64,000 nucleotides of DNA from Burkholderiales bacterium (lineage in GTDB: Bacteria; Pseudomonadota; Gammaproteobacteria; Burkholderiales; Ga0077523): positions 1 to 64,000 of the forward strand of contig JALHMS010000021.1 of NCBI GenBank assembly GCA_022843925.1, written 5' to 3'. The notes beneath the pieces are model-generated. The model had not been told where the DNA came from. It did not search any database and saw only the letters and a program-made list of their open reading frames with translations. The translations under genes were made by a program, and so were the position numbers. This document shows positions 1 through 64,000 of the stretch, one piece after another; the stretch's first letter is position 1, and the number at the start of each line of letters is the position of its first letter.

Positions 1-899
<899 letters not shown>

Positions 900-3800
900 G
901 TGCTGCCACTTGGAATTCACAAGACCATCCTCGCTGCGCTCGTGCTTGTCGGAGCCACGATCGCGACATCCGGCAGGGCCGCCAACTACTACGTCGATGC
1001 CGAGTTCGGGAAAGACAGTTGGTCCGGATTGCAGCCCGCGCCCACAGGCACCGCAACGCCGGACGGCCCGTGGCAAAGCCTGACCAAGGTGTCCAATACG
1101 ACACTCGCCCCTGGCGATGTGATCCATCTTCGGTGTGACCGGCGGTGGGCGGAGCCCCTGCGCATTTGGCAATCCGGCACAGCCGCCCAGCCAATCACCA
1201 TCCGGCCCTACGGTGCTTCCTGCTCGGCCCCGCCAACCGTGGACGGTGCAACCCGCATCCCCGCAGAAAACTGGACCGTCGAACAAGGCAACATTTATCG
1301 AGCTACCCTGCCGATCAACCTCGTCACCAATGGCCGCTTGGAATGGTCAATCATGGGTTGGAGAACGTGGTCGACAAACCGCGATGCGACCATCGGCCTG
1401 CTCACGGCGTGCCCGGCGAACGTGAACGGCTGCCTTCAGATGGTAAGCGGTGCGAGCGGCCAGAGTGTCGCGCACAGCAGCCTCTTTCCCGTGGTCGGAA
1501 ATGTCGAGTACACCGCACGTTTCTATGTGAACGTCCCCGCCGGAATACCGGCAATCGTGGCAGTCCGTCGTTCAGGTCCCACCACCTACGAGCCGGTCGG
1601 GCTCGAGTACCGGTTCACCGGGACGGGCTCATGGCAGCGTTTCGCGATCCCGTTCACCTCCACGGCCTCCCTCAACACAGCTCGTTTCGACCTGAGTGTC
1701 TTCGGAAGTCGCGTTCGGTCGTATTTGCGGGACGTCCGGGTCGAGCAGACTGTCCTGCCACCCCACACCGTCATGCTCCAGGACCGTATGCTGCAGCCGG
1801 CTCACCATCCCAACGCCGGGCACGACGCCTTGCTGCCGACATCGCAGTACGCGCGGATCGCAGCCGACTCCGACGTCATTCCCACCACGTGGGGGCGCGG
1901 CAGCACCTATCTCACCGTCGGACCCGATCTCGCGCTGCCCGCCGGTGCGACGATCACGCCGGGATTGACCCTGCACATCCGGTCCGAAAACTGGCAGCTC
2001 GACAAAAGAACCGTCACCGCCGTGACGGGGAATCGGCTCACTCTGAATCAGCCGAGTCACTACCGTCTCTTCACCGGATGGGGATATCTGCTGATGGGCG
2101 CCAGGTGGATGCTCGACAGCCCCGACGAATGGCACTTTGATCCCGCGACCTCGAGGCTCACCGCGTGGCTGCCGGATGGCTCGGCTCCCGCAAACAGGAT
2201 CTCGATCGCCGGCCTTCCGATAGGCATAGATGTAACGAACAGGCAGCACATCACGATCGATGGCATCGCCATCAACGGTGCCATGACCGGCGTGTCCATC
2301 GCCGGTGCAAGCAACGTCACGCTCTCGAACCTGCGAATCGACAACACCGGCGGAGCAGGTGTCGATGCTAAGGGCTCCATCGGGTGCCGGATACAGACGA
2401 ACACGATCACGCGGACGACGCTCGACGCCATTTCCGGCACCGGTACGGGTGCCACGAGCGCCCGAGGCCTCGTCGTCAATGGCAACAAAATCACCGACAG
2501 CGGCGTGCAGCGGGTCAACGGTGTCGCCACGAGCGTCCCGAGTCTATCGCGTGCGGCCATCGATGCGGGCGATACCGCGACCGTTTCGGGAAACGAGATT
2601 CGAGGCGCCGGCTACATCGGCGTCCGCGTGTACGGCGTAGGGCTGATCAGCCGCAACTACATCGGCGATACCTGCATGATTCTCGATGACTGCGGTGGCG
2701 TGTATGTGGACTGGAGCAGCAGCGGAACGCACGTGACTGACAACCTGATCGAACGGGTACATGGCAACTTTACGGGCACGCTCTACGACGCGACCCGCGC
2801 CGTGGGGATCTACATCGACGAGCGCTCCACGGGCAGTCTTGCGCTGCGAAACACGGTTCGTGATGCCGACTACGGAATCCAGATCCACAACGCATTCAAC
2901 AATCGCGTCGAAAGCAACACTCTGTTCGCGAGTCGCCGCCAGTCGCTCTGGCTTCAGGAACAGACGACGAGATCCCGCGCTGACGGGGACATTTACGGAA
3001 ACCTCATCAAGGGAAACATTTTCTACCCGACCAACACATTCCCTGCGATCCGCGCGCAGACCCCCCTCGAAAGCACCTGGGACTTTGCCACCTACGAAGG
3101 GAACACCTACTTTGCGCTGCTGAACCCTCGGGTCGTGACCGAGAACTGGGCCACGCACTTCACGGTCCCGTACACCTTCGCGGAATGGCAGGCGGCGACC
3201 GTCAACGGCACGCCGCGCAACAATGACGCGACCGGGCGCGCGATCCTGACATCCCCGGGCTATGCGGCCATGCGTGTCATAGGCTCCAACCTCATTCGCG
3301 CGATCGAGGGGACCGAATCGACAACCCGGTGGTCCACCTGGAATCAAACAGCACCGCTGGCCGAAATCGTCGAGGAAACATCTCCAGTCGGACCTGCTCG
3401 GCGCATCGTTGCGGGCGCCTCCGAATCCCTGCTCGCGAGCCCGAACTTCTCGGTGGTGAAGAACCAGTGGTATCGGGTGAGCTACGACGTCAAGGGCGGC
3501 GTGGCTGGCCAGCGGTTCACTGCTCATGTCCTCCGCGGTGGCGGCGGACTCAACGGGTACGAATCGCTCATGGGCCCGACCCTCTGGATGACGGCGACGA
3601 CTGGATGGACCCGGCAATCGTTCATGTTCAAGGCCAACGCGACCATCAACTGGAACGACCCGGTCACCCTCGACTTCGGCGCCAGACTGGACTTCGAGAA
3701 GATTCAGCCCGGACAGACACTCTCGGTCGCGAATGTTGAAGTCGTCCCGATCGAGACCGTCGAGAAGCTGGCCTTCAAGTCCGAGTTGCTTGTCAACACG

Positions 3801-4070
3801 AGCGCCACGGTTCAAGCCGACATCGCCTGCCCCGACGCGTCGACTGACCCTGCCCTCTGCAATAAATACGTGAAGTTCGCTGACGACTTGCCTGTCACCT
3901 GGCCACACCGGCTGCTGCCGCTCGCGAGCGCGATCATCTTCACCCGAGACCAGGGCATGCTCGACAGCGATGCAGACGGGATCCCGGATGCGCAGGACAG
4001 GTGCCCGCTCACAGGCGCAGGGCTCGGGGTGCTCTCCAATGGATGTGCCATCGGGCAGACCGCAAGGTAG
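900..4070 (+). CDS. Secreted right-handed beta-helix protein with carbohydrate-binding-like domains
   Basis: 1056 residues from a GTG at 900, preceded by AGGA at 887-890. I chose this start because it puts a signal peptide (KTILAALVLVGATIATSGRA) at the N-terminus; the frame is open back to an ATG at 594 but that extra stretch is not protein-like. Next come YYVDAEFGKDSWSG, typical of parallel beta-helix proteins (DUF1565/pectate-lyase fold), a jelly-roll module at about residues 135-290, a beta-helix core with repeated N-x-I and N-x-L turns at about 430-720, a second jelly-roll module at about 800-950, and a C-terminal DSDADGIPDAQDRC segment resembling calcium-binding thrombospondin type 3 repeats. 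It is the only plus-strand gene in the exopolysaccharide locus. A role as polysaccharide lyase, hydrolase or surface-binding protein is inferred; I cannot assign a catalytic residue. Confidence 0.8.
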   Translation: MLPLGIHKTILAALVLVGATIATSGRAANYYVDAEFGKDSWSGLQPAPTGTATPDGPWQSLTKVSNTTLAPGDVIHLRCDRRWAEPLRIWQSGTAAQPITIRPYGASCSAPPTVDGATRIPAENWTVEQGNIYRATLPINLVTNGRLEWSIMGWRTWSTNRDATIGLLTACPANVNGCLQMVSGASGQSVAHSSLFPVVGNVEYTARFYVNVPAGIPAIVAVRRSGPTTYEPVGLEYRFTGTGSWQRFAIPFTSTASLNTARFDLSVFGSRVRSYLRDVRVEQTVLPPHTVMLQDRMLQPAHHPNAGHDALLPTSQYARIAADSDVIPTTWGRGSTYLTVGPDLALPAGATITPGLTLHIRSENWQLDKRTVTAVTGNRLTLNQPSHYRLFTGWGYLLMGARWMLDSPDEWHFDPATSRLTAWLPDGSAPANRISIAGLPIGIDVTNRQHITIDGIAINGAMTGVSIAGASNVTLSNLRIDNTGGAGVDAKGSIGCRIQTNTITRTTLDAISGTGTGATSARGLVVNGNKITDSGVQRVNGVATSVPSLSRAAIDAGDTATVSGNEIRGAGYIGVRVYGVGLISRNYIGDTCMILDDCGGVYVDWSSSGTHVTDNLIERVHGNFTGTLYDATRAVGIYIDERSTGSLALRNTVRDADYGIQIHNAFNNRVESNTLFASRRQSLWLQEQTTRSRADGDIYGNLIKGNIFYPTNTFPAIRAQTPLESTWDFATYEGNTYFALLNPRVVTENWATHFTVPYTFAEWQAATVNGTPRNNDATGRAILTSPGYAAMRVIGSNLIRAIEGTESTTRWSTWNQTAPLAEIVEETSPVGPARRIVAGASESLLASPNFSVVKNQWYRVSYDVKGGVAGQRFTAHVLRGGGGLNGYESLMGPTLWMTATTGWTRQSFMFKANATINWNDPVTLDFGARLDFEKIQPGQTLSVANVEVVPIETVEKLAFKSELLVNTSATVQADIACPDASTDPALCNKYVKFADDLPVTWPHRLLPLASAIIFTRDQGMLDSDADGIPDAQDRCPLTGAGLGVLSNGCAIGQTAR

Positions 4071-4367
4071 CGCGCCGGCAACGGCTCCGCGCCAAGACGC
4101 CCCCCCCGATCGCCAGCAGTGGCCATGGATCCGGCTCCGGACCATCCGAGATTCGGACAGACATGGCCACGCGATGGGGACAGCGCGTCACGAAGAGATC
4201 GAGGTGCTGTCCGAAGGACAGATCATCGACCCTGCGCACGGCCGTCGCTTCCCCGACAGTCTCGAGGCTAAACGACTCGACCGTGATGCCCTCGATGTTC
4301 AATCCCGCCTGATAAAAAGGTCCGATCCCGAGGCTGCTTTACAGGTAACCAGGCTGCCACAGGCGGC

Positions 4368-5105
4368 CTACTTCTCGGCGACGAGAAAGTACCCGAAGGG
4401 AAACTTGTCCGCGGTCCCGGACGAAATCCGCTTGCCCCATCGCGACCGCACCATCCTCAGTGTCATCCACTGAATCAGTGCAGCCGCGGGGACACCGACT
4501 GTGGGGAGCCTTGCGATGTTCTTGGCCAGCACGTCAGCGACAACTTCCGGCGCGCCGCCGAGCGAATAGAGCGACAGAAGCTTGAGGTTCGTCAGCTCCA
4601 TGAACCTCCGAAGGGCAAACTCGGTGAAACGATAGTAGTCGTGAGGCGCTTCGTGGATCTGGTAGTAGAAGGGCACGTTCAGAAGCAGTTTTCCACCCGG
4701 CACCAGCACGCGTCCTATCTCGGCAAGAAGCTGCTGCGGCACCGGAATGTGTTCCAGGACATCGGAAAGGATGACGGTCTCGAATGCGCCGTCTTCGAAG
4801 GGCAAGGGCCCCGAAAGATCAACTTCCTGGTCCAGATACGGATTCTTGTGGAGCGTGTTCGCCCAGTCGACGCACACGATGTCATCGACCAACGGACGGT
4901 AGGCGCGGTAAAGCGGGACTTTCCCGCACCCCAGGTCGAGCAATCTCCCTCGCGCGTTTCCCGGCAGGTGCGTCTGATAAGCACCCGCGATCAGGTCCGT
5001 GATGAGCCTGGAGCCGACGTTCACTTCGCTCCGCAGACGTGACGCCATCAGGCGGCCGCCTTCGAGCACGTATTTGGTTTCCACCCACTCACGTTCGTTC
5101 CTCAT
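4368..5105 (-). CDS. Class I SAM-dependent methyltransferase
   Basis: 245 residues with the SAM-binding motif I LLDLGCGKVPLYRAY near residue 57, an acidic motif II (CVDWANT) and the motif III-like VILSDVLEHIPVPQQLLAEI, the pattern of Methyltransf_11/23 enzymes. The C-terminal half has the N-VPFYYQIHEAPHDYYRFTE stretch often seen in methyltransferases of polysaccharide loci. It is the last gene before the beta-helix gene on the opposite strand and follows the WecB/TagA-type gene by 118 bases. It probably methylates a sugar of the repeat unit or a lipid-linked intermediate; the acceptor cannot be read from sequence. Confidence 0.85.
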   Translation of the reverse strand: MRNEREWVETKYVLEGGRLMASRLRSEVNVGSRLITDLIAGAYQTHLPGNARGRLLDLGCGKVPLYRAYRPLVDDIVCVDWANTLHKNPYLDQEVDLSGPLPFEDGAFETVILSDVLEHIPVPQQLLAEIGRVLVPGGKLLLNVPFYYQIHEAPHDYYRFTEFALRRFMELTNLKLLSLYSLGGAPEVVADVLAKNIARLPTVGVPAAALIQWMTLRMVRSRWGKRISSGTADKFPFGYFLVAEK

Positions 5106-5223
5106 GGCAAAGCCTCGGTCGATACTGGCTCGCTTGACGACGACATCTCGAACATGTCGCCACCCGAAACACGTTCGCCTCTTCCGCGGCCTAGCCGCCT
5201 CTCAGATACTCGACGCCCGCCGA

Positions 5224-5997
5224 TCAACGGAAAAGAATCTGGAGTGCAGCTCGGACTATGAAGAGACTGTTGGTCACAAAGTAGCGCCTCGCTAGCCGCC
5301 TCGGCTCGGTGAACAGGCGGTGCAGCCATTCGAGACCGTTGCGCTGCATCCACTGCGGGGCACGCGCAATGGCTCCCGCGTGATAGTCGAATGCTGCCCC
5401 GACTCCGATCATTACGGCATGGATGCGGCCGCGGTGGGCTGCCATCCATTTCTCCTGCTTTGGGCACCCGAGACCAACCCAAACCGTCCCGGCACCGGAG
5501 GCGTTGATCTCAGCAACGATCTTGGCGTCTTCCTCCTCTGTGAGCGGCCGGAATGGCGGGGAGATCATGCCCGCCACTAGCAACCCCGGAAAGCGCTCCT
5601 CCAGCTTCCTCTTCAGGGTACCGAGCACTTGAGGCGTGGACCCGAAGAGGAAGATCGACTCGCCTCGTACCGCCGCGGCGGCGCAGTACCGCAGCATAAG
5701 GTCGGGACCGTTGATCCGTTGCTGGTCAAGATAACCGAGGCGCCGAAGCATCCACGCCACCGGTGCGCCATCCGGCGTCGCCATATCGGCCTCTCGGACA
5801 ACAACCCCAAAGGCTTCATCGTCGCCCGCAGTGACGCACGAGTGGGCATTGCAAATACAGATGTACCGGGACTCCCGAGCCCTCGACCAGCCCTCGATCG
5901 TGCTGAGTGCTTCCTGCCACTGAACCACGTTGATCTGCGCACCGATTACCGATGCCTTCCGAAGCGTCGGACCGGAAACGACTGGGAGAGAGCTCAC
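5224..5997 (-). CDS. WecB/TagA/CpsF family glycosyltransferase (GT26)
   Basis: 257 residues, about the family length. Recognisable features are the YICICNAHSCVTAGDDEAF segment, the TPDGAPVAWMLR motif that carries the catalytic aspartate of the family, the FLFGSTPQVLGTLK strand and VGLGCPKQEKWMA. Members transfer N-acetylmannosamine(uronic acid) or a related sugar to a lipid-linked acceptor at the inner face of the membrane. The GTG start overlaps the TGA stop of the upstream GT4 gene by four bases (GTGA), which indicates one operon with coupled translation. Confidence 0.9.
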   Translation of the reverse strand: MSSLPVVSGPTLRKASVIGAQINVVQWQEALSTIEGWSRARESRYICICNAHSCVTAGDDEAFGVVVREADMATPDGAPVAWMLRRLGYLDQQRINGPDLMLRYCAAAAVRGESIFLFGSTPQVLGTLKRKLEERFPGLLVAGMISPPFRPLTEEEDAKIVAEINASGAGTVWVGLGCPKQEKWMAAHRGRIHAVMIGVGAAFDYHAGAIARAPQWMQRNGLEWLHRLFTEPRRLARRYFVTNSLFIVRAALQILFR

Positions 5998-7097
5998 GCG
6001 GTCGCCTTTTCAGAGCACACGGATCTGAGCGTCCTCAGTACACCCGATGCGCAAGCAAGCCAGCTATATCCAGCCACGCAGGATGCGATAGCGTCCCGAT
6101 CCGGATCTCCGGCGGCCAGGACCGCACGGAGCGCGGTCGCCACTTCTGTCGGGTCATCCGCGGAAACATATGTGGCTGCGCCCCGGGTGACCTCGCGGTG
6201 TACCGCGATATCGCTGCACACCACGGGCGTGCCATGTCGCATCGCCTCGACCGGCGGAAAACCGAAACCTTCGATGAGCGAAAGGAACAGAAAGACAGAC
6301 GCGGTTGCATAGCACGCGTGCAACTCTGCGTCAGTAACCCCCGTGACCGAATGAACCCCAGGAGCATCACCCGCATCGTAGCCGCAGACAACCAACGGAA
6401 GCGGCTCCTCCGAAACCTCTCGATAGCACGCATAGGCATCAAGGACACCTCGCGCATTCTTGTGCGGAAATTGGGACGTCACCGCAAAAATGAAAGGCGC
6501 CGGAATGGGCGGAATCCCGGGCTCGCACTCAGGAACACCGTTGTGCACAACGTCGACGCCGTCGGTCCGTCCGATTCGAACCTTGATGTCTGACGCGGTG
6601 GCGTTAGAGATGGCGATGATTCGATCCGCTTCCCTCGCACTCCGCACCAGCGTCGTGTTCACCACGAACTCCTCCAGGCGACCAAAGTGACCCGGAAAGT
6701 GCTCGTGATACCAGAGCGGAATCAGGTCGTGAATCACCACGACGGATCGGGTCCTCGGCGAGATCAGGCCCAGCCCACCAGGAAGGAAGCCTTTGGGCGA
6801 AAAGTAGATATCTGCATGCGCGCGCCTTGCCTCGATCGCGGCACGAAGCCTCAACCAGATCTGACGAGAGATCCTGCCGGGAATACCGTCGTGCAGGACG
6901 CGAACCTCGACCCGACCGGCCTTCGCGCCTGCACCCTGAAAATCCGCCGCGCACGCCGCATTGCAGGCCACCACCCATTCGATCTCTGGGTCGTCGGCTG
7001 CAACGAGGGCATGAAACAGGTTCTTCGCATAGTTGTAGATCCCCATGCTCTTCCCAGCACCGGGACTCAATTCAAACGCGTCGAACATCACCCTCAT
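5994..7097 (-). CDS. Glycosyltransferase family 4
   Basis: 367 residues with the GT-B layout. The N-terminal half has GAGKSMGIYNYAKNLF and a DIYFSPKGFLP region. The C-terminal half has FIFAVTSQFPHKNARGVLDA followed by the nucleotide-sugar-binding motif FLFLSLIEGFGFPPVEAMRHGTPV. It is expected to add one sugar to the lipid-linked repeat unit in the cytoplasm. It ends in a GTGA overlap with the GT26 gene and starts 24 bases downstream of the glycoside hydrolase gene. Donor and acceptor are not predictable. Confidence 0.9.
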   Translation of the reverse strand: MRVMFDAFELSPGAGKSMGIYNYAKNLFHALVAADDPEIEWVVACNAACAADFQGAGAKAGRVEVRVLHDGIPGRISRQIWLRLRAAIEARRAHADIYFSPKGFLPGGLGLISPRTRSVVVIHDLIPLWYHEHFPGHFGRLEEFVVNTTLVRSAREADRIIAISNATASDIKVRIGRTDGVDVVHNGVPECEPGIPPIPAPFIFAVTSQFPHKNARGVLDAYACYREVSEEPLPLVVCGYDAGDAPGVHSVTGVTDAELHACYATASVFLFLSLIEGFGFPPVEAMRHGTPVVCSDIAVHREVTRGAATYVSADDPTEVATALRAVLAAGDPDRDAIASCVAGYSWLACASGVLRTLRSVCSEKATA

Positions 7098-7120
7098 CGC
7101 GCGTATTCGCCGCTGGTCAT

Positions 7121-8383
7121 CTAGCGATTCTCCCGCAGGAACACGGGCTCCTGACTCACCTGAACCGAATCGCCTGGACGAACCTGATGCTTTCCAGACA
7201 AGGTCCCGTCGGGGCCGATCGTTAGCACGTCCCCCGCGAAGGCCGCCGATACCGACGCCGATTCCGTGTCCGACCAGTACGCCGCCAGCCGCTCACCTGA
7301 TGCGAGTTTCAGATCGCAGGTCCAGGCACCCCGGGTGGCCAGGCAACCGTCGAGCGTCGCACCCACGACGAGCTGCCTGAACTCGCTGTACAGACGCGCG
7401 GGACGAGTCCAGCCGACACCCCTGCCGATACTGAACCCCATCGAGGGGTGATCCCACGAATACCAATAGAACCGGGATACCCCAGCCTGCCGGGCCAGAA
7501 GCAGCGCACGCGGAATGTAGGCAGTCGCTTCGTCAGGCGTCAGCACTTTGACGTCGCGCTTGAAGCCGGAAGCCTCCACATCGATGTCCGGCGAAATACC
7601 GATCACCCAACCGGACTCCGTGTTCCAGAGCGGCTTGTCGCGGACGCCGGCATCGCCCATCGCCTTTCTGACCGCCGCTATCGTCGGCAACATCACCTCC
7701 GGCGGCTGATGCCGCGTGTAGAAGTGATAACCGATCACGTCGCAGTGGCCGCCCGTTCCGCCGGCGAGATACCGTCTCAGCCACGGAATGCCATAGTCTC
7801 CCGTGATGCTCGCGCAGACGAGCGTCGCTGCGGGATCGATGCGGCGGATGACCTCCGACGCCTGGCGGGTCAGCTCCGCCATCCTCTCCGGGGTGCCCGT
7901 ATAGAACTTCTTCAGGTTGGGCTCATTCCAGATCTCGTATCCATCGATGACGCCCTTGTACCGTGTGACCACCGCAGCGACGTAGTTGGTCCAGTCCTCC
8001 GTACGTGCCGGCGCGGTGTTGGCGCCCGGCCCGTACGCACCCGGGGATGCAGGCTCCGATGCGGCCCACGTCGGAGGCGCCTGGAGTGGCAGGAGGATCT
8101 GCACCCCGGCTTTCCGCGCGTTGTCGACGATCCGGTCGAGACGCTCCCATTTCCACGCACCCTTCTGCGGTTCGAGTTCGGACCAGGTCACGTTCGCGTC
8201 GTGAAGGCGGATTGCACCGAACCCCACCTGCTTCCAGAGCTTGTTCGGAACGCTTCGATGGACGTGCGCGCCAAAATAGGCCGGGTCCATCTGATCTGCG
8301 GAGCGGGCTGTCGCGGCACCGAGGCATCCTGTCAGGACAACCGCGACAACTATCGCGCCGCTTGCGACATTGCGTGTCGGCAT
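7121..8383 (-). CDS. Exported clan GH-A glycoside hydrolase (GH39/GH5-like)
   Basis: 420 residues. The N-terminus MPTRNVASGAIVVAVVLTGC has a lipobox (LTGC, Cys20), so it is probably an outer-membrane or periplasmic lipoprotein. The (beta/alpha)8 barrel is recognisable: acid/base Glu154 in GYEIWNEPN and a candidate nucleophile Glu256 in KPLWNTESGW, the clan GH-A arrangement seen in GH39 and GH5 enzymes. It sits inside the glycosyltransferase run, four bases after the GT2 gene. Hydrolases inside synthase-type loci usually trim or release the polymer made by that locus; that role is inference. The C-terminal 100 residues form a small beta domain. Confidence 0.85.
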   Translation of the reverse strand: MPTRNVASGAIVVAVVLTGCLGAATARSADQMDPAYFGAHVHRSVPNKLWKQVGFGAIRLHDANVTWSELEPQKGAWKWERLDRIVDNARKAGVQILLPLQAPPTWAASEPASPGAYGPGANTAPARTEDWTNYVAAVVTRYKGVIDGYEIWNEPNLKKFYTGTPERMAELTRQASEVIRRIDPAATLVCASITGDYGIPWLRRYLAGGTGGHCDVIGYHFYTRHQPPEVMLPTIAAVRKAMGDAGVRDKPLWNTESGWVIGISPDIDVEASGFKRDVKVLTPDEATAYIPRALLLARQAGVSRFYWYSWDHPSMGFSIGRGVGWTRPARLYSEFRQLVVGATLDGCLATRGAWTCDLKLASGERLAAYWSDTESASVSAAFAGDVLTIGPDGTLSGKHQVRPGDSVQVSQEPVFLRENR

Positions 8384-8387
8384 CGCC

Positions 8388-9239
8388 TCAGCGCCCCATG
8401 ATTCGAAGAGATCCCAGCTTCGCCGAGAAGTAGAGGTACTTCACGCCGTAATACGCCTTCCACAAACGGCCAGCCAGGGAGTCGGCAAACGTACCGAACG
8501 TCTCCTTGCGGCCGCCGAGAACCCGGTCCGCGTACGCCATGTACATGCCGTTCTCCTGGAAATACTTGCGTGACGGCGTGTCGGATTCCTGCCTGTAGAA
8601 GAGAAGAGGTTCGGGCAATGCCGCAAATCGAACGCCGCGGCGACTCAAACGCGAAAAGAACTCGTAGTCCTGGGCTCGCCGAAGCTCGACGTTATAGGCC
8701 CCGTGCTCGCGGAATAAACTCGCACGAATCATTGCCGTCGCATTGTGAAACCGCATCTTCCCGCGGGCGAATGCATCACGCAGTTCATCCGGCTCCGTCG
8801 GGAACCTGCGGACCGGCGAGGCATGCGTGGGCGATTCCGTGGAGAACGGGACCCACCACGCGGCCACGGCGCCGATGTCCGGATGCGACTCGAGATATGT
8901 GACCTGCTTCTCGAATCGATCGGGGAACGAGATGTCATCGCTGTCGCAAACCGCGACGTACTTGCCTGTCATCCGCTCTACGCACGCGTTGCGCGCGCGG
9001 CCGCGCCCACCGTGAGCCATCGCGTGCACCCGGATGCGCCGGTCGTCTGCGGCAAGCGCCTGGATCAACTGGAGCGTGTTGTCGTCGCTCCCGTCGTCCA
9101 CGAACATCAACTCCCAGTTCACATACGTCTGCGCCTGCACACTGCGAACGGTGGCCTCGAGGTACCGGGCGGCGTTCTTGGCCGGCATCATCACCGAGAC
9201 GAGAGGCGTGTCGGAGGAATCCGCCGTTACGTTGCTCAT
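8388..9239 (-). CDS. Glycosyltransferase family 2
   Basis: 283 residues with the GT-A signature: LVSVMMPAKNAARYLEATVRSV at the N-terminus, ELMFVDDGSDDNT, the metal-binding DxD-type motif AVCDSDDISFPDRF, and LRRAQDYEFFSRL near residue 195, the usual catalytic-base region. It is a cytoplasmic or membrane-associated enzyme adding one sugar to the growing unit. Its ATG overlaps the stop of the upstream GT4 gene (ATGA). No extra domain is seen. Confidence 0.9.
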   Translation of the reverse strand: MSNVTADSSDTPLVSVMMPAKNAARYLEATVRSVQAQTYVNWELMFVDDGSDDNTLQLIQALAADDRRIRVHAMAHGGRGRARNACVERMTGKYVAVCDSDDISFPDRFEKQVTYLESHPDIGAVAAWWVPFSTESPTHASPVRRFPTEPDELRDAFARGKMRFHNATAMIRASLFREHGAYNVELRRAQDYEFFSRLSRRGVRFAALPEPLLFYRQESDTPSRKYFQENGMYMAYADRVLGGRKETFGTFADSLAGRLWKAYYGVKYLYFSAKLGSLRIMGR

Positions 9240-10369
9240 GACATGGCCTCCACGTAGATGTCTTCGAGCTTCGCCGTCTGCGTGCTCAGATCGAACGATT
9301 CGAGAATGCGGTCCCTGCCTGCCTGTCCCATCCGCGCCCGGAGTGCGTCATCACGCAGAAGGGTCAGCAATGCATCCGCGAGCGCGTCCACATTTCCCTC
9401 TTCCACGATCACGCCGGAACGACCTTCATCGACTGTCTCCGGCAGGCCACCATGCCGGGAGACGATCACCGGCAGTCCGGCTGCGGATGCCTCTATCGAC
9501 GCCAGTCCGAATGCTTCCTGCCACCCGTTGGCACCCACCTGGCTGACCAGCGCACTGACCGCGGATCGGCGCACCACGGCCGCCACATCGGCATGCGACA
9601 TCGTTCCTTCGAAGGCAACGCGATCGGCTAGTCCCAGCTCAGAGACCAGCGCCTCGAAGGATGGGCGATCCGGGCCTTCGCCGATCAGACGCAACCGCGA
9701 GTCCGGAAGCTTGCTTGCCACTTTGCCGAACGCACGGATGAGGACGCTTATTCCCTTGGCCTCCACCAGCCGCGCCACGCAAACGACGTCAAGCGTCCGT
9801 TCTGACAGTGGTGCCGGCGAGAATCGCATCGGGTCCACACCGATATAGTGCTGACGGACACGGCTTTCAGGAAATCCCATCGCGAGCAGACGGCTCGCAA
9901 TGAAACGCGACACCGCGATGAACCGTTTGCCTTGCCGCCTGAGTCTGGGCAGCCCCATGAGGTAACGGATGCCGAAGACGCCACCGTTCCTCAACAGTTC
10001 GGAAGGCGTGACGGTCGCGTCGAAACCGTGGAAGGTGGTGACCAATGGAATCTTCAGGCTCGCGGCGAGCGGCAGCGCGTACACGCCGTTGGGGCCGAAG
10101 TGCGCGTGGATGAGATCGAGTCCCCTCAGGCGGTCGATACCACCCCAAGCCCACACCCCGGGTAACGCCGCGAACGCAAGTCGCTTCCAGCGCCCCTGAC
10201 CCTCGGCTTCGATGGCGAGACAAGGAAACTCATGGACGGGGCGAGACCTACGTCGCACCAGAAGCGTCGGAGAAAACCGGCGGAGCGATCGGGCCTGCTC
10301 ACCCACAAATGCCTCGGAGGGCACCGGGAAGACATTGACGTGAACCCCTACGCGCCCCGTCTGGTTCAC
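9236..10369 (-). CDS. Glycosyltransferase family 4
   Basis: 377 residues from a GTG at 10369 that overlaps the TGA of the polymerase gene by four bases. The frame is open further upstream but that would run into the polymerase gene. GT-B features: N-terminal HVNVFPVPSEAFVGEQ, LIHAHFGPNGVYALPLA, and in the second domain DVVCVARLVEAKGISVLIRA plus the donor-site motif EAFGLASIEASAAGLPVIVS. The first domain resembles colanic-acid-type amylovoran/exopolysaccharide transferases of the WcaL group, but the family is too broad for a substrate call. Confidence 0.88.
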   Translation of the reverse strand: MNQTGRVGVHVNVFPVPSEAFVGEQARSLRRFSPTLLVRRRSRPVHEFPCLAIEAEGQGRWKRLAFAALPGVWAWGGIDRLRGLDLIHAHFGPNGVYALPLAASLKIPLVTTFHGFDATVTPSELLRNGGVFGIRYLMGLPRLRRQGKRFIAVSRFIASRLLAMGFPESRVRQHYIGVDPMRFSPAPLSERTLDVVCVARLVEAKGISVLIRAFGKVASKLPDSRLRLIGEGPDRPSFEALVSELGLADRVAFEGTMSHADVAAVVRRSAVSALVSQVGANGWQEAFGLASIEASAAGLPVIVSRHGGLPETVDEGRSGVIVEEGNVDALADALLTLLRDDALRARMGQAGRDRILESFDLSTQTAKLEDIYVEAMS

Positions 10370-11664
10370 GCTTTCGCCATCCGCGCTGCGGCCGCCGCCA
10401 TGCCCATGAAGAAGAAGCACTGAAGCGCATGGCCAGAAGCCTCGGCCGCCGGCTCAAAGAAGTACTGGCCTGCCACAGCCAGCTGAACTGCGAGACAGAT
10501 CCGTGCGACCTGCCGCATCTGGTCATCCTCGGCAGCCGAGAAGGCCTGCTGCGCGCGGCGGACGGCCCAGACGAAGGCACCCATGTAGAGCGCTGCGGCA
10601 GGGATCCCGAAATAGACCACCTGGTTCAAGAAAACGTTGTGCGCGTTCGCGTACTGAAGATCCGACAGCTTGGCCGATGCTGACCACACATCAAATTGCG
10701 CACTTCCAAACAAAGCCGAGAAACCACTGTTTTGGATGGCATACCACGTCGACTCCCAGAGTCTGATACGGGTCGCCATCGTTTTCGTGGTGCTTACGAA
10801 CTGGAGACTGATCGTAGTCACGACAGCGATGCCCAAGACCAACGTTCCAACATGCAGAACCCAAGCCCTGCGGAACCTAAGCAGGATCGACGGCGCGAAC
10901 AAGATTGAAAGCCCCACTACTCCCCACACCCATGCGCCCTTTGCTCTAGTCAAAAAAAGCAGCGTCGCTGCGCCAATCGTCACCACAGCAGCAAAAGTGC
11001 GAATCGGCCACGAACGCGTTCCCCGAAGGAACGCGAGTCCAGTGGCCGTGAGGAAGACCGGCAGGAGTAGGATCGAAAGACCGTTGGGGTGGTTGAAGAG
11101 GCCAGAAACCGCCGCTGTTACGAAGCTTCCATCAACGTCCATCTTGACTGCGGAGGCCGCATTAAGCTTTATCGGAAATGGGCCGTGAAAAACATACTGC
11201 GACGCTCCCAGACCGATGTTGGGTAGAGAAGCCACCAAGAAAACAATGAGCAGAAATCGCATATCGCGTACTTGGCGCTGCGAGAAGCTCATGAAGAAAA
11301 AGAACATGAACGCTGGGAACAAGTTTCTCAAAACGAAGAACGACAGCCCCAGCTTCGTGAGGCCGATCACTCCGGCTACCGCCGCCCAAATGGCGTAGCC
11401 AACTAGAAAGGGATTGCTGCTCCACCCGGCGCGAAGAATCTCAAACGGCTGGCGCTGGTACAAAACGGTGTCTGCGAGCAGCAAAGCCAAACCCGCAAAA
11501 ACCAGAACCTCGAGTGGATTGGAAGCCGGCCCTCCAATACCGAGGTCACTGGTCCGAACATCCACGCCGGCCGCCAGCACGAACAAAGCCACAAGCCAGA
11601 TTCTTGGAACGCCGTACTCCGGCCAAGCAAACGTTGGTTTGCTCAAAGAAGCGCTAGCAAGCAT
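10366..11664 (-). CDS. O-antigen ligase/polymerase-like integral membrane protein (Wzy/WaaL superfamily)
   Basis: 432 residues with about ten to twelve hydrophobic segments. It has the long periplasmic loop and the LFNHPNGLSILLLPVF plus RIRLWESTWYAIQNSGFSALFGSAQ stretches that mark the Wzy_C/O-antigen ligase superfamily, where an arginine in the RxxxW loop and a later histidine (NAHNVFLNQ) are usual. In an exopolysaccharide locus it is most likely the polymerase that joins repeat units in the periplasm. The gene and the adjacent flippase gene are visibly richer in A+T than their neighbours, which suggests separate acquisition. Confidence 0.85.
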   Translation of the reverse strand: MLASASLSKPTFAWPEYGVPRIWLVALFVLAAGVDVRTSDLGIGGPASNPLEVLVFAGLALLLADTVLYQRQPFEILRAGWSSNPFLVGYAIWAAVAGVIGLTKLGLSFFVLRNLFPAFMFFFFMSFSQRQVRDMRFLLIVFLVASLPNIGLGASQYVFHGPFPIKLNAASAVKMDVDGSFVTAAVSGLFNHPNGLSILLLPVFLTATGLAFLRGTRSWPIRTFAAVVTIGAATLLFLTRAKGAWVWGVVGLSILFAPSILLRFRRAWVLHVGTLVLGIAVVTTISLQFVSTTKTMATRIRLWESTWYAIQNSGFSALFGSAQFDVWSASAKLSDLQYANAHNVFLNQVVYFGIPAAALYMGAFVWAVRRAQQAFSAAEDDQMRQVARICLAVQLAVAGQYFFEPAAEASGHALQCFFFMGMAAAAARMAKA

Positions 11665-11715
11665 GATCGTGCTCGAAATTCGGCATCATCCACCACCATC
11701 GCTGCAACCTGTTCA

Positions 11716-13116
11716 TCATGCCCTCTCGATCAAGATCTTCACTTCGCGGCGCAACAGAAACGCGAACAGCAACACAACGACGAACAGCAATGCGATCTGC
11801 AGCGGCAAACGGTAGGAACACATCCAAAGCCCCGCCAAAAGGGCACTCCCACATATTCCGGTGATGAGGAGGTTTTGCGAATACAGTGCAATCGGTTGAA
11901 CTCTTTGCGAAAGCATGTAGTTGGCGACCAAGTTCACCAGTTGAGCAATCAGGGTGGCTGATGCAGCGCCGCGGTAACCGTAGGTTGGTATGAGGAGAAC
12001 CGCCGAGCACAGTCCAGCCAACGCAGACAGCGCCACCGCTACGATAGTCCAGTGAGTCTGCCCCGGGGCAAGCGTTCCTATGCTGAGCGGTGCGCTCATT
12101 CCTAGGGCCACACCGCCCACCAGAAGAATGAGCAGCGCATTGGGATCGAAGCCTGCCACGCCCGGCGCATACCGGCCCACAAGAAGTCCGCATGCGACCC
12201 AAAGCGCTCCGGCAGCCACAATGTAGTAGGCGAACAGAACAGGCGTGACAGCCCGAAAGAATACGTGACCGCCATCTTTGTCCGCAGAGTGGCGATGCCT
12301 TGCCACTGGCCACCAAAGGTTGATTGGAGCACTCGCGAAACTTAAGGCGCCACCTAGCTTGGCCATTACGACGTAGGCAGGGAGTTCATCTCGCGACATC
12401 ATACCGTCGACCACATATCTGTCTCCGGTGGCCACAATGGCGGAGAGTACAGATGCAAGCACTAGCGGCATTCCATACGCTATGTGCCGCGTCGTCGCAC
12501 CGTGAGATTTCTCTCTCTCGGAAAACGCTGCCTTTATCTGTGCTCGCCTACCAACTGAAACGAAAAGCAGCGCAGCAGCACTTACAAATAAAGCAACTAG
12601 AACATAGCTCTGAAGGGATAGTGCCAATCCAAGGCGCTTGGCAGCTAGAAGAGTCGCCAAGATCAGGCCTGATCGGATCCAAATCGTTGCTGCGTAAGTT
12701 ACTGCCTGCGAAAGGGCACGAGCCTGAAACTGCATCAGCAGAATCATGGCCTCTTGAAGAAAGAGGGCAGCAAGCGCTAGAGCTTCCCAGCTGATGGGTT
12801 CAAATCCGAGCAGAGTCGCCGCCGCTGCGCCGACTCCCGCGCTCACCATCACCGCGGGGACAGCGCCCCTTCGAAAGAATAGAGAGTAGCTTTGAACTAC
12901 GGACATTCTGCCGCCGACGATGGCGTGCAGGTGCCCATGATGCGCGCCAAGCAGGGCGATAGCTGCAGCGATAGCGATGATCGGTTCAAGCAATGACCAG
13001 CTAGCAAATCCTCTTTGTCCCAGAACGGCTATTAGCAGGGGGACGGAAAGGAGCCCAGTGGCGCCCTGTACGAGCGATGCAGTTCCATACCCCGCCAAAA
13101 TCTTACCGAGCTTCAC
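11716..13116 (-). CDS. Polysaccharide flippase (Wzx/MATE-like)
   Basis: 466 residues, nearly all hydrophobic, with about 12-14 membrane segments. The opening MKLGKILAGYGTASLVQGAT and internal GMPLVLASVLSAIVATGDRYVVDG match the polysaccharide biosynthesis/MviN-like flippases that move undecaprenyl-linked units across the inner membrane. It lies 51 bases upstream of the polymerase gene and 70 bases downstream of epsI. Base composition is lower in GC than the flanking eps genes. The fold call is solid; the substrate is not visible. Confidence 0.85.
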   Translation of the reverse strand: MKLGKILAGYGTASLVQGATGLLSVPLLIAVLGQRGFASWSLLEPIIAIAAAIALLGAHHGHLHAIVGGRMSVVQSYSLFFRRGAVPAVMVSAGVGAAAATLLGFEPISWEALALAALFLQEAMILLMQFQARALSQAVTYAATIWIRSGLILATLLAAKRLGLALSLQSYVLVALFVSAAALLFVSVGRRAQIKAAFSEREKSHGATTRHIAYGMPLVLASVLSAIVATGDRYVVDGMMSRDELPAYVVMAKLGGALSFASAPINLWWPVARHRHSADKDGGHVFFRAVTPVLFAYYIVAAGALWVACGLLVGRYAPGVAGFDPNALLILLVGGVALGMSAPLSIGTLAPGQTHWTIVAVALSALAGLCSAVLLIPTYGYRGAASATLIAQLVNLVANYMLSQRVQPIALYSQNLLITGICGSALLAGLWMCSYRLPLQIALLFVVVLLFAFLLRREVKILIERA

Positions 13117-13186
13117 GGCAATTCAGTCCTATAGGGGGTCCGCTCGGATTGGGCGCGAAACAGAGAAACGTTACGAATCACCTAGC

Positions 13187-13885
13187 TCAGGCTCGTCCGC
13201 GATTCGTCGAACTACCGAAATAGCGGTCACGAAACCCAGCATCAAACACTTGATACAGGTCCTTGATGAATCGGTCCTGAACAGCAAACCCCTCCTCGGG
13301 GGTCATGCCGACCGTGGAGACCCTGAAAAGCAGGCCATCGGGGATCTTGCCCTGCAGTCCATACCGCAACTGCTCCAGCTTCCGGGCGATGCCGGGCAAC
13401 GTGGCCTCGTCGTTGATGGTGATCCAGTACGTGATCGGTTCGGCGCGAGGCCCCTGGTTTGCCATGAGACGTTGCACAGGCAGCTCGTATCCGTCGAGGG
13501 CGATCACGCCCTTGTCTAGGGTCTTCACGCGGAAGCCCTGGGCGCTGTAGCAGAATTCGGGGCGATGCACCGAAGTGGCTTCGGAGCTCTGGTCACTCCC
13601 GTAGGCGATCGAGAGCATCACCCTCTGCCCCTGTTCATTCCGGTACGTACGGGCGAGTGTCGCGGAATAGAGCCGATTCAAGGTTGCCTGTACATCGGGG
13701 CTCGGCGCGATCGGGATCATCGCTTTGTCCGTCGTCCATCCGGCAAAGGTGGCCGGGACCTGCTCTTCCAGCATGATCTTCGGCTTTAGATCGGCAACAC
13801 GCTCGGTAGGCTTAAGACGCTCTGCCGCCACGGACATGGCCGTCATCGCCGCACACACCACAATGGCTCCAACGCTTATCTTCAC
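13187..13885 (-). CDS. epsI: Exosortase-associated protein EpsI
   Basis: 232 residues with an N-terminal signal/anchor (MKISVGAIVVCAAMTAMSVA) and the family signature around EATSVHRPEFCYSAQGFRV (DUF3485/EpsI). EpsI proteins always accompany exosortases and are thought to act in the periplasm or at the inner membrane in processing of exopolysaccharide or sorted proteins; the biochemical role is unknown. The ATG overlaps the xrtB stop (ATGA), so the two are translated together, as is usual for the XrtB type of locus. Confidence 0.92.
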   Translation of the reverse strand: MKISVGAIVVCAAMTAMSVAAERLKPTERVADLKPKIMLEEQVPATFAGWTTDKAMIPIAPSPDVQATLNRLYSATLARTYRNEQGQRVMLSIAYGSDQSSEATSVHRPEFCYSAQGFRVKTLDKGVIALDGYELPVQRLMANQGPRAEPITYWITINDEATLPGIARKLEQLRYGLQGKIPDGLLFRVSTVGMTPEEGFAVQDRFIKDLYQVFDAGFRDRYFGSSTNRGRA

Positions 13886-14781
13886 GCCCTCACCTCTCTA
13901 TTGTCGGGAACTTGCGCGACCCCGATGCGCAGGATCGAATCGACACCGAGCATCAGCAGCAGGGCCACGATGAACAACACCATCCCGGCAAATCCGTGCA
14001 CGAACCCTTGACCGGCCTCGTCACCAAAGTAGTACGTCACCAAGGACAGCACGATCACCCGGACGACGTTGGCCGACAACGAAATGGGAATTATGAGAAT
14101 CGCAAGCAGGAGGTTCCGGAACCACGACTTGTGCCGCACCAGATTCATATAGAGCAGACCCAGCGCTTCTAGGGAGAAGAGCGAATGCAATCCTGCGCAG
14201 GCGTCAGCCACGAGAAGCTGATATTGCCCGATCACCAGGATGACGCCGGACCGCGCGATCGGGTATCCGAACCAGTGCAGGATGTTCTCGGCAGCGTACG
14301 AGACGCCGGTCTTCAAGGGGACCGTGATCGCCTGTACGAACACGCCCGGCAGCGGCACCATGAAGACTAGGAAGAAGAATGGGAACCAGAGTTTTCGGAG
14401 TGTTGGCCAGCCGAGGAACATCAGGACAAGCCCCACCATAACTGGAATGATCGAAGCAACCTCGATGGTGTCGATCGTCTGCGAGCGGCCGATAAAGTAA
14501 AGAGCAAACCCAATAAGGAGGACCAGCCATCCCGCGACGGGTGCCGGCGCTATCCGAATCGTGCCGGCCACCTCCCGCCAATTCGACCAAAGTAGCCACG
14601 CGGAAACAGCAAGGATCAGCGAACCATGGCCATTGTCGTCGGAGCTCCAGGCACCATTGAACAGGTCGATGAAACTCGGGACGTACATGATCGCGAAGCC
14701 GATAAGCGCAAGCGCCATCGACCAGACGTCAATGCGGCGCGAACTATCGGAGGGCGTCGAGGTGGGAAGGGCAAATGACAT
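13882..14781 (-). CDS. xrtB: Exosortase B, membrane transpeptidase for PEP-CTERM proteins
   Basis: 299 residues, about eight membrane segments. The family catalytic residues are present: Cys195 in ADACAGLHSLFSLEALGLLY, Arg241 in NVVRVIVLSL and His262 in FVHGFAGM. Exosortases cleave the PEP-CTERM tail of exported proteins, by analogy to archaeosortase, and are found with exopolysaccharide synthesis genes. The type B call rests on its exact company, EpsD/E/F/G and EpsI, and on the sequence around the cysteine. Two candidate substrates are in this window, a protease (20958-21944) and a protein at 58468-59520. Confidence 0.93.
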   Translation of the reverse strand: MSFALPTSTPSDSSRRIDVWSMALALIGFAIMYVPSFIDLFNGAWSSDDNGHGSLILAVSAWLLWSNWREVAGTIRIAPAPVAGWLVLLIGFALYFIGRSQTIDTIEVASIIPVMVGLVLMFLGWPTLRKLWFPFFFLVFMVPLPGVFVQAITVPLKTGVSYAAENILHWFGYPIARSGVILVIGQYQLLVADACAGLHSLFSLEALGLLYMNLVRHKSWFRNLLLAILIIPISLSANVVRVIVLSLVTYYFGDEAGQGFVHGFAGMVLFIVALLLMLGVDSILRIGVAQVPDNREVRA

Positions 14782-14952
14782 TGGAGTCGATGAACATCAA
14801 ACTAGTCGTGGCGTTCGATCAGCGTGTCCGCGCGGCAGGCCAATGACTGGCATTGGGCCGACGCAGCAGCGAAACTTTCAAGGGATGCATCGCTTCCCCA
14901 GCGAGTACGACGCGTTCGACGCAGGCGACGGCCAGCGGGTTGAGATCGCAGC

Positions 14953-15849
14953 TCACTGCTCGTTCAGCACACCACCGACCACGTTCGCACCTGCTGCCCG
15001 ACATTCCTCAGCCACCTCAGTGCAATCCTCCATGGTCGTACGGTTCTGCCGCGCCACCATGACGACGCCCTTCGCTTTCTGGGCTACCAACTGGTAGTCG
15101 CTGCCGAAACTGGCGGCGGGAGTATCGATGATCACCACATCGTATTCCGTCGAGAGCTGCTGCATGAGGTCGCCAAACGCGGGGCGGCCGAGAAGCTCTA
15201 GGGGATTGGGCGGTGTCGGGCCGGCAGGAAGTACGGACAGGTCGACGAAGCCGGCAATGCGCTGGATCGCTTCCGAGCCTGTTCGCTCAGCCAGGACTGT
15301 CGAGAGACCAGACGCGTTCTTGAGGCCGAAAAGCTCGTGCTGTCTCGGATGGCGGAGATCGGCATCCACGAGAAGCGTCCTCTCACCCATCTGTGAGAAA
15401 ACGACTGCCAGATTTGCAGCCAGATGCGTCCGCCCGTCACCACTCGCCGGGCTGACGATCGCCAGGATCTTCTGCTGAGGGTCGCCAGTGAACCAGCGCA
15501 GCAGCAACTGACTCCGCAACGCGCGCAGGGACTCTACGCGGTCGCTGAAGGGCGTCCAGGCGGCGATGACTTCGTCCGAGACATTGCTTTGCCCCGGCGT
15601 GAGATACGGGTAGTCGAACTGGCGTGCAAGGGCCAGTTGGATGTCGCTCTCCGTGGCAAGCTTCATGGCGACAGCCGCGTCACCGAAACGCAGCGATTGC
15701 TCTTTCGCGAAGCGAATGATGCGCTCGGCGTCCTCGGGGGTGATCCTGCCGGAGTCGATGAGCATTGCACCGATCGACGTGCTACCGAGCAGTGGTTGAC
15801 CGCCCATCGCAGGGATGACGTTCACGATCTGGGACTGTGTAGGTTTCAC
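14953..15849 (-). CDS. epsG: Chain-length-determinant ATPase/tyrosine kinase EpsG
   Basis: 298 residues from a GTG at 15849 with AGGTGA just upstream; a TTG at 15867 is the alternative start. The N-terminal 90 residues (GAMLIDSGRITPEDAERIIRF) resemble the MshEN-type domain of secretion ATPases. The rest is a BY-kinase/MinD-like domain with TLLVDADLRHPRQHELFG and VVIIDTPAASFGSDYQLVA. The P-loop reads ASGDGRTHLAANLA, with Arg where the consensus has Lys, and there is no C-terminal tyrosine cluster. It probably drives or regulates polymer length together with EpsF, four bases upstream. The arginine P-loop appears to be usual in this exosortase-linked subfamily. Confidence 0.9.
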   Translation of the reverse strand: MKPTQSQIVNVIPAMGGQPLLGSTSIGAMLIDSGRITPEDAERIIRFAKEQSLRFGDAAVAMKLATESDIQLALARQFDYPYLTPGQSNVSDEVIAAWTPFSDRVESLRALRSQLLLRWFTGDPQQKILAIVSPASGDGRTHLAANLAVVFSQMGERTLLVDADLRHPRQHELFGLKNASGLSTVLAERTGSEAIQRIAGFVDLSVLPAGPTPPNPLELLGRPAFGDLMQQLSTEYDVVIIDTPAASFGSDYQLVAQKAKGVVMVARQNRTTMEDCTEVAEECRAAGANVVGGVLNEQ

Positions 15850-15853
15850 GGGT

Positions 15854-17302
15854 TCACCTCGCGGCAACGGCGGCGGCAGGGGGACGGGCAGGCATCGGCT
15901 TGCGAGCCTTGCGCAGGCGTGCTGCCGCGCGCTTGCTCAAGCGACCGCCTCGCAGGTTTCCAAGAATGGGCGCACCCAATGCCTCTGAAAAGTCATGCGG
16001 CGAGCGTATTCGCCTATTGAACATCTCGACCAGCAGAGCCGCCGCAATGCCAAACATGATCCCCAGGAAGATCGAGACGATGACGTTCAGGAAGGGCTTC
16101 GGGAAGGATGGCTCCGTCGGCGGGAACGCCTTCGTCAGGATGGAGACGTTTGTCTGGCTAGCCTGGCTTTCGAGGTTCGTCTGCTGCGAGCGCTGCGATG
16201 CGGTCTCGTACGCACGTTGGGCAGACTCGACTTCCTTCATAAGAATCTGCATCTGATCCCGGCCTTGGTTCAGTCGCAGAAACTTGGCTTTCTGGTCAGC
16301 AAGCGCTGCGCGTAGCTCAGCCTCGCGCTTCTGTGCAATCTTGGCGGAGTTTCCTAGGCTGCTTGCGGCCGCGCTGATCTCGGACTTTAGCTTTGCACGT
16401 TGGCCCGCGACATCCGCTTCAAGTCGCTTGACCTCTGGGTGGTTGGCGCCAAGTTGCGACTGGATCTGCTGTAGACGACCTTCGGTGAGCGACAGCGTCG
16501 ACTTCAAACTCTGAACGAGCGGGTTGGCGAGCACATCAGGAATCAGTTCACCGCTTCCCCCGCGACTCAGATATTCGTTCAACTGCCGCTGTCGGGAGCT
16601 CGCATCGGCGGCTTGCGCTTGCGCCGCGGTGTACTGCGCGGACAACTCATTAAGCCGGCTAGTCTCTACGTCAAGGCGTTCGTCCATCGCCGTGAAACCC
16701 TTCTCGCGCTGGTACTCTGCCAGCTTTACCTGCGCCTCTTCGAGCTTGGCACGAAGTTGCGCAAGCCGTTCTTCGAACCATGCGGAGGATTGCCGCGCCG
16801 GTTCCACGCGCAGTTCGAGATTGGTCATCTGGTAAGCCTGCGCAAAGGCATTAGCGATGGCCGCTGCGAAATTGGGATCGGCACTCTTGAAGTTAATCTC
16901 TACCACGCTGCTTTCGCGTGAGGGCTTTACGTCGAGCTTCTTGAGCAGCAGATCGGCAAACCAGTCGTCAATCGACCCCTTGCCGCTCGTTTCGTCTTGC
17001 CATTGCTGCCGGGCCACGGGGTTCTGAGACAGTCGCAAACCCTTCACGACTTCGACGGCGACCTTGTGGCTCTGGATGATGTCGACCTGAGTTGCGAGAT
17101 ACCCCGGCATAAGTTGGGCTGGAAACATCACGCCGAGTACCGGATCCATGCCCTTGCCATCGACGACTAGCGTGGTCGTTGCGGTGTACTGCGCCGGAAT
17201 AACCACCGATAGAAGCACTGCAAGTCCGATCGTCCCTGCGAGGGTTCCGAGGAATACCCAGATTCGAGCACGGAGGATGCTGAGAAACTGTCCGAATGTC
17301 AT
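15854..17302 (-). CDS. epsF: Chain length determinant protein EpsF (Wzz family)
   Basis: 482 residues. A membrane segment at residues 12-35 (IWVFLGTLAGTIGLAVLLSV), the Wzz domain beginning IPAQYTATTTLVVD, a long periplasmic coiled coil at about 170-390 rich in Glu/Gln/Ala (ERLAQLRAKLEEAQVKLAEY), a PxxP-type pre-membrane segment PTEPSFPKPFLNV, and a second membrane segment near residue 415. This is the polysaccharide co-polymerase that sets chain length. It lies between epsE and epsG with very short gaps, so it is part of one transcription unit. Confidence 0.93.
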   Translation of the reverse strand: MTFGQFLSILRARIWVFLGTLAGTIGLAVLLSVVIPAQYTATTTLVVDGKGMDPVLGVMFPAQLMPGYLATQVDIIQSHKVAVEVVKGLRLSQNPVARQQWQDETSGKGSIDDWFADLLLKKLDVKPSRESSVVEINFKSADPNFAAAIANAFAQAYQMTNLELRVEPARQSSAWFEERLAQLRAKLEEAQVKLAEYQREKGFTAMDERLDVETSRLNELSAQYTAAQAQAADASSRQRQLNEYLSRGGSGELIPDVLANPLVQSLKSTLSLTEGRLQQIQSQLGANHPEVKRLEADVAGQRAKLKSEISAAASSLGNSAKIAQKREAELRAALADQKAKFLRLNQGRDQMQILMKEVESAQRAYETASQRSQQTNLESQASQTNVSILTKAFPPTEPSFPKPFLNVIVSIFLGIMFGIAAALLVEMFNRRIRSPHDFSEALGAPILGNLRGGRLSKRAAARLRKARKPMPARPPAAAVAAR

Positions 17303-17317
17303 CGCTGCACCCCCAAG

Positions 17318-18124
17318 TTAGAACAGGCTTTCGCGAACGTAGATGACGTCGTCGGCCTGGAGTTTGTCCTGCAAGCCAGCGTTGAGAGTCTCGATCTTCC
17401 CGCCCACGTCTCGACGCCTTACCGTCACACCCTTTTCTGTCCCGCGGAGCGTGATGCCGCCACCCACTGCGAGCCCTTGCATCAGGGTCATGTTTCGCTC
17501 GAGGCGGAACTGGCCAGGCCGATTCACCTGCCCGTAGATGTAGATGAACTGCTGCTTCGGCACGTAGACCGTGTCGTTCGGGAAGATCTCGAAGTTCTTG
17601 TCGAGGTCGTTGTGGGCGATCGATGCCTCGAGGTCGACGGTGATGCGCTCTTCCTTGCCGTTGACCGTGCGGACCACGTAGAGGTGGTCGGCCGCTGCCA
17701 GACTGGTCCCACCAGCCAAGGCGAGCACGTCGGCGAGCCGCAGCACCTGGTCTTCCATGGGATACCGCCCGGGGCGGTTCACGAAGCCCAGCACCGACAT
17801 CTGACGGGTGCGGAACTGCTGCACGACGACGTTCACCTGGGGCTTCAGCACGAAGCCGCCGGCCTTCAGGGCTGCGGCGATCTTCTGCTCCGCCTGGGCC
17901 GTGGTGCCCCCCCCGACCGAGACGTTACCCACGAGCGGGAAGGTGATCTGACCCTGGTCGCTCACTCGCGTGTCGGTGAGCATGTCCGGGTTCTGGAACA
18001 CGGTGATGCGGACGACGTCGCCGGGGCCCAGCAGGTAGGCGCGCGGTTGCTGCGCGTGGGCGGCGCCGATGGCGAGCCAGGCGAGAACGAGCAGGTTCAG
18101 GAGTTGGATCAGAGGTGTGCGCAC
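17318..18124 (-). CDS. epsE: Polysaccharide export outer-membrane protein EpsE (Wza family)
   Basis: 268 residues from a GTG at 18124. A signal peptide (LLNLLVLAWLAIGAAHA) is followed by the Poly_export motif YLLGPGDVVRITVFQNPDM and two SLBB domains (MSVLGFVNRPGRYPM and IYIYGQVNRPGQFRLE). No lipobox cysteine is seen. Wza-type proteins form the outer-membrane channel for the polymer and contact the EpsF co-polymerase; epsF follows 15 bases later. Length is short compared with Wza itself, as usual for EpsE of exosortase loci. Confidence 0.93.
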   Translation of the reverse strand: MRTPLIQLLNLLVLAWLAIGAAHAQQPRAYLLGPGDVVRITVFQNPDMLTDTRVSDQGQITFPLVGNVSVGGGTTAQAEQKIAAALKAGGFVLKPQVNVVVQQFRTRQMSVLGFVNRPGRYPMEDQVLRLADVLALAGGTSLAAADHLYVVRTVNGKEERITVDLEASIAHNDLDKNFEIFPNDTVYVPKQQFIYIYGQVNRPGQFRLERNMTLMQGLAVGGGITLRGTEKGVTVRRRDVGGKIETLNAGLQDKLQADDVIYVRESLF

Positions 18125-18184
18125 GGTAGATCGGATCCTCGAGGGTGGTTGGTGACTGTCGAGTACGGTGAAGGGGATGGGGGG

Positions 18185-19612
18185 TCAGTACGCGTTCTTG
18201 TCGCGGAACAGGACGAGGAAGGTCTTGACGATGATCCAGAGGTCGAGAGACAGGGTCCAGTTGCGCAGGTAGTAGAGGTCGTGCTCGACGCGGGCGCGCA
18301 TCTTCTCGATGGTCTCGGTCTCGCCGCGGTAACCGTTGACCTGCGCCCAACCGGTGATGCCCGGCTGCACCTTGTGGCGGAGCATGTAGCCCGAGATGAG
18401 GCCGCGGAACTGCTCGTTGTGGGCCACGGCGTGGGGGCGCGGACCCACCAGGCTCATCGAGCCGGCCAGTACGTTGAAGAGCTGCGGCAGCTCGTCGATG
18501 GAACTCTTGCGGAGGAACGCCCCCAGCGGCGTGATCCGGCTGTCGTTTCGGGTGGCCTGCTTCACGACCGCTCCGTCTTCCGTCACGCGCATCGACCGGA
18601 ACTTCCACACCGTGATCTCACGCCCGTCCAGCCCGTACCGGCGCTGCTTGAAGATGACGGGGCCGGGGGAGGTCACCTTGACGGCGATCGCGGTCGCAAG
18701 CAGCAGCGGCCAGATGACTGCCAGACCACACAACGTGACGACGATGTCGAACCAGCGCTTCAATAGCGCGTTCACGCCCGAATACGGCGTCTCGCAGACG
18801 GCGACGACGGGCATGCCGTCGATCTCGTCGAAGCGGGCCTGGATCAGGTCGAAGGCGAAGACGTCGGGCACGAAGTAGATCGAAGCGGTGGTGTCGCGCA
18901 GTTCGTTCAACAGATTGATGACCCGGGGCTGCGCCACCATCGGCAGCGAGACGAAGACGAGGTTGATGTTGTTGTCGCGGACGAACTGCGCGGCGTCGTC
19001 GATCGTGCCGTTCACGCGGTACTTCCCGAGGTTCGGCAGGCGGCGCGGATGGCGGTCGTCGAAGAAACCGCGGATGTGCACGCCGAGCAGCGGGTCGGAC
19101 GAGATGGTTTCCGCGAGCCGCAGAGAGAGTTCGCTGGCGCCGATCATCACGACGCGCCGGTGATGCGCGGGGGATCGCGCCCACACCCGCAACACGCCGT
19201 GGGCCAGCAGGTGCGCGAGCACGAGCGGGATGGGCGTGATGACGAACCAGGTGACGATCGCGGGGGCGTCGAAGATGCGGTCGTAGTGGGTGGCCCAGAT
19301 GAGGAAGGCGATGATGCCCACGGTGAGCGGCCAAGCGAACAGGATGTCGCGCATCGCACGGACGATCAGCTGTTGCGGGCGGAGCTGGAAGAGATCGATC
19401 CGCTCGAACAGCTGCGACGAGACGAAGAAGGTGAGGACGGCGAGCATGAGGTAGTGCCCGTCGACCTTGACGCGATAGATGGCGAGGCAAGCGGCGAGCG
19501 TCGCGAGGATGACCGTGGGGTTCAGCAGGCTGCGCAGAAAGGCCACGTGCGGCAGGTCGCCGCTGAACATGCTGCGGTCCCCCAGGCTGCGGGAGAACGG
19601 CGCCTTGTTCAT
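18185..19612 (-). CDS. Undecaprenyl-phosphate glucose phosphotransferase (WcaJ/PssY-like)
   Basis: 475 residues from the ATG at 19612 (GGAAGG upstream); the frame is open to 19798 but that part lacks protein character. The N-terminal half has four membrane segments and a CoA-binding-like Rossmann region (RVVMIGASELSLRLAE). The C-terminal third is the bacterial sugar transferase domain: RWFDIVVTLCGLAVIWPLLL, VIFKQRRYGLDGREITVWKF, the catalytic-region KSSIDELPQLFNVLAGSMSLVGPRP and GITGWAQVNGYRGET. It starts repeat-unit synthesis by moving a hexose-1-phosphate to undecaprenyl phosphate. It lies between epsD and epsE. Confidence 0.92.
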   Translation of the reverse strand: MNKAPFSRSLGDRSMFSGDLPHVAFLRSLLNPTVILATLAACLAIYRVKVDGHYLMLAVLTFFVSSQLFERIDLFQLRPQQLIVRAMRDILFAWPLTVGIIAFLIWATHYDRIFDAPAIVTWFVITPIPLVLAHLLAHGVLRVWARSPAHHRRVVMIGASELSLRLAETISSDPLLGVHIRGFFDDRHPRRLPNLGKYRVNGTIDDAAQFVRDNNINLVFVSLPMVAQPRVINLLNELRDTTASIYFVPDVFAFDLIQARFDEIDGMPVVAVCETPYSGVNALLKRWFDIVVTLCGLAVIWPLLLATAIAVKVTSPGPVIFKQRRYGLDGREITVWKFRSMRVTEDGAVVKQATRNDSRITPLGAFLRKSSIDELPQLFNVLAGSMSLVGPRPHAVAHNEQFRGLISGYMLRHKVQPGITGWAQVNGYRGETETIEKMRARVEHDLYYLRNWTLSLDLWIIVKTFLVLFRDKNAY

Positions 19613-19816
19613 GCCCTGCCTTCCCCGATCGTCAGACGTGCGCATCCCGCCCGCAGCGGGGTGCAGCGCATCGGCTTTCTGCATCGGGGCAACCATGTCG
19701 GTTCGGCTTCTCGTCTTTCGGCTTCGTGCATTCAAGTGCCCAGGCCCGGTGAAGGTTCCGGGGTGTTTCCCGTCTGCGAAGCGCCCATCGTGGGGCACCT
19801 CTTTGTGGGTGAAGCG

Positions 19817-19843
19817 AAGGGGCCGCTGACAGCGCGGCCCCTT
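19817..19843. terminator. Hairpin downstream of epsD, possible terminator
   Basis: A 10-bp stem (AAGGGGCCGC at 19817-19826 with GCGGCCCCTT at 19834-19843) with a 7-base loop lies 13 bases beyond the epsD stop. The T-run (TTTT) follows it on the plus strand; on the minus strand, the direction of epsD, only two T follow. It could therefore reduce rather than stop read-through from epsD into the sugar transferase gene, or terminate transcription from the right-hand strand. Confidence 0.45.
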
Positions 19844-19855
19844 TTGGCGTACCGA

Positions 19856-20824
19856 TTACTTGCTCAGGCCCTGCAACCCCTTTTCGAGGGAATCCTGCTC
19901 GCCCGCGGCGCCACCGGCAGCGGGGGCTGCGGGCATTTCGCCTGCGGCCGGCGCCAGGGAATCGGAAGCGGGCGCGGGGTCCTTCGCGAAATCGCCGACG
20001 TATTCGATCTTGGCGCTGCCGCGCAGGCCCTTCAGTTCGGTACGGGCCAGTTCCATCCGCGCCTTGTTCTGGAGGAACTGCTCGATGAACGGCGTGCCCT
20101 GCTGCTCGTTCAGCGGCTGGCTCTGCGAGACCACGATCTGTACGACCGCGAGACCGCCGGGGCCGGGCACGGCGATGATCTCGCCGTCCTTCAGCTTCGA
20201 GATCCGCGCGGCGAACTCCATCGGAAGCTGCTCGGCGGCACGCACGGAGCTGTTGGCCGAAGCGCGGATGTTCTTTTCCTTCGCGTAGGCCACCACGTCC
20301 TGCAGCGTCTTCATGGGGGGCAGCGCCTGCTTCAGGGCCTCGAGCTCGGGGCCGGTCGCCTGCAGGGCCACTTCCTGGAGGCGGTAGACGCGGCGTTCGG
20401 AGAAGAGCTCGGGGTGCGCGTCGTAGAACTTCTTCACTTCGGTGGGATCGGGCTTCGCGGCGTTGCCCATCACGCGTTCGACGTAGGCGCGGGAGAGGAT
20501 CTCGCGGCGGGAGTTCTCGATCGCCGTCATCACCTGCGGGTCACGATCGAGCTTGGCCTCCATCGCCTTCTGGATGAAGAGCTGCTGGTCGATGAGGCGC
20601 TCCAGCACCTGCTTCGTCGCCGCCTTCACCTGTGCTTCGGTCGGGTTGTTCATCTTGGGAAGCGCACCGTTGATCTGGTGGACTGTCACTTCATCGCTGT
20701 TGACCTTGGCAGCCACCTGCGTGGCTTTCTTCTCCTCGCCACCGTCGCTGCCGCCGCCGCAGGCAGCGAGAGTGAGCATGGCGGCAGTGACGAGCGCAGA
20801 AGTCAGAAGGGAAATGCGGGGCAT
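19856..20824 (-). CDS. epsD: EpsD-family peptidyl-prolyl cis-trans isomerase, lipoprotein
   Basis: 322 residues. The N-terminus MPRISLLTSALVTAAMLTLAAC has a lipobox (LAAC). It continues with a SurA/PpiC-like helical chaperone domain (QVLERLIDQQLFIQKAMEA) and a parvulin-type rotamase region (VYRLQEVAL, QLPMEFAARISKLKDGEI, PGPGGLAVVQIV). The C-terminal 50 residues are Ala/Pro/Gly-rich and disordered. EpsD homologues are encoded in XrtB loci and probably help fold or insert exported components in the periplasm. It is the first gene of the leftward eps run. Confidence 0.92.
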   Translation of the reverse strand: MPRISLLTSALVTAAMLTLAACGGGSDGGEEKKATQVAAKVNSDEVTVHQINGALPKMNNPTEAQVKAATKQVLERLIDQQLFIQKAMEAKLDRDPQVMTAIENSRREILSRAYVERVMGNAAKPDPTEVKKFYDAHPELFSERRVYRLQEVALQATGPELEALKQALPPMKTLQDVVAYAKEKNIRASANSSVRAAEQLPMEFAARISKLKDGEIIAVPGPGGLAVVQIVVSQSQPLNEQQGTPFIEQFLQNKARMELARTELKGLRGSAKIEYVGDFAKDPAPASDSLAPAAGEMPAAPAAGGAAGEQDSLEKGLQGLSK

Positions 20825-20957
20825 GGGATCCTCGGATGGAGACGATTTGTCTTGTGGGAAATGCGTACTACGTTACCTGTCTCGGATTACGTCCCGGTGT
20901 CACGAACGCGACTTCTTCTGTTCGATACGGGTTCATCACACCCGCTGACCCGGACTT

Positions 20958-21944
20958 CTACCGCCTGCGCTTCACCAACTCGGAATGGACCGAACGGGCT
21001 ATCAGCAGGAGGCCGAGCGCAAGCAAGAACCATGTTCGTGGTTCCGGCACGGTGGGTTGGGTGCCGGTCTGGCCCGCCTGGGGGGCCATGATGCTGCGGA
21101 GCCAGTGGCCGTTCTCGTCGGAGAGCAGCACCCCGCCCCCGACCGATCCGTACATCCCGATCGGCCCCTTCTCGCTGACGCGCCCGGAAAACGTATTGAC
21201 GCCAGCGAGTTGCCACTGCCCATGGACGTTCACAAATGCCGGACTCCCGGAATCCCCCCCGGCAAGGGCCGCCTCGTTCGCGAGGCCGTTGTTGGGCTTG
21301 CCCGGCGTGGCGGGGCCGTCGAAATCGTAGAAATAGAGCGCCCTGGGGCCGACTCCCATGAGCGGCGGCAGGTTGCAGCTCTCGAAGCCGGGGGTGTGGG
21401 CGAAGCAATCGGCGACGTTGGCGCCCACCCGCTTGACCGCGGGGTGCGGATGCTCGGTCGGACCGGTGAGCCCGGTGCCGCCGCCGCCATAGCCCACGAA
21501 GGTCAGGATGGATCCCTGGGGGAGCAGCCCCTCAAAGATGCTGTAGATCGGCACGCCGGCAGGGGCCGGTTCGGACAGACGGATGAGGGCGAGGTCCCGA
21601 TTGCCGCTGCCCTGAAGCCCCGCACCGCCGGTGTAGCCCGGCTGCACGAAGACGGCCTCGGCAACGATCCGGTGGGTGAGGTCGCCCCCGAAATTGAGGT
21701 TGAAGGTGATGTCCTGCGGCGGATGGTTACCGACCACGTGCGCGGCGGTGAGCACGTAGTTCGGCGCGATGAGCGTGCCGGAGTAGGTGCCCGTCCCGAT
21801 GGTGATGCTGCCGACCCCGGCCCAGGAAGACTGGACGGTGTTGGCGTCGACGGCCCCATCGATGATGGCGTGCGCCCCCCCGGACCCGAGAAGGGCCACG
21901 AAGAGAAGTGGCGCGAGCGCGCGTCGCAGGTGGGTATTGAGCAT
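20958..21944 (-). CDS. Trypsin-like serine protease with PEP-CTERM sorting tail
   Basis: 328 residues from the ATG at 21944. A signal peptide (APLLFVALLGSGGAHA) is followed by a chymotrypsin-fold domain with the complete triad: His69 in LTAAHV, Asp117 in RDLALI and Ser232 in GGDSGSP. The C-terminus is a sorting tail: VPEP at 299-302 followed by RTWFLLALGLLLIA and a basic end (VKRRR). It is therefore expected to be exported and processed by the exosortase encoded 7 kb away. The tail has Arg-Thr in place of the commoner Gly/Ser-Thr after VPEP. The natural target of the protease is unknown. Confidence 0.9.
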   Translation of the reverse strand: MLNTHLRRALAPLLFVALLGSGGAHAIIDGAVDANTVQSSWAGVGSITIGTGTYSGTLIAPNYVLTAAHVVGNHPPQDITFNLNFGGDLTHRIVAEAVFVQPGYTGGAGLQGSGNRDLALIRLSEPAPAGVPIYSIFEGLLPQGSILTFVGYGGGGTGLTGPTEHPHPAVKRVGANVADCFAHTPGFESCNLPPLMGVGPRALYFYDFDGPATPGKPNNGLANEAALAGGDSGSPAFVNVHGQWQLAGVNTFSGRVSEKGPIGMYGSVGGGVLLSDENGHWLRSIMAPQAGQTGTQPTVPEPRTWFLLALGLLLIARSVHSELVKRRR

Positions 21945-21979
21945 GCCTCGTAGGATCATGATTTCGGGCGAAGGTCAGT

Positions 21980-21996
21980 TTGACGCATTGCGTCAA
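21980..21996. promoter_or_regulatory. Perfect 7-3-7 inverted repeat upstream of the PEP-CTERM protease
   Basis: TTGACGC-ATT-GCGTCAA, a perfect palindrome around a 3-base spacer, ends 35 bases upstream of the protease ATG. On the minus strand its outer arm reads TTGACG, like a -35 element, but no good -10 follows at the right spacing. The position suits an operator for a dimeric repressor or activator. No regulator is assigned. Confidence 0.4.
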
Positions 21997-22067
21997 GCGA
22001 GGATAGTGCCGATGGGCGTCGGCGGGGTGTGAACAATTCCCTTGCGCGGACACAGCATGGGCATGGG

Positions 22068-22256
22068 CGACGAACAAGAAGACGCGGGCGGTAGCGGGTG
22101 TATTCCCGGGTGGAGGCGACGGCGGTTGTCGGGGTGGACCCGCTGTATATCTTGCTCTGGCGCGCCACCGGCCGCGAAATGGGTACTGGTTCTGTAGGAG
22201 CGGGCCATGCCCGCCTTTCGGGCCTGACGGCCCACGGCGGCTTGGCCGCAGGGCGG
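22068..22256. repeat. Diverged pieces of a dispersed palindromic repeat (third family)
   Basis: Two stretches here, 22068-22115 and 22231-22253, resemble parts of the element seen at 30481-30550 and 57882-57955. The shared parts, read on the minus strand, are CCACCCGGGAATACACC-like, CTTGTTCGT and CCCTGCGGCCAAGCCGCCG. The match is fragmentary here, with REP sequence between the two stretches, so this call is weaker than for the other two copies. Confidence 0.35.
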
Positions 22257-23086
22257 GGAAATGGTCACAGGTTTTGTAGGAGCGGCCCATGGCCGCGAAA
22301 GCGACGGTTCCGGTCGATGCGCTTCCTTGCATCCACCGCTCTCGGGGGCATGGCCCCCTCCTACAAAGGCGGTGGACGCACCACCAGCCTTGGCAATGGG
22401 TACTGGTTCTGTAGGAGCGGGCCATGCCCGCGAAAGCGTTCGTTCCGGTTGAAGCGTTTCCTTGCATCCACCGCTTTCGGGGCCATGGGCCCCTCCTACA
22501 AAGGCGGTGGACGCACCACCAGTCTTGGCAATGGGTACTGGTTCTGTAGGAGCGGGCCATGCCCGCGAAAGCGATGGTTCCGGTCGATGCGCTTCCTTGC
22601 ATTCACCGCTTTCGGGGCCATGGGCCCCTCCTACAAAGGCGGTGGACGCACCACCAGCCTTGGCAATGGGTACTGGTTCTGTAGGAGCGGGCCATGCCCG
22701 CGAAAGCGAGGGTTCCGGTCGATGCGCTTCCTTGCATCCACCGCTCTCGGGGGCATGGCCCCCTCCTACAAAGGCGGTGGACGCACCACCAGTCTTGGCA
22801 ATGGGTACTGGTTCTGTAGGAGCGGGCCATGCCCGCGAAAGCGAGGGTTCCGGTCGATGCGCTTCCTTACATTCACCGCTTTCGGGGGCATGGCCCCCTC
22901 CTACAAAGGTGGTGGACGCACCACCAGACCGGGAATGGTCACAGTTTCTTGTAGGAGCGGGCCATGCCCGCGAAAGCGATGGTTCCGGTCGATGCGCTTC
23001 CTTACATTCACCGCTTTCGGGGGCATGGCCCCCTCCTACAAGGACATCGCCCCCTCCTACAAGGGTATCGCCCCCTCCTACATTGG
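22193..23086. repeat. Tandem array of inverted REP pairs, exact 135-bp period
   Basis: REP starts (TGTAGGAG) occur at 22275, 22410, 22545, 22680, 22815 and 22950, each exactly 135 bases apart, with one more partial copy at 22193. Each unit holds one REP and, about 70 bases on, the same REP inverted, so each unit can fold into two small hairpins or one long one. Left REPs have stem GCGGGC-CAT-GCCCGC or GCGGC-CCATG-GCCGC; right ones, read inverted, have GGGGGC-CAT-GCCCCC or GGGGC-CCATG-GCCCC, so changes are paired. The array fills the gap between the protease promoter and the 3' end of the glycosyltransferase gene. It ends in three 20-base half-elements (CCCCCTCCTACA) at 23030-23086. Confidence 0.93.
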
Positions 23087-23100
23087 TCGTCGACGAGCCG

Positions 23101-24189
23101 CTACCGGAACTCCCCCGCCAACATCTCCACGATCCGCACCGCGGCTTCCGCCACGCCGGTCGGCGCTGGCGCCTCGGGGGCCGGTGACGCGCACAGATGC
23201 TCCAGCACCGGGACGAACCCGCCTCCCAGAAGATCCGCCTCCGCCACCGGCGCGCACCGGCCGTGGCTCGCGAGCCATCCGGCGAGGTGGGGCTCCTCCG
23301 GCCAGCCGGCCCGGGGGACGTACAGCACGGGACGGCCATTGACGCCCGCCTCTGCCACCGTTCCGTAGCCCAGCTTCGCCACTACGGCGTCGACCGACGC
23401 GAAGACGTCGATGTAGGGAAGCCCCAGGCGCTCGATCGGCACCACCCCGGGGTGATGACCCGCGACCGGCATTCCGCTCACCACGACCCACTCCCCGAGA
23501 TCCGGCCAGCCCGACACGTCGAGGGGGAACGGCACGCCGCCCAGCGACAGCAACGCGAGCCGGGTCGTCGCGGGTCGCCCGAGGCCCTCGAGGAGGGTCG
23601 ACCGATGAGACACCCCGACCCGGCCCACGGGGCCGATGTCGACGAGGTTGGCGAGACCCGGCATCGGGATGCCAGGCGCTGGCCGCAGAAATACGCGGGC
23701 ACTCGCGTAGGCCGCGCGCATCTCCGCCTCGATACCGCCTGCCGCGGACGTGTCGCCGCAGTAGTGCCGGAAGATCTCCCCCCAGTGGAGGCAGCAGAAC
23801 GCGACGGCGGGAATGCCCGCGTGAGCCGCCGCAGCGATCGACAGATAGGGAATGTTTCCCAGAAGGACGGTGGGTCGCAGGGCAGCCAGCGCCTCGGCGG
23901 CTGCTGCGACGCGCGCGGGCCAATCGCCGTGGAGCGTCGTGTAGTGCGCGAGAGAGGCGGGGACGTCGATGTGCAACGCGTCGCGCATGGCCATCCCGAT
24001 ATCGAACGCCTGGGGGATGTGTTCGAACGGCACCCGGACCATCTCGCGCAGCTTCGCCTCGGGAATCGCACAGCGGATGGTGAGCTTCAAGCCAGGCACC
24101 CGATGCGCGACGGCCTCGACCACGGGGGCCGTCATGGCCAGATGCCCGAAGCCGTGGGCGGAGATGTCGGCGACGAGATGGGGAGGCAC
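23101..24189 (-). CDS. GT-B-type glycosyltransferase-like protein
   Basis: 362 residues. It begins LVADISAHGFGHLAMTAPVVEAV, the glycine/histidine loop of MurG/UDP-GlcNAc-2-epimerase-like GT-B folds also seen in the N-terminus of L-arabinokinase-type proteins. The second half has VDAVVAKLGYGTVAEAGVNGRPVLYVPRAGWPEE, the typical donor-binding GT-B region. No membrane segment or signal peptide is seen. It is flanked on both sides by REP elements and has no neighbours on the same operon, so its acceptor is unknown. It might be a glycosyltransferase acting on a small molecule or a nucleotide-sugar epimerase relative. Confidence 0.75.
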   Translation of the reverse strand: MPPHLVADISAHGFGHLAMTAPVVEAVAHRVPGLKLTIRCAIPEAKLREMVRVPFEHIPQAFDIGMAMRDALHIDVPASLAHYTTLHGDWPARVAAAAEALAALRPTVLLGNIPYLSIAAAAHAGIPAVAFCCLHWGEIFRHYCGDTSAAGGIEAEMRAAYASARVFLRPAPGIPMPGLANLVDIGPVGRVGVSHRSTLLEGLGRPATTRLALLSLGGVPFPLDVSGWPDLGEWVVVSGMPVAGHHPGVVPIERLGLPYIDVFASVDAVVAKLGYGTVAEAGVNGRPVLYVPRAGWPEEPHLAGWLASHGRCAPVAEADLLGGGFVPVLEHLCASPAPEAPAPTGVAEAAVRIVEMLAGEFR

Positions 24190-24201
24190 GGCAGGGAATC
24201 A

Positions 24202-24520
24202 GTAGGAGGGGGCCATGCCCCCGAAAGCGGTCGATGCTACGGGAACGCCTCAACCGGAACCATCGCTTTCGCGGCCAGGGGCCGCTCCTACGACGGCGTC
24301 ACTGGTGGTGCCTTTGTAGGAGGGGGCCATGCCCCCGAAAGCGGTTGATGCTGCGCGAACGCCTCAACCGGAACCATCGCTTTCGCGGCCATGGGCCGCT
24401 CCTACAACGGCGTCACTGTTGGTGAATTTGTAGTAGGGGGCCATGCCCCCGAAAGCGGTTGATGCAAGGAAACGCCTCAACCGGAACCATCGCTTTCGCG
24501 GGCATGGCCCGCTCCTACAA
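24202..24520. repeat. Three REP pairs with about 115-bp period
   Basis: Three copies of the TGTAGGAG-type REP pair, starting near 24202, 24316 and 24430. Here the left element has the GGGGGC/GCCCCC stem and the right element the GCGGGC or GCGGCC stem, the opposite order to the 135-bp array. Spacers (CGGTTGATGC...CCTCAACCGGAACCATCG) resemble those of the other array but are shorter. They separate the glycosyltransferase gene from the small gene next to nrdJ. Confidence 0.9.
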
Positions 24521-24538
24521 AAGCGTGGCCCGCCCCAC

Positions 24539-24712
24539 TTACACCACGTCGTCGCCCGACGACAGATCCTGCTGCGCGGCCACGGCGTCGAACAGGTGAT
24601 CGTCCGCCGTTGCCAGTGCGAGATCGGCTGGGAGGTTGTACTCGGCCCACTCGTGGGTGGACGGCTCGCGGACGATGGTGACGGGGGCGGATGAGCGGCT
24701 GAAGAACTTCAT
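24539..24712 (-). CDS. Small hypothetical protein divergent from nrdJ
   Basis: A 57-residue frame beginning MKFFSRSSAPVTIVREPSTH and ending in an acidic tail SSGDDVV. The translation is well mixed in composition, unlike the arginine-rich shadow frames around it, which is why I keep it. There is no signal peptide, membrane segment or known domain, and no clear ribosome-binding site. It starts 278 bases from nrdJ and reads the other way, so both promoters lie in that gap. No function is assigned. Confidence 0.5.
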   Translation of the reverse strand: MKFFSRSSAPVTIVREPSTHEWAEYNLPADLALATADDHLFDAVAAQQDLSSGDDVV

Positions 24713-24990
24713 GATCACGACCGTACGCTAGAGGTGGGTGGGCTGGCTGATGTGTCCACTATCGGTGCCCACCATGAAAACTGTATGAACGCCAGACCCG
24801 CCTGCGCGAGATTTTTTGTGTGTCGTTTCGGGGGCCTGCGGAACCGGTCCTGCGCGGGGGTATGCTCGGCCCATTCCGACGCCATGCCCGGGAGAATCCG
24901 CGTCTCTCCCATCACGTTCCCTGTCCTCCGGGACAGCCCTCCGGAACGCTGAAGAGCAGCGCGCGTCACCACACCGCTGGAGACCTCCGC

Positions 24991-27900
24991 ATGACCACAC
25001 GCGACACCACTCGCCAGGCACCTTCCATCGACACGCTCGCCCCGCAGGAGATCTCGGGAGAGGTCCTGCTCGAGAAGTACGCCAAGGGCCACGAAGCCAC
25101 GCAGTCCGATGTGCGCCGCCGCGTCGCGCGCGCGCTGGCGATGAACGAAGCCGACGACACCCGCGCGAAGTGGGAAGGCCGCTTCCTCGAAGCGCAGGAG
25201 CACGGATTCATCCCCGCCGGCCGGATCAGCTCCGCCGCAGGCACCGCGCTCTCCGCCACGCTCATCAACTGTTTCGTGCAGCCCGTCGGCGACTCCGTCA
25301 CCGAGACCGTCGATGGCCGGCCCGGCATCTACACCGCGCTGGCGCAGGCGGCCGAAACGATGCGTCGCGGCGGCGGCGTGGGCTACGACTTCTCGTCGAT
25401 CCGACCGCAGGGCGCGCTGGTGCGGGGCACGATGTCGCGGGCGAGTGGCCCCGTCTCGTACATGCGCGTGTTCGACCGCTCGTGCGAGACCGTGGAGTCC
25501 GCGGGCTCGCGGCGCGGTGCACAGATGGGCGTGCTCCGCTGCGACCACCCCGACATCGAAGTCTTCATCCACGCGAAGGACCGCGGCGACCTCACCAACT
25601 TCAACGTGTCGGTGGGCGTGACCGACGAGTTCATGCGCGCGGTCGAGACCAACGGCGACGCGATGCTCGTGCACAAGTCCGAGCCCGCCCCAGACGTGAA
25701 GGCCGCGGGCGCGTATCGCCGCGAGGACGGCATGTGGGTGTACCGCAAGCTGCCTGCGCGCGAACTGTGGGACCAGATCATGCGGTCCACCTACGACCAC
25801 GCGGAGCCGGGCGTGCTGTTCCTCGACCGGATGAACCGCGACAACAATCTCTACTACTGCGAGACGATCGAGAGCACGAACCCGTGCGTGACGGGCGACA
25901 CGCGCATCGCGACGCAGTACGGCCTCGTACCGATCGCCGAACTCGAGGCCACGCGCGCGCCGCTGGAAGTCACCGTCGACAAGCGTTGCCTGGGCGCTGC
26001 TGGCACCGGGCGCGGATCGCAGCGTCGCGACGATCGCGGCACCACCGTACGTCCGGCGGTCCCGGCATTCATGACCGCGGCCAGCGCAGACGTGTTCCGC
26101 GTCACGAGCGATGACGGCTTCGAGATCGAGGCCACCGCATGGCACGAGTTCTACACACCGCGCGGCAAGCTGAAGCTGTCCGACCTCGCGGTGGGTGATG
26201 AACTCTGGGTGCAGAGCGGCAAGGGGCAGTTCGGCCGGGCGGGCGATGAATCCCTCGGCGCCTTGATCGGCCTCATCACCGGCGACGGTCACTTCACCAA
26301 CCGCGGCAAGGGGCAGCAGGCGGCGGTGGTGAACCTCTGGAACGGCGACCGGGTCATCGCGGACGTCGTCGCGGCCCACATCAACACCCTCATCGCGGGT
26401 CAGTCGGCAGGGCCTCGCGATTATCAGGTGGGCGTCATGGCGATCCCCCAACGCAATCTCGTGATGCTGCGGTCGGTGCTGCTGGCACGCGCGCTCGAGA
26501 AACTCGGGTTCAATGCGGAATCCAAGCTGCGCGTGCCCGAAGTGATCTGGCGCGGCACGGAAGCCTGCGTGCGCGGCTATCTCCGCGCCCTCTTCCAGAC
26601 CGACGGCACGGTGAACGTGTCCGACAGCAGCCAGTCGTGCTCGGTCCGGCTGACCTCCGTCGAGCGTCCGCTGCTGCGCGATGTGCAGATCCTGCTCGCG
26701 AACTTCGGTGTGCTGAGCCGCATCCACCTGCCCCGCCGCGCCGGCACGCGGATGATGCCCGACGGGCACGGTGGCCACGCGCAGTACGACTGCCGCGATC
26801 TGCACGAACTCATCATCGATGGCGAATCGCGCGAAGTCTTCATGCGCGAGATCGGGTTCCTGCTCGACGACAAGAACGCGAAGTACGCCGCCTGGGCCGC
26901 CGACAAGGTGCTCCGCAAGTCGCAGCGGTTCACGACCCGGATCGCGTCGATCGAACCGTCCGGCCGCAAGCCGGTCTTCGACACCACCCAGCCCGACGGC
27001 AACGCCGTCATCTTCAACGGTCTGGCGACAGGGCAATGCGCCGAGCAGCCGCTTCCGCCCTACGGCTGCTGCGACCTCGGATCCATCAACCTCACGCGCA
27101 TGGTGCGCGACCCGTTCACCGATCACGCGCAGTTCGATTTCGACGCATTCGGCCGCGTCGTGGAAGTGTCGGTGCGCATGCTCGACAACGTGCTTGATGT
27201 CACGTGCTGGCCGCTGCCGGAGCAGCAGGCTGAAGCGATGGCGAAGCGCCGCGTCGGGCTCGGCTTCACGGGGCTCGGCGACGCGCTGATCATGCTGAAG
27301 CTCCGCTACGACACACCCGAGGCGCGGGCCATGGCGACGCGCATATCCGAAACCATGCGCGACCGCGCGTACCTCGCCAGCGTGGGCCTCGCGAAGGAGC
27401 GCGGCGCGTTCCCGCTCTTCAATGCCGACATGTATCTGTCGGGTGGCAACTTCGCTTCGCGCCTGCCGGCGGAGATCAAGCAGCAGATCCGCACGCACGG
27501 CATCCGCAACTCGCACCTGCTGTCGATCGCGCCCACGGGCACCATCAGCCTCGCGTTCGCGGACAACGCGTCGAACGGCATCGAACCGCCCTTCTCGTGG
27601 ACGTACACGCGCCGCAAGCGCATGGCCGACGGCACGTGGAAGGAATACGCGGTGGAGGACTACGCGTGGCGCCTCTTCCGCCATCTGGGCGGCGACACCA
27701 AGCGGCTGCCCGAGTACTTCACGACCGCACTCGCCATCTCGGCGCAGGCCCATGAAGAGATGGTCGCCGCCGTCGCGCCGTTCGTCGACACCAGCATCTC
27801 GAAGACGGTGAACGTGCCGGAGGACTACCCGTACGCCGAGTTCGAAGATCTTTATCTGAAGGCGTGGCGCTCGGGCCTGAAGGGGCTCGCCACCTACCGC

Positions 27901-29043
27901 CCGAACAGCGTGCTGGGTTCGGTGCTGTCGGTCGATTCCCCGGAGGCGAAGGCCGACGAGGAGAAGAAGGCGCCGCAGGACGTCCATCTCGACGAAGCCA
28001 ACCGCCGGCTGTCGATCCAGTCGCTGCCGATGCCGGTGCTGTCGTCGCTCGTGTGGCCGGGCCGGCCGGAGTTGCCGGGCGGGAATCCGTCGTGGACCTT
28101 CATGATCCGGCACCCGGCCGGCGAGTTCGGTCTGTTCGTAGGTCACGTGGAAGAGGAAGGCCGCGCCTTCCCGTTCGAGGTGTGGGTCAACGGCGCGGAA
28201 CAGCCGCGCGGCCTCGGCGCCGTCGCCAAGACGCTCTCGATGGACATGCGCGCGCGCGATCGCGCCTGGCTCAAGCTGAAGCTTGACGTGCTGTCGCGCA
28301 CGCCCGGCGACCAGTCGTTCGAGATGCCCTTCCCGCCCCGCGGCGAACGACGCCTCGTGCCCAGCGTGGTGGCCGGCCTCGGCCAGGTGATCCGCTGGCG
28401 CTGCGAAACCCTCGGCGCGCTCGACGAGAAGGCACCCGACCTGCTGTCCCCCGACGGCCGCCCGCACCCGGTGCTGGATGCCATGTTCGCCGTGGAGGAA
28501 CCCCGCACCGGCACCGACGGCACGCTCGCATGGACCGTCGACATCCAGAACCCGGCGTCGGGCGAGGATTTCGTGCTCGGCCTGAAGGAGATCACCCTCC
28601 CCGACGGCGTGACGCGCCCCTATGCGATGTACCTCGCAGGCTACTACCCGCGCGCCCTGGACGGCCTCGCGCGGCTGCTGTCGCTCGACATGCGCGTGAT
28701 CGATCCGGCGTGGATCGGCATGAAGCTGCGCAAGCTGGTGAACTGGTCCGACCCGCTGGGCGACTTCCTGGCCTTCGTACCGGGCGAGCGCCGGCAGCGC
28801 AACTACCCGTCGACCGTGGCGTACCTGGCGCAGCTGATCCTGCACCGGTACGCGATGCTGGGCGTGCTCGACGCGCAGGGCTATCCGCGGCGCGAGATGG
28901 GCATCCTCGAAACCCCGCGCGAGAGCGGCGGACAGCGCGTGCAGTCGGGCTCGCTGTGCCACGAGTGCGGCAACATGACGGTGATCCGCAAGGACGGCTG
29001 CGATTTCTGCACCGCGTGCGGCGCAGTGGGGACGTGCGGATAG
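24991..29043 (+). CDS. nrdJ: Adenosylcobalamin-dependent ribonucleoside-diphosphate reductase (class II), intein-containing
   Basis: 1350 residues as encoded and 966 after removal of the intein (299-682). It makes deoxyribonucleotides using B12 to generate the thiyl radical. Seen: Cys94 in LINCFVQP, one of the redox pair; [17 protein letters not shown]-type N-terminal region; after the intein [18 protein letters not shown], where the first Cys (residue 683) is the radical-site cysteine of the conserved NPCxEQPLP motif; then [20 protein letters not shown]. The C-terminus has two similar TSCPD-like repeats (about residues 1010-1160 and 1180-1310 of the precursor) and a zinc-ribbon-like end with CxxC...CxxC. 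I chose ATG 24991; the frame is open to 24820 but that part is not conserved-looking. No partner class I genes are present and I see no B12 riboswitch. Confidence 0.95.
25885..27036 (+). mobile_element. Intein with LAGLIDADG homing endonuclease domain inside NrdJ
   Basis: 384 residues, NrdJ positions 299-682, inserted between NP and the radical-site cysteine CAEQPLP. Splicing motifs: Cys299 first residue ([13 protein letters not shown]), block B T382-AW-H385, a DOD endonuclease with block [14 protein letters not shown] (Asp432) and block [15 protein letters not shown] (Asp538), block [21 protein letters not shown]. The C-terminal end is ...ATGQ followed by Cys: glutamine replaces the usual asparagine and glycine replaces the penultimate histidine. 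The +1 Cys is also the catalytic Cys of the reductase, so the enzyme is inactive until splicing occurs. Both endonuclease aspartates are present, so homing activity may be intact. Confidence 0.93.
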
Positions 29044-29088
29044 CGACAGGCGGCCCGTCGCCGGCGTCGGTAGGCGGGGGTGGCCCAT

Positions 29089-29353
29089 TTAGGAGGGGCC
29101 CATGGCCTTGTAGGAGGGGGCCATGCCCCCGAAAGCGGTCAATGCAAGGAGACGCCTCAACCGGATCCATCGCTTTCGCGGGCATGGCCCGCTCCTACAG
29201 AAAGCGTGACCATTTCTTCGGTCGGTGGCGCGTCACGCCCCCTGTAGGAGGGGCCCATGGCCTTGTAGGAGGGGGCCATGCCCCCGAAAGCGGTCAATGC
29301 TGTGAAGCGTTCAACCGGAACCACCGCTGTCGCGGGCATGGCCCGCTCCTACG
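29089..29353. repeat. Two REP pairs downstream of nrdJ
   Basis: Two units starting near 29089 and 29242, each with a short doublet of left elements (TAGGAGGGGCCCATGGCC then TGTAGGAGGGGGCCATGCCC), a spacer, and an inverted right element (GCGGGCATGGCCCGCTCCTAC). They begin 46 bases after the nrdJ stop. The doublet at the left end is specific to this location. Confidence 0.9.
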
Positions 29354-29527
29354 GAAGGTGTGACCGTTGCCGCGGTCGGTGGTGCACCCAGCGGGCTCCG
29401 CCGTCGGCGCACAATCAAGCCCCTAAGGTTTTGACTTGGGCTGGCCGATATCAGTACCCTGAACGCATATCCTTTCCGCATGCAGCCGCAACGCTCGCCA
29501 GCGCCCGCTCACAGACGGAGCCATTCC

Positions 29528-30190
29528 ATGCCCAATCTGCACTTCCTCGCCCGCACCGGTCTCGTGGCCGTGCCCCTTGCCTTGACCCTCATTGCGCCGC
29601 AGACGGCACGCGCGCAAGCCGGCTTCAAGCTTCCCGAGGCGGCCAACCCGGTCACGGGGCTGTATGTGATCGGCACGCTCGGACCTTCCCAGGGCAACGA
29701 CGAGACGGCATCGCTGGCGCGGGCCACGGCAGCGGTGGGTGTGCCGAACAGCACCATCGTCGAATCCAAGCGCTTCACCGGCAGCGTCGGCGTGGGTTAC
29801 CGCTTCAACCAGTACTGGGGTATCGAAGGCGGCTTCGTCGACATCGGTCGGCTCGAGTTGAATGCCTCCGGCACCGGCGAATTCTTCGGCCGATCCAAGA
29901 TGCGCGGCGGCCAGTTCGCCTTGGTGGGCTACCTTCCTGCGACGGACACCCTGTCGTTCTTCGTCAAGTTCGGCGGCGTCTGGGCCCGCACCAACTACGA
30001 AGACAATTTCGGCGGCTCCGACTCTTCGAACAGCCTGCGTTCCTATTGGGGCCTGGGACTGCAGTCGCACTTCAACCGCAACCTGTTCGGGCGCCTGGAG
30101 TTCCTGCGCTACGGCAACATCGGGTCGACGGCCAGCGGCCAGACGAGCTTCAACCATTACATGATGGGCGTGGGCTACCTGATCGATTGA
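29528..30190 (+). CDS. Outer-membrane beta-barrel protein (OmpA/OmpW-like, 8-stranded)
   Basis: 220 residues from the ATG at 29528, preceded by GGAG. Signal peptide ARTGLVAVPLALTLIAPQTARA, then alternating-residue strands typical of small barrels: GLYVIGTLGPSQ, KRFTGSVGVGYRFNQYWGIEGGFVDIG, GGQFALVGYLP, LSFFVKFGGVWARTNY, LRSYWGLGLQSHFN, LFGRLEFLRYGNIG and an end in HYMMGVGYLID without a terminal Phe. It fits the OMP_b-brl family. It is monocistronic, bounded by REP elements upstream and a strong terminator downstream. Function, perhaps surface adaptation, is unknown. Confidence 0.85.
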   Translation: MPNLHFLARTGLVAVPLALTLIAPQTARAQAGFKLPEAANPVTGLYVIGTLGPSQGNDETASLARATAAVGVPNSTIVESKRFTGSVGVGYRFNQYWGIEGGFVDIGRLELNASGTGEFFGRSKMRGGQFALVGYLPATDTLSFFVKFGGVWARTNYEDNFGGSDSSNSLRSYWGLGLQSHFNRNLFGRLEFLRYGNIGSTASGQTSFNHYMMGVGYLID

Positions 30191-30211
30191 GCAACGCGCC
30201 GAGCGCACGAG

Positions 30212-30239
30212 ACAAGGGCGACCTGCGGGTCGCCCTTGT
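30212..30239 (+). terminator. Rho-independent terminator after the outer-membrane protein gene
   Basis: A perfect 12-bp stem, ACAAGGGCGACC at 30212-30223 with GGTCGCCCTTGT at 30228-30239, a TGCG tetraloop, and a T-rich end TTGCTTT directly after. It lies 22 bases past the stop codon. Confidence 0.85.
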
Positions 30240-30249
30240 TGCTTTGCGG

Positions 30250-30450
30250 CGGGGCATGGTGGGCCGGACCCCGAAAGCGGTCGATGCATGGAAGCGTCTC
30301 ACCTGGGACCATCACTATCGCGGCCATGGGCCGCTCCTAAAAAAGTTTGGTCCATTCCGGCGTCAGGTGACGTATCCACCATCCCTGTAGGAGGGGGCCA
30401 TGCCCCCGAAAGCGGTCGATGCCATGGAACCGCTTCGACCGGAACCAGCG
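30250..30450. repeat. Degenerate and partial REP elements
   Basis: One degenerate pair (CCGAAAGCGGTCGATGC near 30270 to GCGGCCATGGGCCGCTCCTA near 30335) followed at 30387 by a left element TGTAGGAGGGGGCCATGCC with no matching right element. They show the same spacer words as the other REP pairs and are decaying copies. Confidence 0.75.
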
Positions 30451-30480
30451 AACAGCTCGCCCATCGCCACCGCTCGCGGC

Positions 30481-30550
30481 GTATCCACCGGGGGATATAC
30501 AAGGGGCCCTCGCCTTGTTCGTACGACCTGCGGCCAAGCTGCCGCGGGCC
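30481..30550. repeat. Dispersed palindromic repeat, third family
   Basis: This stretch is closely similar, in inverted orientation, to 57882-57955. Shared blocks in order are a CGGGGGA-TA/CAT-AC motif, CAAGGGGCCCTC-CCTTG (itself able to fold: CAAGG with CCTTG) and CCTGCGGCCAAGC-GCCGC. Each copy is next to TGTAGGAG-type REP elements, which suggests that the two types move or amplify together. Confidence 0.6.
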
Positions 30551-30629
30551 GACAGCTCAGGAATGCGTGGCCTGCACCAGCCATGCGAAGGAGAGCGGGA
30601 CCGCCGAGAGGCTCGTGCTTCGAAGGAGT

Positions 30630-31043
30630 TCACTCGACCGCGCGCGCGAATCGGTCGAAGACGAGGTGCCCCGCCCCTGCCGCGATGCCGGTGACCATGC
30701 TGCCCCAGGTCACGTCCACCATGGCAATCAAGGCCGGCCAGTGCTTCAGTGTCGCGAGATTCGTGAGGTCGTACGTGGCATAGGCAAAGAATCCGAACAG
30801 TGTTCCGGAGACGAGGGTTTCGCGCAGACCCGCGGCCGGTCCAGGGGGTGTCACCGCAAACACGGTGATCCCGAGCGGGTAGATGACATAGAAGAGCGCG
30901 ACGACAGGAAGGTTCGGCCGCTCGGCCATCAGATGACCAATACCATTCACGTACATGGACCGTGCGATCACTCCGAGCCAGAGGAAGTCGAGGACGACCA
31001 TCACCACGGCGACAGCAGCGTAGGCGGCAAGGTAACGGCGCAT
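30630..31043 (-). CDS. DUF2177 family membrane protein
   Basis: 137 residues with four hydrophobic segments: YLAAYAAVAVVMVVLDFLWLGVIA at the start, VALFYVIYPLGITVFAV, LFGFFAYATYDLTNLATLK, and a last one around ALIAMVDVTWGSMVTGIAAGAG. The LDFLWLGV, FYVIYPLG and YATYDLTNLATLK motifs match the DUF2177 family of inner-membrane proteins. No function is established for the family. It stands alone, divergent from the P-type ATPase gene, 219 bases away. Confidence 0.88.
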   Translation of the reverse strand: MRRYLAAYAAVAVVMVVLDFLWLGVIARSMYVNGIGHLMAERPNLPVVALFYVIYPLGITVFAVTPPGPAAGLRETLVSGTLFGFFAYATYDLTNLATLKHWPALIAMVDVTWGSMVTGIAAGAGHLVFDRFARAVE

Positions 31044-31262
31044 CGATCGGCGGACTCGGTTGGGGGGTGGAGAAGAGGTTACGCCATGCCGCTGTGTCGT
31101 CCTACGAAATCACAGCGCTTCGTCCTCGCCGCGAGTCGCCCGATATGCATCCCAGCTCTGACATCACGGGTGGCGATCGCAGGGAGCGACGGGTAGGTAG
31201 GCGCAATCCTCGCCGCCACCTCTGCCCCATCATGCAGGTCTCAGACCTCCACGCGGGAAACC

Positions 31263-34082
31263 ATGGACGACAAACCAAAGCCCGCCCCTGCCGACGATCC
31301 ATCGGTGCTCGACGCCAACGCCGTCGCTGCCGCGCTCGGCACCGATCGCCAGGCGGGGCTGACCGCCGCAGAGGCAGCCCGCCGACTGGCGGACGCCGGG
31401 CCCAATACGCTGCGTTCCGCGCCGCCGATCCCGGCGTGGCGGCGCATGGCGGCGCAGTTCCGCGATCCGCTCATCCACCTGCTGCTGGTCGCGATCGCGA
31501 TTGCCGCTGCCGCCTGGGCGATCGAGGGCTTCGAGGGCTGGCCCGTGGACGCGATCGCCGTGGCGGCGATCGTCCTGCTGAACGGCGTGCTCGGCTACGT
31601 GCAGGAGGCGCGGGCGGCCGACGCGGTGGCCGCACTCGCACGCATGACCGCGGTGACCTCGGCCGTGATCCGCGACGGCGTGCTGCTGCGCGTGCCCTGC
31701 ACCGGGCTGGTCCGCGGCGACCTGCTCGTCCTCGGCGAAGGCGATGCCGTGGGCGCCGATGCGCGTCTGCTGGAAGTGGCCGCGCTCCGCGTGCAGGAGG
31801 CTTCGCTCACCGGCGAGAGCGAAGCGGTGCTGAAGGACGCCGCGACGCTGCCCGCGACGGCGGCGCTCGGCGATCGCCTGTGCATGGTCTTCAAGGGCAC
31901 GGCCGTCGTGCAGGGCACGGGCCGTGCGGTGGTCACCGCCACCGGCATGGACACAGAGATGGGCGCGATCGCGACGATGCTGGAGGCTGCGGTCGAAGCG
32001 CCGACGCCGCTGCAGAATGAGGTCGCGCGGATCGGCCGCACCCTCGGCATCGCAGTCGTCGTCATCGCGGTGGTGGTGGTCGGGACGATCCTCGCCATCT
32101 CGGAGATCCGCGGCCTCGACGACGTGATCGACGTGCTGCTGCTCGGCGTGTCGCTCGCCGTGGCGGCCGTCCCCGAGGGGCTCCCTGCGATCCTGTCGGT
32201 CGTGCTCGCCCTGGGCGTGCAGCGCATGGCGAAGCACAAGGCCATCGTGAAGAAGCTCTCCTCCGTGGAGACGCTGGGCTCGGCCTCGGTCATCGCCTCC
32301 GACAAGACCGGCACGCTGACCCGCGCGGAGATGACGATCCAGCGGGTCATGACGGCCTCGGGCAGCACGCATGTCGCGGGGGTCGGCTACGCGCCGGAGG
32401 GCGAGGTCCGGCACGAGGGCGACGACGCGGTGCGCGGGGAATCCATCGTGGTGCTGAGCGGCGGCAGCCTGGCCGGCGATGCGGTGCTGCGCCAGGTGCC
32501 CGACGGCGCGTGGGAGATCCAGGGGGATCCCACCGAGGCCGCGTTTCTCGTGGCCGAGGGCAAGCTGGGCGTGACGGGCGAACGCGAGGCGCGATTCGAC
32601 CGCGTGAGCGAGATCCCCTTCACGTCCGAACGCAAGATGATGTCGACGATCGTGCGCGATCACGCGCACGGCGATCATCTCGTGCTCATCTCGAAGGGCG
32701 CGCCGGGCGTCCTGCTCGGGCGGTGCACGCGGGTGCGGGTGGGGGCGGACGTCGTACCGCTCGATGCGGCAATGCGCGCGCGGATCGTGGCGGACGTCGA
32801 CGCACTGTCGGACGCCGCGCTGCGGACACTCGCCGTGGCGTACCGCGAACTGGATACCGACGAGGACCCGCAGGCGACCGACACGATCGAGCGCGATCTC
32901 GTCTTCGCGGGCACGGTGGGGATGATCGATCCGCCGCGGAAGGAGGCGGCCACCGCCATCCGCGAAGCCCACCGCGCCGGCATCCGCGTGATGATGATCA
33001 CGGGCGACCACCCGCGCACGGCGGTGCGGATCGCCGCCGATCTCGGCATCGTCGGCAAGGATGCGACGGCCCTGACGGGACAGCAGATCGACGCCATGGA
33101 CGACGCCGCGTTCGCGGCGGCGGTGCGCAAGACGTCCGTCTACGCGCGGGTGGCACCGGAACACAAGATGCGCATCGTGGCGGCGCTGCAGGCCGACGGC
33201 AGCGTTGTCGCGATGACCGGCGACGGCGTCAACGACGCCCCAGCACTGAAGGCCGCCGACATCGGCATCGCGATGGGCGGCATCGGCACCGAGGTCACCA
33301 AGGAGGCCGCGCGCATGATCCTCGCGGACGACAACTTCGCGACGATCGTGCGCGCGGTGCGCGAAGGGCGCGCCATCTTCGACAACATCCGCAAGTGCCT
33401 GCGCTACCTGCTCTCGTCGAACCTGGGCGAGGTGCTGACGGTGTTCCTGGGCGTGGTGGGCGCCGGCGCGTTGGGCCTCGCGGTGCCCGGCGGCGGCGTG
33501 GTGCTGCCGCTGCTCGCGACGCAGATCCTGTGGATCAACCTGCTCACCGACTCATGGCCCGCGATGGCGCTGGGCGTCGACCCGGAGACCGACGACGTGA
33601 TGGCGCGCCGGCCGCGTGCGCCGGACGAGCGCGTGATCGATGGGCGCATGTGGGCCGGCGTGCTGCAGGTAGGCATCGTGATGGCGATCGCGACGCTGCT
33701 CACGATGGACATGCATCTGCCCGGCGGCCTCATCGAAGGCACGCACGACATGACGCACGCGCGCACGGCGGGCTTCACCGTTCTCGTGCTGGCGCAGCTA
33801 TACAACTGCCTCAACGCCCGCTCGGAAACGACGAGCGCGTTCTTGCACCTCTTCGTCAACCCATGGCTGTGGGGCGCCATCGCGGCATCTCTCATGCTGC
33901 AAGTGGCGGTGGTGAACGTCGGGTTCCTCAACCAGGCCTTCGGCACGGTGCCGCTCTCGCTAGCGGAGTGGGGCGTGTGCGCCGCCATCGCGAGCGTGGT
34001 GCTGTGGGTGGACGAGGTGAGGAAGCTCATCTGGCGGGTGTGGCGGAAGCAGCCGGTGAAGGCGATGGGGGCGTCCGCGTAG
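31263..34082 (+). CDS. P-type cation-transporting ATPase (type IIA, calcium-pump-like)
   Basis: 939 residues. The order is a cation ATPase N-domain (about 15-80), TGES in the actuator domain (residues 185-190), PEGLPA in the fourth membrane helix, the phosphorylated Asp347 in DKTGTLT, MITGDHPRTA and GDGVNDAPALKAADIG in the HAD domain, then SSNLGEV and NLLTDSWPA in helices five and six. PEGLPA and the N...TD residues are those that bind Ca2+ in SERCA-type pumps, so calcium (or another divalent cation) export is likely. It has no operon partner. Its stop codon is 11 bases before the 130-bp repeat array. Confidence 0.92.
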   Translation: MDDKPKPAPADDPSVLDANAVAAALGTDRQAGLTAAEAARRLADAGPNTLRSAPPIPAWRRMAAQFRDPLIHLLLVAIAIAAAAWAIEGFEGWPVDAIAVAAIVLLNGVLGYVQEARAADAVAALARMTAVTSAVIRDGVLLRVPCTGLVRGDLLVLGEGDAVGADARLLEVAALRVQEASLTGESEAVLKDAATLPATAALGDRLCMVFKGTAVVQGTGRAVVTATGMDTEMGAIATMLEAAVEAPTPLQNEVARIGRTLGIAVVVIAVVVVGTILAISEIRGLDDVIDVLLLGVSLAVAAVPEGLPAILSVVLALGVQRMAKHKAIVKKLSSVETLGSASVIASDKTGTLTRAEMTIQRVMTASGSTHVAGVGYAPEGEVRHEGDDAVRGESIVVLSGGSLAGDAVLRQVPDGAWEIQGDPTEAAFLVAEGKLGVTGEREARFDRVSEIPFTSERKMMSTIVRDHAHGDHLVLISKGAPGVLLGRCTRVRVGADVVPLDAAMRARIVADVDALSDAALRTLAVAYRELDTDEDPQATDTIERDLVFAGTVGMIDPPRKEAATAIREAHRAGIRVMMITGDHPRTAVRIAADLGIVGKDATALTGQQIDAMDDAAFAAAVRKTSVYARVAPEHKMRIVAALQADGSVVAMTGDGVNDAPALKAADIGIAMGGIGTEVTKEAARMILADDNFATIVRAVREGRAIFDNIRKCLRYLLSSNLGEVLTVFLGVVGAGALGLAVPGGGVVLPLLATQILWINLLTDSWPAMALGVDPETDDVMARRPRAPDERVIDGRMWAGVLQVGIVMAIATLLTMDMHLPGGLIEGTHDMTHARTAGFTVLVLAQLYNCLNARSETTSAFLHLFVNPWLWGAIAASLMLQVAVVNVGFLNQAFGTVPLSLAEWGVCAAIASVVLWVDEVRKLIWRVWRKQPVKAMGASA

Positions 34083-34093
34083 GGCGGAGCGTC

Positions 34094-35134
34094 GTGGGTC
34101 GGGCTCCGCCCGACGCGTGCGCGCCTGGATTCATCGCTGTGCCCAAGCCAGCGCAGCGTCGAGCGATGCTCGACCCACGAAGGACTCTCGCCCCTGGATG
34201 CCTCGGTACTCAAAACAACCCCCGTGGGTCGGGCTCCGCCCGACGCCCGCGCGCCTGGATTCATCGCTGTACCCAAGCCTGCGCAGCGTCGAGCGATGCT
34301 CGACCCACGGGGGACTCTCGCCCCTGGATGCCTCGGTACTGAAAACGACCCCCGTGGGTCGGGCTCCGCCCGACGCCCGCGCGCCTGGATTCATCGCTGT
34401 GCCCAAGCCAGCGCAGCGTCGAGCGATGCTCGACCCACGAAGGGAAGTCGCCCCTGGATGCCTCAACGCCGAAAACAACCCCCGTGGGTCGGGCTCCGCC
34501 CGACGCCCGCGCGCCTGGATTCATCGCTGTACCCAAGCCAGCGCAGCGTCGAGCGATGCTCGACCCACGAAGGGAAGTCGCCCCTGGATGCCTCAACGCC
34601 GAAAGCAACCCCCGTGGGTCGGGCTCCGCCCGACGCCCGCGCGCCTGGATTCATCGCTGTGCCCAAGCCAGCGCAGCGTCGAGCGATGCTCGACCCACGA
34701 AGGACTCTCGCCCCTGGATGCCTCAACGCCGAAAACAACCCCCGTGGGTCGGGCTCCGCCCGACGCCCGCGCGCCTGGATTCATCGCTGTGCCCAAGCCT
34801 GCGCAGCGTCGAGCGATGCTCGACCCACGAAGGGACCTTCGTTCCTGGATGCCTCGGTACTGAAAACAACCCCCGTGGGTCGGGCTCCGCCCGACGCCCG
34901 CGCGCCTGGATTCATCGCTGTGCCCAAGCCAGCGCAGCGTCGAGCAGTGCTCGACCCACGAAGGACTCTCGCCCCTGGATGCCTCAACGCCGAAAACAAT
35001 CCCCGTGGGTCGGGCTCCGCCCGACGCCCGCGCGCCTGGATTCATCGCTGTGCCCAAGCCAGCGCAGCGTCGAGCAGTGCTTGACCCACGAAGGTAAGTC
35101 GCCACTGGATTCCCCAGCGCCGAAAACAACCCCC
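34094..35134. repeat. Tandem array of a 130-bp inverted-REP unit, 8 copies
   Basis: Units start (GTGGGTCGGG) at 34094, 34224, 34354, 34484, 34614, 34744, 34875 and 35005. Each unit has a left hairpin GTCGGGC-TCC-GCCCGAC and, about 65 bases later, a right hairpin GTCGAGC-nnn-GCTCGAC with loop GAT or AGT. Read inverted, the right element is the left element with one paired change (G-C to A-T) in the stem. Spacers are nearly identical between copies (CCTGGATTCATCGCTGTGCC). The array is bounded by the ATPase stop at 34082 and the SOUL gene at 35232. It creates long open frames on both strands that are not genes. Confidence 0.95.
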
Positions 35135-35231
35135 GTCGATTCAGCGGGCGCACACGCGATCACAGTTCCCTGTTGAACGTCATCGCGGATCCGCTGCCTG
35201 AGCAGCCGCAACGCTTCCCAAGGAGCCTCCG

Positions 35232-35846
35232 ATGTCTCGTCTGCTGTTCGTCCTCGCCCTGTTGATGGTCTCGCTGCCCGGGATGGCCGTGGAGGAACCC
35301 GCCTTCACCGTCGAGCGGAGCCTCGCCGAGAACATCGAGATCCGTCGGTACGCACCCTATGTGGTGGCCGAGGTCGTGGTGCCGGGTCCGGCCGAGAAAG
35401 CGGGCGGTCAGGCGTTCCCCATCCTGTCGGGCTACATCTTCGGAAAGAATCAGGGCGCCCGGAAACTCGAGATGACGGCTCCCGTCACGCAGGCGGCCGC
35501 GCCGGTGAAGATGGAGATGACGGCACCGGTGGCGCAGGCGGCGACGCAGGACGGCTTCGTCGTGCAGTTCGTTCTGCCGAAGACGGTGACGCTCGACACG
35601 GCGCCGGTGCCGAACGACGCGCGCGTGCGCCTTCGCGAGGTGCCGGCATCGAGAGTCGCCGTGATCCGCTATTCGGGCTTCTGGTCCGACGCCAACTACG
35701 AACGCCATCGGGCGAAGCTGGAGGCGGCGCTCGCATCGGCGTCGCTGACGGCGTCGGGTCCGCCCGTGTACTCGCGCTACAACCCGCCCTTCACGCCGTG
35801 GTTCCTCCGGCGGAACGAGATCTGGATGCCGCTGCCGGCGGAGTGA
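35232..35846 (+). CDS. SOUL family haem-binding protein, exported
   Basis: 204 residues with AAGGAG upstream of the ATG. A signal peptide (LLFVLALLMVSLPGMA) precedes the SOUL domain: FTVERSLAENIEIRRYAPYVVAEV, a QAFPILSGYIFGKNQGARKLEMTAPV block, a second copy of the MEMTAPV motif 16 residues later, VIRYSGFWSDANYERH and a C-terminal YNPPFTPWFLRRNEIW. SOUL proteins bind haem or porphyrin in other organisms; bacterial members are mostly uncharacterised. The periplasmic location is inferred from the signal peptide. The gene stands alone after the repeat array. Confidence 0.9.
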   Translation: MSRLLFVLALLMVSLPGMAVEEPAFTVERSLAENIEIRRYAPYVVAEVVVPGPAEKAGGQAFPILSGYIFGKNQGARKLEMTAPVTQAAAPVKMEMTAPVAQAATQDGFVVQFVLPKTVTLDTAPVPNDARVRLREVPASRVAVIRYSGFWSDANYERHRAKLEAALASASLTASGPPVYSRYNPPFTPWFLRRNEIWMPLPAE

Positions 35847-36229
35847 GGTCCGCGCGTTGCCGTTCGGGATCGGCGATTCGCATGCCGCTGCCATGGCACC
35901 CGGACCTGTCGGGCACCTGCGACAGGAGCGTAGGCGGCGACCTCGACCACGGCATGCGGAACGGCGTCGCCGCGGTGCATCGCGGGCGCAGTCCCGACCT
36001 CGCTTCCGGGAGTGGAAACGCCAATGGAATAAGCGGCCGCGTGCGCCGTGCGGCGAACGGTCGCGGCAGGCGGCGCGGATCGTGGCGCCGATCTTGCGAT
36101 CGCGGATGGACGTTGCAACGACCCGCGATGGATCGGAGGGCTCCCGCATGACGGCACCTGCGGGCAGTGAACCTCCGGACGCGCGATCCCCGGGGCTGCC
36201 CCGTCCACGCACAGCGCCGAGTCCAGACC
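35847..36229. other. Gap without a recognised gene
   Basis: This GC-rich stretch lies between the SOUL gene and the diguanylate cyclase. The cyclase frame is open through it, but the translation is arginine/proline-rich with no domain. I see no repeat or terminator in it. Confidence 0.4.
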
Positions 36230-36445
36230 ATGAACAGACCTGTCTTTCCCCGCATTCCCGAGGCTCGCCGTCGCGCGCAGGAGCGCGCCTCCGCACGCGC
36301 ACGCGTCCCCGTCGAGAACCCGGTGGTGCCGGCCACCACGGGAATCATCCCCTCTCGCGATCCAGCCCATCCGGCGCAGCGCGGGGACGGCATCGCGCTC
36401 GCGCCGCTCGAACCAGGCGCGTCGGACAGTGGTGGGGCGCCGTGA
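36230..36445 (+). CDS. Possible small protein translationally coupled to the diguanylate cyclase
   Basis: A 71-residue frame (MNRPVFPRIPEARRRAQERA...) whose TGA overlaps the likely GTG start of the cyclase gene by four bases (GTGA). It has no signal peptide, membrane segment or known domain and is Arg/Ala/Pro-rich, so it may be chance. The overlap and the absence of another good upstream element for the cyclase are the only reasons to list it. Confidence 0.3.
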   Translation: MNRPVFPRIPEARRRAQERASARARVPVENPVVPATTGIIPSRDPAHPAQRGDGIALAPLEPGASDSGGAP

Positions 36446-37482
36446 CGGGACGGGACGACCTCAGGTACGATGCCCGGGGCGACGCCCTGCGGCGCTGGCG
36501 GGTGGTGCCGGCAGCGGCACACACTGCGTCGGCGCGCTGGGGGCTGCCGCGCGGACCGTCGGCGAACGGCGTCGGTCCGGATCGCGCGACGCCGGGCGCC
36601 ACGCACGGCGTCACCCACCCGGTGCGCGATGTTGCCACCGTGCCCACCCCCACGTTCCCCGGCGCTGCGCCCGGTCGACCCGACACGGACTGGATCCAGT
36701 GGCTCGATGTCTGGAAGGCGAGACTTCTCCACACGGCAGGGCGTCCCCCGTTGCCTGCGATCCCTCATCAGGACCTGCGCAGGACGCGGATCGACCAGAT
36801 ACGGGCCGATGCCGTCGAGTTCGTGGCGGCGCTCGACCAGGGACACGCTGCGCTCGTACGCGAGCTGCAGCGGACGCGTCGTCTCGAGGCGGAAGTGGTG
36901 GCGGCGCGCGCCGCGCTCGCCGAAGCGCTGGTCGACCTGGCAGGCACGCGAGCCGGCGAGCGGCACGCACGGCATCTCGCGCTTCACGACGGGCTCACGG
37001 CGTTGCCGAATCGCCGCTACTTCCGGGAGCAGCTCACCAGCGCCCTGGAGCAGCGCGGGCAGGACGGCGGTCCGGTCGCCGTGCTGTATCTCGATCTCGA
37101 CGGTTTCAAACCGATCAACGACGCCCATGGCCACGATATCGGGGACAAGCTGCTGCAGATAGTGGCGGCGCGCCTGTCGCGCGCCGTGCGCGCGGGCGAC
37201 ATGGTCAGCCGCCTCGGTGGCGACGAGTTCGCCTGCCTGATCGAGGGCATCGCGGACCGCGGGCAGCTCGTCCACCTGGCGGACAAGCTGTTCGATGCGG
37301 TGTCGGCGCCCCTCGGGATCGGGGCGCTGGAGCTCGTCGTGCGCCCGAGCATCGGCATCGCCGTGAGCCCGTCGGACGGCGTAACGGCCGAGCGCCTGAT
37401 CGAGAGCGCGGACACCGCGATGTATTGCGCGAAGCGCGCCGGGGCCGGGTACGCGTTCGCGGTGGACGGCGCCGGGGACTGA
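36442..37482 (+). CDS. Diguanylate cyclase with GGDEF domain
   Basis: 346 residues from a GTG at 36442 (GGTGGGG upstream); the frame is open further left, so the start is uncertain. The N-terminal 110 residues have no known domain, then a helical, probably coiled-coil stretch at about 110-175 (RIDQIRADAVEFVAALDQGH...), then the GGDEF domain: HDGLTALPNRRYF, the active-site GGDEF at about 260-264 and the intact inhibitory I-site RAGD five residues before it. It should make cyclic di-GMP from two GTP in the cytoplasm. It lies 57 bases upstream of the sensor kinase and may be co-transcribed with it; c-di-GMP often controls exopolysaccharide production. Confidence 0.88.
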   Translation: MTGRDDLRYDARGDALRRWRVVPAAAHTASARWGLPRGPSANGVGPDRATPGATHGVTHPVRDVATVPTPTFPGAAPGRPDTDWIQWLDVWKARLLHTAGRPPLPAIPHQDLRRTRIDQIRADAVEFVAALDQGHAALVRELQRTRRLEAEVVAARAALAEALVDLAGTRAGERHARHLALHDGLTALPNRRYFREQLTSALEQRGQDGGPVAVLYLDLDGFKPINDAHGHDIGDKLLQIVAARLSRAVRAGDMVSRLGGDEFACLIEGIADRGQLVHLADKLFDAVSAPLGIGALELVVRPSIGIAVSPSDGVTAERLIESADTAMYCAKRAGAGYAFAVDGAGD

Positions 37483-37539
37483 CCGGGCGCCGGGAGGCCG
37501 GGGAATCGCGCGCTCAAGGATCTGCGGGGCATTGTCGAT

Positions 37540-40500
37540 ATGGGCCTGTCCCGCAGACCCGGACTGGCCTCCATGCCGCCGTTCCCGCCCTCATCGCTGC
37601 CCAACACCCGCAGCGCACGCATCGCAAGGCGAAGTCTCGCCCCATGGATCGCGTGCGTGGTGTGCTTTGCGGCGTTGGCGTGGTGGTGGAACGCATCCGG
37701 GCGCGCCCACGATGCCGATGTGCAGGCCCGACTCGATAGGAATGCCGACGAATTCACCTCGCGGCTGTCGGACCGCCTGCGGGCCTACGAGGACTTCCTG
37801 ACGGGCCTGGCCGGGTTCTTCGAAATCGCCGCCCCGGTCCGGAACGCGGAGTGGAGCGGCTACATGAGCCGCATGGATCCGCTGAGGCGGTATCCGGGCA
37901 CGGAGGTCGTAGGGTTCATCTCCCACGTCCCCGCAGATCGCATCGCCGCCCACGAGGCCGCGATGCGCGCCGACGGCGTGACCGGCTACACCGTGCTGTA
38001 CCGGGGCGCCACCCGCACCGCTCGTGGCCCTGTCTCGCTGGCCCTGTCGCGACACCCGTCCACGCGTCGGATGCTGGGGACCGATGTCCTGGAACTCGTG
38101 TCCCGACGCGAAGCGCTGGAGCGTGCCCGCGACACGGGGGAGATCGCCGTGACGGTGCCGGTGGAACTGCTCACCGACCGCGGCGCCAACCCGGGCATCG
38201 GCCAGGTCGCCTACATCCCGGTCTACGCAGCCGGGGCGGACACCTCGAACCCGGCGGGACGCACCGCGGGCCTGGCGGGCTGGGCCTTCGTGGCGTATCA
38301 CCTCGACAAGCTTCTGGGAGCCACCTGGGGAGCACCGGTGAAGGGACTGGAGGCGAACATCTGGGATCGGGCCGCATCGGGCGACAAGCCCATCCACCGG
38401 TTGAAGGGGAGCGAGCAGCATCGGGGGCAGGTGATCGCGAAGACGGTGCGCCAGGTCGCCTTCGCAGGGCGTTCCATCGAGATCGAGTTCACGGCAGGGC
38501 CGGCCTTCCTGCCGGCGGCCGACGGCATGGGGCGACAGCTGACGCTGGCACTCGGCATTCTCGCCACGCTGGGCCTCGTGGCGTTCCTCGCCGGGACCGC
38601 CCGGCGCCGGGACTGGGCCGTCGCCGCCGCGGCCCGGATGACGCAGGAACTGAGCACCCGCAACAGCGAACTTGAAGCCATCCACGACCATTCCCCCATG
38701 GGGATCTTCCGGGTCGACGCCACCGGCACGCAGGTCCGGTTCAACGCCCGCTGCCTCGAGGTTCTCGGCTTGACCGAGAGCGAGATGCCGCTGGCGGCGT
38801 GGATCGCGCGGACGGCCGCAGAGGACGCAGCGCGCGTATCCGCCGCCTGGGAGGACACGATCCGCACCCAGGCGGATCTCTCCATCGAGTTCAGGTGGAA
38901 CCGCGACGACGGCTCGCAATCGTGGGTGAGCTTGCAGGCCACGGCGATCCCGTCCATGGAAGGGGTGACGGGCTTCGTCGGGACGCTGGAGGACTGCACC
39001 GCGCGGAAGGAGGATGCCCTTTCCCTCGAACGCAGCCGCGAGTTCGTGCGCGAGGTGCTGGCATCGATCCCTCAGCCCATGTTCGTGAAGGACGCCGCCC
39101 ATCGCTGGCTGATGGTGAACAACGCCTTCGCGAAGCTCCTTGGACGCAGGGAGGACGAATTGGTGGGCCGCACCGATGCGGACGTCCTCCCACCGGATTG
39201 GGCGGAGCGTTCGTATCGGCAGGACGATGAAGCCCTCGCGACGGACCGTCCCCTGCGGTGGGAAGACCCCCTCGTCAGACTCGACGGCAGCGAGCGGTGG
39301 ATGCTCCGCACCAAGCGCGGGGTCCGCCTCTCGGACGGTTCGACCTACGTGATCGGCATCGTCACCGACACGACGGCGATGAAGACGGCGGCGCTCGAGG
39401 CAGACCGCAGCCGCGCCTTCGTGGATGCCGTGGTGAACTCCCTGCCCAACCCGATCTTCGTGAAGGACGAGCAGGGGCGGTTCGTCCTGCTGAACCAGGC
39501 GGCCCGGCGGAACTTCAGCGACACCGCCGGCGAGATCATCGGTCGCACGGGCAACGAGATTCTCGGGAGCGAGGCGTCCGCCGAGTACGACGACGAGGAT
39601 CGCCGGGTGTTCGCCGGAGAGGGCCCGCTGGTGGTGGACGAAGTGCGCCCGGGCGCGGACGGACAGCCGGTGTGGTGGTACAAGTCCAAGCGCGTCGTCG
39701 ATCTGGCAGACGGCTCCCGGTACCTCGTCGGCACCATGACGGATGTCACGCGTCTCCAGGAGATCAGCACGACGCTGAAACGCAACGAGAGCCGGCTCTC
39801 GACCCTGAACGCGATCGCGGGGGCGATGGCGCGCAGCCTGCCGCTGGACGAGGTCCTGCGCGTTGCGGTCAACAGTCTGAGCCTTGCCACCGACGGCGTA
39901 CAGGCGCGGTTCCTTCGTCTGTATCACGGCCACATGCTCGGGACGGTGCACGCGTCGGCCAACGGCCTCGCGAGCGAGCTGGACAACGAGGTCGCCGACC
40001 TGCGCTTCTGTCCGGAGTACCTGGAAGCGATCCGGACCGAGGAGATCCTGGTGATCGACGATGCGACCCGGGATGCCCGCTACTCGAGCATGTGCGTGTG
40101 GCCGCTGGCGGCGTTGCCCGGTGCGGTGATCGATGTGCCGATCCGCTGCAGGGACACCCTGACCGGAGTGCTGCGGATCGAGACCGAGCAACCGCGCCCC
40201 TGGTCGGATCACGAGAAGCAGATCGTCGCCGAGGCGGCGGAGTACATCGAGGTGGCGTGGCTGCAGAGCCAGGCCGCGAAGGAGCGGCGCACCGCGGAGC
40301 AGGCGCTGAAGGAAAGCGAGACCCGGCTGCGTCTGGTGAACCTGGTGTCGAAGCGGGTCACCGAAGGCGACCACGTGTACAACGTGCTGGAGCGCGCGGT
40401 CGACGAGCTGCAGGGCGGGTTCCCGAAGGCACGCGTCACGTACTGGAGCAGCGACGAGGCGCACACGCTGACGTCGATCTGCTGCAGCGCGCCCCCCGGT

Positions 40501-42114
40501 AGCGACAACCTCGTCGGCGAGCGCATCGATCCGCGGCTGGACACCACGTGGGCGGAGAGCCTGCGACAGAACCGCCCCGTCGCGTTCGCGGACTTGAACG
40601 CCCAGATGAAGTCGGACAGCACGAGCGAACGCACCCTGGCGTCGGGCGCGAAGAGTCTGCTCGTGGTGCCGCTCATCCGCTCGGGCCAGTTGCTCGGGGC
40701 CATCAGCCTGTCGGAGCCGGAGCCGCGCGTCTGGCTCGACAACGAAGTGGCGATGATGGGCGAGATCAGCGATGCCCTCGCGGTGGCCGTGCTGAGCGCG
40801 AACGTGGAGCAGGAACGCCGGACCGCGGAGACCGCGCTGCGCGAGAGCGAGGCCCGCTTCCGGGGACTCACCGAGCTGTCGTCGGACTGGTTCTGGGAGC
40901 AGGACGCATCGTTCCGCTTCACGCTCGTCTCGAAGGGGGCGGAGGGCCACGAGGCCGCGGCGCCCGACGAGATGATCGGCAGGACGCGCTGGGAAGCCGG
41001 CAACCCGATCCCGCCGGACGACGATCCCGACTGGTCCGGGCACCGGGCACTCCTCGAAGCCCACGCACCCTTCCGGGATCTCGTCTTCCGCGTCGAACGA
41101 CCCGACGGCGACGTGCGTGTGCTGTGCATCAGCGGGCAGCCGCTCTTCGATGCATTGGAGGAGTTCGGCGGCTACCGCGGGGTGGGCCGCGACATCACGG
41201 AGGACGTGCGGGTGCAGGAGGAGCTGCGCGCGCACCGCGACAACCTGCAGCAGCTGGTGGAGGAACGGACGCACGAGCTGATCCAGGCGAAGGAGGTGGC
41301 CGAGGCCGCGAACCACGCCAAGTCGGAGTTCCTCGCGAACATGTCCCACGAACTGCGCACCCCGATGCACGCCATCCTGTCCTTCTCGAAGCTGGGGATC
41401 TCGAAGATCGCCGCCGGCGGCGCGACGGTCGAGAAGCTGGACAGCTACCTCGGCCGCATCGACCAGAGCGGCCGCCGCCTGCTCGGCCTGCTGAACGACC
41501 TGCTGGACCTCGCGAAGCTCGAGTCCGGGAAGATGCGCTACGACTTCGCGATGAACGATCTGTCGACCATCGTGGCAGGCGCCATCGCGGAACTGGAGGA
41601 GATGATCGACCGGGGTGGCCTGCAGGTCGTGTGCGACTACCGCGTCCGCGACCTCACGGTGTGGTGCGACCCGCTCCGCGTGGGCCAGGTGATGCGCAAC
41701 CTGCTGTCCAATGCGGTCAAGTTCACGCCGTCGGGCAGGACGATCACAGTGCGCGTGACGGATGCGATACTGGTCGGCGGACGACGTCAGGACGACGGCT
41801 ATGCGGCCGCGGCGGAGATCCAGGTGATCGACCAGGGCATCGGCATCCCCGAGGCCGAACTCGACGACATCTTCGACAAGTTCGTCCAGAGCAGCAAGAC
41901 GAAGAGCGGTGCCGGCGGCACGGGCCTCGGTCTCGCGATCACACGGGAAATCGTCGAGCAGCACGGCGGGACGATCCGGGCATCGAACAGCGCCGACGGC
42001 GGTGCCGTGTTCTCTGTGTGCCTGCGTCGCGAGCCGCTGTCCGGCGCCGCGGAAGGGCCCGATGCGGGATCCGTGGCGGTCGAACCCATGCGGACGCCCC
42101 ACCTCTTGATGTAA
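37540..42114 (+). CDS. Large membrane sensor histidine kinase (CHASE, PAS x4, GAF x2)
   Basis: 1524 residues. Membrane segment 33-51, periplasmic CHASE domain about 60-330 ([27 protein letters not shown]), second membrane segment 334-354, PAS domains beginning near 377, 503, 627 and 1107, GAF domains near 753-905 and 931-1080, HisKA with the phospho-acceptor His1270 in [13 protein letters not shown], and an HATPase_c domain with N-box NLLSNAVKF (about 1387), G1 DQGIGIP and G2 GTGLGLA (about 1460). There is no receiver domain and no response regulator next to it, so it is an orphan kinase. The ligand is unknown. The stop codon lies inside the first, degenerate unit of the second 130-bp repeat array. 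Confidence 0.9.
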
Positions 42115-43377
42115 GTCGGGCTCCGCGCGACGCCCGCGTTCCTGGATTCACCCCGGTGCCAAAGCCATCGCCGCGTCGAGCGGAGCTCGACCCACGATCG
42201 GGCGTTCGACATTGGACTCGCCGGCGCTGGAACACTCCCCGTGGGTCGGGCTCCGCCCGACGCCTGCGCCCCTGGATTCGCCGCTACGCCCAAGCCATCG
42301 CCGCGTCGAGCGGAGCTCGACCCACGATCGGGCCTTCGACGCTGGATTCGTCGGCGCTGGAAACACCCCCCGTGGGTCGGGCTCCGCCCGACGCCCGCGC
42401 CCCTGGATTCGCCGCTGCGCCCAAGCCATCGCCACGTCGAGCGGAGCTCGACCCACGATCGGGCCTTCGACACTGGATTCGTCGGCGGTGGAAACACCCC
42501 CCGTGGGTGGGGCTCCGCCCGACGCCCGCGTTCCTGGATTCGCCGCTGCGCCCAAGCCATCGCCACGTCGAGCGGAGCTCGACCCACGATCGGGCCTTCG
42601 ACGCTGGATTCGTCGGCGCTGGAAACACCCCCCGTGGGTCGGGCTCCGCCCGACGCCCGCGTTCCTGGATTCACCCCAGTGCCCAAGCCATCGCTGCGTC
42701 GAGCGTAGCTCGACCCACGATCGGGCCTTCGACATTGGACTCGTCGGCGCTGGAAACACCCCCCGTGGGTCGGGCTCCGCCCGACGCCTGCGTTCCTGGA
42801 TTCACCCCAGTGCCCAAGCCATCGCCGCGTCGAGCGGAGCTCGACCCACGATCGGGCCTTCGACATTGGATTCGTCGGCGCTGGAAACACCCCCCGTGGG
42901 TCGGGCTCCGCCCGACGCCTGCGTTCCTGGATTCACCCCAGCGCCCAAGCCATCGCCGCGTCGAGCGTAGCTCGACCCACGATCGGGCCTTCGACATTGG
43001 ACTCGTCGGCGCTGGAACACCCCCCGTGGGTCGGGCGCCGCCCGACGCCTGCGCCCCTGGATTCACCCCAGTGCCCAAGCCATCGCTGCGTCGAGCGTAG
43101 CTCGACCCACGATCGGGCCTTCGACACTGGATTCGTCGGCGCTGGAAACACCCCCCGTGGGTCGGGCTCCGCCCGACGCTTGGGTTCCTGGATTCACCCC
43201 CGTCCCCAAGCCATCGCCGCGTCGAGCGTAGCTCGACCCACGATCGGGCCTTCGACGCTGGATTCGTCGGCGCTGGAAACACCCCCCGTGGGTCGGGCGC
43301 CGCCCGACGCCTGCGCCCCTGGATTCACCCCAGTGCCCAAGCCATCGCTGTGTAGAGCGTAGCTCGACCCACGATCG
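42112..43377. repeat. Second tandem array of the 130-bp inverted-REP unit, 10 copies
   Basis: Units start at 42112 (degenerate, GTAAGTCGGG), 42241, 42372, 42503, 42634, 42765, 42896, 43026, 43157 and 43288, with period 129-131. The left hairpin is GTCGGGC-TCC-GCCCGAC, in three units with an altered loop or stem; the right hairpin is GTCGAGC-GGA-GCTCGAC or with loop GTA. Stems stay paired while loops differ from the first array (GAT, AGT). Spacers (CCTGGATTCGCCGCTGCGCC, ACGATCGGGCCTTCGAC) are clearly related to but distinct from those at 34-35 kb. The array fills the gap from the kinase stop to the ABC transporter region. Confidence 0.95.
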
Positions 43378-43562
43378 GCCACCCCAAAACCCTCCGGGTG
43401 CTTGCCCCGACCTGACGCGACGCCGAGCAACCGGCTTGCGAACGCCATCGCATACCGCCCATCGCCCTGCACGGGTGCAATCGACCGCGCCCGCTGCGCC
43501 ATCGATGTGCACGCACTCGGACACCTGAGGTGCAAGTGCATGAATCTTAAGGAGTTATCAGG

Positions 43563-43724
43563 ATGCTGCGCCCGCCCTGCGCGCGGGCATGTGCGTTGCG
43601 CTATGGTTCGGGCTCGACAACGCACCGCAACATCGCGATCCTCCGCGCTGCCGATGCGGTTGCGCCGGAACCCCGCCGGGGGTCCCGTGTCGGTGTCACT
43701 CGATCCAAACACGACAGGACATGA
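43563..43724 (+). CDS. Possible 53-residue leader protein coupled to the ABC permease
   Basis: ATG at 43563 with AAGGAG eight bases upstream, reading MLRPPCARACALRYGSGSTT and ending at a TGA that overlaps the ATG of the permease gene (ATGA). No domain, signal peptide or membrane segment is seen and the composition is Arg/Ala-rich. The good ribosome-binding site and the stop/start overlap suggest translational coupling, and the permease gene itself has only a short-spaced AGGA. It could be a leader peptide or a chance frame. Confidence 0.4.
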   Translation: MLRPPCARACALRYGSGSTTHRNIAILRAADAVAPEPRRGSRVGVTRSKHDRT

Positions 43725-44563
43725 GAACACTCCTCGCCGACAGACTGGCGATCCTGGCCTTGTGCTTCATCGCCACGATCGTCGCCGGTGCCGCTGGCGC
43801 CCATTGGTTCGCACCGTTTCCGCCGGAGGAGACCTTCTTCGATGGGCTGACGCTCGAGGGCGCGCCGCTGCCCCCGGGTGAGAAATACTGGTTCGGTACC
43901 GACCTCCTGGGCCGGGATCTATTCTCCCGCGTCCTGTTCGGTGCCCAGACTTCGCTGGTCATCGGCCTCGTCGCGAACGGAGTCTCCCTGCTGATCGGGA
44001 CTCTGGTCGGGATCGTCGCCGGCTACGTGAGGGGTTGGGTCGGTACGGTCCTCATGCGCTTCACGGATCTGATGATGGCCTTCCCGGCGCTGCTGCTCGC
44101 GATCGCGCTGGCCGCACTCTTCACGCCCAGCCTGTGGATCGTGGCCATGGTGATCGCGATGGTGAACTGGGTGCAGGTGGCGCGCGTCGTCTACTCGCTC
44201 ACCGTGACGCTGTCGGAGCGGGAGTTCGTCGAGGCGGTGCGCAGCCTGGGCGCCACGCGAACCCGAATCCTGTTCCGCCACGTGCTGCCGCATCTGCTCC
44301 CGGCCATCATCGTGTACGGCACCCTGGGCATCGCGACGACGGTGCTGCTCGAGGCGACCCTCTCGTTCCTCGGCATCGGGGTGCAGCCGCCGACGCCCTC
44401 GTGGGGGAACATCATCTTCGAGAACCAGAGCTACTTCTCGACGGCGCCATGGCTGGTGTTCATTCCCGGGGCGGCGATCGTGCTGCTCGCGGTGTCGTTC
44501 AACATCCTCGGCGACACGATGCGCGTCGCGCTCGACCCGACCCTGCGAGGACGCACATCGTGA
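43721..44563 (+). CDS. Peptide-type ABC transporter permease (DppC/OppC-like)
   Basis: 280 residues. The N-terminal membrane segment (LAILALCFIATIVAGAAG) and the KYWFGTDLLGRDLFSRVLFGAQTSL motif are diagnostic of the DppC/OppC family. Five further helices follow, with the ATPase-contacting EAA loop EREFVEAVRSLGATRTRILFRHVLPHLLPA at about 165-195. It forms the inner-membrane channel with the next gene product. Here the C-type permease precedes the B-type one, the reverse of the usual Dpp/Opp order. It starts after the second repeat array. Confidence 0.92.
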   Translation: MRTLLADRLAILALCFIATIVAGAAGAHWFAPFPPEETFFDGLTLEGAPLPPGEKYWFGTDLLGRDLFSRVLFGAQTSLVIGLVANGVSLLIGTLVGIVAGYVRGWVGTVLMRFTDLMMAFPALLLAIALAALFTPSLWIVAMVIAMVNWVQVARVVYSLTVTLSEREFVEAVRSLGATRTRILFRHVLPHLLPAIIVYGTLGIATTVLLEATLSFLGIGVQPPTPSWGNIIFENQSYFSTAPWLVFIPGAAIVLLAVSFNILGDTMRVALDPTLRGRTS

Positions 44564-45480
44564 TCCGCCATCTCGCCGGACGCCTTGGGCAGGCTGCCCT
44601 GCTCCTGGTGGGCGTGAGCTTCATCACGTTCATCCTGCTCTACATCCTTCCCGCCGACCCTGCGCGCCAGCTCGCCGGCCGGAGCGCGACCCCCGAGACG
44701 GTCGAGACGATCCGTCAGCAGCTCGGGCTGGACCGGCCCTTCCACGAACAGTACCTGCGCTACCTCGGCAATCTCGTGCAGGGCGACCTCGGGCGGTCGT
44801 ACACGCAGAAGACGGAGGTCGCAGAGGTCGTGGCTGCTCGCCTGCCACCGACGCTCCTGCTCATGGCGGCCGCCATCGTCGTGGAGTTGATGATCGGCCT
44901 CACGATCGGCGTGCTAGCCGCACTTCGGCCAGGGTCGCGATTCGACCAGGGCGCGATGATCGTTTCGTTCATCGGCGTGTCGACCCCGCAGTTCGTGGGC
45001 GGCATCCTGATGCTCTACGTGTTCTCGGTGCAGCTCGACTGGTTTCCGGTGGGCGGCTACGGCACCTTCAGACATCTGGTGCTGCCGGCGGTGACCCTCG
45101 GCGTGCTCGGCGCGGGCTGGTACTCTCGGATGATGCGTTCGTCGATGCTCGATGTGCTGGCCCGCGATTTCATCCGCACCGCACGCGCCAAGGGGATTCC
45201 CGAGGCGCGCGTCGTGGTGGTCCATGCCCTGCGGAATGCCGTGCTCCCGGTCATCGCGATGATCGGGATAGACGTGGGCCTCTTCATGAGCGGCGCGGTG
45301 ATCGTGGAGTCGGTCTTCGGCTGGCCCGGGATCGGGCAGCTGGCCTGGCAGGCCATCCAGCAGGTGGATATCCCGATCATCATGGGTGTCACGCTGGTCG
45401 CCGCCGTGGCGATCGTCCTCGGCAACCTCATTGCGGATCTCGCTGCACCGTTCGTCGATCCGCGCATCCGCCTGCGGTGA
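44560..45480 (+). CDS. Peptide-type ABC transporter permease (DppB/OppB-like)
   Basis: 306 residues from a GTG at 44560 that overlaps the stop of the preceding permease (GTGA). The family start GQAALLLVGVSFITFILLYILPADPAR, the LGLDRPFHEQYLRYLGNLVQGDLGRSY segment and the EAA loop FIRTARAKGIPEARVVVVHALRNAVLPVI are all present, with six membrane segments. It pairs with the DppC-like permease. The substrate (di-/oligopeptides, nickel or glutathione) cannot be decided from the permeases alone. Confidence 0.92.
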   Translation: MIRHLAGRLGQAALLLVGVSFITFILLYILPADPARQLAGRSATPETVETIRQQLGLDRPFHEQYLRYLGNLVQGDLGRSYTQKTEVAEVVAARLPPTLLLMAAAIVVELMIGLTIGVLAALRPGSRFDQGAMIVSFIGVSTPQFVGGILMLYVFSVQLDWFPVGGYGTFRHLVLPAVTLGVLGAGWYSRMMRSSMLDVLARDFIRTARAKGIPEARVVVVHALRNAVLPVIAMIGIDVGLFMSGAVIVESVFGWPGIGQLAWQAIQQVDIPIIMGVTLVAAVAIVLGNLIADLAAPFVDPRIRLR

Positions 45481-45537
45481 GCGAATCACCGAACAGTCCA
45501 TCAACCCAAACCTGAACCCGTCCCGAGGAGAACCCCG

Positions 45538-47153
45538 ATGAAGCGACGTCTGTTGATTCCCGTGCTGTCCGCCCTGGCGCTCGCCATGGCCACTCCGGCC
45601 ATGGCCCAGAGCCCGAAGCAGGGAGGCGCCATTGTCGTGACGTACAAGGACGACATCGTCACCCTGGACCCCGCCATCGGCTACGACTGGGTGAACTGGT
45701 CGATGATCAAGAGCCTCTTCTCGCGGCTCATGGACTACAAGCCCGGCACCGCCGAACTCACGCCGAGCCTGGCCGAGAGCTACGACATCTCGAAGGACGG
45801 CCTGACCTACACGTTCAAGCTCCGCAAGGGCGTGAAGTTCCACAACGGCCGCGAGGTCGTGGCCCAGGACGTGAAGTACTCGATCGAACGCGCGCTCGAT
45901 CCGAAGACGGAGAGCCCGGGCGCCGGGTTCTTCGATTCGATCGCCGGGGTGGACCCCTTCAAGAAGGGCAAGGCGAAGGACGTGAAGGGCATCGCGGTCC
46001 CGGATCCGTCCACCGTGAAGTTCACGCTCTCGCGGCCCGATGCCACGTTCCTGCACGTGATGGCGCTCAACTTCGCGTCGGTGGTCCCCAAGGAAGCCGT
46101 GCAGGCGGCCGGCAAGGATTTCGGCAAGAAGCCGGTGGGCTCGGGCGCCTTCATGCTCTCCGAGTGGAAGCTCGGCCAGCAGCTCGTCTTCAAGCGCAAC
46201 CCCGACTACTTCCAAAGCGGCGTGCCGCTTCTCGACCAGATCACGTTCCAGGTGGGCCTCGAACCCATGACCGCGATCCTGAAGCTCGAGAAGGGCGAGG
46301 CGGACTTCGCGGGTGACGGCATCCCGCCCGCCAAGTTCCTGCAGATCCGCAACGACCCGAAGTTCAAGGACTCGATCGTCGAAGGCGGACAGTTGCAGAC
46401 CGGCTACGTGACGATGAACGTGCAGATGAAGCCGTTCGACAAGCTCGAAGTGCGGCAGGCCGTGAACATGGCCATCGACAAGCAGCGCATCGTGAAGATC
46501 ATCAACAACCGCGCGGTGCCGGCCAACCAGCCGCTCCCGCCGTCGATGCCCGGATACGACAAGACGGTCGAGGGCTATCCGTACGACCCCGAGAAGGCCA
46601 GGGAACTGCTGAAGCAGGCCGGGCTCGAGAAGGGGTTCAAGACCGTGCTGTACGTCTACAACGTCGACCCGAACCCCCGCATCGCGCAGGCCATCCAGGA
46701 AGACTTGAAGAAGATCGGCATCCAGGTGCAGATCAAGTCGCTCGCGCAGGCCAACGTGATCGCGGCCGGCGGCAAGGCCAAGACGGCCCCGATGATCTGG
46801 TCGGGCGGCATGGCGTGGCTGACTTCCCGGACCCCTCCAACTTCTACGGCCCGATCCTCGGCTGCGCGGGTGCGGTGCCCGGTGGCTGGAACTGGTCGTG
46901 GTACTGCAACAAGGAACTGGACGCGCGCGCCGAGAAGGCCGACGCGATGTCGGATCCGTCGAAGGCGGCCGAACGCGTGGAGGCCTGGCGCGGCATCTTC
47001 ACGGACATCATGAAGGATGCGCCGTGGGTCCCGATCTTCAACGAGCAGCGGTTCACGATGCGCTCGAAGCGTGTGGGCGGTCCCGATTCCCTGTACGTCG
47101 ATCCGGTCCGCATCCCCATCAACTACGACTACATCCATCTCTCCGGCAACTGA
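45538..47153 (+). pseudogene. Substrate-binding protein of the ABC transporter (SBP_bac_5), frameshifted
   Basis: Reads as one periplasmic binding protein of about 538 residues broken by a frameshift. The first frame gives a signal peptide (LLIPVLSALALAMATPAMA), the family opening GGAIVVTYKDDIVTLDPA, SLAESYDISKDGLTYTFKLR and continues to MIWSGGMAW at residue 427 (46816-46818). From there the homologous sequence (ADFPDPSNFYGPILGC ... VDPVRIPINYDYIHL) continues in the next frame to the stop at 47153, while the first frame runs on to 47013 in nonsense sequence. One missing G in TGG-CTGAC (TGGGCTGAC would restore WADFPDP) explains it. This may be an assembly or sequencing error in a G run or a true mutation. 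GAGGAG precedes the ATG. Confidence 0.9.
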
Positions 47154-47207
47154 GCCTGGAGACAGCCCGGTCGCAGTTGTTTCCCTTGCGCTGTACCTTC
47201 CGGAACG

Positions 47208-47235
47208 CCGCCCCTGCAGAACCACGCAGGGGCGG
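47208..47235 (+). promoter_or_regulatory. Stable hairpin between the binding-protein and ATPase genes
   Basis: A 10-bp stem, CCGCCCCTGC at 47208-47217 with GCAGGGGCGG at 47226-47235, loop of 8, followed by TGCCTTTC. The right arm contains the AGGGG that is the likely ribosome-binding site of the next gene (ATG 47244). It may act as a partial terminator that lowers ATPase expression relative to the binding protein, or hide the ribosome-binding site. Confidence 0.55.
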
Positions 47236-47243
47236 TGCCTTTC

Positions 47244-48227
47244 ATGAACTCTGAACTCCCGATCTTCCGGGTCGACGACCTCGCCATCAGCTTCGGCAGC
47301 GGAGCGCAGCGCACCCGCGTGGTCGACGGCGTGTCGTTCCATGTCGGACGCGGCGAGACGCTCGGCATCGTGGGCGAATCCGGCTGCGGCAAGTCCGTGA
47401 CCGTGATGTCCTCGGTCGGCCTGCAACCGTCGCCACCGAGCCACGTGGACGGCGGCTCGGCACGGCTCGGCGACGTCGATCTCCTTGCATTGCGGCCCAA
47501 GGCGCTCCGGCGACTCTGGGGCAGCCGCATCGGCGTCGTGTTCCAGGATCCGATGACCAGCCTGAACCCGGTCTTCACGATCGGCATGCAGTTGCGCGAG
47601 GCACTGGCCGCCCACACGAATCTGACGGATGCGGAACGCGAGACCCGCATCATGGCGATGCTCGCGCGCGTCGGCATCAACGCGCCGGAGCGCCGACTCC
47701 GGCAGTACCCGCACGAACTGTCGGGCGGCCTGCGGCAGCGGGTGCTCATCGCAATGGCGCTGATCTGCGGCCCGGAGCTGCTGATCGCCGACGAACCCAC
47801 CACCGCCCTCGACGTCACGCTGCAGGCGCAGATCCTCGCGCTGCTTCGCGATCTGCGCGACGAGATGGGCATGGGCATCCTCTTCGTGACCCACGATCTC
47901 GGCGTGGTGGCGCAGTTCTGCGACCGCGTGGCGGTGATGTACGCCGGGCGCGTCGTGGAGTCGGCCCGGGTCGACGCGCTCTTCCGCGCCCCGCGTCACC
48001 CGTACACGCACGCGCTGCTCGCCTCGACGCCGCGACTCGATTCCGATCGCAGGGTGCCTCTGCCCACCATCGAAGGGATGGTGCCGCCCCCCGGCGCCCG
48101 CGGCACGGGGTGCAGCTTCGCAGCCCGCTGCCCGCGCGCCCAGCCGATCTGCCTCGGGACGGCGCCATCGCTCGTTGCCGGGCAGGACGGCGCCTTCGCC
48201 TGCCATCATCCGGTACCGGTCCCATGA
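47244..48227 (+). CDS. Peptide-type ABC transporter ATP-binding protein (DppD/OppD-like)
   Basis: 327 residues from the ATG at 47244; a GTG at 47235 is open but too close to the ribosome-binding site. Walker A GESGCGKSV, signature LSGGLRQRV, Walker B LLIADEPTTALD and switch His in LFVTHDLGVV are intact. The C-terminal oligo_HPY region has the cysteine-bearing TGCSFAARCPRAQPIC typical of DppD/OppD. It powers the permeases. The stop overlaps the start of the second ATPase gene (ATGA). Confidence 0.93.
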   Translation: MNSELPIFRVDDLAISFGSGAQRTRVVDGVSFHVGRGETLGIVGESGCGKSVTVMSSVGLQPSPPSHVDGGSARLGDVDLLALRPKALRRLWGSRIGVVFQDPMTSLNPVFTIGMQLREALAAHTNLTDAERETRIMAMLARVGINAPERRLRQYPHELSGGLRQRVLIAMALICGPELLIADEPTTALDVTLQAQILALLRDLRDEMGMGILFVTHDLGVVAQFCDRVAVMYAGRVVESARVDALFRAPRHPYTHALLASTPRLDSDRRVPLPTIEGMVPPPGARGTGCSFAARCPRAQPICLGTAPSLVAGQDGAFACHHPVPVP

Positions 48228-49192
48228 GCGACGCGCTGCCACTCCTGGAAGTGGATTCCCTGGTGAAGACGTTTCCGAACCGGAACGGCCGCGGGGGCAT
48301 CCACGCTCTGAACCGCGTGAGTTTCACGCAGCGCCGGGGCGAGACCATCGGCATCGTGGGTGAGTCGGGCTGCGGCAAGTCGACGCTGGGTCGCACGATC
48401 CTGCAGCTGATCCGCCCGACGTCGGGCGACGTCCGATTCCTCGGCAAGCAGCTCACGTTGCTTCCCGACGAGGCGCTCAGGCAGATGCGCCGCCACATGC
48501 AGATGATCTTCCAGGATCCGTTCGCCTCGCTCGATCCGCGGATGAACGTCGCGTCGCTGATCGCGGAGCCGCTGGTCATCCACCGTCTCGGCACCGCGGC
48601 GGAGCAGGCCACGGAGGTGGCGCGCCTGCTCGAGACCGTGGGCCTTCCCGCCGAGGCTGCCAAGCGCTATCCGCACGAGTTCTCCGGCGGTCAACGGCAG
48701 CGCATCTGCATCGCGCGGGCGCTCGCCCTGCATCCCGAACTGATCGTCGCCGACGAGCCGGTGTCGGCACTCGACGTGTCGATCCAGTCGCAGATCCTCA
48801 ACCTGCTGAACGTGCTGAAACGCGAGCGCGGCCTGACCTACCTCTTCATCTCGCACAACCTCGCCGTGGTGAAGTACGTCGCCGACACCGTGGCGGTGAT
48901 GTACCTCGGACGCATCGTCGAGATGGGGCCGGCCGAGCAGATCTACGAGGATCCGAAGCATCCGTACACGCAGTCGCTCATCGCCGCGATCCCGGCGCTG
49001 CAGCCGGGCAGCGGGCCATCCGCGCCACCGCTGCAGGGCGAGACGCCGGATCCGGAACACCCGCCGACGGGCTGCGCCTTCCATCCGCGATGTCCGCACG
49101 CGATGGCGCGCTGCGCGACCGAGGCGCCGAAGGCCGTGGACATCGCGCCGGGATCGGGTCGGCACGCGGTGGCCTGCCACCTGCACGATTAG
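48224..49192 (+). CDS. Peptide-type ABC transporter ATP-binding protein (DppF/OppF-like)
   Basis: 322 residues from the ATG at 48224, four bases overlapping the preceding ATPase gene. Walker A GESGCGKST, signature FSGGQRQRI, Walker B LIVADEPVSALD and LFISHNLAVVKY are present, and the C-terminus has the PPTGCAFHPRCPHAMARC cysteine motif. It pairs with the DppD-like protein. It ends the operon, 30 bases from the convergent LysR gene. Confidence 0.93.
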   Translation: MSDALPLLEVDSLVKTFPNRNGRGGIHALNRVSFTQRRGETIGIVGESGCGKSTLGRTILQLIRPTSGDVRFLGKQLTLLPDEALRQMRRHMQMIFQDPFASLDPRMNVASLIAEPLVIHRLGTAAEQATEVARLLETVGLPAEAAKRYPHEFSGGQRQRICIARALALHPELIVADEPVSALDVSIQSQILNLLNVLKRERGLTYLFISHNLAVVKYVADTVAVMYLGRIVEMGPAEQIYEDPKHPYTQSLIAAIPALQPGSGPSAPPLQGETPDPEHPPTGCAFHPRCPHAMARCATEAPKAVDIAPGSGRHAVACHLHD

Positions 49193-49222
49193 GCGCACGG
49201 CTGCCGCCAGGCCGGTGGCGAC

Positions 49223-50152
49223 CTACGCGGTGCCCGACTTCCGGCGCGGGGGCGAGCCCAGTTCGCGGATCTTCGGAATCCGCTGCGACAAAAGGCGCAC
49301 CAGCTCGGTCACCTTGGCGGGCTGCCTTACGCCGGGCGCGTGCAGCGCGTAGATCTCGAGGGGCGCCGGGACGAACGACCGCAGGATGGGCCTGACCCGG
49401 CCATGGGCGAGATCGTCGTAGTAGAGCCAAACCGCGCCGACCGCGATGCCCTGGCCGGCCAGGACGGCAGTCCGGATGGTCTCGATGTTGTTGGTGCGGA
49501 AGGTGCCGCGCACGGGGACGTTGATCGCGCCGTCGGCGCCGGCAAAGGTCCAGGCCTCCTCGGGCGTCACGAACACGTTCACGAGACAGAGATGCTGAGC
49601 GAGCGCCGCCGGGTGCTTCGGTTCACCGTGCGCGGCCAGGTAGGACGGTGCGGCCACGCACACCTGGACGCTCGTTCCGAGGCGCCGCGCCACGAGCCTG
49701 GCGTCTGGCAGCGGTCCGATGCGCACGGCGACGTCGATACCCTCCTCCACCACGTCGAACCACCGGTCGTTCAGCACCAGCTCCACCTGGAGGTCGGGAT
49801 GCTCGTGGACGAGATCGAGCAGGAGCGGCGCGAGGAAGCGATGGCCGAACGACGTCGGGCACGAGACGCGCAGCCGGCCGGCGGGCCGGTCGGGACTGCG
49901 ACCGATGGTCGAGCGCAGGGCGGCGATCTCCTCGATGAGATCCCGCGCCCGCTGGTAGAAGCGATCTCCGGCCTCGGTGAGCCGCAGACCGGCTGTCGTG
50001 CGGAGGAAGAGCGGGGTGCCGAGTTCGTGCTCCAGCGCGGCGACCTGCTTGCTGACCGTCGGCTGCGTGATGCCGAACTCGCGCGCCGCGGCGGAGAAGC
50101 TCCGCGTCTCGGCGGCGCGCTGGAAGAGGCGGGTGCGCTGGAGGAAGTCCAT
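49223..50152 (-). CDS. LysR-family transcriptional regulator
   Basis: 309 residues. N-terminal winged helix-turn-helix (FLQRTRLFQRAAETRSFSAAAREFGITQPTVSKQVAALEHELGTPLF) followed by the periplasmic-binding-like effector domain (RLRVSCPTSFGHRFLAPLLLDLVHEHPDLQVELVLNDR). It resembles the large group of LysR proteins with DLLFRT-type targets, so the effector is unknown. It faces the ABC operon end to end and is divergent from the 57-residue gene at 50352, the more likely place of its operator. Confidence 0.92.
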   Translation of the reverse strand: MDFLQRTRLFQRAAETRSFSAAAREFGITQPTVSKQVAALEHELGTPLFLRTTAGLRLTEAGDRFYQRARDLIEEIAALRSTIGRSPDRPAGRLRVSCPTSFGHRFLAPLLLDLVHEHPDLQVELVLNDRWFDVVEEGIDVAVRIGPLPDARLVARRLGTSVQVCVAAPSYLAAHGEPKHPAALAQHLCLVNVFVTPEEAWTFAGADGAINVPVRGTFRTNNIETIRTAVLAGQGIAVGAVWLYYDDLAHGRVRPILRSFVPAPLEIYALHAPGVRQPAKVTELVRLLSQRIPKIRELGSPPRRKSGTA

Positions 50153-50351
50153 TCCTCGAGGCTAACATGGTCTGTTCAGTCTTATGGGTTTCTTGGAATA
50201 CCCCTCATGCGCTTTGCGCGCGTTCCGGACCCGGGTCGGAAAGCCTATCTTCTAAGCCGTGATCCGGTTGCCGACTCGGCAAGACTGGGACAAGCGCCGC
50301 AGGTCGCTTGAAGGTCACTCCGGCCGTCGCTTCGCTTTCCAGGAGAAATCC

Positions 50352-50525
50352 ATGTCCTATCCGACGATTCCGCCGTATGTCGATTTCGAGACCTCCGGCG
50401 CCGATGAATCCCCCGCCGACGCCGCCTTGAGCAGCGCGTTCCTGCGCACGCTGACCGCCGCCATTCTGGTGGGCGTGATCGCGCGGATGGTCACCACCGT
50501 CGCCGGGATCAGCATCCTGGCCTGA
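50352..50525 (+). CDS. Small single-span membrane protein
   Basis: 57 residues beginning MSYPTIPPYVDFETSGADES and ending in a hydrophobic helix (LRTLTAAILVGVIARMVTTVAGISILA). AGGAGA precedes the ATG by six bases, which makes it a convincing gene despite its size. No family is recognised. It is divergent from the LysR gene and separated from it by 199 bases, so it may be under its control. A 9-bp hairpin without a T-run (50546-50567) follows the stop. Confidence 0.6.
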   Translation: MSYPTIPPYVDFETSGADESPADAALSSAFLRTLTAAILVGVIARMVTTVAGISILA

Positions 50526-50922
50526 CCGGCTTCCCCCGGTTCCGCCGCATCGACCGCTGTCGATGCGACCGGTGCACCGCGCCCTCCGCCCCTCCACGGA
50601 GAGCCGACTCGCGCACCGGTTGCGGAGCCCCGCGCACGGCCCGTACCTCCTCCCGCGGCCGTGCGCGACCTTTTCCCCAAGATCTGCCGCCGTCCTGCCG
50701 GGCGCCACGACCCACGGCGGCTGCCGCCCTCCCGTCGGCGGGGTGCGACCGCAGCCGGATTGCGGTGCGTGGCGCGCTCCGATCGGCCGGTGAAGCGCCC
50801 CGTGACTCGTGCGGTCCGGCCGTGTTCGTTCATCCCCTGAGAAGCAACTGGAGGGCGACCGGCGGGTTGTGGCCGCACCGCACACCTTCCGTGCTTCGGT
50901 TGACCCGATCACTGGGCAGGTT

Positions 50923-50956
50923 TTGTCATGAAACTGTCACTGTTCGTGAGCAAAAT
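50923..50956 (+). promoter_or_regulatory. Pho box and -10 element of a PhoB-type promoter
   Basis: TTGTCAT-GAAA-CTGTCAC at 50923-50940 matches the 18-base Pho box (CTGTCAT-A/T-rich four-CTGTCAY) at nearly every position. CAAAAT at 50951-50956, ten bases further on, fits the -10 of a PhoB-activated promoter, where the box replaces the -35. It lies 81 bases before the chosen start of the OprO/OprP-type porin, whose family is phosphate-starvation induced. An ATG at 50928, inside the box, is open in the porin frame but would be upstream of the transcript start. Confidence 0.75.
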
Positions 50957-51020
50957 GGCGCAGCTCGTTCGAGCACCCGACAAAACAACAACCAGTGTTC
51001 CACCGCCTTCGCCAACGACC

Positions 51021-52664
51021 ATGACATCCCCCCTGAATCCGGCACCGATCCTCACCCGGGCCAAGCCCGTGTCGTCCAGCCTCCATCGCTGGATGCTGGG
51101 AATTGCGACACTCTGCACTCTCGTGTCAGCGCCAGCCCTCGCAGAGGAGGACGACGCGGAGCCGGAACTCGAGCTGTACGTGGATCGCGAGACCAAGCAG
51201 GTCTTCACCGAACCCGGCCCGAACCGGCGGCGCCTCGGATCGTTCCGGCGCACGGAAGACCCCAAGCGTGCGCCGCAGGCCCCGTCGGTGGAGGCGGTCC
51301 CGGCAGCCGTGGTGGCCGTGCCGGTCGTCCCGGCCGATCCGGGATCAGCTCCGGGCGGCGGTGAGGCATCCACCCCTGCACCCCTTCCTGCCGCCCCCCG
51401 GCAGGAGGCGACCGGCGATGCGAAACCGGATGTCCCGACGCCTGCGGAGGCGGCGCAGCGACTGGAGGCCCGCCAGCGGAAGCTGGAAGAGCGCATCGAC
51501 AAGCTCGCAACGGCTGCGCCCCCGCCCGCTGCGCTCACCCCGAAGAAGTGGTACGACGGCCTCAGCTTGCGGGGCTATCTGCAAGTGCGCGCCGCCAGTG
51601 TGCTCGGCGGCGATGAGGACATCCGTGCGTGGAACGACGGCTCGGTGGGCGATAACCGAAGCCTGCTGATCCGCCGGGCCCGTCTGATCGTGTCCGGCGA
51701 TGTCAGCGACCGGCTGTTCGTCTATCTGCAGCCGGATTTCGCGACCACCGCCGGCGACACCGGCAATGTGGCCCAGCTGCGCGACTTCTACGGCGACATC
51801 AGCTTCGACAAGGACAAGGAGTACCGGCTGCGGGTGGGCCAGTCGAAGATCCCGTACAGCTTCGAGGACCTCCAGTCGAGTCAGAACCGCCTGGCACTGG
51901 ACCGGAACGATGCCCTCAACAGCTCGACGCTCGCGGAGCGGGACCTCGGCATGTTCTTCTACTACGCGCCGGCAAAGACGCGTGCGCTGTTCCGGGACCT
52001 CGTGCGCAATGGTCTGAAGGGCAGCGGCGACTACGGCATGTTCGCCTTCGGCTTCTACAACGGACAAGGCTCGAACCGACCCGAACTGAACGACAACATG
52101 CATGTGGTGAGCCGCTTCAGCTACCCGTTCAAGACGGAGAGCGGGCAGATCTTCGAGGCGGGCATCGCGGCCTACTCCGGGCGCGTCACGCCGACGACGG
52201 ATGGCCGGATCGCGGGGCTGCCGGCCAACATCTACCGGGACGGTGGCGGATTCCGCGATCGCCGCGTGGCGTTTCACGCCGTGATGTACCCGCAACCGTT
52301 CGGATTGCAGGCGGAGTGGAACTGGGGCGAGGGCCCGGCGCTGAACGACGCCCGCACGGCGATCGAGAACCAGTCGCTGCACGGCGGCTACGTGCAGGCG
52401 ATGTACCGGATCGATCGGTCTTCCGGTACGGGGATCTGGATCCCGTTCGTGAAGTGGCAGTACTTCGACGGGGCCATCAAGTACCAGGCGAATGCCCCGC
52501 AGACGAACGTCAACGACTGGGAGTTCGGCTTGGAGTGGCAGCCCGACCCTTCGGTGGAACTGGCTGTGGTCTACCACAAGTACAACCGCAACGACGTGAC
52601 GCGCACACCCTACGCGGCGTTCCGCAGCGACGTCCTGCGGATGCAGTTGCAGATCAATTTCTGA
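51021..52664 (+). CDS. Phosphate/pyrophosphate-selective porin, OprO/OprP family
   Basis: 547 residues from the ATG at 51021. The start is uncertain: the frame opens at 50928, but that is inside the Pho box, so I prefer 51021, which still gives a long N-region before the signal peptide (MLGIATLCTLVSAPALA). Next a low-complexity, Pro/Ala-rich region and a short coiled coil (AQRLEARQRKLEERIDKLA), then a 16-stranded barrel: GLSLRGYLQVRAASV, RRARLIVSGDVSDRLFVYLQPDF, DYSFEDLQSSQNRLALDRNDALN and an end in RMQLQINF with the typical terminal Phe. OprO/OprP porins take up phosphate under starvation. It is monocistronic. Confidence 0.88.
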   Translation: MTSPLNPAPILTRAKPVSSSLHRWMLGIATLCTLVSAPALAEEDDAEPELELYVDRETKQVFTEPGPNRRRLGSFRRTEDPKRAPQAPSVEAVPAAVVAVPVVPADPGSAPGGGEASTPAPLPAAPRQEATGDAKPDVPTPAEAAQRLEARQRKLEERIDKLATAAPPPAALTPKKWYDGLSLRGYLQVRAASVLGGDEDIRAWNDGSVGDNRSLLIRRARLIVSGDVSDRLFVYLQPDFATTAGDTGNVAQLRDFYGDISFDKDKEYRLRVGQSKIPYSFEDLQSSQNRLALDRNDALNSSTLAERDLGMFFYYAPAKTRALFRDLVRNGLKGSGDYGMFAFGFYNGQGSNRPELNDNMHVVSRFSYPFKTESGQIFEAGIAAYSGRVTPTTDGRIAGLPANIYRDGGGFRDRRVAFHAVMYPQPFGLQAEWNWGEGPALNDARTAIENQSLHGGYVQAMYRIDRSSGTGIWIPFVKWQYFDGAIKYQANAPQTNVNDWEFGLEWQPDPSVELAVVYHKYNRNDVTRTPYAAFRSDVLRMQLQINF

Positions 52665-52745
52665 GGTTGATTTCCGCGGTGCGGAGCTTGGCCCCGTCGG
52701 CGGCGGGCGTCCCGGCGCTTGCGACCGCGCCCCTGCCCGCGCACG

Positions 52746-53261
52746 TCAGGGCTTCACTGCGTCCATCAGCTTCCAGCGCGCACGCGCGTCCAGTTCCGAT
52801 TCGAGTGTCTCCTTCGCAGAGTTGTCCTGGGCACCGATGTAGAGGAGCTTCCGGGCGAACTGTCCATACGTGATCGCGCCCTCATGCAGGTCGCCCAGCA
52901 GGGCACCGACGGCCTCGTTGCTCCACGCGCGATAGCGCGGCACGGGGCCCGAACGCGCCTCGGTCAGGGCACGGCATGCCTCGTGGGCATCCCATAGCGC
53001 CTTGATCGCCGAACGTTCGGCATCCGTGGGACGGTCGCGATTGGAGAGCAAGGCAACGTCCTGGCTCGCGCCCAGGACAATCGGGACAGCGATCTTGGCC
53101 CTCACGGGATCGATCCGCGGATCCGCCATCAGCGGTCTGCATGGATCGTCCGGGGCCACTGCGGACTCCGGACGCCCGGGCCCGGTCGAGCAGCCAGCCA
53201 CGAGCATGGCCGACGAAAGTGCAGCCGAGACGACCTTCCAGGGAGGAGCAGTGAGTGCCAT
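52746..53261 (-). CDS. Lipoprotein, paralogue of the adjacent gene
   Basis: 171 residues from the ATG at 53261 (a GTG one codon earlier is possible). The lipobox is LVAGC (Cys24). The mature part shares LMADPRIDPVR-KI, a W(D/E)A stretch and TYGQFARK-L--GA-D with the product of the upstream gene, so the pair arose by duplication. No known domain. The genes abut with TGAGTG at the junction, so they are one operon. Role in the envelope is unknown. Confidence 0.75.
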   Translation of the reverse strand: MALTAPPWKVVSAALSSAMLVAGCSTGPGRPESAVAPDDPCRPLMADPRIDPVRAKIAVPIVLGASQDVALLSNRDRPTDAERSAIKALWDAHEACRALTEARSGPVPRYRAWSNEAVGALLGDLHEGAITYGQFARKLLYIGAQDNSAKETLESELDARARWKLMDAVKP

Positions 53262-53264
53262 CAC

Positions 53265-53765
53265 TCAGTCCACCGAGGCCGTATCACGGGCGCGCTGCGC
53301 CTCGTCGAGCAGATCGCGGGCGTGCTTGTCGCGGGCACCCACGTGCAGGAACTTGCGGGCGAATTGACCGTAGGTGATGACGCCTTCGCGGAGGTCGCCG
53401 AGCAGATCGACCAGCGCTTCCTCGCTCTCGGCGCGGTAGTTGGGCATGGGTCCGAGCTTCTCCTCGCCATAGCGCCGGCAGGCCGATCGCGCCTCCCAGA
53501 GCACCTGCACGGCGGCACTCTCGGCTGCAGTGGGATAGGTCCGATCGGACAATCGATCGACCGGTTGCGGCGCATCGAACGACAGCGGGAGCTGGATCTT
53601 GTCCCGCACCGGGTCGATGCGCGGGTCCGCCATCAACGCGTCGCATCGGGCGGCCACGTCGCGCGCCGCGGCGACTGCGGGATCATTGCTCCCACCGGGA
53701 GTGGATGCGCACCCGGCAAGCAGGCCGAGCACCGCCGAGAGCACAGCTGGTACGACACATCTCAT
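53265..53765 (-). CDS. Lipoprotein, first of a duplicated pair
   Basis: 166 residues from the ATG at 53765, with GGAGGGG ten bases upstream. Lipobox LLAGC (Cys19). It is mostly helical and has the motif LMADPRIDPVRDKI near residue 44 and ITYGQFARKFLHVGARDKHA near residue 130, shared with its neighbour. No domain of known function. Sorting to the outer membrane is likely from the residue after the cysteine (Ala). Convergent with the porin gene. Confidence 0.75.
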   Translation of the reverse strand: MRCVVPAVLSAVLGLLAGCASTPGGSNDPAVAAARDVAARCDALMADPRIDPVRDKIQLPLSFDAPQPVDRLSDRTYPTAAESAAVQVLWEARSACRRYGEEKLGPMPNYRAESEEALVDLLGDLREGVITYGQFARKFLHVGARDKHARDLLDEAQRARDTASVD

Positions 53766-54610
53766 GCGAAACCCCTCCAGTATTCGAAACAGCCACGACA
53801 GGATTGGCACAAGCACATCACAGCGCCACACCCTATGGGCTGCTCAGCGGCGGTGCCGTTCATGCCGGGTGCGAGACCTGGGCAACGCAAGGGGTCGCTC
53901 GGGTGCACAGGACACCAGCCCGCGGCCGACTGAACACGTCGCCGAGAGACGCATTCTGCCTCGCTTGCCGCAATTCAGAAATTACAGATTACAGAAAGAT
54001 GACAGTTTTTCGCGGGTCGCACCTGCGGACGTCAGCGTGGCCCCGTCGCGAACAGGGAAGCCGTGCACGCCGCAGTCTCGACGCGGAAGCTCGCGACGAT
54101 CGATGGCAATCCCGGCATCGGAGCGCGGAGACCATCGGACTCTTCGCGACCACTTCGCCATGCCTGCGCCCGAACGCGCTTGAAGCCACGAAAGAACCAC
54201 CGAAACAGGCCCTGCAAGCCACGAAAACAGGCGTTTCCGGAAAGAAACGTGAGCGCGATCATTGTGTTGCGTAGGTCCGACCCGGAAAAGCTGCGGAAAA
54301 GCTGAAAAGTCGGAAAAGCAGGTCCGAAAAGGCGGCGACCCGGACTGGAAGCACCGGCGATCCCGAAATGCTGGCCCACCCGTTCGCACGCGGCGACTGA
54401 ACGGCGAACGCGACGACAGGCGAACGCGGGGCCTCCCGTCGCAAACCTCACCACCGCCTTAGATATCGCATAAGGATTCGTGCAGCGGCGTCGCTGCCTC
54501 CCTCCGCGCAGGTAGCATCGGTGCCGATGGCCATCGTCGGGGTCGATCGGCTTGGTTGCCAGCGTTCGTTGTTCCCGGCGCGGGAGCACGACTGCCGTGG
54601 GAGGTTCGAA
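53766..54610. other. Divergent gap before the MalT-like regulator, no gene seen
   Basis: No convincing coding frame. It holds a run of short imperfect repeats (GGAAAAGC, CGAAAAGG) at 54288-54335 and two direct copies of GGCGAACGCG at 54403-54412 and 54419-54428, 16 bases apart, upstream of the regulator gene. Promoters of the lipoprotein pair and of the regulator must lie here. Confidence 0.4.
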
Positions 54611-57600
54611 GTGCCGAAGAAGCACGCAGCGATCGCCAAGATCAGCGCACCGAGACTGCACGGTGTCGTTCCGCGGGGACGACTCTTCGAGAGCCTCGAC
54701 CGCGGCGTCCATGGCAAAGCCGTCTGGATCGCCGGCCCGCCCGGCGCCGGGAAGACCGCGCTCGTCGCGAGCTATGCCGAGGAGAGACACCGCGACGTCG
54801 TCTGGTACCAGGTGGATGCCGGCGACGCCGATCCATCGTCGTTCTTCTATTTTCTGAGCCTCACCGTCCCTGGTAGGAAGGCGAGGCTGCCCTTGCTGCA
54901 GCCGGAGTACCTTGCCGATCTCGACGGATTCTCCGACCGGTTCTTTCGCGCGTACTTCGCCGGGCTCCCGACCGGGGCCCTGCTGGTGCTCGACAACGTG
55001 CAGGAGTTTCCGGCCGACTCCCCCCTATACGGGGTGCTGACCCGGGCGCTCGCGCAACTCCCTCCCGGAATGGCCGTCATCGCCATCAGCCGACAGGACG
55101 CGCCGCCCGAACTGGCCCGGCTCCGCGCCAACGGCGACCTTCACGTGCTCGTCTGGCCGGAACTGCGGCTCACCCTCGACGAGACCCAGCGCATCTGCCA
55201 GGCGCGAAGTCTCCGGGATCCGACCCTGATCGAGAGTCTGCACGGCCGCAGCGGGGGCTGGGTCGCAGGCCTCACGCTGATGCTCGAACGGGTACGACGA
55301 GGCGGCCAGACCGCCCTCGACATCGAGACCGACACGCAGGACGCCATCTTCGACTACTTCGCCGGACAGATCTTCCGGGCAGCCCCCGAGCAGGACCGGC
55401 AGAAACTGCTTCGCGCAGCGTTCGCCCCCCGACTCACGGCGGCATTGCTCTGCGCACTCACCGACGATCCGGAGGCCGGCCAGCTGCTCGATGCACTGTA
55501 CCGCCGCCACCTGTTCACCGACCGCCGACGCCTCGCCGTCAGCCCATCGACGGCCGATCCGACCACGCAGCATCCGTATGCCTACCAGTTCCACGCACTC
55601 TTCCGCGCGTTCCTGCGCGGCGAGGCGGAACGTGTCTTCACACCGGCGGAGATGCGTTCTCTCATGGAGCGTACTGCCGCGCTTCTCGAGCGCGAAGGGA
55701 TGGTCGCGGACGCCGTCGACCTGTATGCGGAAGCACAGGAATGGAAGGGAGTGGAAGCGCTGGTGCTTCGCGACGCGCCCGCGTTGCTGCAGCAGGGCCG
55801 GTGGAGAACGATCGTCGAGTGGACCGATCGGCTGCCCAATGCCGTGCTGAACGCCAACCCGTGGCTGCTCACCTGGACCGGCAAGGCGTTGGTCCCCATC
55901 GATCAGAAAGCGGCCCGCGATCATCTCGAACGGGCCTGGGAGCACTTCGTAGCCGCCGGAGATCGCGCCGGCCAGCTCGTCACCATCGCCGGCATTGTAT
56001 GGACACACTACTTCGAGGCCTTCGCCACGGAGAGCATGGACCGGTGGATCGAACCGCTCGAAGCACTGCTCGGCGAGGGCGGCGCCTTTCCATCGCCCTC
56101 GATCGAACTGGCCGCGTACTCCGCATTCCAGCTCGTCACCATGTTCGTGAAGCCGTCCCACCCGATGCTGCATCCCTGCGCGCTTCGGCTCATCGACCTG
56201 ATGGACACCGATGTCGACGTGAACGAACGCGTGTCGGCCGCGGCGTTCCTCGTCCAGTATCTCGACCTGGTCGCCCAGTTCGACCTGGCCGCCCGCGTCA
56301 TCGAGAAGGTGGACCGGCTGACACGCACGCCGGAGCTGTCGCCGGTCGGCCTGGTCGCCTGGTACACCAATCGCGGCTACCACTTCTACATCACGGCCCG
56401 TCACGCGGAGGCCATGGACACGCTCGATCGCGCCGTGGCGATCGCCCAGGCCAACGGATTGCCGCAGGGCGAGTTCTCGGCGCACGTCTTCCGCGCGTTC
56501 GCGGCCGCGATCGAGAACGACATTCCCACCGGACTCGGCGCGGTCCGGTCGCAGGAGAAGCTGCTCCTGCCGATGTGGCGCGTGAGCGTGGCCCAGTACC
56601 ACCTGTCGATGTCGTTGCTGGAGCAGCAGCGCGGTCACGCGGAGCAGGCGGCCGATCACGCCCGACGCCACCTCGCGGCCGCGCGCACGACTGCAGCCCC
56701 GTTCTTCATCATCGTCTGGGGAAGCTGTGGCGCGGGGGCGTTGGCCGAAGCGGGGCACTTCCAGGAGGCGCGCGACTTGATCGACGAGGTCCGCACGGCG
56801 CGCGAAGGCACGTGCTACACGTGCTACGACGGCGTACTGCTGCTCGACGAGAGCTACGTCGACCTGCTCGAGCACGGTGAGGCTCGCGCGCTGCCCCGCC
56901 TCCGGGAGGGCCTCGCCTGGGCGCGCAGGCACAACACGCCGCATTTCTTCCGTTGGCTCGTCAGAGGGATCGCACCGCTGCTCGCGTGCGCGCTGAAGCA
57001 CGACATCGAGACCGACTATGTACGCAGTCTCATCGCCGCCTGGCGGGTCAAGCCGACGACGCGGGACGCGACCGGCTGGCCCTGGTCGCTGCGCATCGTG
57101 ACGCTCGGCAACTTCCGCGTGCTGCAGCACGACCAACCGCTCAGGATCGGGAGGAAGGCACCGGCCCGGCTGCTCGACATGCTGAAGGTGCTCGTCGCCC
57201 TCGGTGGCGAAGGCATCGATGTGCGCCGGTTGTCGGCGATCGTCTGGCCCGATGCCGAAGGCGATGCGGCGCAGGCGTCCTTCACCAATGCGCTGCATCG
57301 CCTGCGCAGACTTCTCGGTGACGACTCGCTGCTCGATCTCCGGGAAGGGCGGCTGTCGCTGGACCTGGATCGCTGCTGGGTCGATGTGCTGGCCTTCGAG
57401 GCATGGTGCCGGCGCCTGGATGCCGTCACGTGGTACCCGCCGGCCGGCAGTCCTGGAGACGACCCGCGCGCCGCGGCCGATCGCCTGCTCGATATCTACC
57501 GTGGCCAGTTCCTCCCGCAGGAGGCCGATTCGCCGTGGGTGATCCCCGTTCGCGAGCGCCTGCGCAGCCAGTTCGAGCGGCAGATCGGCCGGCTGGGCGA

Positions 57601-57844
57601 CCAGCTCGAATCCACCGGCGAGACCGCATCGGCCACCGCGCTGTACCAACGAGCCATCGAGATCGAATCGCTCACCGAGAACTTCTACCAGCGGCTGATG
57701 CATGTACAGGCCACTTCGGGAGCGCGGGCCGAAGCCCTGCAAACCTATCGACGCTGCCGCGACCTGCTCTCCATCGTGCTCGGCGTTCAACCCTCGGCGG
57801 CGACCCAGGCACTGTTCGAACGGATACGGGACGCGCAGCGATAG
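54611..57844 (+). CDS. MalT-like STAND ATPase regulator with C-terminal BTAD domain
   Basis: 1077 residues from a GTG at 54611 with GGGAGG six bases upstream; the frame is open to 54521. N-terminal STAND NTPase with Walker A GPPGAGKT (residues 42-49) and VVWYQVDAGDADPSSFFYF as in MalT, a Walker B-like LLVLDNVQEF, then a middle of tetratricopeptide-like helices (about 380-800), then a winged-helix DNA-binding domain (RIVTLGNFRVLQHDQPLRIGRKAPARLLDMLKVLV at about 830) and a BTAD helical domain ending LQTYRRCRDLLSIVLGVQPSAAT. Most MalT relatives end in a LuxR helix-turn-helix; this one has a SARP-type output. It stands alone; targets and inducer are unknown. Confidence 0.88.
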   Translation: MPKKHAAIAKISAPRLHGVVPRGRLFESLDRGVHGKAVWIAGPPGAGKTALVASYAEERHRDVVWYQVDAGDADPSSFFYFLSLTVPGRKARLPLLQPEYLADLDGFSDRFFRAYFAGLPTGALLVLDNVQEFPADSPLYGVLTRALAQLPPGMAVIAISRQDAPPELARLRANGDLHVLVWPELRLTLDETQRICQARSLRDPTLIESLHGRSGGWVAGLTLMLERVRRGGQTALDIETDTQDAIFDYFAGQIFRAAPEQDRQKLLRAAFAPRLTAALLCALTDDPEAGQLLDALYRRHLFTDRRRLAVSPSTADPTTQHPYAYQFHALFRAFLRGEAERVFTPAEMRSLMERTAALLEREGMVADAVDLYAEAQEWKGVEALVLRDAPALLQQGRWRTIVEWTDRLPNAVLNANPWLLTWTGKALVPIDQKAARDHLERAWEHFVAAGDRAGQLVTIAGIVWTHYFEAFATESMDRWIEPLEALLGEGGAFPSPSIELAAYSAFQLVTMFVKPSHPMLHPCALRLIDLMDTDVDVNERVSAAAFLVQYLDLVAQFDLAARVIEKVDRLTRTPELSPVGLVAWYTNRGYHFYITARHAEAMDTLDRAVAIAQANGLPQGEFSAHVFRAFAAAIENDIPTGLGAVRSQEKLLLPMWRVSVAQYHLSMSLLEQQRGHAEQAADHARRHLAAARTTAAPFFIIVWGSCGAGALAEAGHFQEARDLIDEVRTAREGTCYTCYDGVLLLDESYVDLLEHGEARALPRLREGLAWARRHNTPHFFRWLVRGIAPLLACALKHDIETDYVRSLIAAWRVKPTTRDATGWPWSLRIVTLGNFRVLQHDQPLRIGRKAPARLLDMLKVLVALGGEGIDVRRLSAIVWPDAEGDAAQASFTNALHRLRRLLGDDSLLDLREGRLSLDLDRCWVDVLAFEAWCRRLDAVTWYPPAGSPGDDPRAAADRLLDIYRGQFLPQEADSPWVIPVRERLRSQFERQIGRLGDQLESTGETASATALYQRAIEIESLTENFYQRLMHVQATSGARAEALQTYRRCRDLLSIVLGVQPSAATQALFERIRDAQR

Positions 57845-57881
57845 CGGGGCGCTGCAGGGCAGCCAGGATGGACCCCTCCTA

Positions 57882-57955
57882 CCGGCGGCGGCTTGGCCGC
57901 AGGGCGTACCAACAAGGGGAGGGCCCCTTGCATGTCCCCCGTCGATGCGCCACCC
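57882..57955. repeat. Dispersed palindromic repeat, third family
   Basis: Starts 37 bases after the regulator stop and matches 30481-30550 in inverted orientation (GCGGCTTGGCCGCAGGG, then CAAGGGGAGGGCCCCTTG, then CATGTCCCCC). The central CAAGGGG...CCCCTTG can form a hairpin. A half REP (CCCCTCCTAC) directly precedes it. Confidence 0.65.
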
Positions 57956-57980
57956 GCCTCGGGATCGACCCACGCTTTCC

Positions 57981-58072
57981 GTAGGAGCGGCCCATGGCCG
58001 CGAAAGCGTTGGTTCCTGTCGACGCGCTTCCAGGGCATCCGCCGCTTTCGGGGCCATGGGCCCCTCCTACAA
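57981..58072. repeat. Single REP pair
   Basis: One complete unit: TAGGAGCGGCCCATGGCCGC at the left, a spacer with GGTTCCTGTCGACGCGCTTCC, and the inverted GGGGCCATGGGCCCCTCCTAC at the right. It is the same element as the units of the 135-bp array, here as a single copy of about 92 bases. Confidence 0.88.
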
Positions 58073-58467
58073 ATGCATCCCTGGCGTCGCCACACTCTTG
58101 ACCAACCGCGCCTGTCGTGCATCGACTCAAGACTGATGACACCATCCGTCCCTGGTACAACCACCAGAACATGCAGCGGAACACGTGGCCACCCTGGCCG
58201 GCATGTGATGAGCGAAGCCTTCTCGAATGGTGCAGGGCGTGATCGGCGCGAACGATCTACGCACGTTCGCGCCTGCGAACCCATCCACGGGACCCGCCCC
58301 CATCCAAGCTGGATGATGGTCTCGACGTCCAGAAAGACACACCGACCATGCGCGGCGCGAAGCGATCAACGCGAGGGTGCGACCGCCGGCCTGTCAGGGT
58401 TCGCGCGTGTCCGTTCCCCGGAACGCGATCGACGAGTCAGTTATCACCGCGCCCATCGAGTCATCGA

Positions 58468-59520
58468 CTAAACCGCATGCGCCATCGACCTGGCACCTCG
58501 TCTTTCCCTGACCCCAAAAGCCAGCACTGCCAGGCCGAGGCCGATCATGGCCCAGGTGCCAGGTTCCGGCACCGGGATGGGAACTGCGGTGAACTCGGCG
58601 ACGTCGCCATTGCGAAAGGCGAGCTTGACGGGAAACGCGGTGAGGTCCTCCGAATCGAAGGTGGGAACGATGTCGGTGACCGCCACCTCTCGGGAGTCCG
58701 CGGCGCAGAACGCCACATGAGCGCCGCCCTGGAAGCTGCCGAGCGTTCCGCAGGCGTCCGTCGAGACCGTCATGTTGCCGAACCCCGTGGGCAACGTGAT
58801 GCCGTCGAAAGTCACCGCATCCGACAGCATGGTGTAGCGGTAGCCGTTGGCGGTGGGTGGATCGACCCAGACACCCGACGAGGCGACGATGCGGAAGCCG
58901 CCGCCATCGAGGCGCTGTTCGTCATTGGGCAGGATCGGGTTCTCCTGGCTTGCGCCAGGCGGCGCGGAACTCTCGGTCACGGGAAGACTGTAGTAGCCAT
59001 TGATGAACGTCGATCGGGACGTCCCGGCGGTACCCTCGAAATTGGAGTAGGTGATGATCGAGGCATAGGGGACATGGCCACCCATGCCGGCGAGAGACCC
59101 GGTACCACCGATCGGCGTGACGAAGCCCTTTTCCGTCCAGGTACCGTCGCCGTTGGCGAAGAAATCGGTGACGGTGACCGTCGCGTCGAAGGAATCGCCG
59201 GAGGGGACGTTCCTGGTGAAGCCATTGCTCACGATGTTGCCGGGATACGCCCCGAGGCTGGTGTCGTAGACCATGGTCAGCAATCCCGGGCCGGGAACAT
59301 GCGTGAGATGCGCCGGCAACGTCCCTTCGCTGATCACCGTGAAGTAGTTCTCGACCTGGAACCGGGTCGGGCCGATTGCCACCGTGCTGAAAACGTTGTT
59401 CGTGATCACACGATCCACCGGATAGCGAATGTCCGGGGTCGCCGTCGCCACGCCCGCCGACAGCATCGTCGCAGCGACTGCGACAATGGTGCATTGCAAG
59501 GACTTCATCAACGACTTCAT
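58468..59520 (-). CDS. PEP-CTERM sorted exoprotein
   Basis: 350 residues from the ATG at 59520 with GGAGGAGA upstream. Signal peptide (CTIVAVAATMLSAGVATA), a beta-rich secreted body with no known domain, and a classical sorting tail from residue 317: VPEPGTWAMIGLGLAVLAFG followed by VRERRGAR. It should be anchored or released at the surface after processing by the exosortase of the eps locus about 44 kb away. Function unknown. Confidence 0.88.
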   Translation of the reverse strand: MKSLMKSLQCTIVAVAATMLSAGVATATPDIRYPVDRVITNNVFSTVAIGPTRFQVENYFTVISEGTLPAHLTHVPGPGLLTMVYDTSLGAYPGNIVSNGFTRNVPSGDSFDATVTVTDFFANGDGTWTEKGFVTPIGGTGSLAGMGGHVPYASIITYSNFEGTAGTSRSTFINGYYSLPVTESSAPPGASQENPILPNDEQRLDGGGFRIVASSGVWVDPPTANGYRYTMLSDAVTFDGITLPTGFGNMTVSTDACGTLGSFQGGAHVAFCAADSREVAVTDIVPTFDSEDLTAFPVKLAFRNGDVAEFTAVPIPVPEPGTWAMIGLGLAVLAFGVRERRGARSMAHAV

Positions 59521-59757
59521 GCAGGGTCTCCTCCGGGTTTCAGGACTGCCTTGGGGTTGAAAGAACCGGATGCCTCGGCGCACTTCGTCCGAGGCGCCGG
59601 GAAGCCTGTTCGGCCGGCGCGGCGCACGACCCGACGCTGCGAGAGCGCCACTTCGAGCGCCGCGGAAGCGCCCGCCGGCGCTGCGGAATCACCGCAACGA
59701 AGCGGGTGCCCAGTGTACGGGCCAGACTTCCATCCCGGCAATCGTGCGCACCTTGCG

Positions 59758-60405
59758 CTATTTGAATGCCATGGACAGCAGTTCGGAGGATGTCTTTTCG
59801 CCGAAGCTGTTGCGATAGACGGTCTTGACGACGAACGGCTTCCCCGAAGCCGTGACCGCGAACCAGTCCGTCCCTTCCTCCTTTCCCGAAAATGCGGCGC
59901 CCTTGGCATCCTTGCCCTTGATGCGCCCGGTGAACGCGATCCTGTAGGCATCGAACTCGCCCCCCGGGACCTTGATCCGTTCCATCTTCTCGACAACGCG
60001 ATCCTGGGTGACGTCGGCCGAGAATGTCTCTCCGGTCACGGTGAAGGACGTGGACCACTTCCGCCCCTTGGTGAGCGGCAGGGAGAGGGCGTTCAAGGGC
60101 GGCGAGAACGTGCACTGCTGTCCGTTGGCGAGGCACACACTGGCCGAGAGGGCAAAGCTCGCCCGGTCCACCGTGGTCTCGTAGGCCCGCTCCGGCGTCC
60201 TGCTGGAGATCCGCACCTCCTGGTCCGTCACCTCCACAGCCTCTTCGTCGACACGCAGCACCTTCGATCCAAGCGTCCACTGGAACGACTTCTTGTCACC
60301 CACCTCCCAGGGTTGGATGGAATCCACCTTCTGCGCCAAGGCTCCAAAGGTCGTGAAAACGGTGGCGGAGAGAACGAATGCCGCTGCGGCGGTGCCTTGC
60401 TTCAT
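59758..60405 (-). CDS. Small exported protein of unknown function
   Basis: 215 residues from the ATG at 60405 with GAGGAGAT upstream. Signal peptide (GTAAAAFVLSATVFTTFGALAQ), then a beta-rich domain (WEVGDKKSFQWTLGSKVLRVDEEAVEVTD ... KVPGGEFDAYRIAFTGRIKGKD ... TDWFAVTASGKPFVVKTVYRN). This pattern resembles the DUF3108-like group of periplasmic beta-sandwich proteins, but the match is only by eye. It follows the caspase gene by 171 bases and precedes the PEP-CTERM gene, all on the minus strand. Confidence 0.7.
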   Translation of the reverse strand: MKQGTAAAAFVLSATVFTTFGALAQKVDSIQPWEVGDKKSFQWTLGSKVLRVDEEAVEVTDQEVRISSRTPERAYETTVDRASFALSASVCLANGQQCTFSPPLNALSLPLTKGRKWSTSFTVTGETFSADVTQDRVVEKMERIKVPGGEFDAYRIAFTGRIKGKDAKGAAFSGKEEGTDWFAVTASGKPFVVKTVYRNSFGEKTSSELLSMAFK

Positions 60406-60576
60406 GAACGATCTCCTCTGGTCCGAGTGGGGGAGTACCCAGCATAGAGAGTCGCCCCTTACAAATCGGTTACCAATTCGAGACAGCAACCCCCATAGGT
60501 TGACCGCAGACTCTCGCCCGCCTCCCCGCTCATGCCGAGGAAGGGCACAAGGGGTGTAGGGGCCAGGCCGCCGCTT

Positions 60577-62337
60577 TCACGGAAGCGTCCTCGCGACTCG
60601 GAAACCCAGGTTGCTGTCACGAACGGCCGGCGTGTACCTGTAGCGGTAGGCCGAGCGCACGCTCTCGGCCCCGTTGTACCAGGAGCCGCCGCGCACCACG
60701 CGATGCTTACACCCTGAGCCAGTGGACGCACTGCCATCCGTCGGCGCTCCTGCGTAGCTTGCCTCGTAGCAGTCCTGCGTCCATTCCCACACGTTCCCGG
60801 TCATGTCGTGCAGGCCATAGCCATTGCTCGGCTTCGTGCCGACTCGATGTGTCGTGCCTCCGCCGTTCTTGTTGTACCAAGCCACGGTTTCCGCATGGCT
60901 CCCGCCACAGTACTCTTCCGGCGGCGCACCCCCACGACATCCGTACTCCCACTCCGATTCACTCGGAGGCCGGTAGGGGCCTCCCGCACCACCTCCGACC
61001 TTCTCGTTCAGCTTCGTCACATACGCCTGGACGTCCTCCCAGCTGACTTTCTCCACTGGGCAGTCATCGCCGCATCCCTTGAAGCGGCTCGGGTTGCTTC
61101 CCATCACCGCACGCCACTGACCTTGCGTCACTTCGTACTTCCCCAGAGCAAAGCGACCAACGGTCACCCGGTGCTGAGGGCGCTCGTTGTCATCACCCTT
61201 CCCCGCAGGACTCCCCATCAGAAAGCTGCCGCTGGGTATCACCACCATCTCCGGACAGTCAGCGCACTCCCGGAACGTCTGCCCGTCCTGATACTTGCCC
61301 GAGGCCTGCGACGACGGCACCACTGTGACGGCAGACTGCGCCGTTGGCGGCACCGCCACCGGTGCTGGAGAAACCGCCACGCCCGCTCTCGGGGTCTCCA
61401 GACTCTTCTTTCTTGCACGCGCTATCGACGCAAATCGCCCCGCCCCGCATTCCGACAGATACGCGTCGTAACCCTCCACCGTGTTCATCAGCTTCGCCTC
61501 CTGCCACAACGCCTCGTCGGCTGCGCAAGGCGCCGCAGGTTTCGGATCCGGGTCGGGGCCCGACCCTCGGCGGAAGTAGAACGTCCCCACCGACTGGTCG
61601 TAGATGGCGGGCATCTGCTCATGCCCCACGCTCTCGGCAAGTCGCGTCACCTCGTCCTTCACAAGCCGCACCACTTCGTGCACGGGCTGGCCGCCCTTTT
61701 CGATCTCCCGCACGAACACGCGGGTGAACACGCCGTAGGGAGACGGATCGTCGGCACGCAAACGGTCGAGCGCGCGCTGCCCGGCCCCCGCCGAGTAGAT
61801 GATCATCTGCCCCTTCACCGCAGCAGCCGCCGGCACGAGGCCCCGAGTTGCGACGTTCCGGGTTCTGCCCTCGAACGGGTTGTCCCGACAGGCGTCGATG
61901 ATCACCAGCGAGAACCGCGGCTTCTGTTGTGCGAGACCGCTCAGCACGCGCTGCAGCGGCAGGGCATCGTTGGCGATGCGCTCGTCGTTGTCGTCGCGAA
62001 TGTCGATGGGCAGCAGATAGTTCACGCCGTCGAGTTCCACGGCATGCCCCGCATACGAGAACACCGCCTCGTCGCCACCGACGATACCCGCGCGAAATCT
62101 ACGCAGGGCCTCGTTCATGGCCTCCCGGTCTGCATCCAGTACAAGCGTCACCCGGAACCCGGAGTCCTCGAGCGCCTTGGCCATCGCTTTGGCGTCCGCC
62201 CGCGCGTTCTTGAGTCGGGCGACGTTGGCGTACGTGTCATTGCCGATCACGAGTGCCACGCGCGCCGCATGCGCCGAGGTGGCAAACACGCTGATGAGGA
62301 TGACAATCAGTGCAAGAGAGTGAAAATGAAGGCGCAT
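60577..62337 (-). CDS. Exported caspase-like peptidase fused to an FGE/SUMF domain
   Basis: 586 residues. Signal peptide (LALIVILISVFATSAHA), caspase (peptidase C14) domain about 26-260 with the catalytic pair His98 in FSYAGHAVELDGVNYLLP and Cys150 in LVIIDACRDNPF, a linker with Pro/Val/Ala repeats (305-345), and a C-terminal FGE/SUMF fold about 355-585 (MVVIPSGSFLMGSP, KYEVTQGQWRAVMGSNPS, PVEKVSWEDVQAYVTKLN, GNVWEWTQDCYE, HRVVRGGSWYN, NLGFRVART). The cysteines that make FGE a sulfatase-activating enzyme are absent from the GGSWYNG and RSAYRYR positions, so this is more likely a structural or ligand-binding copy. The operon partner is the DUF4384 gene 52 bases upstream. Substrate unknown. Confidence 0.9.
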   Translation of the reverse strand: MRLHFHSLALIVILISVFATSAHAARVALVIGNDTYANVARLKNARADAKAMAKALEDSGFRVTLVLDADREAMNEALRRFRAGIVGGDEAVFSYAGHAVELDGVNYLLPIDIRDDNDERIANDALPLQRVLSGLAQQKPRFSLVIIDACRDNPFEGRTRNVATRGLVPAAAAVKGQMIIYSAGAGQRALDRLRADDPSPYGVFTRVFVREIEKGGQPVHEVVRLVKDEVTRLAESVGHEQMPAIYDQSVGTFYFRRGSGPDPDPKPAAPCAADEALWQEAKLMNTVEGYDAYLSECGAGRFASIARARKKSLETPRAGVAVSPAPVAVPPTAQSAVTVVPSSQASGKYQDGQTFRECADCPEMVVIPSGSFLMGSPAGKGDDNERPQHRVTVGRFALGKYEVTQGQWRAVMGSNPSRFKGCGDDCPVEKVSWEDVQAYVTKLNEKVGGGAGGPYRPPSESEWEYGCRGGAPPEEYCGGSHAETVAWYNKNGGGTTHRVGTKPSNGYGLHDMTGNVWEWTQDCYEASYAGAPTDGSASTGSGCKHRVVRGGSWYNGAESVRSAYRYRYTPAVRDSNLGFRVARTLP

Positions 62338-62389
62338 GGTCTCGACAGGATCGCGTGGTGGGGGCGGCGCAAGGCAAGGGCCGTTCGGT

Positions 62390-63865
62390 TCAGCGTGGCT
62401 TCGTGGTGTACGACAGCGTCGCCTCGACCACCGAGGAATTCTTCTGGTCGCGCTTCTTCACGACCAGCGCCCGGGTGTGCGCCACAGCCTGCGTGACGTT
62501 GCCTTCACTGCCTTCGACGTCGTAGTAGCCGGAGTTTCGGTGGTACCGCACTCGAGGCAACTGCGCAGCATCGAACCTTTGCGTGCTCGCGAAGACCTGG
62601 AGGTGTTCGATGCCGAACGGCTGTTGCACCTCGAACTCACCGATCACCTCGTGGTGGTTCCCGGAAGTGGGCGGCAGGTATCTCACGAAGCGATCGGCCT
62701 GCCCGGCCCAACCCTCGGGTGCGGGGTCATCGGCCGGGTTGCCGATCAGCGGGAGCAGGTACGCGAACTGCCCATCGGGCAGCACCACGTTGCCTACGAT
62801 GTAGTAGTACACCGGTTCGTTCGAACGCACGAGTAGCCGCACTGTCTCGCCCGCACGTAACAGCAACTCGCGTCCGCCGCGGTCGGTGGCGAGTTCCACC
62901 TTGAACTCGTTGGAGGTCACCATGCCCGCGCGCAGGATGTTCTCGAGGCTGGGTGCGCGAGGCTTCACCTCGAGCCCGGCGAACGCTTGCGGGTGCAGGC
63001 GCACCGTGCGCACGGCGGCGATGCCGCCCTCGGAACGTCGGCGCAGTTCCAGGACGACCTCGATCTGCCCACCCTCCACCAAGCGGTAGTCCCCCTTTGC
63101 CGTGAGCGCAGCGCCTGCACGACGGCCGCCTTCCGCGAGAAGCGCCTGCGAGAATGCCGCCGAAAAATCCGTCACCTCGTGGCTGCCGCCTGAGAGCACG
63201 GGCTGGAAGCTGGCGAGCGTCCCGTCGACATCCTCCAGCAGCAGGTGCGCGGCGAGCCCCATCGAATCGACGCTCTGCTCCAGGCGGGCGCGCTGCGCGA
63301 GCAGTGCCGCCTCGCTCCCGGGGGCTTCCACCACAGTGTCGCCCAGCGCCGCCGCCACGAGGCCGTGATCGAGGATCTCGCGCCGCGTCGCCAGTGGCCG
63401 CCCGATCAGTTCGTAGAGCTGGCGCCCTTCCTTCGCTGATTCGAGCACTGTGGATGCCGCTGTGAACTCGGCGTTCAGTTCGTTCAGCTTGCGCCGGTAC
63501 AGCGGCAGCGCGACGGGGCCCTCCAGCATGGCCCGAGCACCATGGCGTTCGGTGCCGCCGGGCGGTTGAGGATAGCGCAGACCGAGCAACGGAAGGTCTG
63601 CAGCGGTACGACGCATCACGCGCGATCCGCAGTCCTCCGCCTGCCGACCGGACACGCGGGTGCACGCCTCGACCACCGACTGCACGCGCACCTGGATCTG
63701 CGTCACCAGTTCGGCTGCGGCGCGATGGCGGGCTTCGGCGAGTGTGGCGCTGCAGCCGTCGGCGTCGAGGGCTGAGGCGGTTCCGGCCATCAGCCAAAGT
63801 AGGGCGAAGACGATGAGCTTCGCGACGGAACGCGCACTTCCTGTGCTCGGCTGCACACCCTTCAT
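62390..63865 (-). CDS. Exported DUF4384 protein, partner of the caspase gene
   Basis: 491 residues from the ATG at 63865 with GGGAAG upstream. Signal peptide (LIVFALLWLMAGTASA), a mainly helical N-terminal half of no known family, a beta-rich part around residues 190-300 (DYRLVEGGQIEVVLELRRR), then a DUF4384 domain at about 330-435 (FKVELATDRGGRELLLRAGETVRLLVRSNEPVYYYIV ... YLLPLIGN). DUF4384 is repeatedly found fused or next to caspase-like domains. It probably forms the other half of a periplasmic module. The gene comes first in the pair. Confidence 0.85.
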   Translation of the reverse strand: MKGVQPSTGSARSVAKLIVFALLWLMAGTASALDADGCSATLAEARHRAAAELVTQIQVRVQSVVEACTRVSGRQAEDCGSRVMRRTAADLPLLGLRYPQPPGGTERHGARAMLEGPVALPLYRRKLNELNAEFTAASTVLESAKEGRQLYELIGRPLATRREILDHGLVAAALGDTVVEAPGSEAALLAQRARLEQSVDSMGLAAHLLLEDVDGTLASFQPVLSGGSHEVTDFSAAFSQALLAEGGRRAGAALTAKGDYRLVEGGQIEVVLELRRRSEGGIAAVRTVRLHPQAFAGLEVKPRAPSLENILRAGMVTSNEFKVELATDRGGRELLLRAGETVRLLVRSNEPVYYYIVGNVVLPDGQFAYLLPLIGNPADDPAPEGWAGQADRFVRYLPPTSGNHHEVIGEFEVQQPFGIEHLQVFASTQRFDAAQLPRVRYHRNSGYYDVEGSEGNVTQAVAHTRALVVKKRDQKNSSVVEATLSYTTKPR

Positions 63866-64000
63866 GGTCGCTTCCCGAAAGATTGCGATAGCTCGCGTTG
63901 CCGCACAGTCGGGCACTGGCGGCAGGGAGTCAAGGGCCGAGCCGTCAATTCCACCGGTCGGGGTCCCGGTGGCCGGGGGCCGCGGGGATCCAGAGTCGTA

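Follow-up and report, generated by a model that had tools for sequence, protein, structure and literature searches.

A Gly-Gln-ended class 1 intein at the radical-cysteine codon of a burkholderial nrdJ, and the lineage to which it belongs

The nrdJ gene studied here is interrupted at the codon of its radical-site cysteine by an insert that ends in Gly-Gln, which raises the questions of what the insert is, whether the reductase can be completed around it, and whether such an ending is peculiar to one gene. In the window (the whole 64,000-nucleotide stretch of DNA that was analysed), a single open frame on the + strand, from the ATG at 24991 to the stop at 29043, translates into a 1350-aa NrdJ precursor that matches the class II NrdJ model TIGR02504 at 585.2 bits (cut-off 399.95) and has the radical-site cysteine. 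Its features are the following:

24991 to 25884, + strand: N-extein of NrdJ, residues 1-298, ending TNP (TIGR02504 over the whole precursor; 1xje alignment)
25885 to 27036, + strand: intein, 384 aa, residues 299-682, Cys1 to Gln384
25885 to 25887, + strand: Cys1, predicted first splicing nucleophile (C in 50/50 rows of alignment A2)
26134 to 26145, + strand: block B TAWH, Thr84 to His87 (T and H in 50/50 rows of A2)
26242 to 26904, + strand: LAGLIDADG endonuclease domain, bounds approximate (PF14528, two stretches)
26284 to 26286 and 26602 to 26604, + strand: putative catalytic Asp134 and Asp240, within the endonuclease domain
26980 to 27036, + strand: blocks F and G, with Asp366 kept, no His, and C-terminal Gly383-Gln384
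27037 to 29043, + strand: C-extein of NrdJ, residues 683-1350 and stop (1xje alignment)
27037 to 27039, + strand: Cys683, predicted +1 nucleophile and radical-site cysteine at once (1xje alignment)

A phmmer alignment places both Cys299 and Cys683 of the query on chain Cys322 of T. maritima NrdJ (1xje), which is the thiyl-radical cysteine of the NrdJ family. The +1 nucleophile is therefore the radical cysteine itself, and the junction lies where a previous sequence-only reading had placed it. That reading would have been abandoned had the C-terminal junction aligned elsewhere; the alignment kept it directly before Cys683 and, together with the intein models below, bears out an insertion exactly at the radical site. 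The sizes it had given for spliced NrdJ (966 residues, the two exteins joined) and free intein (384 residues) agree with the arithmetic of the frame. It had further held the extein motif CAEQ to be peculiar beside a usual CGEQ, which did not survive comparison: among 23 intein-free NrdJ relatives the position is Ala in 12 and Gly in 11. The same counts led us to reject the idea that CAEQ results from the intein. Downstream, the window between 27990 and 29040 (NrdJ residues about 1000-1350) encodes a C-terminal extension with a zinc-ribbon-like end and no Pfam match over cut-off; a separate 349-residue frame in another genome (G031:C2:128464-129345) is 52% identical to NrdJ residues 1002-1308.

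The insert matches TIGR01445 over residues 1-91 (33.9 bits, cut-off 24.5) and LAGLIDADG_3 (PF14528) in two stretches (86.9 bits, cut-off 22.5). PF14890 reached 18.9 bits on the intein, below its cut-off of 35.8, its profile had no match over the source genome, and none of the 11 NCBIfam families listed for the insert was a C-terminal intein model; a missing C-terminal model is expected for an odd C-terminal end, but equally for a weak one. In alignment A2, which comprises only 50 rows, Cys1, Thr84 and His87 are present in every row and Asp366 in 45, the other five having Cys. The window intein thus has the Cys1 nucleophile, the block B Thr84-Ala-Trp-His87 and the +1 Cys683 of class 1 inteins; Gln384 stands in place of the C-terminal Asn of that class, and the penultimate and block F histidines, helpful to the class and not strictly needed, are missing. 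Class 3 inteins are without a nucleophile at residue 1 and have a Cys at F:4, and this assignment was rejected because the window intein has Cys1, and Asp366 at F:4. Two LAGLIDADG motifs with putative catalytic aspartates are present, and Asp134 and Asp240 are the same two residues (432 and 538 of the precursor) that the sequence-only reading had picked out. An AlphaFold model of the intein with 5 and 6 flanking residues (pLDDT 92.4, pTM 0.92) has as its best Foldseek matches endonuclease-bearing inteins, 7qsu (E 2.5e-17) and 1dq3, PI-PfuI (E 7.6e-16). Judged by these profiles and the predicted fold, the insert is a class 1 LAGLIDADG intein within NrdJ, probably mobile and self-splicing.

Since the insert is in frame and conserved in two genomes of the genus, it might instead be a permanent NrdJ domain, a reading that the class 1 intein blocks and the endonuclease that it contains, and the intein-free alleles of seven genomes of the genus at the same codon, make exceedingly improbable. 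An assembly artefact was likewise rejected, since the gene recurs, with an intein 97% identical, in another genome of the genus, G006, whose contig is identical in sequence to LNEE01000008.1. Between the source genome (G000) and G006, dN/dS is 0.10 in both the splicing and the endonuclease parts and 0.02-0.05 in the exteins, a pattern that points to purifying selection on the endonuclease part.

The reading that we prefer, with a probability of about 0.88, is an endonuclease-bearing class 1 intein of a distinct Gly-Gln/Gly-Asn lineage at the radical-cysteine codon, splicing by Gln cyclisation and homing into nrdJ. After folding of the precursor, an N-S shift at the Pro-Cys bond would move the N-extein onto Cys1, from which it would pass to Cys683; cyclisation of Gln682 (intein Gln384) to a glutarimide rather than a succinimide would free the intein, and an S-N shift would join ...NP to CAEQ, giving a 966-aa NrdJ with its thiyl-radical cysteine intact. 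The LAGLIDADG endonuclease would cut nrdJ alleles that have no intein, or a different one, at the highly conserved radical-Cys codon, and repair of the cut allele would copy the intein in. In the available text of PMC4031507, Gln is an accepted variant of the last residue, and Gln inteins are reviewed as following the class 1 scheme by way of cyclisation of the Gln.

The Gly-Gln end read from the sequence earlier holds in the translation, and the 18 last residues of the window intein contain no histidine. The two possible places of the block F His, 13 or 12 residues from the end depending on the alignment register, are Gly and Asn, and the penultimate residue is Gly. This is a property of part of the lineage: among 25 inteins ending in GQ or AQ, His is found 13 from the end in 15 and Asn 12 from the end in all 25, and nine, the window intein included, are His-free over the last 18 residues. 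The statement that all GQ inteins are without a block F His was accordingly dropped. All 25 GQ/AQ rows of A2 have Trp86, Lys95, Thr368, Gln369 and Asn373; in its 18 HN/HQ rows, Trp86, Lys95 and Gln369 occur in none, Thr368 in three and Asn373 in ten. These five residues are candidates for a role in the Gln-ended chemistry. In the viral contigs L085, L087, L089, L090 and L092, related inteins ending in GN or RQ have Cys where Asp366 stands in block F.

How common the ending is was surveyed with profile A1, of 11 rows, made from the first inteins collected. At E 1e-10 it matched 39 of 399 genomes of the order, some by inteins of other sites, and 20 of 398 genomes of the phylum; at 1e-30 it matched 40 of 369 genomes of the class, these three genome sets overlapping. 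IMG/VR gave 69 loci, and tblastn of the window intein gave 171 phage and 3 plasmid records. Fourteen weak or partial matches from the order search were left out; ten matches of the class search had no locus, nine of which were added individually, and those of G882 and G1101, short of the intein start, were omitted. From 182 full-length matches, 155 distinct inteins were retained, of which 124 sit at NP/C.E (the slash marks the insertion point) and four at NL/C.E of class I enzymes. At NP/C.E the last two residues are HN in 88, GQ in 24, GN in 7, and AQ, HQ, RQ, SN and AN in one each; all four inteins at NL/C.E end in GN. With 25 of 124 inteins at NP/C.E ending in GQ or AQ, and these in one lineage, Gln is regular there and no quirk of the source genome. 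The earlier remark that a Gln end is rare agrees with the printed record, in that the accessible part of PMC4031507 names three Gln cases, but at this site the ending is a lineage trait. We also set aside an apparent tie between Gln and the radical site (27/128 inteins there, 0/27 elsewhere; Fisher p 0.005), because the sampling profile was built mostly from inteins of that site.

A tree of 124 of the 128 radical-site inteins (near-copies removed, last 14 residues excluded) is divided by a branch with SH-aLRT 100 into 35 rows (24 GQ, 9 GN, 1 RQ, 1 AQ) and 89 rows (85 HN and one each of HQ, GN, SN and AN). By this tree, which came from a quick method and has several long end branches, the Gly-Gln inteins form one deep lineage together with Gly-Asn inteins, the phage SPbeta one among them; the last residue takes four changes overall and the GQ label three. 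The SPbeta-type Gly-Asn inteins nest among the GQ rows with a support of only 85-86, so that the last residue may have gone from Asn to Gln or the reverse.

Whether such inteins splice bears on the supply of reductase. The source genome encodes an intein-free class I NrdA (...SSNLCTEITL...) and an NrdB, both on contig C32, and a search of it for NrdD found none. The sequence-only reading had made DNA-precursor supply dependent on splicing, a claim that the class I enzyme overturns; with no NrdD match, at most the O2-independent supply depends on NrdJ splicing. The same enzyme lends itself to an explanation in which the intein is splicing-impaired, because Gln replaces Asn and blocks F and G have no His, remains mostly as precursor or undergoes N-terminal cleavage, and is tolerated because class I NrdAB provides dNTPs: the class I reductase could make up for an NrdJ that never splices, the end of the window intein is His-free, and changing Gln to Asn makes Pab PolII splicing faster, as described in the open text of PMC4031507. 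We regard this as unlikely, because the exteins are under the strong constraint given above and because His-free GQ inteins occur in the sole reductase found in G1000 (100% complete, 2 contigs) and G065 (93%).

The latter argument extends to other hosts. PF02867 searches of 20 genomes that have an intein ending in GQ or AQ found the interrupted NrdJ as the sole reductase large subunit in six: G065 (93% complete), G800 (99%), G904 (100%), G983 (98%), G1000 (100%) and G768, which is uninformative because its completeness is just 62%. NrdD had no match in these six, and among the 22 genomes tested its one match was a 33-position fragment in G161; RTPR was over its cut-off in none of nine genomes tested, with no match in the six. 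Provided that these hosts cannot live without a reductase and that the searches overlooked none, their inteins have to splice; those of G065 and G1000 have no His in their last 18 residues, like the window intein. The occurrence of GQ-type inteins in the sole reductase of 6/20 genomes suggests that they splice in vivo, and it gives no support to the slow or conditional splicing foreseen in the sequence-only reading. This argument does not reach the source genome itself, since class I NrdA and NrdB are present; for the window intein we infer splicing from the constraint on extein and intein, its intact blocks and its relatives in sole-reductase genomes. More tentatively, and at somewhat less than even odds, the window intein and part of its lineage (9/25 GQ/AQ inteins) may combine Gln cyclisation and a His-free last 18 residues with a different catalytic arrangement (candidates Asn373, Gln369 and Trp86), efficient enough for the only reductase found in near-complete genomes.

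A redox switch would offer another explanation, with a Cys1-Cys683 disulfide forming under oxic conditions so that the O2-independent reductase matures only in a reduced cell. NrdJ is the one O2-independent reductase found in the source genome, beside the O2-dependent class I enzyme and with NrdD unmatched, and the Gln-ended Pab PolII intein splices only after reduction of a Cys1-Cys+1 disulfide, according to the available portion of PMC8175363. GQ-type inteins are also found where NrdJ is the sole reductase found, and both lineages share Cys1 (50/50 A2 rows) and, since the site is defined by it, Cys+1, so that we consider the switch improbable. Interrupted active sites take a further form in G895, where inteins interrupt the two reductase large subunits found, each at the active-site cysteine (C1:2417-5071 and C4:19859-22564; L175, L194): its NrdJ has an HN intein at NP/C and its NrdA a Lys-Asn intein one residue later, at NLC/T. 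This genome had no further PF02867 match and no NrdD match. Profile A1 finds three inteins in each of the NrdJ frames L034 and L093, with one of the three at NP/C.

The preferred reading of a homing intein of the Gly-Gln/Gly-Asn lineage also concerns how these elements are distributed among hosts. Two of the 12 genomes of the genus have this intein (G000, G006) and seven have an intein-free NrdJ; G003, G007 and G008 gave weak matches of class I type only. Besides G006, the nearest relatives of the window NrdJ extein are intein-free NrdJs of the genus (L006, 85.9%, and L009, 82.9%, of the extein compared). NrdJ of L003 is 76.9% identical and its intein just 33%, and the intein of L032 is 68.7% identical with an extein at 73.1%. 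In a host tree built from the exteins of 134/136 rows with enough extein (29 with the Gly-Gln lineage, 82 with the His-Asn lineage, 23 intein-free), to which a long-branch warning applies for viral rows, the Gly-Gln-lineage label takes 23 changes (shuffled mean 26.6; 17/500 shuffles as low). Starred branches force at least 17 of its changes, and with occupied sites alone there are at least 21 changes between the lineages, both of which occur within 6/45 families having an intein at this site. By these counts, the two lineages interchange at the radical-Cys codon and their distribution does not follow the hosts.

One same-genus pair may preserve such an exchange. G904 (L163) has a GQ intein and G1012 (L168) an HN intein, with 117/368 residues identical, while the exteins differ at 61/1819 bases far from the site and at 19/81 bases flanking it (63 upstream and 18 downstream). 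None of 5000 codon shuffles reached 19 differences in such a window; the bounds had been picked from the data before the test, and the largest window anywhere was used in the shuffles to allow for that. Fourteen comparison pairs that are not swaps between the lineages had no marked excess near the site (L042/L045, 8.6 near vs 8.2% far; L043/L044, 19.8 vs 18.6%; in the other 12 the near rate was the lower one), in an ungapped comparison in which the far rates of more diverged pairs may be inflated. Co-conversion during homing would leave such a tract behind. Of five swapped pairs it is clear in this one; the other four, which are more diverged, have none that is clear. Cutting of intein-free alleles would be in keeping with two footprints, sporadic presence and this one tract. 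The interest of the system accordingly lies in the lineage, the interchange and the sole-reductase hosts rather than in a single gene: two deep lineages, one Gly-Gln and one His-Asn, compete for one codon, and in several genomes the gene that contains it encodes the sole reductase found. Swapped hosts, two of them in one genus, provide matched pairs in which last residue, histidines and endonuclease can be compared within near-identical exteins, and they make splicing of a Gln-ended, His-free intein directly testable.

Several known inteins resemble this one in part. The BnrdE intein of the SPbeta/phi3T group (class Ib RNR; NC_001884.1, L152) is 33% identical over its full length, and this group leads the phage matches of the window intein among the 30 listed of 171. 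It lies on the same side of the intein tree, shares the penultimate Gly and sits before the class I radical-site cysteine (NL/CSE), but differs in its Gly-Asn end, a His 12 from the end, its class Ib host and its length of 385 aa. PI-PfuI, an archaeal intein endonuclease that presumably comes from a reductase intein, matches in fold and is a longer chain (454 residues) with 12% identity. The NrdJ-1 split intein, to go by its name and extein motif, presumably originates from an NrdJ intein at the same motif as in the window; it differs in its native exteins NPC / SEI, one residue later and with Ser at +1, in the accessible text of PMC13123727. The parts of PMC4465626 available describe an intein of Azotobacter chroococcum NrdJa (aa 321-690) that, like the window's, is a LAGLIDADG_3 intein in a class II NrdJ; it is absent in A. 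vinelandii and potentially present in a few beta- and gammaproteobacteria. Reductase inteins in phages and SPbeta have long been known (PMC3653736, in part). A C-terminal Gln like that of the window is described for the Chilo iridescent virus RNR, Pab/Pho PolII and Methanoculleus PolII inteins in the available texts of PMC4031507 and PMC549080, and the Chilo intein, likened here by description, is also in a reductase. The Pho and Pab PolII inteins, with solved structures, keep the penultimate and block F His, thought helpful, in the portions available of PMC8229266 and PMC8175363, and the window intein has neither. Among the literature matches listed, from a search that subscription papers mostly lay outside, nothing concerned the Gly-Gln lineage, its interchange with His-Asn inteins or His-free Gln inteins.

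A palindromic unit, GGGGGCCATGCCCCCGAAAGCGGT, has 19 matches with at most 3 mismatches in the window, at 22335-30416 and 58041-58064 (0 expected); 18 of the 19 crowd both flanks of nrdJ, and several ORF calls there consist of repeats.
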